From Sorangium cellulosum (GTDB lineage: Bacteria; Myxococcota_A; Polyangia; Polyangiales; Polyangiaceae): a stretch of 62,555 nucleotides of DNA. Positions 1 to 62,555 of this stretch are shown here, one piece after another (position 1 is the stretch's first letter; the number at the start of each line of letters is the position of its first letter). The position numbers and the translations under genes were made by a program. Where the stretch lies: assembly GCA_020720045.1 (NCBI GenBank), contig DYPH01000019.1:1-62555 (forward strand), given 5' to 3'. The notes beneath the pieces were generated by a model. The model made no database searches, was not told the DNA's origin, and saw only the letters and a list, made by a program, of their open reading frames with translations.

Positions 1-811
1 GCCCGCCGTCTCTCGCGACGCCGCTCCCAGCAATTTCGCTGGCGGTCGCGAACGGGCGGGCCCCTGTCGTTTTCGGCGTGCGCGCGTCGGTCGTTGCAAA
101 CTGCACGTACACCGTCTTTGGGGCCAGTCGTGGGTGCCAGGTCGCCACGAGCGGCCCAAGGAGGGTGACCCCGCGCGCGCGTGCCGCCGCCACCGGCCAG
201 GAACGCTCAATAGCTGCATGATGCACGTGAGCGACGCAGGCCAAGACGATGGTGTTGTCGGCGAGGAGGACTTCGAGCCCCGGTTTCCACGGGGGCGCAT
301 GCGTGTGAGGGCGGTCATCCATCGCCGGATCCGCTTCGATGGCGCCCGCGGGAAAGTGGAGCAGGAGACCGCCCGCGGCCAGGTGACGACGCGCGGTCCG
401 CAGCGCGACGGCGCGGCCGACGGCGTCACTCGACACCGGAATGAGCACTTTCGAAAGTCCCGGAAGTGCTGCCAAAAAAGGGCGGTCGAGGGCGAGGACC
501 CGGACGTCGTCGCGCCCGATCGCCGCGAACAGCGCGAGGGCATCGAAGGCACCGGGGTGGTTCGCGAGCACGATCGCCGCGCCGTCGCAAAGCGGCCGGC
601 TGCCACCGACCTCGCAGGAGATCCCAAAGGTGGCGAGGGCCCGTCTGGCGGCGGCGGGCAGGCCATGAGCGACCTCGTCGTCAAAGCGGGCGAGGACCTT
701 CGCGAGCCTCCGCGACGCCAAAACAAGTGCAGGATGCACCCAAGAGGGGAGCTTCAGCGCCGCACGCAGTTCATCGGCGGAGAGGCGAGCGAGGGTCCGA
801 GCGGTCTTCAA
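1..811 (-). CDS. PlsC-like acyltransferase, 3' end cut by window edge
   Basis: Reading the minus strand from a TTG at 811 gives an open frame of 270 codons that runs off the left edge with no stop. The product carries the acyltransferase HX4D signature as NHPGAFD, followed about 65 residues later by an FPAG block that resembles the FPEG substrate-binding block of PlsC-type enzymes, so transfer of an acyl chain to a lysophospholipid or similar acceptor at the membrane is likely. An in-frame stop at 826-824 limits the start; TTG at 811 is the first start after it, but a later GTG near the SWVHP segment is possible. It is divergent from the lipoprotein at 897. The plus-strand open frame across the same bases has no recognisable domain and I treat it as a shadow. 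Exact substrate unknown. Confidence 0.75.
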   Translation of the reverse strand, partial: MKTARTLARLSADELRAALKLPSWVHPALVLASRRLAKVLARFDDEVAHGLPAAARRALATFGISCEVGGSRPLCDGAAIVLANHPGAFDALALFAAIGRDDVRVLALDRPFLAALPGLSKVLIPVSSDAVGRAVALRTARRHLAAGGLLLHFPAGAIEADPAMDDRPHTHAPPWKPGLEVLLADNTIVLACVAHVHHAAIERSWPVAAARARGVTLLGPLVATWHPRLAPKTVYVQFATTDARTPKTTGARPFATASEIAGSGVARDGG

Positions 812-896
812 TGGGGCCGAACCCTACTGGCCCGGCAGAGGGGCGCCCTCGAATTCGGCCTAGCGGCGAAGGCGCTCACGCTATAACCGCCGCCCG

Positions 897-2567
897 ATGC
901 CGAGACTTGCTTCGTTTGCGCGCGCTTCTCTGCTGCCCCTCGCCTTGATGAGTGTAGCATGCAGTAAAAAGGCGCCGCCGCCCCCCGCCGATCCGCTTGC
1001 CAGCGCGCCGCCGAAGGCGGAACGGCCACAAACATTGGTACTCTTTGGCGATCTGCCGGCACCTCGCCGCGCGTGGGGGGACGTCCAGCGGGATCTTGGC
1101 CCGGCGGCCCTGCTCCTCGGCTCCGAGCCGGCGCCGTTCTTCGTGAAGGCGCTCGGCCTCGATGGCACGGTTGCCGAAGTCGTCGACGGGTCTCGCCCCT
1201 TCCGCTTTGTCGGCGTCGTCCGTTCGGACCGGATCGTCCCCGTCGTCGCGCTGCCGGTGAGTGAGTTTCGGAAGGCGCGCGGCTGGCTCGCGGCCAAAGA
1301 GCACGGCTACCTGGGGACCGACGATCCTCGCGTTTTTCTTCGTGATCCGGCCGTTCAAGCGACCGACAAGCGGGCGCTCGTCCTTGCGCCGGGCGAGTGG
1401 CTTCTTGTTGGCGAAAAGGGGGCTGTCGACGAGGCGGCCGCCTTCCTAACGGCCCCCAACTTTGCCGATACGCTTGCCGCCGACGACAACCTGCTCCTCC
1501 GCGCCGCGGCCCCCAAGGCGGGGATCGCCCCCTTCGCCGCCGCCCGTTGCACGACCGCGTGGCGCGACGGAAAAGAGAAACTTGAGCAGATGGCTGCCGC
1601 CGAGGAGACGCGACGGGGGCGCCCGGCCGATTTCGGAGATCCAAAGAAAATTCTGGGACTTGCCGACGGCTTCTTCGGCCCCCTCTGCACGACGATCGGC
1701 CGTTTTGACGGCCTCAAAATCGTCGCGCGCGATGAAGCGGGGCTTCTGCGTCTGCGCGTGGAGAGCAGTCTCGGCCCCGCGAGCGATGCCAACCGAGACC
1801 CGCTCGCAACCTCCGGTCCCGCAGCGCCCGTCGAGGCGCTTCCCGACGGCGATTTGGTCGTCGCGGCGCGCACGTCCGAGGGGGCGGGGGTGACCGATCT
1901 TCTGCCCTCCTCTGCGCTCGGCGCCGCCTTCCCCAACCTCGACGAAGCGGCGAAAAAAGGGGTCGACGACGCCTACCTTGCCTTCCGGAGCGCCCGCGGC
2001 CCCTGGCTGGTCGCGAGCAAACGCGATGAGCCGGCGCTGTTTCTGCGGACGGCGATCGCCGACGACGCGGCGCTCGTCCGCTTCGACAAGGCGATCGAAA
2101 CGGCCGGCTCCTCGAAGTCGCTCCGGGAGGCGCTACGCCTTGGGCGCGTCGTGGCGCTGCCGCCGACTGGCGAGCGGCCTGCCTATCGCTTTGAACTCGC
2201 CGCCGCCGGGAAGACGCGAAGCGGCGAGGGGAGCGGACCGACGCTGACGACGACGCGCGGCGCCGGAAACCTGCGCACCTTCCGGCTCGGCTTCACCCTC
2301 CCGACGCCGCCCGCGAAAGACGCCCCCAAAGACGGGGGCAAGCCGGCACCGACGACCCCACAAGCGCCGCCGGAAGCGCCCTCGCCGATTGGGCCCGATC
2401 TCCGTAAGTTCAAGGGGATTCCAGCGCTTTTTGCAGTGGCTCGTCCGCGCCTCTTCGACGTCGGCACGCCGAAAGATCCGCCGATGCTCCTCGTCGTCGG
2501 CCGCGACGAAGCGCTCGGCGTCCTCGAAGCGACCTGCCCCGTGGAGACGGCCGCCTCGTTCTTCTGA
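897..2567 (+). CDS. Large predicted lipoprotein of unknown function
   Basis: A 556-residue protein with an N-terminal signal peptide and lipobox ending at Cys22 (LMSVAC), followed by a Pro/Ala-rich linker, so it is probably an outer-membrane or periplasmic lipoprotein. The body is alternating alpha/beta-looking sequence with no motif I recognise, and residues around 465-500 form a Pro/Lys/Ala-rich linker before a short C-terminal segment. It reads divergently from the acyltransferase and converges on the large ATPase with only 12 bp between the stops, so the two are unlikely to be co-regulated. Codon use is like the neighbouring core genes. Coding status is secure from length and lipobox; function is unknown. 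Confidence 0.85.
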   Translation: MPRLASFARASLLPLALMSVACSKKAPPPPADPLASAPPKAERPQTLVLFGDLPAPRRAWGDVQRDLGPAALLLGSEPAPFFVKALGLDGTVAEVVDGSRPFRFVGVVRSDRIVPVVALPVSEFRKARGWLAAKEHGYLGTDDPRVFLRDPAVQATDKRALVLAPGEWLLVGEKGAVDEAAAFLTAPNFADTLAADDNLLLRAAAPKAGIAPFAAARCTTAWRDGKEKLEQMAAAEETRRGRPADFGDPKKILGLADGFFGPLCTTIGRFDGLKIVARDEAGLLRLRVESSLGPASDANRDPLATSGPAAPVEALPDGDLVVAARTSEGAGVTDLLPSSALGAAFPNLDEAAKKGVDDAYLAFRSARGPWLVASKRDEPALFLRTAIADDAALVRFDKAIETAGSSKSLREALRLGRVVALPPTGERPAYRFELAAAGKTRSGEGSGPTLTTTRGAGNLRTFRLGFTLPTPPAKDAPKDGGKPAPTTPQAPPEAPSPIGPDLRKFKGIPALFAVARPRLFDVGTPKDPPMLLVVGRDEALGVLEATCPVETAASFF

Positions 2568-2579
2568 GCCGTAGGAGCG

Positions 2580-5500
2580 TCAGGCGCGAAGCGTCGGCGG
2601 TCGGCTCCGCGCATAGTGGGCGGCGAGCGTCTGCCCCTCCGCGGCGAGTTCGGTGAAGGTCACCGCGAAGCCGGCGGGGCGGTCGCCGTCTTCGTCTTGG
2701 GTGGCGCTCACAATGCCTCGTCCGGCCGCCGTGGCGTCGCCGGGAAAGACAAGCTGGAGGGGGACGTCGCTGCCGAGGGCGGGCGCCTTCGCGTAGGTCG
2801 CCACGAAGACGCCGATGATCTTCCCGTCGACGTTGCAGGTGAAATTCGTCGCGTCGCCAACACGAAGATCGACGGCTATCGGCGTACCTCCGCGCGCCTG
2901 GACGAGCTTCTCAAGTCGCGCAAGTTGTTCCAAAATCGCCTGGGGCGCCTGCGCGTTCGGCCCACCGGCCGCCCCGCCCGGGGAGCGCGCGACCGCATCG
3001 GCCATCGCTTGGCCAAGCTGCATGATCGCTTCAAGTTCGACGAGTTGGGGCGATGGCGCGGCGAGCGTCACATTCACGCTCTGCGCGTTCGGCTTCCCGA
3101 GGGCATCCCCGATGCGACCGAGCGCCGCCGCGAAGGCCTCGGCGCCGTGGGCTTCCCGAGCCGCCCCGCTCGCCGTTGCCGCCGCGACCGCCTTGTTGAG
3201 CACCTGAAGCTGCTCTTCAAGGCCGCCAAGCGTCCCGGTGATCCGCGCGACCGGGTCGTCGCCGTCTTTGCCGCCCCGCTTCGTGCGCAGATAGGTCTCT
3301 TTGATGGTCCCCCAGCGGGTCCGCTCGGCGTCGGTCATCCGCTCGCGGAGTTCAGCGAGCTTCAGGAGGTTCTGTTCGGCGCCGGTCGCGAGCGTCTGGG
3401 ACTCGGCAGCGTAGTGCTCGTCGATGGCGCGCTCCAGCTCGTCGTCGGTCATCACCGGCGCGAGCTTCTGCACGATCTTGTTCATGTTTCGGTAGCTGCC
3501 CTGGAGCTTGAACGGCGGCTCGCTCCGGTAAGCGTCCTCTTGGGAGGCCGAGCGAATGTAGGCCTGGTTCACCGCGAGGAGGACCTTCTGCACCTTGGCA
3601 ACGAGGCGGAGCATCGCGAGGAGGTCGGTCAGTTCGGCGCCCGAATAGCCGTGGGAGAGTTCAGAGGCGGGAATGCTCTCGCCTTGGGCCATCCGTACGA
3701 GCTTGTACAAATCGGCCGGCGCACGGCCGGAGAGCGGTGCGAGCGCCCGGTGGGACGTGAGCGCGTTCTCCAGGTAGCTCAGCGCGAAGAGATCCTGTTT
3801 GCCGCCGAGGACTTCGCCGAGGTTGTAGGTATCGGCCCGGTTGGCGAGCATGTCGGGGATTCGGAAGCGGGCGCCGCTCTCCGTGTACGGGTTCGCCGCC
3901 ATCACGACGCAGAAGCGCTTCCCGCGGAAATCGTAGGTCCGTGAGCGCCCATTCCAGACGCCTTCGACCTTGCGCTGCGCGTCGCACAGGCTGATAAATT
4001 TCTCGAGAAATTCCGGGGAGGTGTGCTGCACGTCGTCGACGTAGAGCATCACATTGTTCCCCATTTCGAAGCCGAGATTGATCCGCTCGACCTCCTGGCG
4101 GGCCGTCAGGCTCTTGCACTCGGCCGGGTCGAGGGAGTGGACGTCGTGGCCGAGGGCGGGGCCGTTCACCTTCACGAAAACGAGCCCGAGGACGCTGGCC
4201 ACGTACTCCATCAGCGTCGTCTTCCCGTAGCCGGGCGGCGAAACGAGGAACAGGAGCCCCATGCGATCGGTGCGCTGGGCGGCCCCCGTCGCGCCAATTT
4301 GCTTTGCCAGATTGGTACCGACGAGCGGAAGATAGACTTCGTCAATCAATCGGTTTCGTACGAAGGACGAAAGCACCTTCGGGACGAACTCTTCGAGGCG
4401 GAGGCGGGCGCGTTGTTCGCCGAGGAGTTCGCTCCGGAGGCGCCGGTAGCTCCGGAAGCGCCCGGCGATGACCGTCTCGAAGTGGCGAACACGATTCAAA
4501 TATTCGGCGAGCTCGAGGGCGATGGCGCCGTCGCGGATACGCGGGTGGGTGCCGAGGAGGCCGGTGACTTCGACGGTCGTCTCCGCGGAGAGGGTCTCGC
4601 GATCGACGCGGCCATCGGTGAGCAAAATGGCGGCAATTTCCGGTGCATAATTGCCAAGATGAGGGAGTGAGTGCTCAAGACTACGCGCATAGTGGAGCGC
4701 GAGCCGCGCCGCCTCTCGCGGGTGACTTGCGAGGAGCTCAAGCTCGTCCTGGAGGGCCCGGTACTCGCCTGCATCGTCGAGCTTGCGACGGAGGAGCTTC
4801 GCCCCCTCGTCGGAGGCACGCGCGACCGGGAACCGGGGAATTTTCTGGGCGAGCGTCTCGACGAGGAGATCGGCGCTGTCGCCGAGGATTTCGGCGGTCG
4901 TCGGGAAGTCGTCGAAGCGCGTTGCGTACGCGGAGACGGCGCCGAGGAGCTCGCGTTTGAGCGCCGCAACGCCACGGCCATCGGCAAAAAGGGCGGCCAG
5001 CCGGGCGACGCTTTGGGCTTGGCGAACGAGGACCGCACGCGGCTCGGCGGGGAGATCACAGACGAAGCGGAGCGCGATGGCGCGCGCTTCCGGGGCGAAA
5101 CGGAGGGGGCCGGCGGCGTCGAAGGCGGGGAGGACGTGGGTGAGGATCCGGGTCGCGTCGACGTCGTGGACGCCGCGCTCGTAGCCCTCATCGAGGCGCT
5201 GGGCCGCCTGCTCGGCGACGAGCGGACCGAGGCGATCTTCGCGGATGGCTGCCCGCAAGGTGGCAAGGGGAGGGGAGGCGGGGCGGCCATCAAATGCATT
5301 CTGCAATAGTTGGAACGCCAAGTATTCCCCCCGATAGACCTCCGCCCCTTCCGACGCGAGCGACTGCTCCCAGACCTCAGCGAGCGCTTCGAAGGCGGGG
5401 AGGCGCTCCGGCGCCGCCTGGGCGAGCGGCGCGTGGAAATCGGTGCCGGTGAGGTGGAGGATGAGTTCGGCGGTCGGCCCGGCGTCTCCGCCCGCTTCGT

Positions 5501-8201
5501 CGCCGCGCCCAGCAAATTCCCGGGGCGACGCCGACGGACGGGACCTTGGGACGAGCACCAGGTCGATGGCGCTCTTCGTCACCGAGAAGGTGAAGCCGCC
5601 GAGCTTCACGCCGTCGCCGTCGCTCAATTCGCGGGCGTCCCGCAGCTTGCGGACGGCGTCCTGGCGGGCCGTCTTCAGCCGTGTGGCGAGTTCGTCGGCA
5701 CGGACGTTTTCGCCGAGCGCTGCGAGCTTCGTCGCCGACTCGGTGACCTTTCGCACCATCGGATCGGCGGCGAAATAGGCAAGAAGATCCTCTTCTTTCG
5801 TGAACGTAGCCGCCTTCCGAGCGACCCCTTGGAGGAGGCGCTCCCCCCCTTCCGCGAGCGTCGCCGCCCGCTTGTGGCGTTCGTCGGTCAGCGTCTGCCG
5901 GCGGGCGCCAAAGGTCTCCGCGACCTCCTCCCGCTTCTTGTCGAGCTCAATCGCGAATTCGTCGAGTTCGCCAAACCGGGTTGCGAGTTCTTCCACACGC
6001 AGAAGGAGCTTCCCGAGCTCGGCGTCGCAGGCCTCCGGCGTCGTGCAGGCGCTCACCGCGGCGCCGACCGCCTGGGCAAACACACCGAGCTGGACGGCGA
6101 GCTCGGCGCGCCCCTCGCGACCGTACAATTCCTTGCGTCGCGTCTCGAAGACCGCCTTCGCCCGGTTGGCGACGGCGAGCGTCCGCGACAGCTGTTCGAG
6201 GACGCGCGTCCGCTTCGTCGGGTCGTCGACGTCCAGCCCGGAGATGGTCTCGCCGAGGAGCAGAAGTCGCGAATGAAGCTCCTCCAAACGGGCTTTGAGA
6301 GGGGCAAGTTCGACGGTCTTTTCGGTCTTTTCGATCGCCGTCGCGGTCGCCTCGAGGGCCGCAAGGACTGGCGCCCACGCGCCGTCGGCTTCGAAGAAAT
6401 CGACGCAGGCGATCCGCACCTCGTCGAAGCGCCCATCGACCGCCTTCTCCAGCGCATCGATTGCCAGGAGATCGACGTAGCGAAGCTCCCGAAGAGCCAC
6501 GAGTTTTCCCCGCTGGGACCGGAGCGCTGCGAGCGCCTCCAGGAAGCTCTCCGCCGAGGGGGAATCTTCAGGGCGCTTCCCACGAAGCACCGACTGCTGG
6601 GCGCTGGTCGCGTCGACGATCGCCGCCGCCGCCTGGGCCCGGTAGGCCTCGACTTTCTCAAACTCCTGAAGAATTCCGTCGGCGCTCTTTCGGACTTCCT
6701 TGAGCGCCGACTTGAGATCAAAAGCCTCTTCGTGACCGACCCAGTAATGATCGTCCATCGCGCGATTGGTCGCCGCGACGAGCTCTTCGTAGGTCCGCCG
6801 CGTCGGCTCTTCGGTCAGCGCGAGCTTCCGGATCGCGTAGGCATCGCCAATTCCCCGCACGAGCGACGCATTGCCGACCTTCGCCAGGTAGGAGGTCGCC
6901 CCGCGCGCCCGCGCCGCCGCATCCGCATTCTCGAGGGATTGAAAGGGGGTCTTCCACAATTGAAAAGGATGAACGCGCGTCGGTTCAGCCCCTTCAGCAG
7001 CGCGAAAAAGGGCGAGTGTTCCGTCGGAAAAAAGGCTGTAGCCGTGGGCGCGCATCGGCGCCCCGAGCTCCTTCGTGATCCCGTTGTAGGGGAGCAGCAG
7101 ATAGAGCCCCTCATCCTCCCGGTAGAAGATGTAAAGTACATCTTCTCCGTTGGGGGCGCGGAGCACGCTTTCGAACTGCATCCCGACGGTGTCGGTGTCG
7201 ACGACGCGCGCCTCATCGGCGGCGACGTAATGGCCGCCCGGGAAGAGGATCCCCTGATCCTCGGGGAGCTCTAGGCAGGCGGCGCCGATGGCATCGATGC
7301 GGCTGACGCGCTTTTTGAGTGTATTATACACCAAATAGCGGTGGTTCTCCTCCCGGTAGGGGAGCACCTTCAGGAGCAGCAATTTTCCTACGCGCGCGTA
7401 GGAGATCTCGGCGTCGTCGAGGGTCTGGTTCGGGTCGGTGACCGGCTCCCGCCAGATGCCGCGCCCGTCCTTCGTGTTGTTCTCGACCTTGACGGTGAGG
7501 TCGCCGCCGATCGTCTCGACGAAGACCTCGTCGAGGACGTTGATGTGCGGGTGGGCCCCCATCACCTGCTGCTCGCGCCCCGTCTTCGTCCAGCGGAAGG
7601 CGTGGCTCGGCGGCGGGACGTTGTCCTCCTCGCCGCGCGCATCGATGTAGGCAATTTCGCCGCGCGCATCGACGGAGAAGCGGAAAACGCGCACATCGGA
7701 GAGCTTTTCCCCGATTTGAACGATGATCAGAAGGCGCGTGTCAGTGCGCCGAAGCTTGAGGATTCGCGCATCTTTCGCGTAGCGAAACGCGGTCGTGAAA
7801 TCAGAAACAAATGCGGGATGGTCGAGGAACGTCCCGGCGAGCGGAAGCGGCTCGAGCTCGGGGGCCTCGTCGGCGGTAAGCTTGTAGAGTGCAAGCACAT
7901 CGCCGACCGTGGGCTGGCTCTTCAGGCCGAGCGTGACGTGGAAGGCGAAAAGGAGCAGTCGCGAGTCGTGACCGAGCGCGACGGAGACGAGGTCGCGGGC
8001 GTGGGCGGCGTTTGCTGTTCGAATTCGAGTGCTTCGCGTGAGTTCAAGCGTCGACGCGCCGTAGAGCGCCTTCCGCGCGTCGTTGAGCTGTTCCGCGCGG
8101 CCCCCCAGGGTCGCGACGTTGGCCAGCAGGCGCCCTCGGACGACCTCATAGCTCCCCGCATCGACGTCGTTCGTGGCCGGTTGTTCGCGCGAATCACTCA
8201 T
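2580..8201 (-). CDS. Giant AAA+ ATPase ('DNA repair ATPase' type) of the flotillin cluster
   Basis: A protein of 1873 residues. The N-terminal ~430 residues are beta-rich, residues ~480-900 contain long helical coiled-coil stretches, ~950-1290 look alpha-helical, and a AAA+ module follows: Walker A SPPGYGKTT at 1321-1329, Walker B MLYVDD near 1385-1390, and a sensor-1-like MAANPY segment. The last ~95 residues resemble the beta-barrel of PilZ domains of the Myxococcus paralogue type but lack a clear RxxxR / (D/N)xSxxG pair. Homologues are often named 'DNA repair ATPase' in databases; I know of no experimental basis for that. I chose ATG 8201 because GAGG lies 6 nt upstream; the longer frame from 8297 would translate a strong terminator-like hairpin. 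It sits 98 bp downstream of the flotillin gene. Probable remodelling ATPase acting with the membrane proteins encoded upstream; this role is inference. Confidence 0.9.
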   Translation of the reverse strand: MSDSREQPATNDVDAGSYEVVRGRLLANVATLGGRAEQLNDARKALYGASTLELTRSTRIRTANAAHARDLVSVALGHDSRLLLFAFHVTLGLKSQPTVGDVLALYKLTADEAPELEPLPLAGTFLDHPAFVSDFTTAFRYAKDARILKLRRTDTRLLIIVQIGEKLSDVRVFRFSVDARGEIAYIDARGEEDNVPPPSHAFRWTKTGREQQVMGAHPHINVLDEVFVETIGGDLTVKVENNTKDGRGIWREPVTDPNQTLDDAEISYARVGKLLLLKVLPYREENHRYLVYNTLKKRVSRIDAIGAACLELPEDQGILFPGGHYVAADEARVVDTDTVGMQFESVLRAPNGEDVLYIFYREDEGLYLLLPYNGITKELGAPMRAHGYSLFSDGTLALFRAAEGAEPTRVHPFQLWKTPFQSLENADAAARARGATSYLAKVGNASLVRGIGDAYAIRKLALTEEPTRRTYEELVAATNRAMDDHYWVGHEEAFDLKSALKEVRKSADGILQEFEKVEAYRAQAAAAIVDATSAQQSVLRGKRPEDSPSAESFLEALAALRSQRGKLVALRELRYVDLLAIDALEKAVDGRFDEVRIACVDFFEADGAWAPVLAALEATATAIEKTEKTVELAPLKARLEELHSRLLLLGETISGLDVDDPTKRTRVLEQLSRTLAVANRAKAVFETRRKELYGREGRAELAVQLGVFAQAVGAAVSACTTPEACDAELGKLLLRVEELATRFGELDEFAIELDKKREEVAETFGARRQTLTDERHKRAATLAEGGERLLQGVARKAATFTKEEDLLAYFAADPMVRKVTESATKLAALGENVRADELATRLKTARQDAVRKLRDARELSDGDGVKLGGFTFSVTKSAIDLVLVPRSRPSASPREFAGRGDEAGGDAGPTAELILHLTGTDFHAPLAQAAPERLPAFEALAEVWEQSLASEGAEVYRGEYLAFQLLQNAFDGRPASPPLATLRAAIREDRLGPLVAEQAAQRLDEGYERGVHDVDATRILTHVLPAFDAAGPLRFAPEARAIALRFVCDLPAEPRAVLVRQAQSVARLAALFADGRGVAALKRELLGAVSAYATRFDDFPTTAEILGDSADLLVETLAQKIPRFPVARASDEGAKLLRRKLDDAGEYRALQDELELLASHPREAARLALHYARSLEHSLPHLGNYAPEIAAILLTDGRVDRETLSAETTVEVTGLLGTHPRIRDGAIALELAEYLNRVRHFETVIAGRFRSYRRLRSELLGEQRARLRLEEFVPKVLSSFVRNRLIDEVYLPLVGTNLAKQIGATGAAQRTDRMGLLFLVSPPGYGKTTLMEYVASVLGLVFVKVNGPALGHDVHSLDPAECKSLTARQEVERINLGFEMGNNVMLYVDDVQHTSPEFLEKFISLCDAQRKVEGVWNGRSRTYDFRGKRFCVVMAANPYTESGARFRIPDMLANRADTYNLGEVLGGKQDLFALSYLENALTSHRALAPLSGRAPADLYKLVRMAQGESIPASELSHGYSGAELTDLLAMLRLVAKVQKVLLAVNQAYIRSASQEDAYRSEPPFKLQGSYRNMNKIVQKLAPVMTDDELERAIDEHYAAESQTLATGAEQNLLKLAELRERMTDAERTRWGTIKETYLRTKRGGKDGDDPVARITGTLGGLEEQLQVLNKAVAAATASGAAREAHGAEAFAAALGRIGDALGKPNAQSVNVTLAAPSPQLVELEAIMQLGQAMADAVARSPGGAAGGPNAQAPQAILEQLARLEKLVQARGGTPIAVDLRVGDATNFTCNVDGKIIGVFVATYAKAPALGSDVPLQLVFPGDATAAGRGIVSATQDEDGDRPAGFAVTFTELAAEGQTLAAHYARSRPPTLRA

Positions 8202-8253
8202 AAGAACCTCGAAGACCTTGACGGCGGGCCCACAATGCGGGGCCACAAACAAA

Positions 8254-8286
8254 GGGTCCGAGCGCCGTTTACTGGCGCTCGGACCC
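8254..8286 (-). terminator. Strong hairpin between flotillin and ATPase genes
   Basis: A perfect 13-bp inverted repeat (GGGTCCGAGCGCC / GGCGCTCGGACCC) with a 7-nt loop lies 14 nt after the flotillin stop. On the minus strand it is followed by TTTGTTTG, so it has the form of an intrinsic terminator or attenuator. It may limit read-through into the ATPase gene, whose start at 8201 lies 53 nt further on, or stabilise the 3' end of the flotillin mRNA. Confidence 0.7.
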
Positions 8287-8299
8287 GCGGAAGACAAAG

Positions 8300-10285
8300 C
8301 TACTTGTCCGACTTAATCAGTCCGAGAAGCTTCTGCTTCGCGTCCTTGTCCCCCTTCGTGAACCGCTCGATCAAAGAGGCCAGTTCGGGATCGGCACCGG
8401 CGGTGAGGTCCTTTGCCACCGCGCGGAGCGTCGGGCTCTCGCCGAGGGCCCCCTCGATCGACTGGCCGACGCTGATCGCCTTCACGTAGCGATCGAAGAA
8501 CGCGCCGTCGCCGCCGACGATGTTGAACTTCGCATTTGCGAGCGATTTCCCGAGGATCTCCGCCTGGGAGTGGGCAAGTTCCGTCCGCGCTTTGATCGAC
8601 TCGAGCTGGACGGTGCGGTCCTTTTCGAGGGTGAGGCGGAACTCTTCGTGGACGCGGGAGCTGTCGTCGAGGACACGCATCGCGTCGGCCTTCTCGCGAA
8701 TACCGGCCGCTTCGGCGGTCATCTTCTCGCGGACGACGGTCGCTTCGGCGACGCCGAGCTTCTGGATGGCGTCGGCGTCGGCGTTCTTGACGGCGATCCG
8801 CGCAAATCCCGATTTTTCTTCCCCTTGTGCGCTCGCGCTCGCCTTTTCGAGGGCGATGCGCGCTTCGACGAGCCCCTGCTTTTCAAAGGCGATGGCATCG
8901 GCCTCACGGACGCGCGCCTGGGCGAGCCCCTTCGCCGCCTCCTCGGCCTGGACGCCTTCGGCGATGCGGATCTTCGCCCGGGCGACCTTGTCGGCCGTCT
9001 CAAGGTCGGCATCGGCGACGAGGATGCGTTCCCGCGCCTTGTGCTTCGCCGCCTCTTCTTGGGCTTCCGCCGCCTTCACGAGCTTGACGAGCGTCTCTTG
9101 GGCCTGCGCTTCTGCGCCGAGGCGGACGACTTCCTTCTCGCGATTCGCCTGGGAAATCGTGCGGAGATCCTTGATCTGTTCTTCCTCGGCGGCGACCGTC
9201 TTGTCGACGGCGATGCGGGCGCGGACGACGTCGGCGATCTCCTTCTTCTGGAGCTCCAGGTCCTTGTCGCGGGCGAGCACGGAGACCTGAACTTCCCGTT
9301 CGCGGGCGACGACTTCGAGCTGGCGTGCCTTTTCGACGCGCTCCACTTCAATGGCGACCTCGCGCTCCTTGTTCTTCTGGGCGATCGCAATGCCGCGAAG
9401 CTTCACTTCCGCGGCGATCGCAGTCTCCTCTTCCGTCTTCTGCTGGAGGAGTTGGGTACGCTTCTGCTCTTCAAGGGCGAGGCGCGCCGCTTCGTTGGTT
9501 TCGCGGTTTTGGGCGACCGAGATCTCGCGATTCTTCTTCGCTTCTGCCTCTGCTTTCCGCTGTTCAAAGCGGAACATCGCTTCGTCGGCGGAGAGGTTCT
9601 GGCTCCCCATCTCCATGCGCTCCTTTTGACGGAGATCGTTCGTTTGAACGTTCCGTTCGACGGTCAGCGCCGTGATCTTTCGGATGCCTTCGGCGTCCAT
9701 GATGTTGTCACGGTCGAGCTCGGAAAGGGACGTTTGCTCCAAGTAGTCGATCGCGGCGTCGTCAAGGATGAACCCGTTGAGGTCCTTCCCGATGACCTTG
9801 ATGATCGCGTCCTTGAACTCGTCACGCTTCGTGTAGAGCTGTTCAAAATCGAAGTGTTTACCGACGGTTTTGAGCGCTTCCGAGAACTTCGCCTGGAAGA
9901 GATCGACGAGCGTCCGCGGATCGCTCGCACGCGCGCAACCGATCGACTGCGCGACCTTGAGCACGTCTTCCGAGGTCTTGTTCACGCGAACAAAGAACGT
10001 AACGTTGATATCTGCACGAATGTTGTCGTTGCAGATCAAACCTTCTTTTCCGCGGCGATCGATCTGGATCGTCTTTACAGAAAGATCCATTACTTCGGCC
10101 CGGTTCACGACGGGGAGCACGAGGGCGCCGGTGAAGGTCACGTGCGGATCGGCGCGGGAGGTGTTGATGATGAGCGCCTTCCCCTGTTCCACCTGCCGAT
10201 AAAAGCGGGAAAAGAGGGCGCCGATCCCGAAGACAATGATGAGTCCGGCGACGAACAATAGAACGAAAGGGAGGTACTCGTGCAT
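8300..10285 (-). CDS. yqiK: Flotillin / SPFH-domain protein, YqiK-like
   Basis: A 661-residue protein with one N-terminal membrane segment (residues ~5-27), an SPFH/Band 7 domain (~30-210; note the VEQGKALIINT entry and the ADINVTFFVRV strand) and a very long charged Ala/Glu-rich coiled coil (~230-560) ending in a conserved flotillin C-terminal helix region. This is the layout of YqiK-type flotillins, which oligomerise at the inner membrane and organise microdomains. Upstream are a YqiJ-like protein and a channel-like protein; downstream is the giant ATPase. YqiJ-YqiK pairing is established in enterobacteria; pairing with the ATPase recurs in other bacteria to my knowledge. A palindrome 36 bp upstream could be an operator. 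Length fits the family (~550-700). Confidence 0.93.
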   Translation of the reverse strand: MHEYLPFVLLFVAGLIIVFGIGALFSRFYRQVEQGKALIINTSRADPHVTFTGALVLPVVNRAEVMDLSVKTIQIDRRGKEGLICNDNIRADINVTFFVRVNKTSEDVLKVAQSIGCARASDPRTLVDLFQAKFSEALKTVGKHFDFEQLYTKRDEFKDAIIKVIGKDLNGFILDDAAIDYLEQTSLSELDRDNIMDAEGIRKITALTVERNVQTNDLRQKERMEMGSQNLSADEAMFRFEQRKAEAEAKKNREISVAQNRETNEAARLALEEQKRTQLLQQKTEEETAIAAEVKLRGIAIAQKNKEREVAIEVERVEKARQLEVVAREREVQVSVLARDKDLELQKKEIADVVRARIAVDKTVAAEEEQIKDLRTISQANREKEVVRLGAEAQAQETLVKLVKAAEAQEEAAKHKARERILVADADLETADKVARAKIRIAEGVQAEEAAKGLAQARVREADAIAFEKQGLVEARIALEKASASAQGEEKSGFARIAVKNADADAIQKLGVAEATVVREKMTAEAAGIREKADAMRVLDDSSRVHEEFRLTLEKDRTVQLESIKARTELAHSQAEILGKSLANAKFNIVGGDGAFFDRYVKAISVGQSIEGALGESPTLRAVAKDLTAGADPELASLIERFTKGDKDAKQKLLGLIKSDK

Positions 10286-10320
10286 GGCTTACGCGCTCGT
10301 TTCCTTGATCCGGGCGCGAA

Positions 10321-10336
10321 GCGTCACAGGTGACGC
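10321..10336. promoter_or_regulatory. 16-bp palindrome upstream of flotillin gene
   Basis: GCGTCAC-AG-GTGACGC is a perfect inverted repeat with 7-bp arms, 36 bp upstream of the flotillin ATG in a 218-bp gap that separates it from the YqiJ-like gene. Position and symmetry suit a dimeric regulator's operator near a separate promoter for flotillin. No particular regulator can be named from this alone, and a 7-bp arm can occur by chance in high-GC DNA. Confidence 0.3.
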
Positions 10337-10503
10337 ATTCCCCCACGGATCGTAGCGCGAACGCTCGCACGCATAAGGCCGTCACGGAACGCAAATCGGA
10401 CCGTTCAGCAGCCGGAAGTTGTCGCGTTTTCCCGGCAACTACCCCCGTGCGCACCGATTCCTTTGCGGTGGCGGCGGCACCCGGAGGACGCGCCGCCGCG
10501 CCG

Positions 10504-11226
10504 CTATTTTGCTGCGTCGCGGAGCGGCTCTTCGAGGGGGGCGACGATGTATTCCTCGCGCTCGGCGTCCCAGCCGAGGATGACCGCCTGCTCACCGCGC
10601 TTCATCGTTCCGCCCTCGACGCGCACGCGAAGGACGAGCTCGGCGCCGGTGTCGGGGACGGTCGCCTCGCCAAAGCGGTCGTTCGCTTCGCCGGTCCGCA
10701 CCGTGCAAATCGCGCCGACGAGGTCTTTTGCGGTCTTTGCGCGTCGCGGATTCAGGAGCGGCGCGAGGGGGAGGGTGACCGCTTTTGTGAGCGGCAGCGC
10801 CAGGAGCGGAGCCCCAAGAAACGTAATGGCAAGTTGGGCCGCGGCGGGGAGCGCATGGCCGGTTTTTGCGGCGGCGAAGAGGATCCCGAAGGAGAAGATC
10901 CACGAGAAAAACGCGAGGATAGAGCCGGAGACGGTGATCGGCACGTTCCGCATGCGGAAGAGGCCGAGGACGCCGTGGCCGGCCCCATCGCCGTCGATGT
11001 CTAGGTCGGGGCCGTCGACGTCGACGTCGGCACCATGACCGACGCTCTCGAGTGCCCCTTTGACGGCGCCGCTCGTCCCTTCCGCGGCCCCCTCGGCGCC
11101 CCCGTCGACCCCTTCACCGAGGTGAATCACGCCGGCCATCACGAAGAGCCAGTAGACGAGCGAGACGGCGACGACCCCGCTCCATACGACGACGGGAAAC
11201 GCAAAAAGTGGAGCGAGATCGGTCAC
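10504..11226 (-). CDS. yqiJ: YqiJ-like OB-fold inner-membrane protein (NfeD-related)
   Basis: A 240-residue protein with three likely membrane segments (~8-33, ~85-108, ~112-140) and a C-terminal soluble domain (~150-240) with the alternating strands of an OB fold (DLVGAICTVRTGEANDRFGEATV...). A Gly/Asp/His-rich acidic loop at ~34-80 links the first two segments. This matches the YqiJ family, the NfeD-like partner of YqiK flotillins, thought to help anchor or regulate the SPFH oligomer. Its ATG overlaps the stop of the channel-like gene by 4 nt (ATGA), so the two are translationally coupled. A 218-bp gap follows before the flotillin gene. Confidence 0.85.
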   Translation of the reverse strand: MTDLAPLFAFPVVVWSGVVAVSLVYWLFVMAGVIHLGEGVDGGAEGAAEGTSGAVKGALESVGHGADVDVDGPDLDIDGDGAGHGVLGLFRMRNVPITVSGSILAFFSWIFSFGILFAAAKTGHALPAAAQLAITFLGAPLLALPLTKAVTLPLAPLLNPRRAKTAKDLVGAICTVRTGEANDRFGEATVPDTGAELVLRVRVEGGTMKRGEQAVILGWDAEREEYIVAPLEEPLRDAAK

Positions 11227-11699
11227 AAAGCACCTTCCGCGGCGCTTGCCCCGACGTCACCCGCCGGGCGAGCTTCCAGAAGCGCAGCGATGCGATCGAG
11301 GCGCGCGAGGAGCTGAGCGTTGTGGGCCTCGGTCTCCGCCTGGGCCGCCTGGGCCGCCGCTTCCCGGGCCGCCCGCGGCGCGTCGAGGGCGCGCGGGGTG
11401 AGCGCCGGGCCGACGATCATGATGAACGAGGCGATCTGTTTGCCGCGGTCGGTCATCGCGAAGATGTCGCAATAGCCGACGGAGAGGCACGTCGAGATAA
11501 AGACGAGCGCGTCATTCAGCGACTTCACCTTCGGATTGACGCCATGCTCCGCTTTGTAGAACAAATGCGAAGCGATGAGCGTCATCGTCACCAGCGTCTT
11601 TGCCGGGTCTTCGTCGGCCGCTTCCCGAAGCCATTCGGTCGCGTCGTCGACAAGATCGGGGGCGAGCAGACCGAGGAGCGGGGTGAGAGCCGGATTCAC
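11223..11699 (-). CDS. Small K+-channel-like membrane protein with altered filter
   Basis: 158 residues. The segment LSVGYCDIFAMTDRGKQIA followed by a hydrophobic helix closely follows the two-TM potassium channel pattern (pore helix, TVGYGD filter, P-T-x-x-GK/R, inner helix), with a preceding hydrophobic segment ending FYKAEHG as outer helix and LNDALVFISTCLS as pore helix. The filter Gly of GYG is Cys here (GYC). The last ~50 residues form an Ala/Glu-rich amphipathic helix likely to mediate assembly. It is first in the cluster and overlaps the YqiJ-like start by 4 nt. Family assignment rests on motif reading and is fairly confident; whether it conducts ions, and which, is open. Confidence 0.7.
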   Translation of the reverse strand: MNPALTPLLGLLAPDLVDDATEWLREAADEDPAKTLVTMTLIASHLFYKAEHGVNPKVKSLNDALVFISTCLSVGYCDIFAMTDRGKQIASFIMIVGPALTPRALDAPRAAREAAAQAAQAETEAHNAQLLARLDRIAALLEARPAGDVGASAAEGAL

Positions 11700-11938
11700 G
11701 GCGCCGACGCTACGCCTACGCGAGGAACGAGTGCAAGCAGCCCGTCGGTCGATGGGCGTGGCCGAAGTCCGTACGCATCGAGCACCTACGACACGCGGCT
11801 CCGACTTGCGTCAGCGACCTGCAACAGGGCGACGTTCCAGATCGATCTCTTCAAGGGACGCCATCCTCGACCAAAACGGTATGCATTGAACGAAGCGCGA
11901 AGGCGAAACTACCGGACCACTCTTGGGAAGCAAAAGCG

Positions 11939-12562
11939 ATGATTGTTGGAGACCCGTCGGTATTCGCTATTGAGTCTGGAATCTCGCGTGCCTACGAGCG
12001 CGCAAGCTTCCGTGCCCTTGGCTTCTTCGTGATTCACCTGGGTGGAATCGTCTACGGAGTCAAAGCCCCCGATGCCACGCTTCTCGCGTGCTCGTTCGAC
12101 CAGGTTGGGAAACGAATTGTGTCCCGGGGGGAGCACGAAGCGTTTTTTTCCTGCCACCACGACTCGGGCGAGATTGCTGACGCCGTGACGTCGGCGATTT
12201 ACGGAGAAGCGTCGGATGAAACAGCCGCAGACGGTCGCCACCGGGTCGACGCAGCTCGCTGGCTCGGCGTCTCGGAAACTGAGCTCCGAAGAGTCATTTA
12301 TTCAAATCGTATTGTGTGGGCTCCGGACGGGGATGAAGCGTTTGATGACGGGAGCAGCGTGTTGCAGTTTGACGTCGAGAATCGAGTTCGTCTTATTGGA
12401 TTTAGGCGAAAAGACTATCGTCACGAGCCGTCTTCTCTTCAGGACATCTGGCTTGAAGCTGATTCATTCTACCGCACTTTGTCCGAGTGGCAGACGGAGT
12501 TTATCTCTCTGTGGATGGCAGCGCCCAAGGAGCCTGCGGAAGCCGAACTAGGGCAAGACTAA
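11939..12562 (+). CDS. Imm42-family immunity protein
   Basis: 207 residues beginning MIVGDPSVFAIESGI, the characteristic opening of Imm42 immunity proteins (usually MIxGDPxxFAIxxxI), followed by a beta-rich body with a VYG strand and charged C-terminus ending in EAELGQD. Imm42 proteins protect against toxins of polymorphic toxin systems. Base composition drops markedly against the flanking genes, consistent with horizontal acquisition. No toxin, Rhs, VgrG or CDI gene adjoins it in this window. Start is ATG; the Shine-Dalgarno sequence is weak (GCAAAAGCG). Family recognition comes from the N-terminal signature and length; no search was run. Confidence 0.7.
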   Translation: MIVGDPSVFAIESGISRAYERASFRALGFFVIHLGGIVYGVKAPDATLLACSFDQVGKRIVSRGEHEAFFSCHHDSGEIADAVTSAIYGEASDETAADGRHRVDAARWLGVSETELRRVIYSNRIVWAPDGDEAFDDGSSVLQFDVENRVRLIGFRRKDYRHEPSSLQDIWLEADSFYRTLSEWQTEFISLWMAAPKEPAEAELGQD

Positions 12563-12697
12563 CGACGGCGAGATCGATATCTGATCCCGATGTGACGGTG
12601 GTACCAGCGGTGTACAATGGCTATCTCGCAGATTTAGCTGCCAGCTGAACCAAACGCCCGCCCAGGCATCAATCTTGATTCTCATGAAGGGCTGACG

Positions 12698-12826
12698 ATG
12701 CACACATTTGCGAACTTTGACGACCTCGTGCCCTTCTCGCGCCCGATCGCCCTAACGTGCTCCGCTGTACACTTGGATAATGTGGGTAGAAATTGCCTAA
12801 CGAAGAGGAGAATGATGAATGTCTAA
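12698..12826 (+). CDS. Possible 42-residue small ORF overlapping next gene
   Basis: ATG at 12698 is preceded by AAGGG at a good spacing and opens 42 codons (MHTFANFDDLVPFSRPIALT...) that end in TAA at 12824-12826, 8 nt inside the next gene. It could be a leader peptide coupling translation to the following gene, a fragment of a decayed gene, or chance. Composition is like the surrounding low-GC island. No family recognised. Confidence 0.25.
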   Translation: MHTFANFDDLVPFSRPIALTCSAVHLDNVGRNCLTKRRMMNV

Positions 12827-13382
12827 TGGCATGAAACCGGAGCCGTGGATGCTATCTGAGTTCTACTTCAACGGGGTGCCCCTCCCGCCGACACGGTTTT
12901 ACATCGACACATTTTCAATGAGTGAAAGGGATCGGAACGTAGCGGTCACGCGTCTCGCACGGCAAGATCCTCTCAAGTCTCCAGGATATGTGGGGACTCC
13001 TGGACGATATGAGATTTTTCTTCCGCGGGACTACTTCCTGGAAATCATGAAAACCAAATTCCATGACTTTATCGATGAGTCGATCGATGAGCGAAGGACC
13101 GGAATTCTTGATGAATCCCAGCACTGGATTGTTGATGATCCCGGCTCGTCAACCGATATCCGCCTTGCGTCGCATGAATTCTTACAAACCTTCTTTACGG
13201 AGTTTATGTGGGACGACCTCCTCGAACAGCTTTCGAGTCGTCTTTGCGGGCGAGCGGGCACGATCTTCGTCGAATCGGTGGACTCCATTTCCGTTGGGGA
13301 TGAAGGCGTTCGGCTTGTAGGAAATGCCTTCGACTTCGTCATTCACCCAGTCACGAAGCGCTCTCGAACCGGGCAGCTCTAG
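12819..13382 (+). CDS. Unrecognised 187-residue protein in accessory island
   Basis: A soluble, acidic-to-neutral protein with no signal peptide or membrane segment, rich in aromatic and charged residues (e.g. WMLSEFYFNGVPLPPTRFYID). AAGAGGAG lies about 10 nt before the ATG, a good ribosome site. Size, composition and position next to an Imm42 gene make a cargo or immunity protein plausible, but I recognise no family motif. Base composition is lower in GC than the core genes on either side of the island. A short ORF overlaps its start by 8 nt. Confidence 0.65.
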   Translation: MSNGMKPEPWMLSEFYFNGVPLPPTRFYIDTFSMSERDRNVAVTRLARQDPLKSPGYVGTPGRYEIFLPRDYFLEIMKTKFHDFIDESIDERRTGILDESQHWIVDDPGSSTDIRLASHEFLQTFFTEFMWDDLLEQLSSRLCGRAGTIFVESVDSISVGDEGVRLVGNAFDFVIHPVTKRSRTGQL

Positions 13383-13554
13383 TTCTGGGTGAGTTCCGCA
13401 TGCCCGTAGCGGGGCGTGGTTCGGATCTCGTCCGAAGCAGGAAAATTCGACGCTACCGAAGGCGGCGGCGTCCGTAGCTCCGTCGTCCCTCAGGCAATGC
13501 GCCGAGTATCGAGTAACCATTTCAACGCTTTCCGCAGACCCTAGCTGGAGACAT

Positions 13555-14907
13555 ATGCAAACTGCACGCGATAAAGAGTGGCTGGTCGTCGCATCGAGGG
13601 GCGCCCGTTCGGTTCTGCTCTTGGCCGTGCTTGCGGGATGTGGTGGAGACTCCGCGCCTTCACCGGGCGGCGGTATGAGCGACGCCGCCGTCAGCGATGC
13701 TGGACCGGCAGCGGACGCTTCCGTCGACGCCGGGGCGTGCTCGCTCCCCGCGGAGCTGCCGGATGGCCCTTCCAACAGCGCCCCGTGGCGTCTTGCGACG
13801 ATTGACATCGCCCAGGCTCCAACGGCGGTCTGCAATGACGGAACCCCGGCAACGTTCGCGATTCGTCGCAACCCTTCGAGCAAACGATGGATGATTTGGC
13901 TCGAAGGGGGCGGCGAATGCCACGATGGTGCGTCGTGCGACCAGCGGTGGAGCGCTGCGAGTGGCGCGGAATTGATGAGTTCGACCACCATTCGCGCGCG
14001 CGCGACGGCAGGAACGTTAAGCTTTCCGAGTAGCGGCGTGTTCTCGAACGATCCAAAGGAGAATCCCGCATTCCACGACGCGAACGTGGTCGAAATTCAG
14101 TATTGCTCGAGCGATCTGTGGAGCGGCGACCGCGCCGGGAATAGCTCACTCCCCGTTGGCGACGTCGGCAAGTGGAATTTCCGTGGGCGGGCCATTGCCT
14201 TTGCAGCACTCACCGAGATGCTCGCGACGCAAGGGCTTGCGGATGCGACGGAAGTAACGCTGGGCGGCGGTTCGGCAGGTGCTGCCGGGATCTTCAATAT
14301 TGTAGATGAGATGCGCGCGCAGCTCCCCGCTACGGCGCGCGTGATTGCCATTGCCGACGGCGGGTTTCAAATCGGATATCCCGCCTACGACGCGACGACC
14401 AAGAAGGAGAGCACTTCGCCGGTCAATCCCGTCGAAGCGATCGCCCTTGCCGGTTATCAAAACTGGGGCGGGGGAGGGGACGCCAGCTGCACGGCCGCCG
14501 CGGCCGATCAGACGGCTCGGGTGTTCTGTCGCTCCTCGGAGAACTTGCTCCTAAATGGCCATATTGCGACGCCGATTATGGTCATCAACAACCAGTACGA
14601 CATCAATCAGGTTTCACGTCTGGGAATCGATCTGAATCGGAATTCTGGAAAAGTCGCCGACTCTTTCCAAGCAGCCTTCGCAAAGCGCTTCGCCTCACGA
14701 ATGCGAGCGCAATTGGAACTCGTCGGCGCGCGCCACGCCATTTTCGCCAACTACGACGGCCTGCATGTGACGTCCCAGAGCGATCGCGCTCAAACCACAG
14801 AAATCGGCGGCGTTGTTCTCCGCGACGCCATCGCCGAGTGGCACAAGACGCCCTGCGCGCCAGTGCGACGCATCGAGGCGGAGATCGCGGGTCAGCCAGG
14901 TTTCTGA
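13555..14907 (+). CDS. Pectinacetylesterase/Notum-like hydrolase, lipoprotein
   Basis: 450 residues with a signal peptide and lipobox ending at Cys29 (LAVLAGC), an Asp/Ala-rich surface linker (~35-60), then an alpha/beta-hydrolase of the pectinacetylesterase/Notum family: WMIWLEGGGECHD oxyanion region at 112-124, nucleophile elbow GGGSAGA with Ser240, a likely acid in the NNQYDINQ region and a likely His in the LHVTS segment near the end. Members hydrolyse ester bonds of acetylated polysaccharides (plant/bacterial) or lipids on proteins (animal Notum). Paired Cys residues suggest disulfides, fitting an exported enzyme. It stands alone between unrecognised genes; substrate unknown. Confidence 0.82.
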   Translation: MQTARDKEWLVVASRGARSVLLLAVLAGCGGDSAPSPGGGMSDAAVSDAGPAADASVDAGACSLPAELPDGPSNSAPWRLATIDIAQAPTAVCNDGTPATFAIRRNPSSKRWMIWLEGGGECHDGASCDQRWSAASGAELMSSTTIRARATAGTLSFPSSGVFSNDPKENPAFHDANVVEIQYCSSDLWSGDRAGNSSLPVGDVGKWNFRGRAIAFAALTEMLATQGLADATEVTLGGGSAGAAGIFNIVDEMRAQLPATARVIAIADGGFQIGYPAYDATTKKESTSPVNPVEAIALAGYQNWGGGGDASCTAAAADQTARVFCRSSENLLLNGHIATPIMVINNQYDINQVSRLGIDLNRNSGKVADSFQAAFAKRFASRMRAQLELVGARHAIFANYDGLHVTSQSDRAQTTEIGGVVLRDAIAEWHKTPCAPVRRIEAEIAGQPGF

Positions 14908-15006
14908 CGTTCCAAAGCTGCGGAATCGGCGAACCGGAACGTGGGTGGCCCGACGAACGACCGTGCGTTCACCGGGAGCCACCGGCGCTGAGGAGATGTC
15001 GCGCGA

Positions 15007-15423
15007 TCATCTGGGGAACTTGAGGTGGACTGGAGGCTCGATCAAGCTTTGGTCAAACGTATCAAAATCGGTGTCTTTCATCACCGAAATGCTACCGGAA
15101 ATGAGATCGATATTGGCCACAAAGAGGTCAATGAAGCTACCCGTGTCTCGGGTAATTACCACACGCCTTTCGCCGGTGCCTTCATCCACCTCAATCAATC
15201 TTGGCCCATGACTGGCCAACTCCCAGAATTGATTTTTCTTCAGCGGGACTTTCTTTTCTACGTAGAACCGCATCTCCAGCGTGCGGTCATCGATGACGCG
15301 AGTGCTTTGCGCTACGTTGGCTTGAAACCAACGGGGGAGGTGCTCGGGCGGATGCCGCTCATTGAATCGCGCATTGCCTGCCGAAATAGCGGCATTGATT
15401 GTAGGAATGAGCTTCGGATTCAC
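15007..15423 (-). CDS. Unrecognised 138-residue protein, second gene of a pair
   Basis: A small soluble protein without signal peptide; its middle (TRVIDDRTLEMRFYVEKKVPLKKNQ..., split here) looks like a beta sheet and the end is IEPPVHLKFPR. Its ATG overlaps the stop of the upstream gene at 15420 by 4 nt, so the two are translationally coupled and probably work together. Lower GC than the core. An immunity or antitoxin-like role is a guess from the island context only. Convergent with the hydrolase gene; the 99-bp gap between them shows no clear terminator. Confidence 0.6.
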   Translation of the reverse strand: MNPKLIPTINAAISAGNARFNERHPPEHLPRWFQANVAQSTRVIDDRTLEMRFYVEKKVPLKKNQFWELASHGPRLIEVDEGTGERRVVITRDTGSFIDLFVANIDLISGSISVMKDTDFDTFDQSLIEPPVHLKFPR

Positions 15424-15839
15424 TGGTCAATTTCTGGGAGTTTGACCGCGTCTTTCGGCGACGTCGATAGATCGGATTCTTGGTATCGCTTCCTCAAGCC
15501 TCTGCCATCAGCAGTAAGCAGGTAGATTGGAGTTCCGTCCCGAACATGCCAGGAGATTTGGCGGATCGTGCCACGGCGTTCCTCTCTGCTCGAACGGTAC
15601 GTCGCAACATCACCGATCCAATAGCGAGGTGACGGGACCGGTTGGAGAAGCGCGTCGCGGACTCGGAACTCTTCCTCACCCGTCGACAACACAATCCAGT
15701 CGCCAACGCGGGCGTAACCGAACAGGCGGCCCGCAGGATTTATGGCGACGAAGCGCACGAGATCGTCTGGGTGAATGAGGTCCGTCCCTTTTTCAGGGAA
15801 CCAGTTGTATGTGGCGAAAGTAGTCGGTCGAAATTGCAT
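15420..15839 (-). CDS. Unrecognised 139-residue protein with KOW/Tudor-like barrel
   Basis: Starts MQFRPTTFATYNWFP and has two visible parts: an N-terminal ~65 residues with a VGDWIVLSTGEE strand pair, and a C-terminal ~60 residues of the form YWIGDVATYRSSREERRGTI...ISWH...PIYLL...LRKRYQESDL. The second part has the look of a small SH3/KOW-like barrel (GD-x-V...GxI...Y-L) often seen in short bacterial proteins next to polymorphic toxins. No enzyme motif. Overlaps the 138-residue gene by 4 nt. Function unknown; the barrel reading is inference. Confidence 0.6.
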   Translation of the reverse strand: MQFRPTTFATYNWFPEKGTDLIHPDDLVRFVAINPAGRLFGYARVGDWIVLSTGEEEFRVRDALLQPVPSPRYWIGDVATYRSSREERRGTIRQISWHVRDGTPIYLLTADGRGLRKRYQESDLSTSPKDAVKLPEIDQ

Positions 15840-15897
15840 CGGTTATCCCCGTTGAGTCCAATGTCTCTGCAGGGGATTTCGCCACCGAAGTCGCCAA

Positions 15898-16431
15898 TCA
15901 GCGAACGCCGCCAAGGAACGTGTTCGGAATTACCGCGAGGACCTGCGTTTGAGTCATCTCGCCTTTTTCGTCGACGGCGTAGTTGTCTTCTTCAATCTTG
16001 AGCGACCGCGTTCCGGTCACGTCCGCCGTACCGACGACGCGGAACGGGATCGTCGGGGAAAATGCCGAGTCGCGCGCGAGGATGAGCGCGAGATCCATCG
16101 GGATGGCGACCGGTACGCGCAAGGGGCTGGTTCGCTTGCCGGCAAGCCATATTCCGCCTTCGGGCGCCTGAAACTGGATGGGAAGGGTGTATTTTCCACC
16201 CATCGTCACGGTGCCTCGCATGGCGCGGACGGCGACGTCGTAGCTGTTCGGGTTCTTCACATCGAGGACGACCGTCATCCGAACGAGCGGAGGGATCGCC
16301 GCCTCCACGCCGTTGATTTCGGCGCCGCGCAGCTGCATCGTCGGCTTGGAAACGCAGCCACTTACGCTGGCCGCGCAGAGAAACAGCGGGAGAACAACGG
16401 CGGCGCGTGCAAACACGGACGAGACGTTCAT
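15898..16431 (-). CDS. LEA14-like (water-stress/hypersensitive-response domain) lipoprotein
   Basis: 177 residues from ATG 16431, chosen because AAGGAG sits 7 nt upstream and a signal peptide with lipobox (SVSGC) starts there; the frame continues upstream but without a signal. The mature part shows the LEA type 2 pattern: residues LRGAEINGVE..., a strand MTVVLDVKNPNSYDVAVRAMRGTVTMGG, and later VPVAIPMDLA, i.e. an immunoglobulin-like beta sandwich found in LEA14/WHy domains of bacterial lipoproteins. Periplasmic or outer-membrane location is expected. Biological role unclear; such proteins are tentatively linked to desiccation or envelope stress. Confidence 0.75.
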   Translation of the reverse strand: MNVSSVFARAAVVLPLFLCAASVSGCVSKPTMQLRGAEINGVEAAIPPLVRMTVVLDVKNPNSYDVAVRAMRGTVTMGGKYTLPIQFQAPEGGIWLAGKRTSPLRVPVAIPMDLALILARDSAFSPTIPFRVVGTADVTGTRSLKIEEDNYAVDEKGEMTQTQVLAVIPNTFLGGVR

Positions 16432-16700
16432 GGAAGGCTCCTTCTTAAGCGGCGGTCGGGAGCATTCTGCCACCGACGCCAGTCTTCCCCCTAGCGCACG
16501 GCGCGCGCGACCGACCGAAACTTCACCGGAACTTTTCGTCCCCACCACGTGCGTCGACGGCCCATCCGTGCTTTGTCCATGGCGGCGGCCCGTCAGGAAT
16601 TTCCCTTTCGTGGGAGCTTTCCCTACAGTGGACGGTGGCTGCTGCCCGAGTCGTATTCGATCCGCCTTCCTTTCTCGTTTCCCCCCTCGCGAGTGAATCC
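16432..16700. promoter_or_regulatory. Divergent intergenic region
   Basis: 269 bp between two divergent genes (LEA14-like lipoprotein and Cys-rich repeat protein), so it must hold promoters for both. I see no clear -35/-10 pair, palindromic operator or RNA element in it. Confidence 0.4.
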
Positions 16701-18107
16701 ATGAAACGCGCCTTCGGCCTCCTCTGTCTCGCCGTCGCCGTCCCCGTTGTTGCCGCCGCGTGCGGTCGCGCCGACCTCGACCTTCCGCCCCCCTACCAAG
16801 CGGGGCCCGGTACCGACGCGGCAGCGCTCCCGGACGGTGCCGCCGACGCCCGCCCCGATGGCACGGCCGATGCGACCCCGGATGGCACGGCCGACGCGAC
16901 GCCGGATGCGCCGATCCTCGATAGCGGCCCCGATTCCTTCGTCCCCGATGCTGGCTGCTCCCCCGCGACCTGCCCGACCGGGTGCTGTTCCGTCGATGGC
17001 GCTTGCATCGTCGACAAGACGGCCGCTGCGTGCGGCTCTGGTGGAAATGCTTGCTTGGTCTGCCCGGCCGCCGCGGTCTGCGGCACCGACGGCAAGTGTT
17101 ACGACGTCAACGACTGCAACCCGAACACCTGCAACGGCTGCTGCATCGGCAATCTTTGCGTCGGCGGGAACGACACCACCGCCTGTGGGGCAAACGGTGC
17201 AGAATGCACCAATTGCGCCGGCGCGAATCAAGTGTGCGAGGCAAATGCCTGCGTCGCTGGCGCGCCGAAGTGTAGCGCGGCGAACTGCAACGGCTGCTGT
17301 TCCGGAGACGTCTGCGTCGTCGGGACCGACCCGCTCAAGTGCGGCGCCAACGGTCAGGCATGCACCGCCTGCGGCGCGGCCCAAGTCTGCTCTTCGAAGG
17401 GTCCCCAGGCCGGGGGCGCGTGCGAGGCGCAAAACCCGCAATGCAACCCGGGCAATTGCAACGGCTGCTGCGACGGAAATCGCTGCCGTCAAGGGGCCAA
17501 CCAGCGCGCGTGCGGCCAAGCGGGCGTCGCCTGTCGCGACTGCGCCGCCGAGGGATCTACGTGTGATCTCCAGGCAAATCCGCGGACATGTGTCGCTGCC
17601 CCCAACGCCTGCCCGACCCAGTACCTGGCCTGTCCGGCTGGCACGGTCACGCCGACGCTGCCGCTCCAAAAGGGGCAGTGCACCACGGCCAACCTCACTG
17701 CCCTCGCCGCTGCCTGCGGTCAGGGCCCCGATGGAGCCGCCTGCGTCGCCGCGCGGAACGCCCTCCCGGCCGCCTGCTCGGCCTGCATCGCCCCCTTCGC
17801 CGTCCCCTTCCAGGACCTTACCGGTCTCTTCGCCTGCGTCGCCCCCTACCTCGACGCCGCCTGCAACCGCTCCACCGGTTGCGCCGCCGACTGCTCGACC
17901 GCCTCCTGCGACGCCTGCGCGACGCCCCAGCAAGAGCAGCAGTGCCGTCAGCAGTCGACAAACGGCCAATGCCAGCCGTACTATCAGCAGGCTCAATGCA
18001 CGTTTACTGCATTTTTGGGGCAGGGGAGCTTCTGCAACCCGCAGACCTACGGCAACTACGGCGGATGGCTCGCGGCTGTCGGCAAGCAGTATTGCAACGC
18101 TCCGTGA
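16701..18107 (+). CDS. Cys-rich secreted lipoprotein with four CNGCC repeats
   Basis: 468 residues from ATG 16701, which begins a signal peptide with lipobox AAAC; the frame opens earlier at a GTG without a signal. After an Asp/Ala/Pro linker containing three near-identical PDGTADAT units come four tandem repeats of about 47-51 residues, each with ten Cys in the order C-x4-C-x-GCC ... CG-x2-G-x2-C-x2-C ... C ... C; three of them contain CNGCC. A further Cys-rich region (~290-460) follows with different spacing. This is an extracellular disulfide-knotted surface protein of the type common in Polyangia. No enzyme motif. Adhesion or matrix function is speculative. Confidence 0.8.
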   Translation: MKRAFGLLCLAVAVPVVAAACGRADLDLPPPYQAGPGTDAAALPDGAADARPDGTADATPDGTADATPDAPILDSGPDSFVPDAGCSPATCPTGCCSVDGACIVDKTAAACGSGGNACLVCPAAAVCGTDGKCYDVNDCNPNTCNGCCIGNLCVGGNDTTACGANGAECTNCAGANQVCEANACVAGAPKCSAANCNGCCSGDVCVVGTDPLKCGANGQACTACGAAQVCSSKGPQAGGACEAQNPQCNPGNCNGCCDGNRCRQGANQRACGQAGVACRDCAAEGSTCDLQANPRTCVAAPNACPTQYLACPAGTVTPTLPLQKGQCTTANLTALAAACGQGPDGAACVAARNALPAACSACIAPFAVPFQDLTGLFACVAPYLDAACNRSTGCAADCSTASCDACATPQQEQQCRQQSTNGQCQPYYQQAQCTFTAFLGQGSFCNPQTYGNYGGWLAAVGKQYCNAP

Positions 18108-18248
18108 ACGGAATCGCGCCCACGCGACTCAGTGTGTAATGCACGTATCCGCTCGGCGTCTCGTCGGGCGGATGAGTCGTTTGTACGATTGAATTCCGAA
18201 ACAATCGGTACTGAAGATCTTTCGCCGCCTTCGCGCGTACGCCCAATC

Positions 18249-18647
18249 ATGCTCCGACCCTGTCATCGCTGCCTCCGCCACCACCGCGACGAAACGTGCC
18301 CCTTCTGCCAGGCCAGCCAGGCGAGCCTTGTCCGAGCCGGTGGCGTTGCCGTCGCGTTCGCGCTCGCCGCGTGCACAACAGCGCCGAAGGTCGACGCGGT
18401 CATCGACGGAAGTTCGCCCCGCCCCCTCGAGACGTCGGTCCCGATCGCCCCCTACGGCGTCGCCCCCTACGAAGTCCCCGTGACGGCACAACCGACCGCG
18501 ATTCCAACCGTTTCGGCGAGCGCGGTGCCTTCGACGGTGCCGGCAACGGCGCGTCCGACGGTACCCACCGTGAAGCCGCCGGTACCGCCGAAGCCCCACG
18601 ATCCGATTCACGAGCGCCACGTACCCCTCTACGGCGCTCCGTTCTGA
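18249..18647 (+). CDS. Zinc-ribbon/lipobox protein, copy 1
   Basis: 132 residues from ATG 18249. It begins MLRPCHRCLRHHRDETCPFC: two Cys pairs (CxxC, CPFC) that form a zinc-ribbon knuckle. Directly after it is a hydrophobic stretch (VRAGGVAVAFALAAC) that ends like a lipobox, then a Pro/Thr/Val-rich tail and a C-terminal VPLYGAPF. The tail repeats a PYG motif. It is a paralogue of the next gene, which has the same order of parts. A cytoplasmic metal knuckle followed by a lipobox-like membrane segment is odd for a lipoprotein. Function unknown; no close family recognised. Confidence 0.65.
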   Translation: MLRPCHRCLRHHRDETCPFCQASQASLVRAGGVAVAFALAACTTAPKVDAVIDGSSPRPLETSVPIAPYGVAPYEVPVTAQPTAIPTVSASAVPSTVPATARPTVPTVKPPVPPKPHDPIHERHVPLYGAPF

Positions 18648-18728
18648 GGGGCTGCCCCCAGGCCCGAACGGTCGCATCCGTATTTCCTCCCCCAATTCGC
18701 CGTTGCTTCCCGTACCGTGGAGAGACTC

Positions 18729-19124
18729 ATGCTGAAGATTTGCGAAGCCTGCCGCCGTCACATCAAAGCCGAAGCGTCCTCCTGTCCGTTCTGCCGCGGG
18801 CGCTTTAGCGATGCCCGCGTGGCAGTCGTCGGTGCCGCGGTCGCATTGGCGGCCCTGGCCGGTTGCGGCGAGAAGACCCCGCCCGCAGACACGCCCCACG
18901 CGGAGGTCCCCGTAGATTCCGTAGGGACGCGCACTGCGGCGCCGGTCGCTGCCATGTACGGCGCTCCGCCCCCGCCCGACGTCTCCGCCGATCCGGTCTC
19001 CTCAGCGATCCCCCATCCGCCGATCGCCATCTATGGCGGGCCGCCGGCCCCGGTGCCCCCGTCGCCGCGAACCACGTCGGAGCCATCGGCCCCGGCGTAC
19101 GGCGGGCCGCCGCCGAAGCGCTGA
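18729..19124 (+). CDS. Zinc-ribbon/lipobox protein, copy 2
   Basis: 131 residues from ATG 18729 (GGAGAG 6 nt upstream); a GTG four codons earlier is less likely. Same layout as the preceding gene: MLKICEACRRH...CPFC knuckle, hydrophobic segment VAVVGAAVALAALAGC ending in a lipobox, then a Pro-rich tail with repeated YGGPP/YGAPP units. The repeated Tyr-Gly-Gly/Ala-Pro-Pro motifs are shared with copy 1, pointing to tandem duplication. The stop lies 8 bp before the SDR gene, so the two are probably co-transcribed. Function unknown. Confidence 0.65.
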   Translation: MLKICEACRRHIKAEASSCPFCRGRFSDARVAVVGAAVALAALAGCGEKTPPADTPHAEVPVDSVGTRTAAPVAAMYGAPPPPDVSADPVSSAIPHPPIAIYGGPPAPVPPSPRTTSEPSAPAYGGPPPKR

Positions 19125-19132
19125 CGAATCCC

Positions 19133-20290
19133 ATGCAACATGCACGTTTCGTAACCGGGTTCCCCAGTCTCCTTGCGCGGACCGTCGTGTCGACGCTCTT
19201 GGAGGCGGGCGAGGACCCGGTGGTGGTGCTCGTTCGTCGCGCCGACCTCCCCATAGCCGAAGCGTTCGCCTCCCGACTCTCCGCCGAGGAACGCGGGCGC
19301 TTCGAGGTCATTGAGGGGGATCCCACGGCGATCGACCTTGGCCTCTCGGGGCCGAGTTACGTCCCTTTTTCAAACCGTCTTTCTACGATTTACCACGCCC
19401 ACGAAGCGTTATTTGGAACGCCCCCTCGTGACGCGATCCGCGAGCAGCTGAGCGGCGCCCGGGAGGCGATCGCCCTCGCGAAAGCGGCCACCAAACCGCC
19501 CGTTCTTGTGTTCTTTTCGACGGCGCTTGTCGCTGGCGATCGTAAGGGGACGATGCCCGAAGAGGAACTCGACGCCCGTCGAGACTTCGGAACTCCTGTG
19601 ATTGAAGCGCGCGCACGTGCTGAGAAAATGGTGCGTGCGATTTCGTCGACGGTCCCGACAGTCGTCCTTCGGCCGACGCTCCTCACCGGCCATTCCGTGA
19701 CCGGCGAACTCGTGCCGCTCACCCCCTTTGCGGAACTCCTCGCCGCCCTCGTGGAGGCGCGCCGGCGGCCCGATGCGCTCGGTGCACGCTCGGGCAGCGA
19801 GCGGCGTCTCCACGTTGTTCCCGTCGACTGGGTTGCGAAGGTCGCCGTCGCGCTCTCGGTGGTCCCCCAGGCCTATGGACGCACGGTCCACGTTGCCGAC
19901 GATCGCCCGCTCTCCTACGACCACCTCGTCGACCTCGTCGCTCGTGCGACCGCCCGCGCAACCGGCGCAAATGCCGCGATTGGCGGACGGCCCGATGGGC
20001 GCGCCGTGAAGTCGCGGATGCTCTTGCCGAGGAACTTGAAGGAGGCGTTTTTCACGACGCCCGGATTTGAGCGCTTCGCGGAGAACCCAAAGCTCTTCGG
20101 CTGGTGGCTCTCGGGCCCGACGAACTTCAGCCGCGCAAATCTGGTCCGTTTTTACACAGATGGCTCGGCGTGCCCGGCCTTTGAGAGTTACGTCGAGCGC
20201 CTGATTTTGGTGAGCGAAGAGGCGCGACGATCGATGATGCCGCCGCCGCGCCGCGAAGAGCCGATCGAAATCGAGGATCCGCTCGCATGA
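19133..20290 (+). CDS. Extended SDR/male-sterility-like NAD(P)-binding protein lacking the YxxxK pair
   Basis: 385 residues from ATG 19133, where the Rossmann strand starts (ARFVTGFPSLLARTVV), in the place of the usual TGxxGxxG. A serine strand FFSTALVAGDRKG and following EEELDARRDFG match the fatty-acyl-CoA-reductase/NAD-binding_4 pattern (STxxVAGxxxG...E). Where that family has YxxxK (typically NPYERTKAEAE) this protein reads TPVIEARARAE, so the catalytic Tyr and Lys are missing. It may bind a nucleotide without reduction, or act as a scaffold. The start of the next gene overlaps its stop by 4 nt. Longer upstream frame overlaps the zinc-ribbon gene and is rejected. Confidence 0.75.
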   Translation: MQHARFVTGFPSLLARTVVSTLLEAGEDPVVVLVRRADLPIAEAFASRLSAEERGRFEVIEGDPTAIDLGLSGPSYVPFSNRLSTIYHAHEALFGTPPRDAIREQLSGAREAIALAKAATKPPVLVFFSTALVAGDRKGTMPEEELDARRDFGTPVIEARARAEKMVRAISSTVPTVVLRPTLLTGHSVTGELVPLTPFAELLAALVEARRRPDALGARSGSERRLHVVPVDWVAKVAVALSVVPQAYGRTVHVADDRPLSYDHLVDLVARATARATGANAAIGGRPDGRAVKSRMLLPRNLKEAFFTTPGFERFAENPKLFGWWLSGPTNFSRANLVRFYTDGSACPAFESYVERLILVSEEARRSMMPPPRREEPIEIEDPLA

Positions 20291-20556
20291 TGCCGCCGCG
20301 CCTCCGAAATCGCACACCTATCCTCGGCGAAGGGCTCGTCGTCTTCCCGGTCGTGCTCCCGAAGGAGCACGTCGTCTACCTCAAGGGGCTCCTCGAAGCC
20401 CACGACGGGATCGGCTCCTTCTTCGCCGAAAAGGGGGGCGCTCTTTCGCTATTTACGACCGTCGATCAAACGGAAGAACTGCGTGAGTTTCTCGGCGAAG
20501 TGAAGAAAGAGATCCCCGATCTCGACTTCGGGGAGCCGGTCGCCGCCGAAAGCTAG
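20287..20556 (+). CDS. DUF4911-like small protein
   Basis: 89 residues: VVLPKEHVVYLKGLLEAHDG..., a middle strand and TEELREFLGEVKKEIPDL. This follows the pattern of the small DUF4911 family of Deltaproteobacteria and Myxococcota (an ACT-like beta-alpha-beta domain of ~70-80 residues). Start overlaps the upstream stop (ATGA). Its stop TAG lies in CTAG, shared with the convergent methyltransferase-fusion gene. Role unknown; the context next to the SDR protein suggests it forms a unit with it. Confidence 0.6.
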   Translation: MMPPRLRNRTPILGEGLVVFPVVLPKEHVVYLKGLLEAHDGIGSFFAEKGGALSLFTTVDQTEELREFLGEVKKEIPDLDFGEPVAAES

Positions 20557-20563
20557 CTTTCGG
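20546..20563. repeat. 18-bp perfect palindrome spanning two convergent stops
   Basis: CCGAAAGCTAGCTTTCGG is a perfect palindrome whose centre CTAG supplies the stop codon on both strands; both encoded proteins therefore end Glu-Ser. As RNA it can fold as a 7-bp stem with CTAG loop, which could help end transcription or block read-through from both sides. Confidence 0.6.
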
Positions 20564-22412
20564 TTGTTGGGTCGCGCCGGGGGGAGACAAACGTGTCGAT
20601 CTCCTCCGTCGTCGCACCGAGGCGCAGTAGCACCGTCGTGAGATCGCCGGCGAGCGGAGCGGTCGCTGTGTGCGACTGGCCGTCGGCGTCGCGGTAGGCG
20701 ACGCGTGCAAGATGCACGAACGGACGATCGAGGGTGTACCGCTCCTCGAAGTGGCGGTCGGTCGCTTCCGGATCCCCCTCAAGGCGTACGGGGCGGCCGA
20801 TGACCGGGTGGCCAATGGCGAGCGCCTGCGCGAAGAGCTGCTTCGGCGTCCACCCGGCGGTCGTGACGAGGAGGAGGGAGTGCCCCCCTTTTTTACCAAG
20901 GTATTTGGAGCTTTCCTTCGCCTTCGGGAGCACGGCGACGCGCGTGTATTGCGCATGTACCTCGCGCATTTCGCGCCCCTTTCCGCCACCGTTGCGGGCG
21001 GTGTGGCCGCCGACGGCGACGCGGGCGACCAGCTTCCCCTTGCCGTGGGTAACCCCGCGCACGAGCACGAGCGCGGTTACTTCCTCGACGGTGAGGGGGG
21101 GCCCGTACAGGGCGACGCCGCTCGTGCCGCCGTCGGGGGCGAACCGCCGCGGGAGCTTGCTGGCGGCGCGACTGTGGCTGCCGATAAGGCGACTCACAAT
21201 CGCAGAAGATGCTTCCGCCGAAGGGGGCAGCTCTTGAGTCTCTGCGCCGCGCTCAAGGACGACGATCGTCTCGACTTCGTCGGTCAGCGGGATCTGGTCA
21301 AACGGGGAAAACTCGGAAATCGTGTACCCGGCTTCGACGAAGGGGGCGACGTCGCGGGCGAGCGTATCCGGATCGCAGGAGACGTAGACGAGGGTCGCCG
21401 GGCGCTCAACGAGGAGCGCGTCGCGCACCGTGCGCGGGACGCCCCGGCGCGGCGGGTTCATCACGACGACATCGTTGGCGCCGAACTCGGCACTTTCGAT
21501 GTACTCTTCAGCACTTGTCGCGATCGCTCGGAGCGGGAGCTTTCGCGCATCGGCCTCCCGCTGGGCCTCTTGGGCGGCCGGCGCAAAGACCTCAACGAGG
21601 GTTACACGGGAGCCGGCAGCGGCCAGCGCAAGACCGATCGCCCCGGAGCCGCCAAAGAGTTCGTGGACGGCCCGTTTTGGGGCACGGTCGGTGTAAAGTG
21701 CATCGAGAAGCGCCCGTTGAATGCGGGCGGCCTGCCCGCGATGCGCCTGGGCAAATGCACCAAAAGTTACCCGTTGTTTGGCGAGGCCGACGCGATCTTC
21801 TGCGTTTGTTACGCCGAGCAACGGGATGGTGCGCCCGCCGAGAAACTGGGGATGATCGGTCGCGCGCAAATTTGCGGCGACGCCGAGCACCCCGGGGACC
21901 GCCATCAGCGCCTCGGCGAGCGGAAGGACGGCGTCGCGGACGAGGACGTCGGGATCGATCACGAGCGTGACGAGGAGGCCGTCGGGATCGCTCACCGGAT
22001 CGGCACAGGTGGCCGAGGCGAGCGAACGCAAATCGAGGCCGAGGAGGCCGGCCTGCACGGGAAACGCGCGGACCGCATCGGCGACGCGGTTCGTGAGCGG
22101 CGGGAGGACCGGGCAGTTCGGCGTGTCGACGACGCGGCGCGCCTCCGACGTGCGGTCAAAGAGCCCGACCGTGTAACGACCGTCGGCGATCGCCACGGTG
22201 AGCTTCGCGCGCGTGCGGAAGCCGGCCAGCGCGGCGGCACCGACGGTCGCGGCGACCGGGATCGCCTGGAGCACCGGAAAGCGATCGCGGGCGGCGAGCA
22301 CACGCCTCCGCTTGTGGGCGAGCTGTTCGGCGTAGTCGGGGGTCGTCGCAAGGGCTGGGCAGCCGGAACAACGCGAAAGATAAGGGCAATCGGGCGTCTT
22401 CGAGTCGCTCAA
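20553..22412 (-). CDS. TrmA/RlmD-family RNA m5U methyltransferase fused to an RluA-like domain
   Basis: 619 residues from TTG 22412. N-terminal Cys9, Cys15, Cys18 ([10 protein letters not shown]) plus a later TPNCP Cys form the [4Fe-4S] site typical of RumA/RlmD. The SAM-binding segment [15 protein letters not shown] and the [10 protein letters not shown] loop with catalytic Cys346 follow; the usual DPPRxG is NPPRRG here. From ~400 on the protein resembles an RluA-family pseudouridine synthase: D427 in PDGGTSG (family DxxTSG), then YTRVAVLPK, a GHPVIG turn and [14 protein letters not shown]. One chain may thus make two rRNA/tRNA uridine modifications. TTG overlaps the asnS TGA, giving coupled translation; an upstream GTG at 22556 lies wholly inside asnS and adds only Arg/Pro-rich sequence. 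Confidence 0.8.
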
Positions 22413-23854
22413 AATGCCGCCGATCCGGGGACGCGCGGGTAGGGGATCGCGTCGCGGATGTTCGCGAGGCCGGTCACGTAGACGAGCAGGCGCTCGAAGC
22501 CGAGGCCGAAGCCGGCGTGGGGGACCGTCCCGTAGCGGCGGAGGTCGAGGTACCACTGGTAGTCGTCCAGGTTCAGAAACATCTCGTCCATCCGCGCTTT
22601 AAGGACGTCGAAGCGCTCTTCACGCTGGGAACCGCCAATGATCTCGCCGATGCCGGGGGCGAGAATATCCATAGCGGCGACCGTCTTCCCATCGTCGTTC
22701 TGGCGCATGTAGAAGGCTTTGATCTCCTTCGGGTAGTTCATCACGATGACCGGTTTGTGGAAGTGTTCTTCCGTCAGCCAGCGCTCGTGTTCCGTCTGGA
22801 GGTCGAGGCCCCACTTCACCGGATAGTCGAACTTTTTCTTCGCCTTGAGCAGGAGCTCAATCGCCTCCGAGTAATCGATGCGCACGAACGGATGGGCGAG
22901 GAGCGCCTCGAGGCGCGTGATCGCCGTCTTTTCAATGCGCTCGGCGAAGAACTTCATGTCGTCGGCGCGCTCGGTGAGCACTGCACGAACGACGTATTTC
23001 AAAAAGGCTTCTGCGAGGTCGGCGTCGGCCTTCAAATCGGCAAAGGCGATCTCCGGTTCGACCATCCAGAACTCGGCGAGGTGGCGCGTCGTGTTGCTGT
23101 TCTCCGCGCGGAACGTCGGCCCGAAGGTGTAGACCCGCGACAGCGCGCAGCAGTACGGCTCGACGTTGAGCTGCCCGCTGACGGTGAGGAAGGTCTCTTT
23201 TCCAAAGAAATCCTTGCCAAAATTGGTCTCCTCGTTTTCGTCTCCAGGCTCCCCATCTTCGCCCGGACCAATTCGAGAGTGCTTCGGCACCTTACCTTGC
23301 TCCAACTCAAACGTCGTCACGCGGAACATCTGCCCGGCCCCCTCGGCGTCCGCGGTAGTGATGATCGGCGTGTTCACCCACACGAACTCCTGCTCGCTGA
23401 AGAAGCGATGGATCGCCTGCGCCATCGTGTGGCGGACGCGGGCGACGGCGCCGAACGTGTTTGTCCGGGGGCGCAAGTGGGCGACTTCCCGAAGAAATTC
23501 CATCGAATGGGCCTTCGGCGAGATCGGGTAGGTCTCGGGGTCGGCGACGAGACCGAGCACGTCGATTTCGTCGGCCTGGATCTCGACCGACTGCCCCTTC
23601 CCCTGAGAGGCGACGAGCACGCCGCGGGCAACGACGCTCGCGCCGGACGTCAGCTTCGTAATGGCCGTCTCGTAGTTTGCGAGCGTGTTCGGCGCGACGA
23701 CCTGGATCGGATCGAAGCAGGTGCCGTCGCTCACGTGGAGAAAGCTGAGGCCCGCCTTGGAGTCGCGACGGGTGCGGATCCACCCTTTGATCTCGACGGT
23801 CTCACCGACGGCGATTTCGCCTTTGAGGATGCGATGAATGCTTGCAGAATGCAT
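22409..23854 (-). CDS. asnS: Asparaginyl-tRNA synthetase
   Basis: 481 residues. An N-terminal OB-fold anticodon-binding domain (~15-110) is followed by the class II catalytic core: motif 2 around [17 protein letters not shown] and motif 3 [13 protein letters not shown] near the C-terminus, with the AsnRS-type insertion between ([24 protein letters not shown], split here). Charges tRNA(Asn) with asparagine in the cytoplasm. Length is normal (460-480). It lies 38 bp after the thioesterase gene in a tight minus-strand run; the following RNA-modification gene starts inside its stop codon. Confidence 0.97.
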
Positions 23855-23892
23855 GATAGGTTCCGTAGGTCCGGCCGGGAATAGGCGGTCGT

Positions 23893-24402
23893 TCAGCGGT
23901 CGGTCTGGGGGCGCGCCGCGTGGGATTTTTCCAAGCGCTTCTCGCGGCGTTCTTCGCCGGCGCGCTGGGTCTTCTGAGCGATTTCGTCGGTTAAATCGAG
24001 GGGGGGCACCGGAACGGGCCTCCCATGATCGTCGATGGCGACGAAGGTGAGCATCGCGTCGACGCAGGGCCAGCGCTCGCCGGTACGCGGGTTTTCGCCT
24101 TCGACGCGAATGTGTACCTCGAGGCTCGTCTTAAACGTCGCAGTGACCTCCGCTTCGAGGTGGATCACTTCGCCGATCTTGACCGGATTCTGAAAGCGGA
24201 GATCGTCGACAAACGCGGTAACGCACACGCGACCGCTGTGGCGCTGGGCGGCGATCGCCCCGCCGACGTCGACCCAGGCCATGACCTGGCCGCCGAAGAC
24301 GTTCCCGAGGGCGTTGGCGTGGGAGGGGAGGACGTACTCGTTCATTTCCGTGCGCGACGCATGGCGGGAACGGGCGGGGAGAGGGGCGCGATCGGTGCTC
24401 AC
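23893..24402 (-). CDS. Acyl-CoA thioesterase, hotdog fold
   Basis: 169 residues with the YciA/ACOT-type hotdog pattern: [25 protein letters not shown] with the N-x-x-G-x-x-FGG helix entry and its catalytic Asp, then a beta sheet with [22 protein letters not shown]. It hydrolyses acyl-CoA to the acid and CoA. The last ~35 residues are a basic, charged tail. Start overlaps the mutase stop by 4 nt, so synthesis is coupled to methylmalonyl-CoA mutase, suggesting control of a branched/short acyl-CoA pool. Substrate chain length cannot be read from sequence. Confidence 0.9.
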
Positions 24403-26054
24403 AGGACGACGCTCTCCACGTGCTCGCCGAAGACGTCGCGGAACGTCTGTGCGATTTCACCAACGGTTGCGCCGACTTTCACCGCATCGACGATGTAGGG
24501 GAGGACGTTCTCCGTGCCGCGCGCCGCGTTCTCCAAGACCTGCATTGCGTTGGCGTACATTCCCGGGTTGCGGGTCGCGCGGAACGCTTGGAGGCGGCCA
24601 ACTTGGGCTGCCTCAAGGTTCGGGTCGATCTTCATGACCGGCACCGGAACTTCGTCCTGAACGAAGGTATTCTGACCGACGATCAAACGTGCTTTCCGCT
24701 CCACTTCGAGCTGATACTGGTAGGCGGTGTTCTGAATTTCGCGCTGGGGATACCCCTGCTCAATCGCGGAAACCATGCCGCCGAGTTCGTCGATACGCGC
24801 CAGGTACTTGTAGGCGTTCTCTTCGATTTCGCGGGTGAGCGTTTCGACGGCCCAGCTCCCGCCGAAGGCGTCAACAAAGTCGGCAACGCCCGATTCATAG
24901 GCGACAATTTGTTGGGTGCGGAGGGCGATCGTTGCCGATTCGCTGGTCGGCAGCCCCAGCGCCTCGTCGTAGCTGTTCGTGTGGAGGCTCTGGCAGCCGC
25001 CGAGCACCGCCGCGAGCGCCTGCACGGTGACGCGGGCGATGTTGTTCATCGGCTGCTGGGCAGTCAGCGTCATTCCGGCCGTCTGGCAGTGGAAGCGCAG
25101 CGCCCGCGCGCGCTCGGTCTTCGCGCCGAAGCGGGAAAGAAGGAGGTCCGACCACATCTTTCGCGCGGCGCGGAACTTGGCGACTTCTTCAATCAAGTTG
25201 TTGTGGACGTTGAAGAAGAAGGACAATTGAGCGCCGAAGGTGTCGACGTCGAGCCCGGCGTCCACCGCCGCCTGCGCGTAAGCGAGCCCGTCGGCGATGG
25301 TAAATGCGACTTCCTGGACGGCGTCGCAGCCGGCTTCTCGGATGTGATAGCCGCTGATCGAAATCGTGTTCCACTTGGGGACGTCCTTCGCACAGAAGGC
25401 GAAGATGTCGGTAATGAGCCGGATCGACGGGCGCGGCGGGTAGATGTACGTCCCGCGGGCCATGTACTCCTTCAGGACGTCGTTCTGGATCGTCCCGCGG
25501 AGCTTTTCGCGAGGAACTCCCTGCTCTTCGGCGACGGCGATGTACATCGCGAGCAGCGTCGACGCCGTCGCGTTGATCGTCATGCTCGTTGAGATCTTGT
25601 CGAGGGGGAGCCCGTGGAGGAGCGTCCGCATGTCGTCGATGGAGTCGATGGCGACGCCGACGCGGCCGACTTCGCCGAGGCTTCGCGGGTCGTCGGAGTC
25701 ACGCCCCATCTGCGTCGGCAGGTCAAAGGCGACGGAGAGGCCGGTCTGCCCCTGGGAAAGAAGATAATGATACCGAGCGTTTGACTCGGCAGCCGTTCCG
25801 AAGCCGGCGTATTGGCGCATCGTCCATAGGCGGCCGCGGTGCATGTTCGGCTGAACGCCGCGCACGAACGGCGGGCGCCCGGGGACGCCGACGGAGACGT
25901 CGGGATCGAACCCTTCGAGGTCGTCGGGCCCGTAGAGGGCGGCGGCGTCGCGTTGGCCGGCGAGGAGGCCGATCCGCTTCCGCGGCGGATCCTTCGCCTC
26001 AAGCTTCGCGAGTGATTCTTTCCAGGCCTTCCGCAATCCTGCGTACCCACTCAT
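24399..26054 (-). CDS. Methylmalonyl-CoA mutase, large (substrate-binding) subunit
   Basis: 551 residues, comprising the TIM-barrel substrate domain only; the C-terminal cobalamin-binding domain (DxHxxG) is absent, so a separate small subunit must exist elsewhere. The segment [18 protein letters not shown] carries Tyr where isobutyryl-CoA mutases have Phe, and [11 protein letters not shown] retains the Arg that binds the methylmalonyl carboxylate, so methylmalonyl-CoA/succinyl-CoA is the likely substrate pair. [10 protein letters not shown] supplies the active-site His. Acts in propionyl-CoA and branched amino acid catabolism. Methylmalonyl-CoA epimerase is encoded unlinked at 57.2 kb. Confidence 0.93.
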
Positions 26055-26127
26055 GACGCGGCGTTCTACTCGACCTCGGCGGCGCTGGGCGCGCGAATCG
26101 ACGTCCGTCGCGCGGGATGAGGGCGAG

Positions 26128-27453
26128 TCAGCCCTGGACGATTCGGATGAGCGCCTGCGCGGCGGCGGTCGTCAGCTCGGCGAGGCGTCGCGTCGAGAGC
26201 AGCGGCGTGTCGAGGTCGTCGGCATACAGGATGACAACGGGGCGACGCGCGACTTCGACGACCCAAAGTGCGAGGTCGGGGCCCGGGTCACCGAAGGCAT
26301 TTCGGAAGGGGGCATGGGCGGGGCGTTCGTCCATGGGACCGAGGAAAAATCCTGCTCGCAGCGCTTCGGCGAAGATGTGATCCCCGTCCGCGTTGAGGCG
26401 AAACTTGGCGACGGCGACGGCGTTCCCGAAGGCGCCGTTGCACGCCTGGCCGAGGAGCGTCGTCGCCCCTTCTTCGCGGCGGACGAGAAAGAGGGCGACG
26501 CGGCGCGCGACTTCGGCGGCCCCCTCGAGAAGCAGCGCCAAGACTTCGCCGCGCGTGCGGGCGAGGGCGAGTTGGGCCACGGCGGGGCTCTCGCGCAGGA
26601 GGCGATCCCGCGAAAGGCGTGCGCTGTCAAGGCTCGGCAAGAAGGAAGTTGGCGGGAGTTCGGTGTGGCCGCCCGCCGCGCGGCGTGACCGCGGCTCTGC
26701 CCCAGGAACGATGGTATTTCGACCCTTTCGACGCACGAGCGGCAGCGGAACGTCGCTGCTCGGCGGGACCGGCGTCGTCGCGCGGAGGGCGTATCCCCCA
26801 TCCTCCCACTCGTCGTTTTGCGCGCGGCTGAGGTGGGGATCGGTGGCCCGACGCGGAGGGGCGGGGGTTGCAGCGCCAAGTTTTGAAATGCGTGGAACTC
26901 CGCGCGCTTCCAGCTCACGTCGGACGGTGTCATCGACCGGCGTGCCCCAGGTCGGCGTATGGAACGTCCTCCGCCCCACCGGTCTCTCGGCGGCGGGCGC
27001 AAAGCCGCGGCTCGTGGCGCGCAGGCGGGGGCGCAGCTCAGCGAGGGCTGCTTCAATGGCGGCAAGGGTGGCGAGGTGGGGCTCGACAGCGACGGGCCCA
27101 TCTTCGCCACTCAATTGAAATCCGAGCTCTTTTTGGGCGTGCCGGTCGCGAATATCGGCGACGGCTACGTCCACGGTCCCATCGCTTCGTTGGGCCAACG
27201 GCACCATTAAGAAGCGGTCGAGGAAGCCGGGCGGCAAGCGGGCAGCGAGCGCAGCGTCGGGAATGACCTCTGTCGCGCGAACCTCGCCAGCGACGGCAAG
27301 AAAGCCGTCGAGCTCCTCGACGTCAATGATTTCCGCGTCCAGGAGAGCCCGCAAAAAGGGCGTTCCTTGCGCGTGTTTTCGGAGGACCGGGAGCATTCGC
27401 CCCAGCGGCACCGCGTCCGCGAAGACGAGCATGCGCCCGAGCTCGATCGTCAC
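26128..27453 (-). CDS. GspE/MshE N-terminal-like protein with GAF-like C-terminus
   Basis: 441 residues. The first ~150 have the shape of the type II secretion ATPase N-terminal domain ([11 protein letters not shown]..., [24 protein letters not shown]), which in some proteins binds c-di-GMP; the middle (~150-290) is basic and low in complexity with many Pro/Arg/Thr; the last ~140 residues ([26 protein letters not shown]) look like a GAF domain. No ATPase core. A signalling or adaptor role is inferred. ATG overlaps the ftsB-like stop by 4 nt; the mutase gene follows after 73 bp. Confidence 0.75.
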
Positions 27454-27782
27454 GGGTCGCGCCGCGCGTTGCTGGAGTCGCTGCTCCCGGGCTTGCTCCC
27501 GAACTGAAAGACGACCTCGCTCGAACGGACCATCCCAAGGCGCTCGCGGGCGATACGCTCGACGGCGCGCGGGTCTTCGCGGAGCCCCTTGACCTCGCCA
27601 CGGAGGCGCGCCACATCTCGCGTGAGTCGTTCGTTTTCTTCTTTGGCAACGGCGAGTTCGCCGCGCACGGCGCGCAGTTTGGGGAGGCCGTCTGCCTGAA
27701 AAATGAGCATCGGCACGGCGACCACAGCGACCGTGAGGACGGCAAGCGGCGCAAAGGGGAGGAGGTCGCGAAAGGCGGTCAT
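27450..27782 (-). CDS. ftsB: FtsB/DivIC-like septum formation protein
   Basis: 110 residues from ATG 27782: a short cytoplasmic start, one membrane helix (LLPFAPLAVLTVAVVAVPML), then a periplasmic coiled coil (~35-75) ending in the family's ARERLGMVRSSEVVFQF segment. This is the divisome FtsB/DivIC layout, where the coiled coil pairs with FtsL and contacts FtsQ. A longer frame from TTG 27836 adds 18 residues without a better ribosome site. First gene of the minus-strand run that continues through the mutase to the methyltransferase fusion; divergent from the sensor kinase. Confidence 0.88.
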   Translation of the reverse strand: MTAFRDLLPFAPLAVLTVAVVAVPMLIFQADGLPKLRAVRGELAVAKEENERLTRDVARLRGEVKGLREDPRAVERIARERLGMVRSSEVVFQFGSKPGSSDSSNARRDP

Positions 27783-27882
27783 GGACGCGGGCAGTTTTCC
27801 AAGGGCGAACCTACCCAGGCGCTCGCCAGATGCCAACTATTCCCGCAAAATCTCCGTCAATCTCGGCTAGCCATTTCCGGCT

Positions 27883-29505
27883 GTGAGCGCCCAGACCTTC
27901 CCGCCGCTTCCGTCGACGCCCCCGGCACGTGCCCGCATCCTCGTCGTCGACGACGACGAAGACCTCGTCGACAACCTCGTCGCCGTCCTGCGGAGCCGCG
28001 AACACCTTGAAGGTGCTAGAAATACAGGGTTTTCGCTCGATATCGTCACGGCGAGAAATGCCGCCGACGCGCTGCTCTTGGCGGCGGGCGGCTTCGATCT
28101 CGCTCTCGTAGACGTAAAGCTCCCCGACGGGAGCGGGATCGACCTGATTCGCCCCCTCAAGGAGAAGGCGCCCCACGGCGAGGTCGTCTTGGTGACGGGA
28201 ACGGCGACGGTAAAAGCGGCACTTGGCGCGCTTTCGTCGGGAGCATTTGCGTTTGTATTAAAGTCGTTTCGTCCGGAAGAGCTGCTCGCCGTCGTTGATC
28301 AAGTGCTCACCAAAGTTGAGCTTCAGCGCTCGCGGGCCCTTCTCGAACGGCGCTATCGAGATCTGGTCGAATTGACCGACGTGCTCGTCGTCGGCCTCGA
28401 TCCGAGCGGGCGCGTTGCCCTTTGGAACCGAAAGGCGGCCCATGCAACGGGGGTCTCGCAAGCCGACGCCGTCGGGCGTGTGTTTGCCCAGGAATGGATG
28501 GGCGAGCGGGACCGACGGCGCCTCGAAGAGGCGATTGAGCGCATCCGCGAGCGTGCAAAAGAACCGGGAATCGGCGCGGAAGGGGCCGCGCGCGAAATCG
28601 AAACGACGCTGGAAGTCCCTGGGATGCCGGCCCGCCGAATCCGTTGGCACCTCTCCCAAGCCGACGAAGAGAGCAGCGCCGAGCGGCGCGTCGCCCCCGC
28701 CGAAGGGAATGGACGCATCGTTTACGCGATCGGCGTCGACGTCACCGAGAGGCAAGCGCTTGAAAAGCGCGCAGCCGATGCGGAAGCGCTCTCCGCCATG
28801 GGGCGCTTGGCGATGAATCTCGCTCATGAGATCCGAAATCCCCTCAATGCGGCCGTGCTTCAATTGCACCTTCTTGGGCGCCAGGTGGAGAAATTGGATT
28901 CACCCACAGACACGAAAGAGGGGTTCCGAAGCCGCATCCGGATCGTCGGGGACGAAATCGGCCGCCTCAATCGACTCCTCACCGAGTTTCTCGAACTCGC
29001 GCGCCCGCGGAGCATTCTCCGGGAGCCGGTCCACGTCTCCCGCCTCGTCGAAGACGTCCTCGATCTCGAAGCGGAGACAGCCCGCGCGCGCAACGTCACC
29101 ATCGTTCGCGAGGTCGCCGCCGAGGGGGTCGTCGCCATCGGAGATCGCGAAAAACTGAAGCAAGTCGTCCTGAACGTCGTGGTCAATGCCCTCGAAGCGA
29201 TGAAAGACGGCGGTCGGCTTACCGCGCGCGTCACCGGCGACGGCGACCGCGTGACCTTCGTGCTTGAGGACGACGGCCCCGGCATCCTTGATGAGCACCG
29301 GGCGACCGTGTTCGACCCGTTCTTCACAACCAAAGAGGCGGGGACGGGACTCGGGCTGTCGATCGTTCGAAAGATCGTCGACCAGCACGCGGGGACGATC
29401 ACCCTCGAGTCGCTCCCGGAGCGGGGGACGCGCGTCGTCGTCACGATTCCCGATGGGCGCGCTCCGACCGCTCGTGGCTCCAGCGGTCTCTTGCCCGAAG
29501 GCTGA
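27883..29505 (+). CDS. Receiver-PAS-histidine kinase
   Basis: 540 residues from GTG 27883. Receiver domain first (~17-140; acidic pocket VVDDDED, phospho-acceptor Asp77 in LVDVKLPDG, VTGT, Lys in FVLKSF), a PAS domain (~150-290, ending in GVDVTERQ), then HisKA with the phospho-His315 in LAHEIRNPLN and a HATPase core (N box, DDGPGI, FFTTKEAGTGLGLSIV). A receiver at the N-terminus of a soluble kinase suggests it is itself phosphorylated by another kinase and passes the signal on. No membrane helix. A hairpin terminator follows the stop. No dedicated partner regulator is adjacent. Confidence 0.93.
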   Translation: MSAQTFPPLPSTPPARARILVVDDDEDLVDNLVAVLRSREHLEGARNTGFSLDIVTARNAADALLLAAGGFDLALVDVKLPDGSGIDLIRPLKEKAPHGEVVLVTGTATVKAALGALSSGAFAFVLKSFRPEELLAVVDQVLTKVELQRSRALLERRYRDLVELTDVLVVGLDPSGRVALWNRKAAHATGVSQADAVGRVFAQEWMGERDRRRLEEAIERIRERAKEPGIGAEGAAREIETTLEVPGMPARRIRWHLSQADEESSAERRVAPAEGNGRIVYAIGVDVTERQALEKRAADAEALSAMGRLAMNLAHEIRNPLNAAVLQLHLLGRQVEKLDSPTDTKEGFRSRIRIVGDEIGRLNRLLTEFLELARPRSILREPVHVSRLVEDVLDLEAETARARNVTIVREVAAEGVVAIGDREKLKQVVLNVVVNALEAMKDGGRLTARVTGDGDRVTFVLEDDGPGILDEHRATVFDPFFTTKEAGTGLGLSIVRKIVDQHAGTITLESLPERGTRVVVTIPDGRAPTARGSSGLLPEG

Positions 29506-29518
29506 GCGCCTCAAACGT

Positions 29519-29557
29519 AGAAAGCCCCTCGCGTCTACCGACGGGAGGGGCTCTTTC
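29519..29557. terminator. Bidirectional hairpin terminator
   Basis: AGCCCCTC / GAGGGGCT with an inner CGTC / GACG extension forms a near-perfect stem, with AAA before and CTTTCC after it. It lies between the convergent sensor kinase and H1-like genes, so it can serve both. Confidence 0.75.
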
Positions 29558-29574
29558 CTACCACGACGTTCCGG

Positions 29575-30396
29575 TCAGCGTCCCGGCGGTCGCATCGGCA
29601 ACACGCTCGTCGAAATCGGCGGCGGCGGGATCTTCCCGCTCGGACGCGACTCGGGAGCATCACTCTCGAGGGCGTTCAACGCGGCGAAAACCTTGTCCAT
29701 TCCGTACTCGCTTGCCGCCTCGCGCTGGAAGACGACCGTCGCCTTCACGAGGCGAAGTGCCTCGTGCTTGCCGAGTTCGGTTTCCCGTTCTGCGTAGGCT
29801 TCGAAGGTGCCGAAGCCCTTCGCTTCGAAGAGCTTCTTCGCTTGAACTTCCGCGAGAGCGATGCCGACGTCGAAGAAGTTCTTTGCGAGATTCTTCTTCA
29901 GCGTCTTGATCTTCGCCGTTTGTTCGTGAAGTTCAGCGATGCGCTTCTTGATGTCTTCCGCGCCGGCCGGCGTGCGGATCGTCGCGCGCGCGCTTCCGGG
30001 GAGCGGCGGCTCTGCGGCGCGGGCACGGGCTTCCGCGGCGTGCTTCGCTGCGTGGCGGGCCGCCCACGGGGCCGCTCCACGGAGGCCGAGCTTGCGCTTC
30101 GGCTCGTCTTTGGCGGCCTTCGAGGATTTCTCCTTCTTGCCGTCTTTCTTCTTCTTTTTCGGTTCCTTGGCGTCGATCGGGGCTTCCTTCGAAGCTTTCT
30201 CCGCCTTGGGCGCCTTCGCGACCGGCTTGGCCGGCTTTTCTGGCTTGGCCGCGGCCGCCTTCGGCCCCTTCTTCTCTTCCGTTACGGCTTTCGCCGCCTT
30301 CAGATCTTTGGACGCCTTCGGAGCCTCCTTGGCTTTCGCCGCGGGAGCTTCCTTCTTGGGGGCCGTCTTGCTTGCTGCCTTCTTCGTCGTCGCCAT
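29575..30396 (-). CDS. Histone H1-like Lys/Ala-rich protein with helical C-terminal domain
   Basis: 273 residues from ATG 30396, chosen because GAGG precedes it and the region upstream is not protein-like. Residues ~1-120 are almost all Lys, Ala, Pro, Glu (KKAASKTAPKKEAPAAK style), like eukaryotic H1 tails and bacterial H1-like proteins. The last ~130 residues form a helical domain (TAKIKTLKKNLAKNFFDVGIALAEVQ...FGTFEAYAERETELGKHEAL) resembling helix-rich DNA-associated domains found in large-genome myxobacteria. Chromosome or RNA binding is likely but unproven. A 10-bp hairpin (30435-30458) lies in its upstream region. Confidence 0.75.
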   Translation of the reverse strand: MATTKKAASKTAPKKEAPAAKAKEAPKASKDLKAAKAVTEEKKGPKAAAAKPEKPAKPVAKAPKAEKASKEAPIDAKEPKKKKKDGKKEKSSKAAKDEPKRKLGLRGAAPWAARHAAKHAAEARARAAEPPLPGSARATIRTPAGAEDIKKRIAELHEQTAKIKTLKKNLAKNFFDVGIALAEVQAKKLFEAKGFGTFEAYAERETELGKHEALRLVKATVVFQREAASEYGMDKVFAALNALESDAPESRPSGKIPPPPISTSVLPMRPPGR

Positions 30397-30671
30397 ACTG
30401 GCCGCCTCGCGCCGAGCGCACCTTGACGGGTCGCTGGCGTCGAGGGGTCTCGACGCCACCCAACGGAGGCCGACCGTCGCCCCCCGTCTTCCGAAGTCCG
30501 CTTGCGCAAACTTCCCCGCACCTAGCAACCGGAATACCAGAGTAGTTGACAGTAGGACAAGGGGGTAGCGCCCCCGTCAAACGAAGAAACCGGCTTGCGG
30601 TTTCGCCGAGTCTCCGTTCGCCGCTTCGCGGTCGGCGTAGCGGCACCTACAATCGGTAAACGGGGCGCCGG
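30397..30671. other. Hairpin-rich 275-bp gap
   Basis: The gap upstream of the H1-like gene contains three inverted repeats: TGGCGTCGAG / CTCGACGCCA (30435-30458), GGGGG / CCCCC (30561-30575) and AACCG / CGGTT (around 30589-30603). They may be terminators for the dynamin gene or leader structures. No ORF with a ribosome site seen. Confidence 0.45.
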
Positions 30672-32483
30672 TTACAGGACGCGAACGCGGTCGTCGTTGC
30701 CCCCGTCCGATGGCACTGGGGCTGCCGCCGGCGCTTCGGCCCCCCAGAGCCCCTGGCGGAGCCCTTCGAGCTTGCTGCGAACGTCGGTCAGCCGCGCCGC
30801 TTGGGTATCGAGGGTCGCTTTCGCGGCCGTTTCATCGACCGCTCCGTCGGCGCGTGCCGCCTTGGACGCGGAAAGCACCTCGAACACTTCCCGTTGCAGT
30901 TCCTCGCTCGTCGTGACGACCCACGACTCCAGCTTCTGGGCGAACTGATCAATCATTTCATCCAGTTTCGGTGCGACGCGCCCCGCGACATCCCGCACGA
31001 CTTGGGGGGCGAGCTCCTTCGCGCGCTTCTTGTATTCTGCATCGACCTTGTCCTTAAGGACGAAGGCGAGGACCGGTGCCGCCGCAAGGAGGACCCCGGC
31101 AAGGAGCAGATTGGTGAACAGCGCGCCGAGGCCGACGGCGAGGAGCGCGGCGATCCCGATGTCGTACTTGAACGTGTCGACGTGGACGTCGAGGCGATGC
31201 TGGTCGGCGCCGAGCACATCGGCTACCCGCTTGCCGGCGTCGTGGGCGTCGTCCTTGACGAGCGCGATGGTTCGCTCGGCGAGGTCTTCCAATTTTTCAG
31301 CGATTTCCTTCGCTTCTGCCTCGGCCCAGCGCTTGAAGGTATCTTCGAGGAACGCGGGCAAGTACTGGCCGAGGTCCTCGCGCTTCGCGCCGTCGATGAC
31401 CGACGGGAGCTTGCCGACGAGGTCGTCGACGAAGCGGTCGAGGTCCTTCCGGGCCCCCGCCTTGATGCCGCCGATCGCTTCGCGGAGCTCAAGTCGTCGT
31501 TGCTCCAGCGTCCCCGTCTGGCCGGCAAGGTCCCGTTCCAGCAGCGCAATTCGCCGATCGAGCTCTTCGGTCTTCATCGTGACGGCGCGCCGGCGGGCGT
31601 CGAGCCCCTTCCGAAGCATCGTCTCGTGGGCGAGGCCGCCGCCGATCGCGTTGTCGAGAAGGATCCGTCCCCGCTCCTCGGCAAGGAACGCTTCGAGGTG
31701 GGCGACGAGCTCGGGCATGCCGCTCTCAAAGCGCCGCCCGGCAAGCGCCGTCTCCGCACTTACGGGGAAGAGCACTGGCGACTTGACGAGCTTCCCGAGC
31801 TGCTCTTTCGCATAATCAAAGGCTTCTTTGCGCTCCTCTTCGCTGAGGATGTCCCACTTCGTAATGACGAAGACGATCTTGTCGCGGGACGCGGCGAGCA
31901 GCTTCTCCTGAAGGAAAACGCGCTCACTCTCTTTCAGGATCTGCCCAGCGTCGAGGAGAAACAAGACGGCATCGGCGCGCGGGATATAGCTGTAGGTGAT
32001 GTCGGCCCGCTGGTGGCTCAGGTCGTTGACGCCTGGCGTATCGACGAGCAGGATCCGCTCCGCGAGCAGCGGCGCCGGATAGCCAATTTCCAAATGATCC
32101 ACGTCGTCCGGAGAACGACCGCCGCCGACCGCGAAGGTCCGCGCGTCCCCAAATGCGATCGGCTCGCGGGTGCCATCGGTGTGCACGACGGTCGCCGTAG
32201 GCTCCTCGGCATGTTTGATGTGATGGATCGTCGCCGTCGTCGGCGTCACGCCGACCGGTAGCGCGCTCGTCCCGAGAAGGGCGTTTACGAACGACGATTT
32301 GCCGTGATTGAACTCGCCGACGACGACGAGGTGAAAGCGATCCTCGTGAAGCTTCTTGACGAGGTCTTTTTCGACCTTCTCCGCGAGCGTTTTTGCCCCG
32401 ACGTCTTGCGCAACTTGGACGAGCTCGGCGAGAATATCGGCAACGTCCTGTTGGCGCTGGCGGTGCACATTCAGCATAGTCAT
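30672..32483 (-). CDS. Bacterial dynamin-like GTPase
   Basis: 603 residues from ATG 32483 (AAGGA upstream). A dynamin-type GTPase domain: G1 VGEFNHGKSS at 55-64, G2 Thr in the PVGVTPTTA loop, G3 DTPG 148-151, G4 TKWD 208-211. A long helical stalk follows, then a hydrophobic hairpin (~IGIAALLAVGLGALFTN...LAAAPVLAFVL) that can insert in the membrane, and a final coiled coil. Such proteins remodel or repair the inner membrane. The upstream gene, 38 bp away, encodes an M48 metalloprotease, and the pair is likely one operon. Longer frame to 32663 overlaps that protease and is rejected. Confidence 0.92.
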   Translation of the reverse strand: MTMLNVHRQRQQDVADILAELVQVAQDVGAKTLAEKVEKDLVKKLHEDRFHLVVVGEFNHGKSSFVNALLGTSALPVGVTPTTATIHHIKHAEEPTATVVHTDGTREPIAFGDARTFAVGGGRSPDDVDHLEIGYPAPLLAERILLVDTPGVNDLSHQRADITYSYIPRADAVLFLLDAGQILKESERVFLQEKLLAASRDKIVFVITKWDILSEEERKEAFDYAKEQLGKLVKSPVLFPVSAETALAGRRFESGMPELVAHLEAFLAEERGRILLDNAIGGGLAHETMLRKGLDARRRAVTMKTEELDRRIALLERDLAGQTGTLEQRRLELREAIGGIKAGARKDLDRFVDDLVGKLPSVIDGAKREDLGQYLPAFLEDTFKRWAEAEAKEIAEKLEDLAERTIALVKDDAHDAGKRVADVLGADQHRLDVHVDTFKYDIGIAALLAVGLGALFTNLLLAGVLLAAAPVLAFVLKDKVDAEYKKRAKELAPQVVRDVAGRVAPKLDEMIDQFAQKLESWVVTTSEELQREVFEVLSASKAARADGAVDETAAKATLDTQAARLTDVRSKLEGLRQGLWGAEAPAAAPVPSDGGNDDRVRVL

Positions 32484-32521
32484 TGGCTTGGATTCCTTCA
32501 AAGAATGGGAGGCGTCTTCGT

Positions 32522-33418
32522 TCACGCATCCCCCTTCAAGAGTAGGCGGACTTTCTCGTCGACTTCCGGCATGGTGAGGCCCCCGGGGCCGAGGTTTGCG
32601 GCCTCCCGATAGAGGGCACTTTCCCCAAAGACGCGCATCGCGAGGACACGCTTCGGCAGCCACGGGTGGCTCGCAAAAACCTCCATATACTTGCCGACGC
32701 CGTCCTTGCCCTCTTCGTACTGTTCGAGGAAGGCGTCCATGTTGAACTCCTCGTAGAGTTTCCGAGAGCCGAGGACGAGCTTGGTCATCGCCTTCGTCGA
32801 AACGTCGAGGTCTCGGGAACAGAGCATACCAGCGCGATCACAAGTGATTTCCGCACGGCGGGACCACGCATTGAGCGCGAGGAGCGCCGGTTGGACCGCC
32901 CACTTCACGAAGATCCCCGCCATCTGGGTGAGGTAGTGGAGCGCGGTCAAGTAGACGACGTGCTTGTTATGGATATGGCCGCATTCGTGGCCAATGACCA
33001 TCCGAAGCTCTTCGTCGGTGTAGTGATCGATCAATGCCGAATGAACCATGATGAACGACTCATCATGGGTGCCATAGGTCGCGGCATTCAAAGAGGCATT
33101 TGCGACGATGTAGAGCTGCGGTGTCGGAATGTGCAGCGTATCGGCGCACTCCTTCGCGATCCGTTGCAGTCGCGGGAACTGGCGGTCGGAAACCTTCACG
33201 GCATTGCCAAGAAGCTCGCTCCGCCAGACCTGCTTGAACATGCGGACCGAACTCGTCACCGCGAGCTCGACGGCGGTCATTCGTGCGAATGCTGCCCGCG
33301 TCGATTGATCGAGGTTGTACGCGTAGGCGTGCCCCTCGGTCTCCGGGCCCCCTCCGAGGTGACTGGAGCGGCGCGCATCGACCCAACTTTTGAAGTCTAA
33401 TTCCGGGAAATCCGCCAT
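32522..33418 (-). CDS. M48-family zinc metalloprotease
   Basis: 298 residues. The zinc site HECGH at 144-148 with the third ligand Glu190 in AWSRRAEITCDRAG is the M48 pattern (HExxH + ExxxDxxG), preceded by the strand FIMVHSALIDHYTDEEL and followed by a hydrophobic stretch (~156-185) that may be a membrane-associated hairpin. Likely degrades misfolded membrane proteins like HtpX or cleaves envelope proteins like BepA. No N-terminal signal. It precedes the dynamin-like gene by 38 bp; shared membrane quality control is inference. Confidence 0.93.
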   Translation of the reverse strand: MADFPELDFKSWVDARRSSHLGGGPETEGHAYAYNLDQSTRAAFARMTAVELAVTSSVRMFKQVWRSELLGNAVKVSDRQFPRLQRIAKECADTLHIPTPQLYIVANASLNAATYGTHDESFIMVHSALIDHYTDEELRMVIGHECGHIHNKHVVYLTALHYLTQMAGIFVKWAVQPALLALNAWSRRAEITCDRAGMLCSRDLDVSTKAMTKLVLGSRKLYEEFNMDAFLEQYEEGKDGVGKYMEVFASHPWLPKRVLAMRVFGESALYREAANLGPGGLTMPEVDEKVRLLLKGDA

Positions 33419-33611
33419 CTTCGTTGATCCTCTCAGGGGGGCACCGCGCGCTGTCCCACGCCTGCGCGCCGACGCTTCATCCGCTGTGGAGGATGGGAGG
33501 CCGGCGCGCCTCGGCGGGGAGCGTAACGATGGCGAGCGGCACCGACAAGGAGGGAGACGCAGGCGGAGGAGTTCTGCCGTTGTCCTGGGGCCGTTTCGCC
33601 GTTTTGTCGGT

Positions 33612-34082
33612 TCAGCCCTTAGCGAGGCCTTCGACGGCGGCCAGAACCGCCTCCGCGTGGCCGTCGACCTTTACCGTCGGCCAGGCCTTCAGCACCTTTC
33701 CTGTCTCATCGAGAATAAACGTCGACCGGATCGCCCCCTCGACCTTCTTGCCGTACATCATCTTTTCGCCCCAGGCACCAAACGCGGTATGGGCAAGCTT
33801 TTCCGGGTCCGACAGAAGGAGGACCGTCAGCTCGGACTTGATCTTGAAGTTGCAGTGGCTTTTTACGGAATCTCTTGAAATGCCGACAATTTTTGCGCCT
33901 GCGGCCTCGAACTTTGCCTTGAATGCGGTGAAGGCCTGCGATTCACGCGTGCATCCAGGGGTCGAGTCTTTCGGGTAGAAATAGACGACGAGGTAGCCCC
34001 CTTTTTCGGCGTGAAGCGGGTGGGATTCTCCGTCGTCACCGAGGAGAGAGAGGGGCGGGAGGACGGCTCCGACTTCGATCAT
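33612..34082 (-). CDS. bcp: Peroxiredoxin, Bcp/PrxQ type
   Basis: 156 residues with peroxidatic Cys44 in the Bcp motif YPKDSTPGCTRE. The resolving Cys usually five residues later is absent (ESQAF), but Cys77 in SVKSHCNF could take that role, as in Bcp variants with the resolving Cys in helix alpha3. Reduces hydrogen peroxide and organic hydroperoxides using thioredoxin. Normal length. Divergent from thiL; it stands in front of the M48/dynamin genes on the same strand with a 193-bp gap, so co-transcription is doubtful. Confidence 0.95.
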   Translation of the reverse strand: MIEVGAVLPPLSLLGDDGESHPLHAEKGGYLVVYFYPKDSTPGCTRESQAFTAFKAKFEAAGAKIVGISRDSVKSHCNFKIKSELTVLLLSDPEKLAHTAFGAWGEKMMYGKKVEGAIRSTFILDETGKVLKAWPTVKVDGHAEAVLAAVEGLAKG

Positions 34083-34260
34083 GGAAAACTCCTAACTAGT
34101 TCGTCCTCGCCCGCTATCGCGGATCGAGGAACAAGGGGGAACGGGGAACGGCCGCGGGGCGGGCGCTCTTCGGATGCTCGAGCCTGCGGCGTCGCGAGGG
34201 ACGGCGGGCCCCTTCACGAGGACCGCGTTGAGCCGCTTTCGTAGTAGCCCACGGCGCCCT

Positions 34261-35223
34261 ATGGCCTCCGAATTTGCGCTCCTCGACCGCGCCCTGCCGC
34301 TCCTCGACCCAGGCCCGCTCGCCGGCCTCCTCGTGCCGAACGGCGACGACGCTGTCGTGTTCGCCCCGACCGATGCGCCGCTCGTGCTCTCCGTCGACAG
34401 TCAGGTCGAAGATGTTCATTTTGCAAGAAAATTCTTCCCGTTGGACGTAATCGCTGGCCGCGCGTTCGCCGCCGCCGTTTCCGATCTGGCGGCGATGGGG
34501 GCGACGCCCAAAGGGGCCCTCGTCGCCGTGCATTTGCCTGCGTCCTACACCGATTCCGACCAGGACGTCCTCTTCGCCGGCCTCGGGCGCGCCGCAAAGC
34601 GCTGGGGCTGCCCCATCGTCGGCGGGAACGTTTCCCGGGCGCCGACGCTGGTCCTCACGACGACGGTCCTCGGGACGACGCCACGCCCGCTCCGCCGCAG
34701 CGGAGCCCGCCCGGGGGATTGCGTGCAGGTTGCAGGGACTTTGGGGGCCGCCGCCCTCGGCCTCGCCGCGTTCCTTCGCGGCGTCGACGATGACCTCGCC
34801 CGCGATGGGGCGCTCGAACCGTTCCGTCGCGCGTTTCGCGACCCGGAACCGAAGCTCGCCGCCGGCCTCCTCGCGCGCGCGCAGGCGACGGCTGCCATCG
34901 ATGTGTCCGACGGATTTGTGCAAGATCTCGGACATTTGGCGAAGGCGAGCGGGGTCGCCATTGCCCTCGATCCGAGCCTCGTCGACGCCCTCGCGTTCCC
35001 GCTTCGCGCCGGCGCGGCCGCCCTCGGCATCGATGGGCGCCACGCGGTCCTCCACGGGGGCGAGGATTACGCCCTCGTCGTCACCGCCCGCGAGCTTCTC
35101 CCGGGCTTTTTCCCGGTCGGAACCGTCGTGGCCGCCGACGAATTTCCCGTCGGGACGGTGCTTCTTGGGGAGGTCCCCGTCGAAGGGGAGGGGTACGACC
35201 ACCTCCTTGCAGCGGCGCGCTAG
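34261..35223 (+). CDS. thiL: Thiamine-monophosphate kinase
   Basis: 320 residues from ATG 34261; an earlier in-frame start adds 29 residues with no family match. PurM-like fold with GDDAVVF, the Asp-rich VDSQVEDVHF, DLAAMGATP, GGNVSRAP and the C-terminal GGEDYALV that are hallmarks of ThiL. Phosphorylates thiamine monophosphate to the active diphosphate using ATP. It stands alone, without other thiamine genes, and converges on a lipoprotein gene with 7 bp between stops. Confidence 0.95.
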   Translation: MASEFALLDRALPLLDPGPLAGLLVPNGDDAVVFAPTDAPLVLSVDSQVEDVHFARKFFPLDVIAGRAFAAAVSDLAAMGATPKGALVAVHLPASYTDSDQDVLFAGLGRAAKRWGCPIVGGNVSRAPTLVLTTTVLGTTPRPLRRSGARPGDCVQVAGTLGAAALGLAAFLRGVDDDLARDGALEPFRRAFRDPEPKLAAGLLARAQATAAIDVSDGFVQDLGHLAKASGVAIALDPSLVDALAFPLRAGAAALGIDGRHAVLHGGEDYALVVTARELLPGFFPVGTVVAADEFPVGTVLLGEVPVEGEGYDHLLAAAR

Positions 35224-35230
35224 CGCGAAT

Positions 35231-36313
35231 TTATCGTTTGAGGCGGCCGAAAGAGACCGACGACCAAATGCCGACCCCGTCGGCGATTGTTGCGAACTGA
35301 TTCGTGCCGCTCTGAGCCACTTTCACCGTATGAAGGTCCTCAGTTCCGCCCATGCTCATCGGGCGGGTCTTGCGCGGAGCGCCTGCCGTTGCGAAGCCTT
35401 GATAAAGGATGGCGTCACCGACGGCGGCGACGACGCCAAAGCCGGCCTCGCCAGGGAGCCCGAGGCGCGTGACGACCTTGCTCGCGCGGTCGATGCGCAC
35501 CGGCGCGCCGTGGCTGTCCTGGAGGAGGACCGAGGCGCCGTCTTCCGCCAGAACGGGGCGCTCACCGACCGCGAAGGCGGTGTCCCGTTTGTTCGCAAAT
35601 TCATAGAGATGAATGACGGGGAGCTTCTTCCACGTCGCCCATGCAGTGACGCTCTCGCCAGTGCTGTTGGGGAGCGTCGCCGTCGTCTCGCGGGGGTCGT
35701 AGGCGACATAGGCGAGGGTTCCACCGTCCGTCGAAAACGAGAGTCCGCGGTCGGCGACGGAGAGGCAGGCATCCGTGCCGAGCGGACCGCCGGTTCCGCG
35801 GTCGAGATTCCACACTTCGAGGCAGCCGGGCTCCACGTGGGCGTCGGGAGCAATCTGATAACCGGCCGTATTTTCGAGGAGCGCAACATTGCCCCCTTCT
35901 CGGGCTAGTGCAATCGACGCGCCCGTTGCATGATCCCACAAAGTGCCGCCGGGGCGGGCAAATACGACCTTCTCTACGCCCCCACTCAATGGCAGAACCT
36001 TGAGGGCGTGCCCCGGTGCTTCGTCGACGACGATCACGACGCGCCCACCGGCGTCCGGTCCGGCGACGGCGTGTACCGCCTGCTTTTCGCCGGGACGGAT
36101 CATTTTTTCTGCTTTTGCGGGGAGTTCCACGTCCATCAGGGCGCCGCCGGTGACCGTAAACAGCAGGTGCCCGTCGAGGGGGGCGAGGACCGCAGGCGTC
36201 TCGGGGCCGGCGACCGTCGGTGCCGGGGCGCTCTCGACGCAGGAACGGCAGCCGCCGCTAGAAAGTCCCAGGAAGCCCACAGCGAAAACGACCAGGAACC
36301 GAGTTGCGCGCAT
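35231..36313 (-). CDS. Lipoprotein with beta-propeller-like body
   Basis: 360 residues; signal peptide with lipobox ending at Cys22 (LSSGGC). The body consists of repeated short strands with Gly/Asp turns (e.g. DGGTLAYVAYDPRE, EDGASVLLQDSHG, VGDAILYQGF), which suggests a WD40/TolB-like propeller. No enzymatic motif. Located at the outer membrane or periplasm if lipidated. Divergent from the TerB-like gene. Function unknown. Confidence 0.75.
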   Translation of the reverse strand: MRATRFLVVFAVGFLGLSSGGCRSCVESAPAPTVAGPETPAVLAPLDGHLLFTVTGGALMDVELPAKAEKMIRPGEKQAVHAVAGPDAGGRVVIVVDEAPGHALKVLPLSGGVEKVVFARPGGTLWDHATGASIALAREGGNVALLENTAGYQIAPDAHVEPGCLEVWNLDRGTGGPLGTDACLSVADRGLSFSTDGGTLAYVAYDPRETTATLPNSTGESVTAWATWKKLPVIHLYEFANKRDTAFAVGERPVLAEDGASVLLQDSHGAPVRIDRASKVVTRLGLPGEAGFGVVAAVGDAILYQGFATAGAPRKTRPMSMGGTEDLHTVKVAQSGTNQFATIADGVGIWSSVSFGRLKR

Positions 36314-36367
36314 CGGTCGACGCTAGCGGCTTTCCGGTTGCGCCTGGGACCGGTAGCGTGCGCCGCG

Positions 36368-37318
36368 ATGAAAATCCCTTCTCTTGCCCTTTCCGCTGCG
36401 GGCGCCAACGCCGGCCTTCGCGCCTTGAAGACGGTCTGTGCGATTTCCCAAGGGATCGCCCCCCTTGAGGCGCGCTTCCTCGATGCGGTCCAGCGCCACC
36501 TCCTCGGGACCGACGTCGACGTGCTGACGCTGGAGCCGATCGACGTTTACGAACTCGCGCGGGCGGTCCCCGACGGGGAATTTCGGGCCGGCATCCTCTC
36601 CGGGATGGTCGTCGCCTCCTGCATCGACGGCGAGGCTTCTACGGACGAAATGGCACTGATTGCCCGGTTTGCAAAGGCGCTCGACGTCGCCCCGGAAGCG
36701 GTACAGAACGTCCGCTATTTGGCGAGTGAGCAGCTCTTTCTTGGGCGTCTGAGTATCGCCCGCAATGCGGTGCCGAGCTTCCTGACGGCAGGCGTTCTCG
36801 CGGAAGAGCGCCTGCCGGCGCTTGTGAAGCAGGCGCTGGCGATGCTCGGTACGGGAGACACGAGCGTCGCAGCTAAGTACGCCGCCCTCCGCGACTACGC
36901 GCCGGAAACCTTCGGCCGGAAATACTCTGAATTTTTGGACAAACACGGGATTCCACTCCCCGGCGAGCGCTACGCTGGGCCCGAAAGCCTCGTCGCTCGC
37001 GACGTTCTCCACGTGCTTGGCGACTACGGAACGAGCGCCAGCGAGGCGGCGGCGGTGGCAGCGTTCCAGGCCGCCTGTCACGGGGCGTCCCCCTTTGATT
37101 CGTTGCTCTTTGCGTTCGCTCAATTCGAGTTGAGCCGCTCGATGACCGAGGAATCAGACGCAGCGTTCCGGGCGCTCAATGCGGAGGTGATGTTCGAAGG
37201 GGTGGCGCGCGGGGCGAAGGTCGATCGCGAAGCCTGGAGCGACTTTGACCTCTGGGATCACGTTTCCCGCCCCGTCGACGACGTCCGCACCGCCCTCGGG
37301 ATCGCCCCGCGCGGCTGA
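36368..37318 (+). CDS. TerB-like domain protein with Coq4-like C-terminus
   Basis: 316 residues from ATG 36368 (longer frames run back through the lipoprotein gene antisense). Residues ~75-140 (LSGMVVASCIDGEASTDEMALIARFAKALDV...) match the all-helical TerB/DjlA-N fold, with its acidic metal-binding pattern DGE..DE. The C-terminal part (ARDVLHVLGDYGT...AFQAACHGASPFDSLLFAFAQF) resembles the metal-site helix of Coq4-like proteins, but the match is weak. No TerC, TerD or other Ter genes nearby. Function unknown. Confidence 0.75.
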   Translation: MKIPSLALSAAGANAGLRALKTVCAISQGIAPLEARFLDAVQRHLLGTDVDVLTLEPIDVYELARAVPDGEFRAGILSGMVVASCIDGEASTDEMALIARFAKALDVAPEAVQNVRYLASEQLFLGRLSIARNAVPSFLTAGVLAEERLPALVKQALAMLGTGDTSVAAKYAALRDYAPETFGRKYSEFLDKHGIPLPGERYAGPESLVARDVLHVLGDYGTSASEAAAVAAFQAACHGASPFDSLLFAFAQFELSRSMTEESDAAFRALNAEVMFEGVARGAKVDREAWSDFDLWDHVSRPVDDVRTALGIAPRG

Positions 37319-37461
37319 CGTCTCCGTTCGGCGCCTCGCCCTCCAAAAAGCTCTCTTTTCCGCGCTGACCCCGGAAGATCAGGTGTGCCGCCGATCTCTT
37401 TGCCGATTGCCGGCTTCAGCCGCTGGTCGGTCTGAGTCCCTAAGTTACTGTTATCAAACTA

Positions 37462-38118
37462 CTAACGGACCCACTTTGAGAGGGCGGGACCGCCGCGGCG
37501 CGGCTGCTTCGCGTAGTGGGAAATGTCGTTGTAGAGGCCGAGGCGGGCGCGGACCGGCGATTGAAAATCGACGACATTGAGGCACGCCGGCGCCTGATCG
37601 AGGCGGTCTCGGTAGCCGCGCGGATCGATGCCGAGGAGGCCGCAAAGAATGAGCCGGATCGTCGCCTTGTGGGAAATGACGACCGCCGTCTCCCCCGCAT
37701 GCGCGAGCACGATGTCGCGAATGAGCGGCAACGCGCGCGCGGTCACCGCCAAGCCGGACTCGCCGCCCGCCGGCGAAAACGTATATGGATCCTGTTCCCA
37801 AGATGCATATTCCTCGGGAAATCGAGCTTCTACTTCGCTCCGCGTGAGCTCTTCCCAGCGGCCGTGGGAGATCTCGCGGAGGCCGTCCCGGGTCTCGATG
37901 GGGATGTCTCGACCGCCGCGGACTTGGTGGGCCGTCTCCTGGGTGCGCCCCATCGGGCTCGCGTAAATCGCTGCGATCGGCTCGTCGGCGAGGCGCTCTC
38001 CCAGGCGACGCGCCTGGTCGACCCCTTCGTCCGAAAGGGGTACGTCGGTCGCCCCCGCGAAGCGGTCTTCGGCCAGGCGGGTGGCGCCGTGGCGAATGAA
38101 CAGGATGCGGGTCGTCAT
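37462..38118 (-). CDS. Histidine phosphatase (phosphoglycerate mutase superfamily)
   Basis: 218 residues from ATG 38118. RHG motif at the start (ILFIRHGAT), second Arg in SPMGRTQETA, Glu in LREISHGRWE, and the second catalytic His in VVISHKATIRL. The pattern and size fit alpha-ribazole phosphatase (CobC) or broad-specificity phosphatases; the C-terminal PACLNVVDF fits that subgroup. A CobC role would fit the B12 use elsewhere in the window, but no cobalamin genes adjoin it, so the substrate stays open. Confidence 0.88.
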   Translation of the reverse strand: MTTRILFIRHGATRLAEDRFAGATDVPLSDEGVDQARRLGERLADEPIAAIYASPMGRTQETAHQVRGGRDIPIETRDGLREISHGRWEELTRSEVEARFPEEYASWEQDPYTFSPAGGESGLAVTARALPLIRDIVLAHAGETAVVISHKATIRLILCGLLGIDPRGYRDRLDQAPACLNVVDFQSPVRARLGLYNDISHYAKQPRRGGPALSKWVR

Positions 38119-38167
38119 GGCGGCGAGTTGTAGCCCCTTTTGCCGAGCGGACCGCGCCACAACCTAC

Positions 38168-38207
38168 AAAAAAGTGCAGAGTGCAACCAAAATGGCTGCA
38201 CTCTGCA
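38168..38207 (-). terminator. Intrinsic terminator of the 38.2-kb lipoprotein gene
   Basis: A perfect 11-bp stem TGCAGAGTGCA / TGCACTCTGCA (38175-38185 and 38197-38207) is followed on the minus strand by TTTTTTGTAGG, the full form of a Rho-independent terminator, 21 nt beyond the gene's stop. Confidence 0.85.
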
Positions 38208-38228
38208 TGGAAGGCGGCGTCGGTTCGG

Positions 38229-38672
38229 TCAGAGACCGGCGCAGACCGCCGGGAGGGCGCGCCCCTTCATGGCGTTCTTTACCGCAGTAATTTCGGGGGA
38301 GTTGCCGCTAGCGCCCGCCTGGGAGGCGAGGATGTTGCACTGCACGGCCGCCGCCGCCATCATCCCACCTTCAACGGTCGCGGCGTTGCGCTTCGCCTCG
38401 GCGCCGATCGCCGCGCAGCACTGCTTGAGCTTGGCGACGTTCGGGTTGACGGCAGGCCCCGTCGGCTTCTTCCCGGCATCGACGCCGGAGTCGACGCCGG
38501 CATCTTCCGGCTCCATCGGCTGGAGGTCGGTGAGCGCGCTTGCCGTCGGGGCCGGCGAGGGGGCCGGCGGCGGCCCGGCATCGGGGACCGGCGGCGGGTC
38601 CTTCTTGCAGGCGGCGATCGCGAGACCGAGGGCAAGTGCGAGCACGGGGGCGATGCGACGGAAAGCGTTCAT
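38229..38672 (-). CDS. Small Ala/Pro-rich lipoprotein
   Basis: 147 residues with lipobox AIAAC (Cys22) and KKDPPP after it, a Pro/Asp/Ala linker (~25-75), then an Ala-rich helical domain (~76-147) containing CC and two further Cys (KLKQCCAAIGAEAKRNAATVEG...VQCNILASQ...VCAGL) likely to make disulfides. This type of small lipoprotein is common in myxobacteria. Function unknown. It ends at a strong terminator. Confidence 0.8.
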   Translation of the reverse strand: MNAFRRIAPVLALALGLAIAACKKDPPPVPDAGPPPAPSPAPTASALTDLQPMEPEDAGVDSGVDAGKKPTGPAVNPNVAKLKQCCAAIGAEAKRNAATVEGGMMAAAAVQCNILASQAGASGNSPEITAVKNAMKGRALPAVCAGL

Positions 38673-38764
38673 GGCGGCGCAGACTACCTGTTTCGTCGGG
38701 GAAACAGAAGGGACTTCCGCCTGCGGGACGGGCGCGACAAATCGCGATTCGTGCCGTGCCCCAA

Positions 38765-38796
38765 CGAAAACACCCTGCCCGGGGAGGGGCAGGGTG
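38765..38796 (-). terminator. Hairpin terminator of the amidohydrolase gene
   Basis: CACCCTGCCC / GGGCAGGGTG, a perfect 10-bp stem with a 6-nt loop, is followed on the minus strand by TTTTCGTTGG, 38 nt after the stop of the amidohydrolase gene. Confidence 0.75.
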
Positions 38797-38833
38797 CGAG
38801 AGGTTCCGAGGGGCGAACCGAAGGAAACGGAGC

Positions 38834-41320
38834 TCAGAGCCCCATGTCGGCGAGGCTCCGCGGCCAGATCTTGCGATTGCTGAAGGAGATCCCGCAGACG
38901 CCGACCATCTTCGGGAAGGTCGTGGCGACCGGGTAGGTGTTGTCGATGGCGGCGACCGCAAGGTCGTCGTCGACACGGAGAACGCTGTTGATCTGGAACT
39001 CGTCAAAGTCGCCGTTCGCGTCGGCGTTCAGCATCGAGACGGTGATGGGGCCGTTGATGCTGCAGAGCATCCCTTCGTACATCTCGGCGCTTGCGCCATT
39101 GGTCGTGACGTCGGCGGCGTTGACGGCGACGGGGGCGATCGCGAGGTTCGTGCCGGCGTCGACCACGGTCACCTGCGCGCCGGTGATGTGGCTCATCGTG
39201 AAGATTTCTTCGTACTTACCGACGATGGTCACCTTGTTGCCGACGGCGACCGTCGGGACGGCGCCGGTCTGAACAAACATGCCTTCGTAGGGGCCGTTGC
39301 CGCTCTGAATGAAGAAACCGAGGTTCGGCGGGTTCGTCGGCCCGACCGACTTCACTCCGGTGACGTAGACGTTCTCAATGCGAACACGGGTTCCGACGGC
39401 CGGCTTGTTGGCGGCGGCCGGGTCGCGGACCTGCTTGATCGTCGTGACGACCGGCGCGATCGCGTTCGGGTCGCAGGCGTTGCCGATGCCATTCGCGTCG
39501 TCGTCGGCCTGGTCGGCATTCGCGTCGTCGACGCAGTTGTCGACGCCGTTCTCGATGCCGTCTCCGTCGAGGTCGCGGAACTTCGGGACCGCGCAGCCTT
39601 CGCCGCTGACCTGGGGGCACTTGTCGCAGGCGTCGCCGATGCCGTCGTTGTCGCTGTCGCCCTGGGCGTCGCCGTACTGGGGGAGCTTCGGGTTGAAGAC
39701 GCTCGGGCAGTTGTCGGCGCCGTCGTCGATGCCGTCACCGTCTTTGTCGGTCGCGGTGATGCCGTTGGCGAAAGACGTCCGGAAGGGGGTGCAGGAGGGC
39801 TCGTTCGCCGGGACCTGCGAACGGCAATAGAAGAGGGAGTTCGCGTAGATCGCGTCGCCCGCCGCCTTGAGCGTCGCGAGGTCGGTGCCGGTGTCCTTCT
39901 TGGCGCAGACCTTCTTCGCGACGCCGCAGACGTCGAGGGCCTCGCAATCGCTGCCGCCGACGGGGGCAAGGTCGAGCACGGCGGCGTCGCCGTAGAGCGC
40001 TTTGCCGCCGCGGAGGACGGCGAGGATGTCTTCCGAACCGCCATCGAGGACCGAGCGCCACGGGTTCTTCGGCGACTTGTTCCAGAAGACGACGTCGGCG
40101 ACGTTCCCCTTGGCGAGGCGACCGATCTGGCGTTCGCGGCGAACGGCGATGGCGCCGTTCAACGTCGCCATTTCGACGAGGGCGCGATCGTCGTAGAAGC
40201 CGCCGTAATATTTGCTGTTTAGGCTGTCGGCGCAGCGGAGTTCCCGCTGCAAATTGACCGATCCGCTCGGCACCCAGTCGGTCCCGATGGCGACCGGTAC
40301 GCCCATGTTCCCGTACATCGTGACGGGGGCGGTGACGCCGTAGAGATCGACGTTGGAGCGGGGCGACCAGATGAGCGACGCGCGATCGTTGCGGAAGAAG
40401 GCGACGTCGTCGGGCTTGACGGCGATGCCGTGGATCACGCCCGACTGCTTCTGCAAGATGTCGTTCGGGTCGGTCTCTTGGCAGGTGAATTCGTTGTGGG
40501 CTTCGTTGTCGATGCCTTCGCCGACGTGGGGGAGGTAGGCCTCTTCGGCCAGCGTCGCTGTCGTCGTCTGGCGGCTCCTGGCGTAGCCGCTGCACCCGCT
40601 CGCGACCTGCGTTCCGCCCGAGTCGCGGAGGGGGAAGGTGTCGCTGTTGGCGACCTTCCCGCCGAGCCCTTCAAGCTGGGCGTCGCCGTTGTCGAGGTTG
40701 CGGAGGAGACCGGCTTGGCCGCCGGCGCCGGCAATGCTGGTAGTTCCGCCCATCAAATGGCGAAGTTCGGCGAAACGGACGACGTTGGCGCTCGCGCCGC
40801 TGCTCACCGTGATCGTCGTATGGCCGCGCTTCCCCTTGCGCCAATCGTGCCGCTGCTCATAGCGCTCGGTGCCGTGTCCCTTCGGCCCGTTGTTGGCAAA
40901 GCCGATGTGATCGTGGGGATTGACCATCCCGGGGCTGATGACGGTGTTCGTGCATTTGACCACCGTCGCCGCAGCGGCCAACGGATCGGTCGCGCAGCTC
41001 GCAGCCGCGCACGCGATCGTACCGTCGGCCTTGATGAGGAGCTGGCCGTCCGGGGTCGTCCCGTCGGGGAGGAGAAGCGTCGCCTCAAAAATACGGTCGG
41101 CGTTCCCGGTCTTCGTGACCGTACAAGCGCCCGCGAGCGGATTCACCGGGCCCGCGTCGGTCGCCGTGTCTGCGCCAGTATCTGCGGGGCCGCCGTCGGT
41201 TTCGACCGGCGCATCGGTCGCCGCATCGGTGGTGGGGGTGGTTTCACCATCGCCGCCGCCACAGGCAACGAAGGCAACGACGCCCAAACAAACGGGGAAA
41301 GCGAGGAAAAGACGACGCAT
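38834..41320 (-). CDS. Secreted amidohydrolase lipoprotein with TSP type 3 and OB-like domains
   Basis: 828 residues. Signal peptide and lipobox (VAFVAC, Cys20), Asp/Thr/Ala linker, then an amidohydrolase TIM barrel: HDH at 136-138 (PGMVNPHDHIG), later His in the EAYLPHVGEG and SGVIHGIAV strands and Asp in VAIGTDWVPSG, i.e. a metal site like imidazolonepropionase-type enzymes. Residues ~560-660 hold thrombospondin type 3 repeats (DKDGDGIDDGADNCP..., DSDNDGIGDACDKCP, DLDGDGIENGVDNC) that bind calcium. The last ~170 residues look like an OB-fold domain (VRIENVYVTGVKS, GNKVTIVGKYEE). Exported, probably cell-surface; substrate unknown. Confidence 0.88.
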   Translation of the reverse strand: MRRLFLAFPVCLGVVAFVACGGGDGETTPTTDAATDAPVETDGGPADTGADTATDAGPVNPLAGACTVTKTGNADRIFEATLLLPDGTTPDGQLLIKADGTIACAAASCATDPLAAAATVVKCTNTVISPGMVNPHDHIGFANNGPKGHGTERYEQRHDWRKGKRGHTTITVSSGASANVVRFAELRHLMGGTTSIAGAGGQAGLLRNLDNGDAQLEGLGGKVANSDTFPLRDSGGTQVASGCSGYARSRQTTTATLAEEAYLPHVGEGIDNEAHNEFTCQETDPNDILQKQSGVIHGIAVKPDDVAFFRNDRASLIWSPRSNVDLYGVTAPVTMYGNMGVPVAIGTDWVPSGSVNLQRELRCADSLNSKYYGGFYDDRALVEMATLNGAIAVRRERQIGRLAKGNVADVVFWNKSPKNPWRSVLDGGSEDILAVLRGGKALYGDAAVLDLAPVGGSDCEALDVCGVAKKVCAKKDTGTDLATLKAAGDAIYANSLFYCRSQVPANEPSCTPFRTSFANGITATDKDGDGIDDGADNCPSVFNPKLPQYGDAQGDSDNDGIGDACDKCPQVSGEGCAVPKFRDLDGDGIENGVDNCVDDANADQADDDANGIGNACDPNAIAPVVTTIKQVRDPAAANKPAVGTRVRIENVYVTGVKSVGPTNPPNLGFFIQSGNGPYEGMFVQTGAVPTVAVGNKVTIVGKYEEIFTMSHITGAQVTVVDAGTNLAIAPVAVNAADVTTNGASAEMYEGMLCSINGPITVSMLNADANGDFDEFQINSVLRVDDDLAVAAIDNTYPVATTFPKMVGVCGISFSNRKIWPRSLADMGL

Positions 41321-41428
41321 GAACTCTCCTTAGGGGCGCCAGGCCGATCGCCAGGCGAGACCGTGATTCGGCCGCGCATCGTAGCCGGAAATCGACAAAG
41401 CGCTGTTACGAACGGGTGCCAACAGGCA

Positions 41429-41472
41429 GAAAAAAGAGTCGGCCCGACCAAATCTGGCCGAACCGACGCTCT
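41429..41472 (-). terminator. Probable terminator of nrdJ
   Basis: TCGGCC / GGCCGA (41439-41444 and 41456-41461) or the alternative outer pairing TCGG / CCGA forms a stem, and the minus strand continues with TTTTTTCTG. It lies about 75 nt after the nrdJ stop. The stem is short, so confidence is moderate. Confidence 0.5.
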
Positions 41473-41547
41473 AGTGCACTGCGTTAGTCTACCGCGTCTG
41501 TTTCAAACTCCGCGCCGTCTCCCGCTTCGCGGACGGGCGCATGGAAG

Positions 41548-44500
41548 TCACGAACAGCCCATGCTGTTTCCGCAGTTGAGGCACTTGTAACAAGCGCCAT
41601 TGCGGACGGTGATATGGCCGCAGCCGTCGCAGACCGGCGCGTCGCCCATCATTGCGTCGAGCTGGGCGTCGAGGGGGGAGCCGTGGGGCGGCTCCTGGCC
41701 GAGTAGCAGGCTCACGTTGCGATCGTTCGGCGCTTCCGCCTTGGCCGGTTCGCGCGGGATGGCGGTTCCGCGGGCCGATTCAATCTCGGAATCGCCCTGC
41801 TCCTGCCGGTCGTGGGTCGAGCCCAATACTGGCGCCTCTTCCGGTTTGACGTGGGCCAAATCGTAGCGATTGAGGTACTCGACGCCGAGCACGCGGAAGA
41901 GGTAGTCGACGATCGACGTCGAGATCTTCACGTAGGGGTGCCCCTCAACGATCCCCTGTGGTTCGAAGCGGGTAAACGTGAACTGTTCCACGTAGGTTTC
42001 AAGGGGGACGCCGTACTGGAGCCCGACGGAAACGGCCATCGCGAAGCAGTTCATCAAAGAGCGGAACGCCGCCCCTTCCTTGTGCATATCAATGAAGATT
42101 TCGCCGAGCGAGCCATCCTCATATTGGCCGGTTCGCAGGAAGATCTTGTGGCCGCCGACCCGCGCTTCTTGCGTAAAGCCGACGCGCTTCTTCGGCAGCC
42201 GCACGCGCAGACCGGGCGGCCGCCCGCCGGTGTGCCCCTTGAGGTTGAGCGGGAGTTGGGCCGGTTGCTCGACTTTCGTCGCCGGGATAGGCGCAAGCCC
42301 GTCGGTATGGGCGCGGGCCGCGTCCTTCTTCGCCTCGGAGGCCTTCGTCTCTTCGGCTTCGTCGTTCTTCGTCGAAAGCGGCTGCGAAGCTTTGCAACCA
42401 TCGCGGTAGAGAGCGACCGCTTTCAGTCCGAGTTTCCAGCCCTGTTCATAGACGTTCGCGACCTCTTCCACCGTCGCTTCGTTGGGGAGATTTACCGTCT
42501 TCGAGATCGCACCCGAGAGGAATGGCTGGACCGCCGCCATCATGTGGATGTGGCTCATAGGAGCCAGATATCGTTCCCCTTTTGCGCCGCAGCGGTTCGC
42601 GCAGTCGAAGACTGCGTAGTGGGCGGCGCGCAGGTACGGTGCCCCCTCGATGGTCATGCGACCGATGACCGTCTCGTTCGCTTCGGCGATTTGTTCCTTG
42701 GAGAAACCGAGGAAAGAAAGGAACGAGAACCCCGGTTTGGAGAGCTGCTCCTTCGTGACGCCGAGGCGCGCGTAGGCGGCCTCACCGATGACCCAGGGGC
42801 CGAAGGCGAAAGCCAGGTCGAAGACGCCGGGGAGGGCCGTCTCGGCTTTGCCGATTTCGTCGTCGGTCAGCCCCTTTTCGCGGAGCGCGCGGCGATGGAT
42901 GTGCGGGGCGGTCGTGAAGGTGTTCGTCCCGCTGATGTAGGCGACGATCTCCGTGCTCTGCTTTTCGTCGTAGCCGAGGCGCCGGAGCGCCTCCGGGACC
43001 GACTGGTTGACGATCTTGAAGTAGCCGCCGCCGGCGAGTTTCTTAAACTTTACGAGGGCAAAGTCGGGTTCGACGCCGGTCGTGTCGCAATCCATCAGGA
43101 GGCCGATCGTCCCCGTCGGCGCGAGCACGGTCGCCTGCGCGTTCCTGTAGCCGTGCTGCTCGCCGAGGCGAACCGCCTCCTCCCAGTCTTCGCGGGCGGC
43201 GCTCAAGAGGTCGCCAGGGGCGCTCGCGGGATCGATCGCGTAGGCGGCATCGCGGTGCATCCGCATGACGTTCAACATCGGTTCGCGGTTCTTTGCAAAG
43301 CCGACAAACGGACCTTTCGTCGCCGCGATCTCCGCGGAAGCCTTGTAAGCTTGACCGCACATGATGGCGGTGAGCGCCGCTGCCATTCCGCGCCCCTTGT
43401 CGCTGTCGTAGGGGACGCCGAGCTGCATCAGGAGCGAGCCGAGGTTCGCGTAGCCGAGACCCAACGGCCGGTAATCATGGCTGTTCTTGGCGATGCGCTC
43501 CGTCGGGTACGACGAGAGATCGACGAGGATCTCCTGAGCGATAAAGAAGGTGCGGCAGGCGTGCCGGTACCCCTCGATGTCAAACGAACCGTCGTTGCGG
43601 AGGAACTTCGTAAGATTGACCGACGAGAGATTGCAGGCCGAATCGTCAAGGAACATGTATTCCGAGCACGGATTCGAGGCATTGATTTTGCCCGTATTCG
43701 GGCAGGTGTGCCACTTGTTGATCGTCGAATCGTACTGGACGCCGGGGTCGGCACAGCCCCACGCCGCGTTGGCGAGCTGCCCCCAGAGGTCACGGGCGGC
43801 GAAGGTCTCGACCGGCTTCCCGGTCGTGCGTGCGACGGTGCTCCACGAGCCGTCGTTGGCGACCGCCTTCATGAACGCGTCGGTCACGCGGATGGAATTG
43901 TTGGAGTTTTGACCACTGACGGTGTGGTAGGCCTCTCCGTTAAAATCCGACGAGTAGCCGGCGGCGATCAATGCCTTCGCCTTCTTCTCCTCCTTCACCT
44001 TCCAATTGATAAAGTCGACGATTTCCGGGTGGTCCATGTCGAGGCAGACCATCTTCGCGGCGCGGCGTGTCGTCCCGCCCGACTTCGTCGCCCCCGCCGC
44101 GCGGTCGAGGACCTCCAAGAAGCTCATCAGACCGCTCGAGGTGCCGCCGCCGGAGAGCTTCTCCTGGCGCCCCCGAATTTGTGAGAAATTCGAGCCGGTT
44201 CCCGAGCCGTATTTGAAGAGGCGCGCCTCGGACTTCACGAGCTCGTAGATCGCCATCAGGTCGTCTTCGGCGCTCTGGATAAAGCAGGCGGAGCACTGGG
44301 GGCGCTCGTAGGCGTTGGCGGTTTCACGAACGACCGTTTGAGTGCGGTCGTCGCTTCCGTCCCAGGCCCAATTGCCGCCGGAGCCGGTGATCCCGTATTC
44401 GTGAAAGAGGCCGCAATTGAACCAGACGGGGCTGTTGAAGGCGCCGCGCTGGTTTACCAGCAGGAAGGAGAGCTCCGCTTCGAAGGCTTCCGCGTCGGCG

Positions 44501-44910
44501 GGTGTGGCGAAGTAGTTGCCGAAGCGCTCGCCGGCGGCGCGGATCGTGTGGGCGATCCGGTGGACGACCTGGCGGACCGAGGTCTCGCCGCGCTTCGCAT
44601 CCCCATGCAGGCCGGCCTTACGGAAGTACTTCGAGATGACGATGTCGGTGGCGAGCTGGCTCCAATCATGTGGAATTTCAGCGCCGTCCATCTTGAAGAC
44701 GACGGAGCCGTCTGGGTTCGTGATGTTGCTTGAGCGGCGGTCGTAGGTCACCTGGTCGAGGGGATCGATGCCGGCCGTCGTGAACCGGCGCGGCACCGAA
44801 ACGCCCCGCGGCGCAGAATCGGCGGACGCGGCGTTGGTGACAACCGCCTTCTTCGGCGCCTTCGCCGCACTCTTCCCGCTCGCCTTCACCGGAACATTCG
44901 ACTGCGCCAT
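41548..44910 (-). CDS. nrdJ: Vitamin B12-dependent ribonucleotide reductase (class II)
   Basis: 1120 residues from ATG 44910 (AGAGG 7 nt upstream). Class II large-type NrdJ: [15 protein letters not shown] and later [21 protein letters not shown] with the active-site Cys, Asn and Glu, and a C-terminal Cys-rich segment ([21 protein letters not shown]) for a zinc/redox swivel. Reduces ribonucleotides to deoxyribonucleotides with adenosylcobalamin. The first ~45 residues are a Lys/Ala-rich tail. Two NrdR-box-like sites and a repeat array lie in its 543-bp upstream region. A reading frame to 45390 runs through those repeats and is rejected. Confidence 0.97.
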   Translation of the reverse strand: [1120 protein letters not shown]

Positions 44911-45130
44911 CGTCTCGCCTCTTCTGGCCCGGGAGTTCCGGGCCCAAATCCTGGGTGCCCACGTCGGCAAAACCGGCGGGGGCGTGCGTGCAGCGCCGCG
45001 CGGTGACGTTCGGCGCCGGTCGTGGGAGTTTGCTCCTCGGAGCACCGGGTGTACTGCACACCCATTCCCGTACCGTTCGCGCGTAGTTAGCTCCATTCGT
45101 CGGGGAGAGCCACCGGTTGAACGGAAAAAG

Positions 45131-45177
45131 ACACTACACGTTGGGGTAAGGGACGTGTGCACCACTAGAGGTAGTGG
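45131..45177 (-). promoter_or_regulatory. Tandem NrdR-box-like sites upstream of nrdJ
   Basis: Two 16-bp sites, ACACTACACGTTGGGG (45131-45146) and CCACTAGAGGTAGTGG (45162-45177), start exactly 31 bp apart, as NrdR boxes do. Each matches the consensus acaCwAtATaTwGtgt at about 11 of 16 positions including CwA..Tw.G. The second is a perfect palindrome in 18 bp. NrdR represses ribonucleotide reductase genes when dATP is high, so this fits the gene 220 bp downstream. Confidence 0.65.
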
Positions 45178-45240
45178 TAGCATGCATCTATCGCCCGGTC
45201 GTGGCGCTCCAACCTCCTGGAATCGCAAGCACTGAACGGC

Positions 45241-45392
45241 TGTCCCCAGGTTTTCCCCAGGTTCCCCCCAGCCACTCCCCAGGCTTCTCCCCAGCTTTTG
45301 CACAGCTTCTCCCCAGCGACCGCCGGAAGACCCCCAGGTTTTCCCCAGGTGCCCCCAAGTTTTCCACAGGCCTCCGCCGGTTTTCCCCAAGG
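45241..45392. repeat. Phased direct-repeat array, DnaA-box-like
   Basis: About twelve copies of an 11-bp unit, consensus TTyTCCCCAGS, start at 45241, 45251, 45262, 45273, 45284, 45296, 45307, ~45328, 45339, 45350, 45360 and 45381, i.e. one per helical turn, with the two gaps filled by unrelated CG-rich sequence. One copy reads TTTTCCACA and another TTTTGCACA, close to the DnaA box TTATNCACA. All point the same way. The array lies between a terminator and the NrdR-like sites of nrdJ. Confidence 0.8.
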
Positions 45393-45395
45393 CCC

Positions 45396-45432
45396 AAACG
45401 AAAACGCGGTCCGCCCGGAGGCAGACCGCGTT
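45396..45432 (-). terminator. Terminator of the hemW-YhbY unit
   Basis: AACGCGGTC / GACCGCGTT (45403-45411 and 45424-45432), a perfect 9-bp stem, is followed on the minus strand by TTCGTTTGGG. It is 21 nt beyond the YhbY-like stop. Confidence 0.65.
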
Positions 45433-45453
45433 CTTCGTCGCGAAACCTAAGAG

Positions 45454-46086
45454 TCAGCCGGGGAGGCGGATCTTCGGCTCCTTCGGGTGACGCTTGTAGA
45501 GGAGGACCGTCCTGCCGAGAACCTGGACAAGCGCGGCGCCGGTGCCGGACGCGAGCGTTTCGCCAACGGAGTGGCGGTCGTCCGGGCACTCTTGGAGGAT
45601 TTTCGCCTTCACGAGCTCGTGCTGGTGGAGCGCTTTCGCGCAGGCGGCGATGACCCCTTCCGTCGTCCCTTCTTTGCCGACGTGGAGGATCACCGCGAGG
45701 TCGTGGCCGAGACCACGAAGGTACCGGCGCTGCTTGCCATCCAGGCCGCCTTGTGCAGCGACTTTGCTATCCATTTCGCCGGAAGCCACCGCTGCGTGGG
45801 CGGCGGCGGCGCGCTCGGCAACCGCCTTTGCCGCGAGGGAGTCGGGGGCCTTGTTCTTCTTTGCGTGGATCTTCCGGAGCGGGGTGCGCCCGGTGCGCTT
45901 CCGTCGGATGCGCGGGGCGAGCTGCTCGCCGCCCCCCTCGGCCGGTGCGTAGGAGGCTTCCCCTACACGGGCACGCCGGCCGGTGGCGTTTGCCCCGTCG
46001 GCGGCTGTTGCACGGCGCAACGGCCCGCGCTGCGGACCACGAATTCCCGCGCCGGTGCGGGCGCCGTATTTCTTCTCGTCGCTCAT
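45454..46086 (-). CDS. YhbY-like (CRM domain) ribosome-associated RNA-binding protein
   Basis: 210 residues: a long basic N-terminal tail (~1-75, Arg/Gly/Pro rich, with KRTGRTPLRKIHAKKNK) and an Ala-rich helix, then a CRM/YhbY domain (~115-205) with LDGKQRRYLRGLGHDLAVILHVGKEG (split: HVGKEG is the GxxG-like loop) and VQVLGRTVLLYKRHP. YhbY binds pre-50S ribosomal particles. The usual protein is ~95 residues; this one carries a ~110-residue extension. It starts 11 bp after hemW on the same strand. Confidence 0.88.
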   Translation of the reverse strand: MSDEKKYGARTGAGIRGPQRGPLRRATAADGANATGRRARVGEASYAPAEGGGEQLAPRIRRKRTGRTPLRKIHAKKNKAPDSLAAKAVAERAAAAHAAVASGEMDSKVAAQGGLDGKQRRYLRGLGHDLAVILHVGKEGTTEGVIAACAKALHQHELVKAKILQECPDDRHSVGETLASGTGAALVQVLGRTVLLYKRHPKEPKIRLPG

Positions 46087-46097
46087 TTTTCAGTGCC

Positions 46098-47297
46098 TTA
46101 AAACAAACGTGCGGCGGTGTCGTCGGCAAACAGCCAACCCGGGCGCGGGATCGTCAGTCGGTCGCCGTCGACGACCAGCTTCCCCTGCGCAACGAGCCTT
46201 TCGGCGGCCCGTTTCCGCTCCGCCGGCCAGGGATCGACGCCGAGAGGGGCGGCGGCGGCGGCGAGGTCGAAGCCATCGGCGAGCCGGAGGCCCAGCATGA
46301 TGCGCTCCCGAAGCCGGGTCTCGCCATCGAGTGCTTCGAAATGGGAGGAAAATCCGTCGCTTTCCGTCGGAAGTCCCGTCGGCAAATCGAGTGCAAGCTG
46401 CATGTACTTGGCCGGATCGATCGGGTTCCGCCCGCGCACGGCGCCTTGGCCAGCGGCATCGGTTTCGAGGCAGCCGACGGCACCGCAGCCGAGCCCCAGG
46501 TAGGGCTCGCCCCGCCAATAGCCGAGATTGTGTCGGGCCTCTTGGCCGGGCTTTGCGTAATTGGAAATTTCGTAGTGCCGGAAGCCGCGCGCCTCGAGCG
46601 CCGCGTCGATGCGCAGAAAAGCCTCAGCAACGCGCCCATCATCGGCCATCGGGAGCCGACCGACTTTCGCCAACTCGCCGAACCGCGTCCCGGCTTCAAT
46701 CGTCAATTGGTAGCAGGAGAGGTGCCCGACGCCGGCCTCGGCGATGGTCGTCGCCTGGACCTCGGCGTCGGCGGGATCTTGGCCAGCAAGACCGAAAATC
46801 AGGTCGGTCGAAACGCGCGAAATATTTGAAGCGAGCGCATCGGCCACCGCGCGTGACGCGCCGGCGCTGTCGTGGAGGCGCCCGAGAAACTTGAGTTCGT
46901 CTTCACGGAGCGACTGGGTGCCGATCGAAGCCCGATTGACGCCGACGGCGGCCAGCGCATCGGCGTGGGCGCGGTCGAGGGAGGTCGGATTGCATTCCGC
47001 AGTGACTTCGAGGTCTTCCGCCGTCGGGAGCTCCTCGCGAATCGCGGCGAGTACGCGTCCGAGCGCCTCCGCCTTCCAGAGGCTCGGCGTGCCTCCCCCG
47101 AAGAAGACGGTCCCAATCGTGTATTCTACACCGGCTGCCCGGAGCCCGGCGACGCGGGCGCGCAATTCGTGAATGACGGCGTCGGCATAGCGATCGTGGG
47201 GGATCGTCTCCGGCTTCGCGGCGTAGCTTGTGAAGTCGCAGTAGGGGCACTTCGCCAGGCACCAGGGGAAGTGGACGTAGACCGAAGCGGGCTTCAT
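46098..47297 (-). CDS. hemW: HemW-like radical SAM protein
   Basis: 399 residues from ATG 47297. Radical SAM Cys13, Cys17 and Cys20 in PWCLAKCPYCDF, GGGTPS at ~65, the ECNPTS and GVNRASIGTQSL blocks and the C-terminal HemW_C domain with an ERIMLGLRL helix. HemW inserts or transfers haem to respiratory enzymes and is often mislabelled oxygen-independent coproporphyrinogen oxidase; it lacks the extra Cys of true HemN. Divergent from rel. An open frame continues far upstream antisense to rel; that part is a shadow. Confidence 0.93.
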   Translation of the reverse strand: MKPASVYVHFPWCLAKCPYCDFTSYAAKPETIPHDRYADAVIHELRARVAGLRAAGVEYTIGTVFFGGGTPSLWKAEALGRVLAAIREELPTAEDLEVTAECNPTSLDRAHADALAAVGVNRASIGTQSLREDELKFLGRLHDSAGASRAVADALASNISRVSTDLIFGLAGQDPADAEVQATTIAEAGVGHLSCYQLTIEAGTRFGELAKVGRLPMADDGRVAEAFLRIDAALEARGFRHYEISNYAKPGQEARHNLGYWRGEPYLGLGCGAVGCLETDAAGQGAVRGRNPIDPAKYMQLALDLPTGLPTESDGFSSHFEALDGETRLRERIMLGLRLADGFDLAAAAAPLGVDPWPAERKRAAERLVAQGKLVVDGDRLTIPRPGWLFADDTAARLF

Positions 47298-47438
47298 CGC
47301 GCGGCGCCTACTGCGGTTCGCCTTCGTCGTCGAGGGTTCGCTCCTTTTGGCGATCCTTAGAATTGACGCCGGTCTTGCCGCGGAGCGTCGTCGCGCAATT
47401 GCCGTGCCGGGAAGGGGGTGGTACCTTGCCGACTGGAA

Positions 47439-49622
47439 ATGCTCAACGCGGAAGACATCGCCCAACGGGTACGCGCTTACCAACCTTCGGCAGACCTGGA
47501 TCTGCTCCGGAAGGCGTATGCGTTCGCCGAGCGGGCCCACGAAGGGCAGAAGCGAAAGTCGGGGGAGCCCTACTTCGTCCATCCGGCTTCGGTCGCCGGG
47601 ATCATCACCGACCTTCGACTCGATCACGCGAGCGTTTGCGCCGGGCTTCTCCACGACGTCGTGGAGGACACGCTCGCGACGAAGAAGGACATCGAACGGG
47701 AATTCGGCGCTGAAATTGCCGAACTTGTCGATGGAGTGACGAAGCTCTCCCAGATCAACTTCGTTTCCAAAGAAGACAAGCAGGCCGAGAATTTCCGAAA
47801 GATGGTCGTGGCAATGAGCCGCGATATTCGGGTTCTTCTCGTGAAGCTCTGCGACCGCGTCGACAACATGCGGACGATGGAGCACATGAAACCGGAGGCT
47901 CAAGAGCGGATCGCTCGCGAGACGATGGAGATCTACGCGCCGCTCGCGAACCGGCTCGGGATCATGAAATTTAAGAGCGAACTTGAAGACTTGTCCTTCA
48001 AGTACCTCGAGCCGGACGGCTACGCGGAGGTCTCCGAGGCGGTTGCGACCACCCAGAAAGAGCGCGACCGCTACATCGCCGATGTCGTGAAGACGCTCTC
48101 CAGCCGGCTTGCCGGGCAGGGGTTCGCCGCCGACGTCTCCGGGCGGGCGAAGCACCTCTATTCGATCTGGCGCAAGATGAAGGCGAACCAGGTCGGTCTT
48201 GAGGCGGTCCACGACATTATCGCGTTCCGAATCCTCGTCGAGTCGGTTTCCGATTGCTACGCAACGCTCGGCGTCGTTCACTCGAAGTGGACGCCGATTC
48301 CGGGGCGTTTCAAAGACTACATCGCGCTCCCCAAGCCGAACATGTACCAGTCGCTTCATACGACGGTCATCGGCCCGGGCCGCGAGCGGATCGAGATTCA
48401 GATCCGTACCCACGAGATGCACAAGGTCGCCGACGCCGGCATCGCGGCCCACTGGAAGTACAAGGAGCGGGCGGCGGGCGGCGGTGGCGGAAACGCCGGC
48501 GGCGTAGATGCAAGCGACGAAGCGCGCTTCGGGTGGCTCCGCCAGCTGATGCAGTGGCAGAAAGATCTCAAGGATCCTGCCGAGTTCCTCGAGGGGGTCA
48601 AGGTCGACCTCTTCCAGGACGAGGTCTATGTGTTCACGCCGAAGGGGGAGGTGCGCGTCTTCCCGCGGGGGGCGACGCCGATCGACTTCGCCTACCAGAT
48701 CCATTCTGAGCTCGGGAACCGCATCACCGGCGCGCGGGTCAATGGGAAGATTGAGCCGCTCCGCTACAAGATGCGAAACGGCGACGTCATCGAGGTCATG
48801 ACCTCGACGACCCAGCAGCCTTCCAAGGACTGGCTCGAGTTCTGCGCCACGACGAGTGCCCGATCGAAGATCCGCAACTTCCTCCGGACGGAGCAGCGCG
48901 AAAAGTCGCTGAAACTTGGCAAAGAGCTCCTTGAGCGTGAGTTTGCCCGTGCCAGCATTTCGCTCCCGAAACTGCTGAAGAACGACAACGAACTTCGCCA
49001 CGCCCTCGAGCAGCTCAAGATCGGAAACGTCGAAGAACTTTTTGTCTCCATCGGCTACGGGAAGCTCGATCCGAAGGCGGTCGTCACGACGGTCGCGCCG
49101 CCCGATCCAAACGGCAAAGATACGCCGCCGGCGAGCCTCAAAGAGGGGGCCCTGGAGGGGCTCGTTCGAAAGGTCACGAAGCGCGACGAGGGCGGAATTC
49201 GCCTCAACGGCATCGACGATGTCCTCGTCCGTTACGCGAAATGCTGCAATCCGCTCCCGGGGGACGACATCCTGGGGTTCATCACCCGCGGCCGCGGCGT
49301 GACGATTCATCGGCGCGGCTGCACGAAAGCCTTCGACACCGATCCTGAGCGTCGCGTCGAGATTTCTTGGGATTCCAAGGCGAAGATCAATCGTACGGTT
49401 CAGTTGAAGGTGGTGACGGCGAACCGGCCCGGCATCCTGGCCAACGTCAGTCACACGTTCTCGACGCAAGGCATCAATATCGCCGAAGCGAATTGCCGCG
49501 CCGGGGACGATGGCCGCGCGGTGAACGTCTTCACGTTCATGTGCTCAGACCTCAGCCAGCTCAAGGTCGTGATGAAGGCCCTTCAGAAGGTGACCGGCGT
49601 CGTCGAAGTCGAGCGCGCCTGA
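47439..49622 (+). CDS. rel: Bifunctional (p)ppGpp synthetase/hydrolase
   Basis: 727 residues from ATG 47439. HD hydrolase domain (~20-180; His49, HD at 72-73 in LLHDVVEDT), synthetase domain (~230-350) with R290-F-K-D, the RxKD form of bifunctional Rel/SpoT enzymes, then TGS (~395-460), a helical/zinc-finger-like region with CCNPLPGDD, and an ACT domain at the end. Makes and degrades the starvation alarmone and so controls growth and, in myxobacteria, development. Normal length. Divergent from hemW with 141 bp between starts; trmFO follows after 68 bp. Confidence 0.97.
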   Translation: MLNAEDIAQRVRAYQPSADLDLLRKAYAFAERAHEGQKRKSGEPYFVHPASVAGIITDLRLDHASVCAGLLHDVVEDTLATKKDIEREFGAEIAELVDGVTKLSQINFVSKEDKQAENFRKMVVAMSRDIRVLLVKLCDRVDNMRTMEHMKPEAQERIARETMEIYAPLANRLGIMKFKSELEDLSFKYLEPDGYAEVSEAVATTQKERDRYIADVVKTLSSRLAGQGFAADVSGRAKHLYSIWRKMKANQVGLEAVHDIIAFRILVESVSDCYATLGVVHSKWTPIPGRFKDYIALPKPNMYQSLHTTVIGPGRERIEIQIRTHEMHKVADAGIAAHWKYKERAAGGGGGNAGGVDASDEARFGWLRQLMQWQKDLKDPAEFLEGVKVDLFQDEVYVFTPKGEVRVFPRGATPIDFAYQIHSELGNRITGARVNGKIEPLRYKMRNGDVIEVMTSTTQQPSKDWLEFCATTSARSKIRNFLRTEQREKSLKLGKELLEREFARASISLPKLLKNDNELRHALEQLKIGNVEELFVSIGYGKLDPKAVVTTVAPPDPNGKDTPPASLKEGALEGLVRKVTKRDEGGIRLNGIDDVLVRYAKCCNPLPGDDILGFITRGRGVTIHRRGCTKAFDTDPERRVEISWDSKAKINRTVQLKVVTANRPGILANVSHTFSTQGINIAEANCRAGDDGRAVNVFTFMCSDLSQLKVVMKALQKVTGVVEVERA

Positions 49623-49690
49623 GGCGATTCTTGGCCGAAATGCGGTGGTTTTTCCGCGAGGGTTTGCCGCTGACGTAGTAAGCGCACCGC

Positions 49691-51160
49691 ATGCATGTGC
49701 GAATCGTTGGGGCCGGTCTTGCCGGTTGTGAGGCCGCTTTCGTTCTTGCCGAGCGTGGCATCGACGTCACGCTCATCGAGCAGAAGCCGCTGCGCCGCAC
49801 GCCGGCTCAATCGACGGACGCGCTGTGCGAGCTCGTCTGTTCGAACAGCCTCCGCGGCGCCGCCCTGATGAACGCCGTCGGTCTCTTGAAGGAGGAGCTT
49901 CGCCGCGCCGGAAGCCTGATTTTGCGGGCGGCCGACGCGACGAAGGTGCCGGCGGGTGGGGCGCTCGCCGTCGACCGTGAAGCCTTCTCGGCCTACATCA
50001 CCAAGGCGCTCGATGAGCATCCCCGGATCACCCGGTCGAACGCGGTCGTGACCGCGATCCCGGAAGCTTCGCCGGAAAACCCGGTGATTTTGGCGACGGG
50101 GCCGCTCACCGGCGACGAACTTGCCGCCGATTTGGCGCGCGTTGTCGGCGCGGAACACCTCGCCTACTACGATGCCATCGCCCCGATCGTGGCCGCAGAG
50201 AGCATCGACTTCAATAAGGTCTTCTATCAGTCCCGTTGGGGGAAGGGCGGGGCGGAAGACGGCGCGATGGACGCGACCTCTTTGGGCGATTCGGCCTACA
50301 TCAATTGCCCCTTTGAGAAGGACGAATATTTCGCCTTCGTCGAGGCGGTCGTCGCCGCTCAGAAGGTGCCTGCTCGTGAGTTCGAAGAGGCGAAATTCTT
50401 TGAAGGATGTCTGCCCTTTGACGCGATGGCCGAGCGGGGGCCGATGACGCTCGCCTTCGGTCCGATGAAGCCGGTCGGCCTCACCGATCCGCGCACCGGT
50501 CGGCGCCCCTATGCGGTCCTTCAACTTCGCGCGGAAGATGCCGGGGCGACCGCCTACAATCTTGTCGGTTTTCAGACCCGTTTGACCTACGGGGAGCAGC
50601 TCCGGATCTTCCGAATGATTCCCGGTTTGGAAAATGTCGAGATTCTCCGTTACGGCACCGTCCACCGGAACACGTTCATCGATAGCCCCAAGCTCCTCGA
50701 TAGCGAGCTTCAGCTTCGTGCGGCGCCCGGCGTCTACCTGGCGGGGCAAATCACTGGCGTCGAGGGGTACGTCGAGAGCGCCGCGTGCGGCTTCCTCGTC
50801 GCCCTCCTGCTTGCGCAAAAGGCCAATGGCCATTCCGTGACGCCGCCGCCGCCGAATACGGCCCTCGGCGGCTTGCTCACCCATCTCGGCCGTGGCCGCG
50901 GAGACGGCGGGCCCCCTCCAGCAGCCACCGTCGCCTCCGAGGGCGAGGATCAGGCAGAAGTTACTGCAACTCTTCGCGATTTTCAGCCTTCCAACATTAC
51001 GTGGGCCTGCATGCCCCCCCACGAGAACCGGAAGTTGAAGAAGCGGGACCGCTACCTCGCCCTTTCGGCGCGGGCGATCGCGTCCCACGAAGCGTGGCGT
51101 CGCTCGGCGCCGCTGTTGCCCGTCGAGCCCTTCGCCGTCGTCGAAACTCCCGCGCCGTAA
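49691..51160 (+). CDS. trmFO: Folate/FAD-dependent tRNA (uracil-54-C5) methyltransferase
   Basis: 489 residues. FAD-binding start [15 protein letters not shown], conserved [11 protein letters not shown] with Cys50, and [14 protein letters not shown] with a second conserved Cys, both used in TrmFO catalysis. Makes the T54 ribothymidine of tRNA from methylene-THF instead of SAM. The C-terminus (~430-489) carries a short Pro-rich insert and ends [19 protein letters not shown]. It converges on the DNA methyltransferase gene with a single base between stops. Confidence 0.97.
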
Positions 51161-51161
51161 G

Positions 51162-52025
51162 CTACAGTTTTCCGAAGGTTACCGAGTACTTGGCATCTGC
51201 GAGGCGCGTGGCGACGATTTCGGCGCTCGCGGCGCCGATGTCGAAGCCGATCGCCGAGCGCCCCTCGTCGAAGCAGGTCTCGAGGAGCCCGCCGGAGCCG
51301 GAGAAGGCGTCGATCACAAGGTCGCCGGCGTCGGTCGTCGCGCGGACGAGGCGACGAAGGAGCGACTTCGGCTTTTGTGTGGGATATCCAGTGCTTTCCT
51401 TGCGCAGCGGCGTGTTGGCCGCCATTGCCGGGCAGTCGCTCCAGACCGATCCGATCGCCCGCCCGACGTCGGCGTAGTAGCGGTAGGTCTTCGTGCCGAC
51501 GACGCGGTCTCGGTAGCGGCGCCCGTCGGAATCGACATTTGAGAAGTGCATCTTCTGGGAGAGCTCCGCGTAAGGTTCGCGGAGCGTCTCGTCGGCCCCA
51601 TTCCAGCGAACGCGACCGTTTTTTCCCCAGAAGAGAAGTGTTTGATGGGTCATCGGGATCGTCTTCCCTTTGGCGCCATTGCCCGGCACCCAAATGACCT
51701 CACCGGCGAAGGTTTGACGCCCGAAGCGCCGATCTCCGACGACCTTTGCGTCATGGACCGCGCGCTGATCGAGGTGGAGGATCAGGCATCCATCCTCGCG
51801 CAGAAGCGACCAAAGAACGGCGAGGCGGGCATCGAGCCAGGCGAGGTAGGCGTCGAGATCGGGCCAACGATCGTCGTAGGCGACGGCCGCCTCCGCTTCC
51901 TCCTTTGCGCGGCTCTTGAACTGCTTTTGAACGGCGAAGGGGGGATCACAATAGACGAGCGCGGCGCTCGCTGGGGGGACCACGCGCGCCGCCTCGGCGA
52001 CGTCGCCGGAATAGTAGGAAATCAT
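51162..52025 (-). CDS. Orphan DNA methyltransferase (DPPF type)
   Basis: 287 residues of the beta-class amino-methyltransferase order: catalytic motif IV CDPPF (Asp27-Phe30) near the start, a target-recognition middle (GEVIWVPGNGAKGKTIPMTHQT..., split), then YPTQKPKSLLRRLV and SAM motif I DAFSGSGGLLE with GFDIG near the end. Adds a methyl group to N6 of adenine or N4 of cytosine. No restriction endonuclease adjoins it, so it is probably a solitary, regulatory or defence-relic enzyme. ATG overlaps the mepA stop by 4 nt, an unexpected pairing with a cell-wall hydrolase. Confidence 0.9.
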   Translation of the reverse strand: MISYYSGDVAEAARVVPPASAALVYCDPPFAVQKQFKSRAKEEAEAAVAYDDRWPDLDAYLAWLDARLAVLWSLLREDGCLILHLDQRAVHDAKVVGDRRFGRQTFAGEVIWVPGNGAKGKTIPMTHQTLLFWGKNGRVRWNGADETLREPYAELSQKMHFSNVDSDGRRYRDRVVGTKTYRYYADVGRAIGSVWSDCPAMAANTPLRKESTGYPTQKPKSLLRRLVRATTDAGDLVIDAFSGSGGLLETCFDEGRSAIGFDIGAASAEIVATRLADAKYSVTFGKL

Positions 52026-52936
52026 TTTGCTTTGTCGGGCATTGCGAGCGGCTCAAAGAGGCTCCGAACGATCGGGCTCAGGTCCTCGGTGCCAGCGGTT
52101 TCTTCGCCCGGTTCCGGAATGGCGAGGTGCCAGCTTCGCGGCGGGCCGTAGGGGATGCAACCGTTGGCAACGTCCTCGCGGTTGCACGCGATGCGTACAT
52201 GAAAATGGTCGTCGTGGGGGGCTCCGCTCGGTTCGTGGAGGGCTCGTGCGGCGCGCCGGAGCGTCTCTGCGTCGGCGCCGGCAGCGGTCGCGTAGGCGAG
52301 CAAGCGCGCGCGAACCGGCTTCGCGCAGAAGATCCACTGGACCGCCCCTTCGTCGTCGTGAAGAAGCGTGCTTACAAGCGCCCAGGCCCGGGAAGTGTCG
52401 AATCGGAGCGTTCGTTTCGCGGCCTTGTCTTCCGTCGTTCCGTCGGCACGAATCGGGAGAAAACCCGGCGAATCAATGGGGCTTCCGTCCATCGTGGTGA
52501 GCGGAAATAGTATATCGACGTCGCGGCCGGTGCGGTGGCTTGCATGGCGCGGGAGGAGGCGCCCACCGTGCGGGGCCGAAAGGTCACCGACGCGAAAGCG
52601 CCCGCCGGGACGCGCGGCGGCGACGGTCGCAAAGGTTCGCGTGAGTAGCGCCGTAAATCTCGGAATTCCATAGCGAACTCCATTGTCGCGAAGCATCGCG
52701 TAGCCGCGCCCTTCCTTCGCGAGCGGCTCGCCACCGACGAGGACCCCCGCCTGGGGGAGTCCGACGGAACCGCGCACCGGCGGCCCGTTCGGGTTGGGGG
52801 CATGGATGCAGCCTGCACCGAATAGGAGCGCTGAAACCAGGCCGAAAATTGCGGCAGCCCCCTTGCCAGCAGCGACGGAGACGGCAATCCTCCCGCCTAT
52901 GCGCTCCGCACTCTCCGCCGCTTTCGTGCTCGCCAT
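52022..52936 (-). CDS. mepA: Penicillin-insensitive murein endopeptidase-like protein
   Basis: 304 residues. A hydrophobic segment ending LFGAGC (Cys43) suggests a lipoprotein with a long n-region. MepA zinc ligands: His134 and Asp141 in HASHRTGRDVD, and the HDDHFHVRI triplet near 240-246. Cleaves D-Ala-meso-DAP peptide cross-links in murein. ATG 52936 lies 38 bp inside the divergent lipoprotein gene; no ATG/GTG/TTG further in keeps the whole signal, so either the overlap is real or one start is misjudged. The methyltransferase gene follows with a 4-nt overlap. Confidence 0.88.
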   Translation of the reverse strand: MASTKAAESAERIGGRIAVSVAAGKGAAAIFGLVSALLFGAGCIHAPNPNGPPVRGSVGLPQAGVLVGGEPLAKEGRGYAMLRDNGVRYGIPRFTALLTRTFATVAAARPGGRFRVGDLSAPHGGRLLPRHASHRTGRDVDILFPLTTMDGSPIDSPGFLPIRADGTTEDKAAKRTLRFDTSRAWALVSTLLHDDEGAVQWIFCAKPVRARLLAYATAAGADAETLRRAARALHEPSGAPHDDHFHVRIACNREDVANGCIPYGPPRSWHLAIPEPGEETAGTEDLSPIVRSLFEPLAMPDKAK

Positions 52937-53444
52937 GACCGCCTTCGCCTGTTCCCGCCCCGACGCCGCGCCGGAGGCGGCGAAAGATGCCCCGGCGGCG
53001 CCGGCGAAACAAGCGAGTCCGCAAGAGGGGACGACCGGGCAGCCGGCGTCGGCGTCGGTCGCTGGCGATCACTTCGTCGTCGATGCGACGGCGGGGGTGT
53101 GCAAGGTCAACGAAGAGTGCCCGATCACGCTCACGGTGAAAGCGAGCGGTGGCTTTCATATCAATAAAGAATTCCCCTACAAGTTTACCGGGTCTGATGT
53201 CGATGGGGTTACCTACCTCGGCAAGGACGGCGCGAAGACCTTTGGGCGGGCGTCTGGCGATTTTGTCGAAAAAGGGGAGACGGTTGGCGTCCTGAATGTG
53301 CGCGTGAAAGGGGCCGGGAAGGGGACAAAGACGGTCGCCGGTTCGTTCAAGTTTAGCGTTTGTTCGGAAGCAAATTGCCAGATGGAACAGAAAGACTTGG
53401 CGGTGCCGGTGACCTTCCAATGTGCGGAAGGGGTCGCCTGCTGA
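52899..53444 (+). CDS. Lipoprotein with DsbD N-terminal-like domain
   Basis: 181 residues from ATG 52899: signal peptide and lipobox (TAFAC, Cys19), Ala/Pro/Lys linker, then a beta sandwich with GGFHINKEFPYKF and a C-terminal FSVCSEANCQMEQKDLAVPV. The paired Cys four residues apart followed by a strand match DsbD-alpha (the thiol-carrying immunoglobulin-like domain), so it may carry reducing equivalents in the periplasm, but no DsbD membrane part or thioredoxin gene is adjacent. plsB follows after 26 bp. A longer frame from 52794 lies antisense to mepA. Confidence 0.75.
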   Translation: MRSALSAAFVLAMTAFACSRPDAAPEAAKDAPAAPAKQASPQEGTTGQPASASVAGDHFVVDATAGVCKVNEECPITLTVKASGGFHINKEFPYKFTGSDVDGVTYLGKDGAKTFGRASGDFVEKGETVGVLNVRVKGAGKGTKTVAGSFKFSVCSEANCQMEQKDLAVPVTFQCAEGVAC

Positions 53445-53470
53445 CGACGGGAGCGAGTAAGGACGTGGGG

Positions 53471-56350
53471 ATGTCGGCCCCTGCTCCCCCCGCGCCGTTG
53501 ACGAAGGTCCCCTCGTTGCTTTCTGCGCTGCCTCTGGCCGCTTCCATCGATAGCCGCGTGCTCCGGCTGCTCGGCATGGCGCTGCGTCCGCTCCTTCAGC
53601 GGGGCCGCCCAGCGAGCGCGTGGGGATCAACGATTCATGCGCTCGCCGAGCGCGGGCTCGTCGTGTTCGTCTGCAGGGGCGCTTCGGCGGTCGACTACGT
53701 CGCCCTCGACCACTGGACGAAGACCTTCGGGCTCCCGCCGATTGGGTACGCGAATGATATCGGGATGTTCGGCGATCGAAGCTCGCCGGAGGCCCTCGAC
53801 CGCTTGCTCTCGGCGGCCGGCGAGCAGCGCTCTTCAGGGATCCTTTTCTTGGAGCGCCCGGCGACCGCCTTCGAGCAGCTCCGCGACGGGCCGTCGGCGC
53901 GGGGGCCGCGGAAGCGCGCCGGTCGAGAGCCGTTGCGACGACTCCTTGAATTTCAACGAACTTCCGGTAGGCCGGTGTTCCTTGTTCCGCAGGTCGTCGT
54001 CTGGTCGCCGAGGCCGGAAGCGCGCGACCCTGGGATCGTCGATGCTGTATTCGGACCGCGGGATTTCCCCGGCGCGGTCCGCGCGATCGCGACGTTTGCC
54101 GCCCACCACCAGGACGTCGTCATCCGGGCCGGTGAGCCGCTCGATCTCGAGGAGTTTCTTGCCCGCGACGGCGAGTTGCCTGCCGATCTTGAGGAACGGG
54201 CGGCCCGCGACGAGAGCGCCGCGCGACGGATCTCCTACGCCTTGCTGCGACGCTTGGAGCGGGAGCGGCGCGCGATCACCGGGCCGATACAAAAGTCGCC
54301 AGAACGGGTCCGCGAAGAGGTGCTTCGCAGTCCTAAACTTCAAGAATTGATTGATGAATTGGCAGGGCCCGCCGCCGACCAGCGGAGCGTTCTGCTCGCG
54401 CGCGCCGGGCGGATGCTCCAGCGCCTCGAAGCGCGCCAGGACGCGAACGCGATCGCGGTGATGGAGCAGGCCTTCGAGGCGACCATCGCGCGGATGTATG
54501 AGGGCTTTGAGGTCGACGAGGCGGGCCTCGAGCGCCTCCGCGAACTCTCCAAAGACGGAACGTTGGTCCTCCTTCCGTCTCACAAAAGCCATATCGATTA
54601 CATTCTCATTACGCGCATTCTTCTGACGGCAAAGATGCCACCTCCGGTCATTGCTGCCGGGGACAACCTCGATTTCTTTCCGCTTGGCGCGATCTTGCGG
54701 ACCGGCGGCGCCTTCTTCATTCGTCGCAAATTTGGCAGCGACCGCCTCTATGGGGCCGTCGTCGATGCGTACATGCGTCGCCTTTTGAAAGAAGGGCAAT
54801 TCTTGGAGTTTTTCCTGGAGGGGGGGCGCTCGCGGACCGGGAAACTCCTCACGCCGAAGCTCGGGCTGCTGTCGATGGTCGTCGATGCAGCGCTCGGCAT
54901 CGAAGAGGTGACCGCGTCCGGCGGACGGAAGGTCTATTTCTGCCCGATCTCCCTCGGCTACGAACGGCTCCCCGAGGAAGGGGCGATTGTTCGTGAGCTT
55001 CGTGGTGGGGAAAAGCGGAAAGAGTCTGCGAGCGGGCTCGTGAAGAGCGCGAACGTCGTCTTTGGGAGCTACGGGCGTGTGAGCGTGCAGTTTGGGGAGC
55101 CGCTCACCCTCGACGACGTCGCTGTCCGCGGCGGGGATTTGCCGCTCGGGGCTCGGCGCGAACTGCCTGGGAAGCGGGAACGGCGGGCGCTCGTGACGCG
55201 GCTTGCCCACCGGGTGATGAACGAGATCGACCGCGTGACGGCGGTCACCCCCGGTGCGCTTGCGGCGACGGCGCTCCTTACCCACGGTGGTCGCGGCATC
55301 CACGAAGGGGATCTGCTCGCGTATACGTCAGAACTCGCTGCACTTTTGCTGGAGCGTGATGCTCGATTTTCGCCGCGGCTCCTCGGTGGTGGGCGGGACG
55401 GCGCCGTCCGGGAGGCGGCAGCCCTCTTCGCGGAGGCGGGCGCCGTCGAGATCACGGCGGAGGCGCCGGAAGGGCGGCCCGTCGAGCGACCGTTGGTCGA
55501 GCGAGTTCTGCGGTCCGGCGCCTCGCCGGGCGGAGACAACCGCCTGCTGCGCCCCTTCCGGGGAATGGCGACCCGGCTCGGACTCCTCCGCAAAGACGCG
55601 CCGCGTCCGTCCGCGAAGCGGGAGACGGCGCGGAATGCTTTGGAAACGCCTCGGGGCGACCGCGTCTATTTCGTGCGGCACGAAGGGCGCCTTCCCCTTG
55701 ATCTTGCAAAGAATTTACTCCTCCATCACTTTTTGGAAGAGGGCATCGTGACGCTCGCGCTCCTCTCGGGCGAGCGTGGCGGTAGCGTCGAGAAGAGCGA
55801 TCTCGAGCGACGTGCACGAGACCTCTCGCGCCTCTTCAAATACGAATTCTCCTTCGCCGCCGATACCCGCTTCGCCGAGAGCTTCGAACGGACGCTGGCC
55901 GCCATGGAAGCGCGCGGCGAACTCCTCGTCGCGGACGGGCGCCTCTCCGCGGCGGCCCGCGGCTCGGCGGGAGAGCGCCGGCTGGGGCTTTATGCTTCGT
56001 TGTTCTTGAACTTTGTGGAGTCCTACGCGGTCGCTGCGCGTTCCTTGCGCGCCCTCCGAAAGGGGCCCCTCGACCAGAAGGATCTCGTGAAGCGGGCGCT
56101 CAAGATGGGGGAGCGCCTTTACGTCGACGGCACCATTTCCCGAAAAGAAGCCCTCTCAAAACCGGCCATTGAGAGTGCCCTTCAGGCCTTTGAGGCGCTT
56201 GGTTACGTGACACGCAGCGAAGGGAAAGTGCGTCTCTCCGAGGCTTGGGAGAGCGAGGAGGGGGTGGCGCTTATCGAGGCACGTGTGCGCACCTACCTGA
56301 TTGCGCAGAGCGCGATTCCTCGCCCCTTCGTGCCGACATCCCGCGATTGA
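53471..56350 (+). CDS. plsB: Glycerol-3-phosphate acyltransferase, PlsB type
   Basis: 959 residues from ATG 53471, with AAGGACGTGGGG just upstream. Acyltransferase block I is H371-K-S-H-I-D376 (HX4D), followed by GAILRTGGAFFIRR, FFLEGGRSRTGKLLTPKLGLL and PISLGYE, the four motifs of PlsB/GPAT. The enzyme acylates sn-1 of glycerol-3-phosphate, the first step in phospholipid synthesis, at the inner membrane. N-terminal ~250 and C-terminal ~350 residues match the long PlsB form (~800 residues in E. coli); this one is longer. A strong terminator follows. Confidence 0.95.
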   Translation: MSAPAPPAPLTKVPSLLSALPLAASIDSRVLRLLGMALRPLLQRGRPASAWGSTIHALAERGLVVFVCRGASAVDYVALDHWTKTFGLPPIGYANDIGMFGDRSSPEALDRLLSAAGEQRSSGILFLERPATAFEQLRDGPSARGPRKRAGREPLRRLLEFQRTSGRPVFLVPQVVVWSPRPEARDPGIVDAVFGPRDFPGAVRAIATFAAHHQDVVIRAGEPLDLEEFLARDGELPADLEERAARDESAARRISYALLRRLERERRAITGPIQKSPERVREEVLRSPKLQELIDELAGPAADQRSVLLARAGRMLQRLEARQDANAIAVMEQAFEATIARMYEGFEVDEAGLERLRELSKDGTLVLLPSHKSHIDYILITRILLTAKMPPPVIAAGDNLDFFPLGAILRTGGAFFIRRKFGSDRLYGAVVDAYMRRLLKEGQFLEFFLEGGRSRTGKLLTPKLGLLSMVVDAALGIEEVTASGGRKVYFCPISLGYERLPEEGAIVRELRGGEKRKESASGLVKSANVVFGSYGRVSVQFGEPLTLDDVAVRGGDLPLGARRELPGKRERRALVTRLAHRVMNEIDRVTAVTPGALAATALLTHGGRGIHEGDLLAYTSELAALLLERDARFSPRLLGGGRDGAVREAAALFAEAGAVEITAEAPEGRPVERPLVERVLRSGASPGGDNRLLRPFRGMATRLGLLRKDAPRPSAKRETARNALETPRGDRVYFVRHEGRLPLDLAKNLLLHHFLEEGIVTLALLSGERGGSVEKSDLERRARDLSRLFKYEFSFAADTRFAESFERTLAAMEARGELLVADGRLSAAARGSAGERRLGLYASLFLNFVESYAVAARSLRALRKGPLDQKDLVKRALKMGERLYVDGTISRKEALSKPAIESALQAFEALGYVTRSEGKVRLSEAWESEEGVALIEARVRTYLIAQSAIPRPFVPTSRD

Positions 56351-56352
56351 AA

Positions 56353-56387
56353 AAGAGAAACCCCCGAGAGAAATCTCGGGGGTTTTC
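56353..56387. terminator. Bidirectional terminator after plsB
   Basis: AACCCCCGAGA / TCTCGGGGGTT, an 11-bp perfect stem with a GAAA tetraloop, followed by TTCC on the plus strand and TTTCTCTTTTT on the minus. It separates plsB from the convergent lipoprotein. Confidence 0.9.
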
Positions 56388-56419
56388 CGTAGGTTGCTGC
56401 GGACGCGCAGCTGCCGAAA

Positions 56420-57040
56420 TCAGCCGCCGAAGGTGCGGCGCGCGATGTCGATCAGCTTCTTGTTGGCGTCCGACGTGATTCCCGAGTTTGCGCCGTGAGG
56501 CCAGGCGAAGTTAAACGGCTGAACCTGGGCGCAGGAGAGGGAGACGAGGACGTCGTTCGTCGGCGTCGTCGCCGGGGCGCCCGCCTGGGAGAAGACGAAG
56601 CCGAACTCGGCGTAGAACTGGTTTCCGCAGCCCCCCTTGGCCGCCTCCCAGTTCCCCTTCTTGCCGACGAGGGAGAAAATGTCTTCGCGGACGTCGGCGG
56701 GGACGGTCTGGAAGGCGAGGACGCGGAACCCGTGGAAGCGGGTCGTTGCCTGGTTCGCCGCCGGCGCCGGGGTCCCCATGTTCGGGATGAGGCCGGGCGG
56801 GATCAGGTTCGGCGGGAGCATCTGGGCGCCGACAGTGATCCACTGCTGGAGCTGGGGCGGGATCGCGCCCTGGGGGGTCGTCGACGCGGCGGTCGCCTGC
56901 GGGGGCTCGTAGTTCTGGAGCCGGTACATGGTGACCGTGTAGTTCTGCGCCTTCCACGAGTCGACGGGGGCGGCGAGGGAGCCGCAACCGGTTCCGAAAA
57001 CGGCGGCAACGAAGGCAAGGGGCAAGAGGCGGGTACGCAT
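56420..57040 (-). CDS. Predicted lipoprotein, unknown function
   Basis: 206 residues with lipobox FGTGC (Cys19). After a short linker there is a Pro-rich stretch (~65-100; MLPPNLIPPGLIPNMGTP) and a C-terminal domain (~105-206) with two spaced Cys (GGCGNQFYAEF, SLSCAQVQPF) likely joined, strands FRVLAFQTV and NDVLVSL, and a helix at the end. No recognised family. Divergent from the epimerase gene; ends at a strong terminator. Export to the periplasm or outer membrane is expected. Confidence 0.75.
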   Translation of the reverse strand: MRTRLLPLAFVAAVFGTGCGSLAAPVDSWKAQNYTVTMYRLQNYEPPQATAASTTPQGAIPPQLQQWITVGAQMLPPNLIPPGLIPNMGTPAPAANQATTRFHGFRVLAFQTVPADVREDIFSLVGKKGNWEAAKGGCGNQFYAEFGFVFSQAGAPATTPTNDVLVSLSCAQVQPFNFAWPHGANSGITSDANKKLIDIARRTFGG

Positions 57041-57170
57041 GGCCGAATCTCCTTAGGGGAAGGTCGTGGCAGAAGCCGAAGGCTCGGGCTTAGCGCAGAA
57101 GCAGCTGAGGTGCCGAGGTTGGCGGCGCGGAGGCTATACCAACCGGGCCGAGACGAGTAGAGATGCCGGA

Positions 57171-57599
57171 ATGTTCACCGCCGGTTCTCCGTCGTTTCGC
57201 ATCAAGAAAATCGATCATGTCGCCGTCGCCGTCGCCGACGTGGATGCCGTGGCCCCCCTTTGGCAGGCGGCCCTCGGCCTCGGCGTGACGGTCCGCGAAG
57301 TCGTTGCGAGCCAGAAGACGGAGGCGGCGCTCCTGCCGATCGGCGACAGCAACATCGAGCTGATCTCGCCGAAGGGGAACGTCGGGCTCGAGAAATTCTT
57401 GGAAAAGCGGGGGCCTGGGATTCACCACGTCGCCGTGGAGGTCGAAGGGATCGAGGCGCTCCTCGCGTTCCTCAAGCAGGCGGGGATCCCGCTCATCGAC
57501 GAGGAGCCGCGCATTGGCGCCCGCGGGCACAAGGTCGCTTTTGTGCACCCGAAGGCGCTCGGTGGCGTGCTTGTGGAGCTCGTCGAAGAGGCCCACTGA
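57171..57599 (+). CDS. mce: Methylmalonyl-CoA epimerase
   Basis: 142 residues from ATG 57171. Glyoxalase/VOC fold with metal ligands His16 (IDHVAVAV), Glu63 (NIELI), His86 (GIHHVAVEV) and Glu137 (GVLVELVEE), the pattern of methylmalonyl-CoA epimerase. Converts (S)- to (R)-methylmalonyl-CoA ahead of the mutase, whose large subunit is encoded 31 kb away. Short and complete; a longer frame from 57066 has no family match in its extra 35 residues. Followed after 60 bp by the PEGA/TPR gene. Confidence 0.95.
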   Translation: MFTAGSPSFRIKKIDHVAVAVADVDAVAPLWQAALGLGVTVREVVASQKTEAALLPIGDSNIELISPKGNVGLEKFLEKRGPGIHHVAVEVEGIEALLAFLKQAGIPLIDEEPRIGARGHKVAFVHPKALGGVLVELVEEAH

Positions 57600-57659
57600 A
57601 CGACGAAGCCGTTTTTGCTGGGTAGCCAGCTTTCTCCGCTTCGGGTAACGTGCGGCGCC

Positions 57660-58766
57660 ATGCAACGCCTCAGGAATTCGAGATCTCTCCTCGCCGCCGC
57701 GCTGGTCGCCGGTGTGCTTTCCGCCCCCGTGAGCGCCTTCGCCCAGGGGAAGACCGACGCCAAGCCGGCCGCTGCCCCCGCGAAGCCGGCCGCCGCCGCG
57801 AAGCCGGCCGCTGCCGCGAAGCCGAACGCCGAAAAGCTCTTCGCCGAAGGGGAAGCGGCCCTGAAGAAGCAGGATTACGCGACGGCGCTCACCGCCTTCC
57901 GCGCGTCCAACGAGGCGAAAGAGCAGGCGAAGACCTGGCACGAGATCGCCTTCGCCGCCGACAAGCTCACCAAGTACGACGACGCCGTCGCCGCCTACGA
58001 GAAGTACCTCGCCTCCTTCCCGGTGGCCGACCCGGCCTCCAAGAAGCCGGTGAAGAAGCTCACGAAAGCGGAAGAGGCTGCAAAGGCGATCGCGGAAAAG
58101 CGCCTCGCCGAAATCAAGGCGACGCCGGCCAAGGTGCACGTTTCGTCGACGCCGGTCGGGGCCACCATCACCCTCGACGGCAAGCCGACCGGGAAGGTGA
58201 CCCCCTTCGAGATCGATATGCCGGCCGGGGCCCACATTGTGGCCCTCGAAAAAGAGGGCTTCATCGCCCAAACCCACGATCTTTCGGTGACCTACGGCGC
58301 CGAGCGGGACCTCGCCCTCGAGCTCAAGGAAGTCCCTCCGCCGCCCCCTCCGCCGCCGCCGCCCCCTCCGCCGCCGGTCGTGAAGGCGCCGGAGCCGCCG
58401 CCGCCCCCGCCGGAGAAGAACATGGTCCCCGCCTACGTGACCGGCGGGATCGCCGTCGCCGCCCTCGGCGTCGGGACCGGCTTCGGGATCGCCGCCCTCT
58501 CCAAGCAGAGCGATTACAACAAGTCGCCGACGCAGGCGGGCGCCGACAAAGGCGAGAACTACGCGCTTGTCGCCGACATGGCCTTCGGCGTGGCGATCAC
58601 CTTCGGCGTGACGAGCGCCGTCCTCTTCTTCACCGACGACGCGCCGAAGAAGGACGAAAAGCCGGCCGCAACCGGCAAGGCGAAGGCGGCCGTCAAGGCG
58701 AGCATCGTCCCGACGCCGTGGATCACTCCCCAGGGTGGCGGCGCTGGCGCCCTCGTTCGCTTCTGA
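57660..58766 (+). CDS. TPR-PEGA envelope protein
   Basis: 368 residues from ATG 57660. Cleavable signal ending SAFA-Q, a Lys/Pro/Ala spacer of three near-repeats (~31-56), TPR-like helices (~57-150), a PEGA domain (~158-223; VSSTPVGATITLDGKPTGK, PAGAHIVALEKEGF), a run of fourteen prolines (226-239), and two hydrophobic segments (~258-280, ~303-324) with a basic tail. PEGA domains bind surface polymers or other proteins; the Pro run likely spans the periplasm. Very similar in plan to the 60.2-kb gene. Role unknown. Confidence 0.83.
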   Translation: MQRLRNSRSLLAAALVAGVLSAPVSAFAQGKTDAKPAAAPAKPAAAAKPAAAAKPNAEKLFAEGEAALKKQDYATALTAFRASNEAKEQAKTWHEIAFAADKLTKYDDAVAAYEKYLASFPVADPASKKPVKKLTKAEEAAKAIAEKRLAEIKATPAKVHVSSTPVGATITLDGKPTGKVTPFEIDMPAGAHIVALEKEGFIAQTHDLSVTYGAERDLALELKEVPPPPPPPPPPPPPPVVKAPEPPPPPPEKNMVPAYVTGGIAVAALGVGTGFGIAALSKQSDYNKSPTQAGADKGENYALVADMAFGVAITFGVTSAVLFFTDDAPKKDEKPAATGKAKAAVKASIVPTPWITPQGGGAGALVRF

Positions 58767-58776
58767 AAGGGCCATC

Positions 58777-59082
58777 ATGAACACTAAGAATTTCTTCCGC
58801 TTTTCCGCCCTTTTCGCCGTCGCCCTCCCGCTGGTCGCCTGCGAGCTCCTCGTCGATTTTGACCGCACGAAGATCCCCGCCGACGACGCCGGGACCGTGG
58901 TCGATTCGAGCGTCCCCGTCGGCGATGCGTCGACCGACTCGGCGGTCGCGACCGACAGCGCGACCGCCCCTGATGCGATCGTCCCCGGCGACGGCGGCAC
59001 GACCGCAGATTCCGGCACCGACGCAGGTGCGGCGAGCACGGATGCCGGTGCCCGCGACGGATCGGCCGACGGCGCCCCCTGA
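58777..59082 (+). CDS. Short low-complexity lipoprotein
   Basis: 101 residues from ATG 58777: signal peptide, lipobox LVAC (Cys21), then Asp/Ala/Ser/Thr/Gly-rich sequence only (e.g. VGDASTDSAVATDSATAPDA), with no folded domain. It resembles the linker segments of the longer Polyangia lipoproteins and may be an abbreviated copy that lost its domain, or a real surface spacer protein. It starts 10 bp after the PEGA gene and ends before a strong terminator. Confidence 0.6.
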   Translation: MNTKNFFRFSALFAVALPLVACELLVDFDRTKIPADDAGTVVDSSVPVGDASTDSAVATDSATAPDAIVPGDGGTTADSGTDAGAASTDAGARDGSADGAP

Positions 59083-59104
59083 AAGGAGCCGCCCTCGACG
59101 CAAG

Positions 59105-59140
59105 AAAGCCCCGGAACCTCGCAAGGTTTCGGGGCTTTTC
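59105..59140. terminator. Strong bidirectional terminator
   Basis: AAGCCCCGGAACCT / AGGTTTCGGGGCTT, a 14-bp stem with one G-U and a CGCA loop, with TTTTC on the plus strand and TTTCTTG on the minus side. It lies between the convergent short lipoprotein and Cys-rich lipoprotein genes. Confidence 0.9.
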
Positions 59141-59177
59141 TCCGTCCGCCGAGGCGGACCGAGGATGTCTCTCGCGT

Positions 59178-60215
59178 TCAGGGGGCGCAGACCGCGACCG
59201 GGATCGAAGTCTTGTTCGTCTGGACACGACAACGGCTCGTGGCGCAGTCGCTCGGCCTTGTGCAGAGCGCTCCGCACCTCTCCGTGCTCTGGAGGCAGTT
59301 CTTTTCCTTGCACGCGGTGTCGGCGTTGCAGCTGGCCCCGGTGTCGCCTGCGCCGGAGACTGCCGCGCAAATACGCACGTTTTCGAGGGTCCCCGCGTTG
59401 AGGTAGGGGCCGGTGAAGCAGGCGCCCGAGCAGTCGGCGAGCGAGCCGCAGCTCGGAGCGCACTTCTTGCCGGTCCGGAAGTCGGCGCAGACCCCGGAAG
59501 AGCAGTCACCATCGCTCGCGCAGGTGACGCCCGGGTCCTTGCCGGGCCCTTTCGGGAGGCAGAGCCCCTGGCGACGCGGGTAGCTGTCGGTGCCGTTCGT
59601 CTTCTTAAATGTTTCCTGGCGTTGGAAGCAGGTCTCGCCGGCGCCGCAGTCGGTCGTCGCCGCACACGCCTCCCGGCATTTCGTGTCCGGGCAGTAGCCG
59701 CTCGCGCAGTCGTTGTTCGTCGTGCACGCCGTCCCAACGGCGACCTTCCCGGTGCCTCGCCCGATCAGAGCCTTCGGAACGCAGACGCCGGCAGCGGCCT
59801 TGGAGGCGGCGCACATTTCGCCGGCGGCGCAATCCTTCGTCGTTCGGCACATCGACGTGCACAGGGAGCCAGCGATCAGGAATTCGACGTCGCCGGCGGT
59901 CGCGCAGAAGTCTTTGCTGTCGAGGCAGGTGCCGGCCGCCTCGCAGGGGCCGCCCGAGGTGCCGGGGGGCGGGCCGCTGTCGAGGGGGCCGGTGTCCTCG
60001 GCCGGCTCGCGGCCCAGCGCGCAACGGAACCCATCGCCGTCGACCGCTTTCAGGCAGAAGTAGCCTTTGTCGGTGCGGCAGGGGTCGACCCCGTCGGCGG
60101 TAATCTCGCAGGGGGCGCCGATGCCGTTCCCCTTGGATTCAATCAGCGCCGAGCAGCCGGCGAGGGCGGCGCCGACGGCGAAGAGCGCGAAAATTTTGGA
60201 AGTATTCTTGCTCAT
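59178..60215 (-). CDS. Cys-rich lipoprotein with disulfide-bonded repeats
   Basis: 345 residues with lipobox ALAGC (Cys21). The mature protein has about 30 Cys in spaced clusters of the form C...DCA-x-G-x-x-C...C (e.g. CRTTKDCAAGEMC, CTTNNDCASGYC, CASDGDCSSGVC), typical of extracellular EGF/dickkopf-like disulfide repeats in myxobacteria. No enzyme motif. ATG overlaps the stop of the upstream TPR gene by 4 nt, so they are co-translated and may form an envelope unit. Function unknown. Confidence 0.8.
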   Translation of the reverse strand: MSKNTSKIFALFAVGAALAGCSALIESKGNGIGAPCEITADGVDPCRTDKGYFCLKAVDGDGFRCALGREPAEDTGPLDSGPPPGTSGGPCEAAGTCLDSKDFCATAGDVEFLIAGSLCTSMCRTTKDCAAGEMCAASKAAAGVCVPKALIGRGTGKVAVGTACTTNNDCASGYCPDTKCREACAATTDCGAGETCFQRQETFKKTNGTDSYPRRQGLCLPKGPGKDPGVTCASDGDCSSGVCADFRTGKKCAPSCGSLADCSGACFTGPYLNAGTLENVRICAAVSGAGDTGASCNADTACKEKNCLQSTERCGALCTRPSDCATSRCRVQTNKTSIPVAVCAP

Positions 60216-61033
60216 TGGAAGCGCACCGAGAGGGAACCGAAGCCGACGTTGACGTCGCCGGCCTTTGCGGGCGGCGGCTCGTCCCCGTTTTCGTCGTGGG
60301 CGGGGCGGGCAAAGTAGAGGATGGCTGCACCGACGGTCGCTGCCAAGCCGATGCCGAAGCCGACCGTCGAAATCGTCGCCGACTGGCTCGCCTTGTCGTG
60401 GCGGGCGACGTAGTCGGCGTAGGTGAACGACGAGGTGAGCTTGACGCCGGCGGGGTCGTCGCTCAGCGCCTTCAAGCCGAAGATCGTGCCGACGCCGAGG
60501 CCGACGACACCGATACCGGCGGCGCCGAGGGTGAGCGCGTCGACGCGCCCCGACTTGCGGACGACCGGTTTCTCAATGACGACAACCGTCTTGTTCTTTT
60601 CGAGTTCGGCCTGGTGGCGGGCGTCTTCTTCGGCCGTGCGCTTCGCCGCCTCTTCGTCGGCGGTGCGCTTTGCGCCTTCGACGCGACGGAGGGAGGCATC
60701 GGCTTTGGTCTGCTCTTCCGGCGTGACCGACGGGAGCCCCTTGTAAAAGGTAAACCATTTGAGCGCTTCCTCGTAGGAGGCGAGCTTCTCACAGACGTTC
60801 GCGAGGTTGAGGACGAGCTCTTTCGCGTTTGGATCGAGGCGCTGGGCCTCTTCGAGCTCCGTCTTCGCCGCTTTGTAATTGCCGGCCAGGTAGAACTCTC
60901 TCGCCTTCCCGAAGTGGGCTTTCGCCGCCGCCGGATCCAGGGCCTCCTCGGCCGGCTTCTGGGCCGCCGCCGTGGAGGCCATCGTCCACGAAAGGGGGAG
61001 CGCGATCGCCAGTGCTGTGAAGGTCTTGAACAT
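60212..61033 (-). CDS. TPR envelope protein with two membrane segments
   Basis: 273 residues from ATG 61033. Signal peptide to ~A24, TPR helices (~36-110; AREFYLAGNYKAAKTELEEAQRLDPN, LVLNLANVCEKLASYEEAL, split here), a highly charged Lys/Glu/Arg helix (~110-150), then two hydrophobic segments (~165-190, ~220-245) and a short tail. Same general plan as the 57.7-kb gene but without PEGA and Pro run. A frame continues upstream without signal, so the start at the signal peptide is preferred. Divergent from proA. Function unknown. Confidence 0.78.
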   Translation of the reverse strand: MFKTFTALAIALPLSWTMASTAAAQKPAEEALDPAAAKAHFGKAREFYLAGNYKAAKTELEEAQRLDPNAKELVLNLANVCEKLASYEEALKWFTFYKGLPSVTPEEQTKADASLRRVEGAKRTADEEAAKRTAEEDARHQAELEKNKTVVVIEKPVVRKSGRVDALTLGAAGIGVVGLGVGTIFGLKALSDDPAGVKLTSSFTYADYVARHDKASQSATISTVGFGIGLAATVGAAILYFARPAHDENGDEPPPAKAGDVNVGFGSLSVRFQ

Positions 61034-61230
61034 ACGTTGGTGTCCCACTTGTCCCACTCGGTCCGCGGGCGGCCTTACCACGGCGAGAGATCGGCGCAAG
61101 GTTCGAATCGGTCTTTGATGCACGGTACACCGACGAGGATCGCCGCTGAAAATCGGAAAAAACGGGGTGATTTTCTTTCCGTGGGACTTTCCTCGACGGC
61201 CGCGTGGCGTTTTTGGCAGAGTCGGGCGCC

Positions 61231-62496
61231 ATGAGCCTGGAAAGCGCAGTGGAGACGGCCGTTCGTGAAGGGTGTGCGCGGGCGAAGGCGGCCTCGCGAC
61301 GGATGGCATTGGCGACGACCGCACAAAAAAACGCGCTCCTTGCGCGCATTTCGCCGGCGATCCGTGCGTCGAAGCCGGCGCTGCTCGCCGCGAACGCGGA
61401 AGATCTCGCCGCCGCCGACGGGAAGGGGGTCGCCCCGGCGCTCCGCGACCGGCTCCGCCTCGATGACGGGCGCCTCGAGGCGCTCGCGAAGGCGGTCGAC
61501 GAGGTGGCGGCGCTCCCCGATCCGGTCGGCGAGACGGTGACGGAGACGGTCCGCCCGAACGGCCTGCGCGTGACGCGGGTGCGGGCGCCGCTTGGCCTGA
61601 TTGCGATGGTCTACGAGGCGCGGCCGAACGTGACCGTCGATGCGAGCGTGCTCGCGCTGAAGACGGGGAACGCGGTCGTCCTGCGCGGCGGCTCGGAGGC
61701 GATCGCGAGCAACCGGGCGCTCGCGGCGCTGGTGCGGCAGGCGCTCGTCGACGAAGGGCTCCCCGAAGATGCGCTCGTGCTTCTTGGCACCGAGCGGGAG
61801 GCGATCGGCGCGCTTTGCGTCCAGTCGGAGACCGTCGACCTCTTGATCCCGCGCGGCGGCGAGGCGCTCATCCGCTACGTGACCGAACACGCGCGGGTGC
61901 CGGTTGTTCAGCATTATAAAGGGGTTTGCCACACCTACCTCGACGCCGGCGCCCCTGTGGAGACGGCGGTGCGCATCGTCGTCGACGGCAAGCTGGCCCG
62001 TCCGTCGGCCTGCAACGCGACCGAGTGCCTCCTCGTCGACGCCACCGACGCCGCCCGCCTGTTGCCGCCGGTCGTCGCCGCGCTCCGTGCCGCCGGCGCC
62101 GAGCTGCGAGGGACCGACGCCGTGCGTGCCCACGTAGAAGGGATGACGGCGGCGACCGACGACGATTTCGGCATGGAATTCTTGGACAACCGGCTCGCGA
62201 TCGCCGTCGTCGACGGCCTCGACGGCGCCCTCACGCACATCGCCCGCTACGGTTCCGGGCATACGGAGGCGATCGTCACGCCGAGCGCGGCAAACGCGGC
62301 CCGGTTCCGGAGCGCCGTCGATGCCGCCTGCGTTGTAGTCAACGCGTCGACCCGTTTCCACGATGGCGGCGAGCTCGGCCTCGGCGCCGAAATCGGCATC
62401 GCCACGAGCCGCCTCCATTGGCGGGGCCCGATGGGGCTCGAAGCGCTCACGACGATGAAGTGGCTCGTCGACGGCGAAGGGCAAATCCGCGGCTAA
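61231..62496 (+). CDS. proA: Gamma-glutamyl phosphate reductase
   Basis: 421 residues from ATG 61231. Aldehyde-dehydrogenase fold: the APLGLIAMVYEARPNVTVDA block, GNAVVLRGGSEA, LIPRGGEALIRYV, and the catalytic Cys in RPSACNATECLLV. Reduces gamma-glutamyl phosphate to glutamate semialdehyde in proline synthesis. Length fits (415-420). No proB neighbour in the window. An earlier frame start at 61204 is less likely. Divergent from the TPR gene. Confidence 0.97.
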   Translation: MSLESAVETAVREGCARAKAASRRMALATTAQKNALLARISPAIRASKPALLAANAEDLAAADGKGVAPALRDRLRLDDGRLEALAKAVDEVAALPDPVGETVTETVRPNGLRVTRVRAPLGLIAMVYEARPNVTVDASVLALKTGNAVVLRGGSEAIASNRALAALVRQALVDEGLPEDALVLLGTEREAIGALCVQSETVDLLIPRGGEALIRYVTEHARVPVVQHYKGVCHTYLDAGAPVETAVRIVVDGKLARPSACNATECLLVDATDAARLLPPVVAALRAAGAELRGTDAVRAHVEGMTAATDDDFGMEFLDNRLAIAVVDGLDGALTHIARYGSGHTEAIVTPSAANAARFRSAVDAACVVVNASTRFHDGGELGLGAEIGIATSRLHWRGPMGLEALTTMKWLVDGEGQIRG

Positions 62497-62555
62497 CCGA
62501 TGGTGCAGACCGGGCGCTCTGATTACAAAAAGGCCCGGGTCCTCCGATTACACTC
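62497..62555. other. Window end after proA
   Basis: 59 bp with no ORF. AAAAAGGCCCGGGTCCTCC near the edge could be the left arm of a terminator hairpin whose right arm lies outside the window; this cannot be settled here. Confidence 0.3.

Follow-up and report, generated by a model that had tools for sequence, protein, structure and literature searches.

What is a potassium channel-like gene doing beside a flotillin operon? The question is raised by a 62,555-nt stretch of Sorangium cellulosum DNA (contig DYPH01000019.1, positions 1 to 62,555; the whole stretch is called the window below), in which four minus-strand open reading frames (ORFs) encode, in this order, a channel-like protein (11223-11699), a YqiJ-type membrane protein (10504-11226), a flotillin (8300-10285) and an AAA+ ATPase (2580-8297). 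A first-pass annotation, made from the sequence alone, had described the same four genes in the same order, and the ORF read-out agreed with it in detail: the channel-like gene specifies 158 residues from a GTG start, it overlaps the YqiJ gene by exactly 4 nt, and the ATPase has 1873 residues when read from the ATG at 8201 (2580-8201), or 1905 if the TTG at 8297 is used. Many diverged homologues of every one of the four genes occur in the same arrangement, which is therefore far beyond chance.

In this genome the four genes do not form one tight transcription unit, because the YqiJ and flotillin genes are 218 nt apart and a terminator-like hairpin (8254-8286, minus strand; 13 perfect pairs, then TTTGTTTG) separates the flotillin stop codon from the beginning of the ATPase gene. 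The hairpin was recognised by a consensus match only, of a type whose count in the region was not above that in shuffled sequences, and it is possibly an attenuator. In many relatives only a few nucleotides separate the flotillin and ATPase genes. A scan of the locus for sigma-70-type promoters found nothing.

The YqiJ-type protein (240 residues) has transmembrane (TM) helices, a low-complexity loop (residues 39-88) and a C-terminal OB domain (163-233). Its match to the Pfam family YqiJ_N (PF21001; E 0.003, 18.1 bits) is below the 23-bit cut-off; the YqiJ partners of a second type of locus, called type b below, exceed it (30-41 bits). The top matches of its predicted structure belonged to the NfeD family (QmcA-YbbJ, 8z5g; 1510-C; YuaF), and the OB domain aligned with 1510-C (3wwv) at Z 11.0 and rmsd 1.7 and with 3cp0 at Z 10.6, other OB folds giving about 6. 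Judged by this model, the protein is of the NfeD type, with a C-terminal OB domain following the membrane helices. The flotillin (661 residues, with an SPFH domain and a long coiled coil) gave no match to Pfam (Flot PF15975, Band_7) at E values up to 1, and nothing useful was obtained from PDB sequences with either the single sequence or a profile. The profile did match the Pfam-recognised flotillins of type-b loci (probability 100, E 5e-47, 398 columns), one homologue in the underlying alignment matches Band_7 at 1.6e-8, and the protein is 54-82% identical to the flotillins of syntenic loci. Profile comparison thus places it as a divergent member of the SPFH/flotillin family.

The ATPase carries PF12458 (DUF3686; E 4e-165) at its N-terminus, PF25472 (DUF7902; E 6e-19), and a C-terminal AAA_5 module (PF07728; E 8e-5) within which the Walker A motif lies (4215-4241, minus strand). 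Since Walker A (SPPGYGKT), a DD-type Walker B, the sensor-1 Asn and R1455, a candidate Arg finger, are invariant in 20 of 20 homologues, the enzyme is probably active. Its C-terminal tail (2628-2813, minus strand) has a weak likeness to TIGR02266 (E 4.5e-4, far below the cut-off) and is present in about two thirds of the homologues and missing from the others. A role in DNA repair was rejected, 'DNA repair ATPase' being a mere database name attached to DUF3686, and on this point the first-pass annotation had been right to look elsewhere.

Three of the four genes correspond to a system that is already in the literature. Ravi et al. (2024; PMC11237479) described operons in which a band-7/flotillin protein and a YqiJ/YuaF protein are combined with a novel AAA+ ATPase that has an N-terminal beta-propeller and a coiled coil. 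Some of these operons also include a CesT/Tir-PspA pair, abbreviated forms are more widespread, and a role in membrane stress with links to PspA was predicted for them. The YqiJ-flotillin-ATPase core of the window, with the same three proteins and the same operon logic, is an abbreviated form of this published, envelope-stress-linked operon; it differs in that the CesT/Tir-PspA dyad is absent from the locus, the two PspA genes of this genome being found at other loci. It differs also in having a channel gene, as no channel is described for that operon class and the only potassium channel in that paper, one with intracellular ligand sensing, belongs to a different operon (of the YjfL/glutathionylspermidine-synthetase type). 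The channel gene is the new part of the locus.

The distribution of this gene was determined with a channel profile built from five relatives and then from 31, which was run against whole genomes. Among 184 genomes of the source organism's order, strong matches to the channel were present in 65, the ATPase in 60, and the second, type-b flotillin (at least 340 bits) in 31. All 65 channel genomes carried either the ATPase operon or the type-b flotillin, and the channel was found in none of the 99 genomes of this set that had neither. The association (Fisher 3e-32; 30 genera) takes no account of kinship, by which such statistics are inflated, the genomes being related and the counts not independent. 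Against the explanation favoured below, 20 genomes have a flotillin module and lack the channel; in its favour, 28 of the 31 type-b flotillin genomes possess it. The first-pass annotation had named a failure of co-occurrence with YqiJ/YqiK as an outcome that would speak against its reading; in these 184 genomes the channel never occurred without a flotillin module.

We then considered the surroundings of 69 channel loci. Twenty-nine of these are type b, with YqiJ-like, flotillin and channel genes on one strand; in all 29 the channel lies directly downstream of the flotillin (gap of -19 to +38 nt from its end), and no ATPase gene is nearby. The YqiJ gene of the window type adjoins the channel in 23 of the 69 loci, or 24 with the window itself, 14 of them co-directional. 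In the other 10 of these 24 the channel gene is divergent and so not co-transcribed, which counts against the explanation favoured below. Where window-type loci are split (as in genomes G118, G119, G137 and G147), the gene that the channel remains beside is YqiJ, not the flotillin or ATPase. Seventeen of the 69 channel genes adjoin neither flotillin nor YqiJ, which likewise counts against that explanation; several of these have the ATPase operon on the same contig 24-109 kb away (G019, G066, G068, G170, G171), and one (G041) is 2 kb from the ATPase. Two variants were seen besides: a natural YqiJ-flotillin fusion (locus L131, 1754-3940, plus strand; a 728-residue ORF with YqiJ_N, Band_7 and Flot) immediately followed by the start of a channel reading frame, and a locus with another order of genes, channel, YqiJ-like and type-b-like flotillin (L128, 923-4109, plus strand).

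Around the type-b loci no other genuine gene family reaches beyond about 5 of the 18 genera; unlabelled clusters with a wider spread look like chained antisense or shadow ORFs, as judged by eye. General conserved synteny was therefore ruled out for these loci, as no other gene recurs as widely, and chance adjacency of the channel and the flotillin module was ruled out by the locus contexts, the co-occurrence and the recurrence of the neighbours. The channel is very probably a dedicated partner of NfeD/YqiJ-flotillin modules. The ATPase is an optional partner of the channel module, and a central place for it is not supported: in 29 of the 69 channel loci the channel is paired with another YqiJ-flotillin operon, near which no ATPase gene lies. 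The first-pass annotation had proposed a membrane microdomain with a pore-like subunit served by the ATPase; the pore-like subunit in a membrane module is upheld by the co-occurrence, and the central place given to the ATPase is not. It had noted neither the altered filter nor the second type of flotillin, nor that the three-gene core is published.

Two other readings were considered. The cluster might be an ATP-driven machine for membrane remodelling or protein quality control, composed of flotillin, YqiJ and the AAA+ protein and linked to PspA, to which the channel would be a client or accessory. The published operon class with its PspA links (PMC11237479), the stabilisation of unfolded proteins by FloA-NfeD (PMC11222466), the PspA genes elsewhere in the genome and the invariant Walker A and B motifs all fit such a machine; but the commonest partner operon of the channel has no ATPase gene nearby and the window locus has no PspA gene, and we consider it improbable. 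A defence machine had also been raised in the first-pass annotation; in an anti-phage system of this kind the channel would be the effector that depolarises the membrane. A pore together with an ATPase would suit the logic of abortive infection, and next to the cluster, divergently from the channel gene, lies a gene (11942-12559, plus strand) whose product is Imm42-like in its N-terminal part (E 9e-12). Nevertheless, none of the four proteins matched PADLOC (which, like Pfam, covers knowledge only up to its date), the neighbours in the window include housekeeping genes, among them those for a tRNA synthetase and for a ribonucleotide reductase of class II, there was no plasmid match, and the operon is tight and stable across genera rather than island-like. 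The defence option was not borne out and is very unlikely to be correct. The window encodes another membrane-remodelling protein, a bacterial dynamin-like GTPase (30675-32663, minus strand; PF00350, E 2e-27).

The family is not confined to this order. An independent scan of 84,980 species with a pattern for the filter region gave 41 loci, 34 of which have a flotillin relative within 10 kb. Most are from Myxococcota (Labilithrix, Minicystis rosea, Polyangium and metagenome-assembled genomes, MAGs), and two Anaerolineales (Chloroflexota) MAGs have YqiJ, flotillin and channel genes in this order; the contigs concerned measure 2.15 Mb and 0.57 Mb, so that small-contig misbinning is unlikely. A 6 kb contig from a MAG labelled Actinomycetota carries flotillin, then a membrane protein of only 104 residues (L130, 5104-5418, plus strand), then the channel; here misbinning is possible. 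Among 301 sampled Chloroflexota genomes no family members were found beyond the known case, the remaining matches being ordinary channels. Weak channel matches in other Chloroflexota and Myxococcota genomes were likewise set aside as ordinary TVGYGD channels with no flotillin in flanks of about 1.5 kb.

Is the protein a channel at all? It matches PF07885 (Ion_trans_2; E 4.7e-6, 26.8 bits against a cut-off of 22.5), and it has a short N-terminal helix, TM1 (32-51), a pore helix (61-72), a filter, TM2 (84-103) and a long cytoplasmic C-terminal helix (109-143). With the profile of the family, KvAP was matched at E 6e-9 and KcsA at about 1e-5. A single-chain AF2 model (pLDDT 90.9) showed the TM - pore helix - filter - TM fold; its best Foldseek match was full-length KcsA, and K+ channel pores superposed on it with Z about 12 and rmsd 1.3-1.7 A over 73-75 residues. 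By Pfam and the predicted fold, the protein is thus assigned to the K+ channel pore superfamily, sharing with KcsA and KvAP the two TM helices, pore helix and filter.

It differs from these channels in the filter itself. In the window the filter codons (11466-11483, minus strand) read S73-V74-G75-Y76-C77-D78, with Cys in place of the second GYG glycine, so that the T-x-G-[YF]-G signature of canonical K+-selective channels is absent (SVGYC) and, going by the sequence, we do not class the protein as a canonical K+ channel. This is a property of the whole family (SVGYx). When 75 members were compared with 27 ordinary channels from the same searches, the pore helix was one residue shorter in all 75 as against 1 of 27, the filter threonine was replaced by serine (T75S) in 72 and none respectively, and the second glycine was lost in 74 and none, its place being taken by A, S, D, C, H, T or N. 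The Trp pair (WW) of the pore helix is also lost. On the other hand, the first filter glycine is kept in 75 of 75, Tyr or Phe in 72 of 75, and the Gly-Pro of TM2 is conserved. The sole member with glycine at the second position (genome G135; L186, 9558-10043, minus strand) reads SAGYGD, and there the Val that normally precedes the first glycine has changed as well.

In a tree of the channels the family forms one clade (SH-aLRT 98) and the ordinary TVGYGD channels another. The partners of type-b flotillins are on the deepest branches, with the window-type partnership apparently nested, more than once in the best tree, in a phylogeny that has few columns and, within the family, low support. An ordinary K+ channel serving general K+ homeostasis and sharing regulation with the flotillin module would be in keeping with the relation to KvAP and KcsA in fold and sequence; yet ordinary channels are this separate clade with no flotillin in their flanks of about 1.5 kb, and the gene was never found without a flotillin module in the 184 genomes, making this reading quite improbable.

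The second filter glycine and the pore-helix Trp pair steady ordinary K+ filters, and their loss could leave the pore closed or non-selective. The main rival explanation is accordingly a dedicated but non-conducting partner, a structural or sensing subunit of the flotillin assembly that might act as a tetrameric anchor or as a sensor of membrane state. The near-universal loss of the glycine, the shortened pore helix and the missing Trp pair all speak for it, as do further filter changes in single members (SVGHTA in G005, TVGT in G357 and AVGFN in G032). A dead pore would, however, be expected to drift more than a family that otherwise conserves its filter and the TM2 Gly-Pro. Furthermore, the pore loops of Trk, Ktr and HKT proteins keep only the first GYG glycine and transport K+ and Na+ (PMC9898762), which makes a working pore of relaxed selectivity plausible, although these proteins belong to another overall family and have four pore loops per chain, as opposed to one here. 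We regard a non-conducting subunit as unlikely.

How might such a pore work with a flotillin? On the membrane, SPFH proteins assemble into large rings or domes with which NfeD proteins are associated, as in QmcA-YbbJ. The flotillin would assemble into a large membrane-bound scaffold, which the YqiJ/NfeD protein may anchor and plug into in the way that YbbJ does with QmcA. The small two-TM protein would form a tetrameric cation pore inside or beside the scaffold and extend its C-terminal helices into the chamber, and the single-glycine filter (SVGYx), being less selective, would probably let both K+ and Na+ through. In response to envelope or osmotic stress the flotillin/YqiJ assembly might then open or block the flow, with the DUF3686 ATPase as an optional remodelling partner in this lineage. 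Most likely the channel would be a cation pore of four subunits and relaxed selectivity that flotillin/YqiJ hold or gate in envelope stress. The assembly, the tetramer, conduction, gating and the role in stress are all steps of our inference; the pore fold is a predicted one, and the conserved filter change and the genetic partnership were observed directly. We put this explanation as a whole, a flotillin microdomain equipped with its dedicated pore, at about an even chance, and conduction gated by the flotillin scaffold at somewhat below that.

Known SPFH-NfeD systems resemble this arrangement up to the channel. E. coli YqiJ-YqiK and B. subtilis YuaF-YuaG/FloT (SPFH2-NfeD2; PMC2636767) have an NfeD-type OB protein beside a flotillin, but neither a channel nor an ATPase gene is described for them, and the window flotillin is too divergent for Pfam. 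The E. coli QmcA-YbbJ complex (PDB 8z5g), whose NfeD subunit matches the predicted YqiJ fold, offers a template for an SPFH and NfeD assembly, though one from another SPFH subfamily and with no channel subunit. Control of an ion channel by an SPFH protein has been thought to occur in eukaryotic stomatin-ASIC (PMC3390797) and was proposed for P. horikoshii PH1511/PH1510 (Yokoyama and Matsui, 2005, as cited in PMC13086221); those channels are unrelated to that of the window or none is named, whereas here the channel gene is within the bacterial locus itself. No earlier report of a bacterial flotillin operon with a channel was found in a search of open papers. It is conceivable, on balance a little doubtful, that these proteins are an undescribed family of flotillin-dedicated cation channels with a single-glycine filter, physically housed and gated by a bacterial SPFH scaffold and recruited by two types of flotillin, also outside Myxococcota.

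The function of bacterial flotillins is still debated, and control of ion channels by SPFH-NfeD pairs has been proposed with no actual channel to work on. The compact loci described here, three or four genes long, allow a direct test of this proposal, since their channel-like gene was never found apart from a flotillin module. For the K+ filter, too, the family amounts to a natural experiment, in which one KcsA-like lineage has dispensed with the second GYG glycine and one residue of the pore helix and kept the rest. These results suggest that, in many soil myxobacteria and a few other bacteria, flotillin scaffolds work with a channel of their own.
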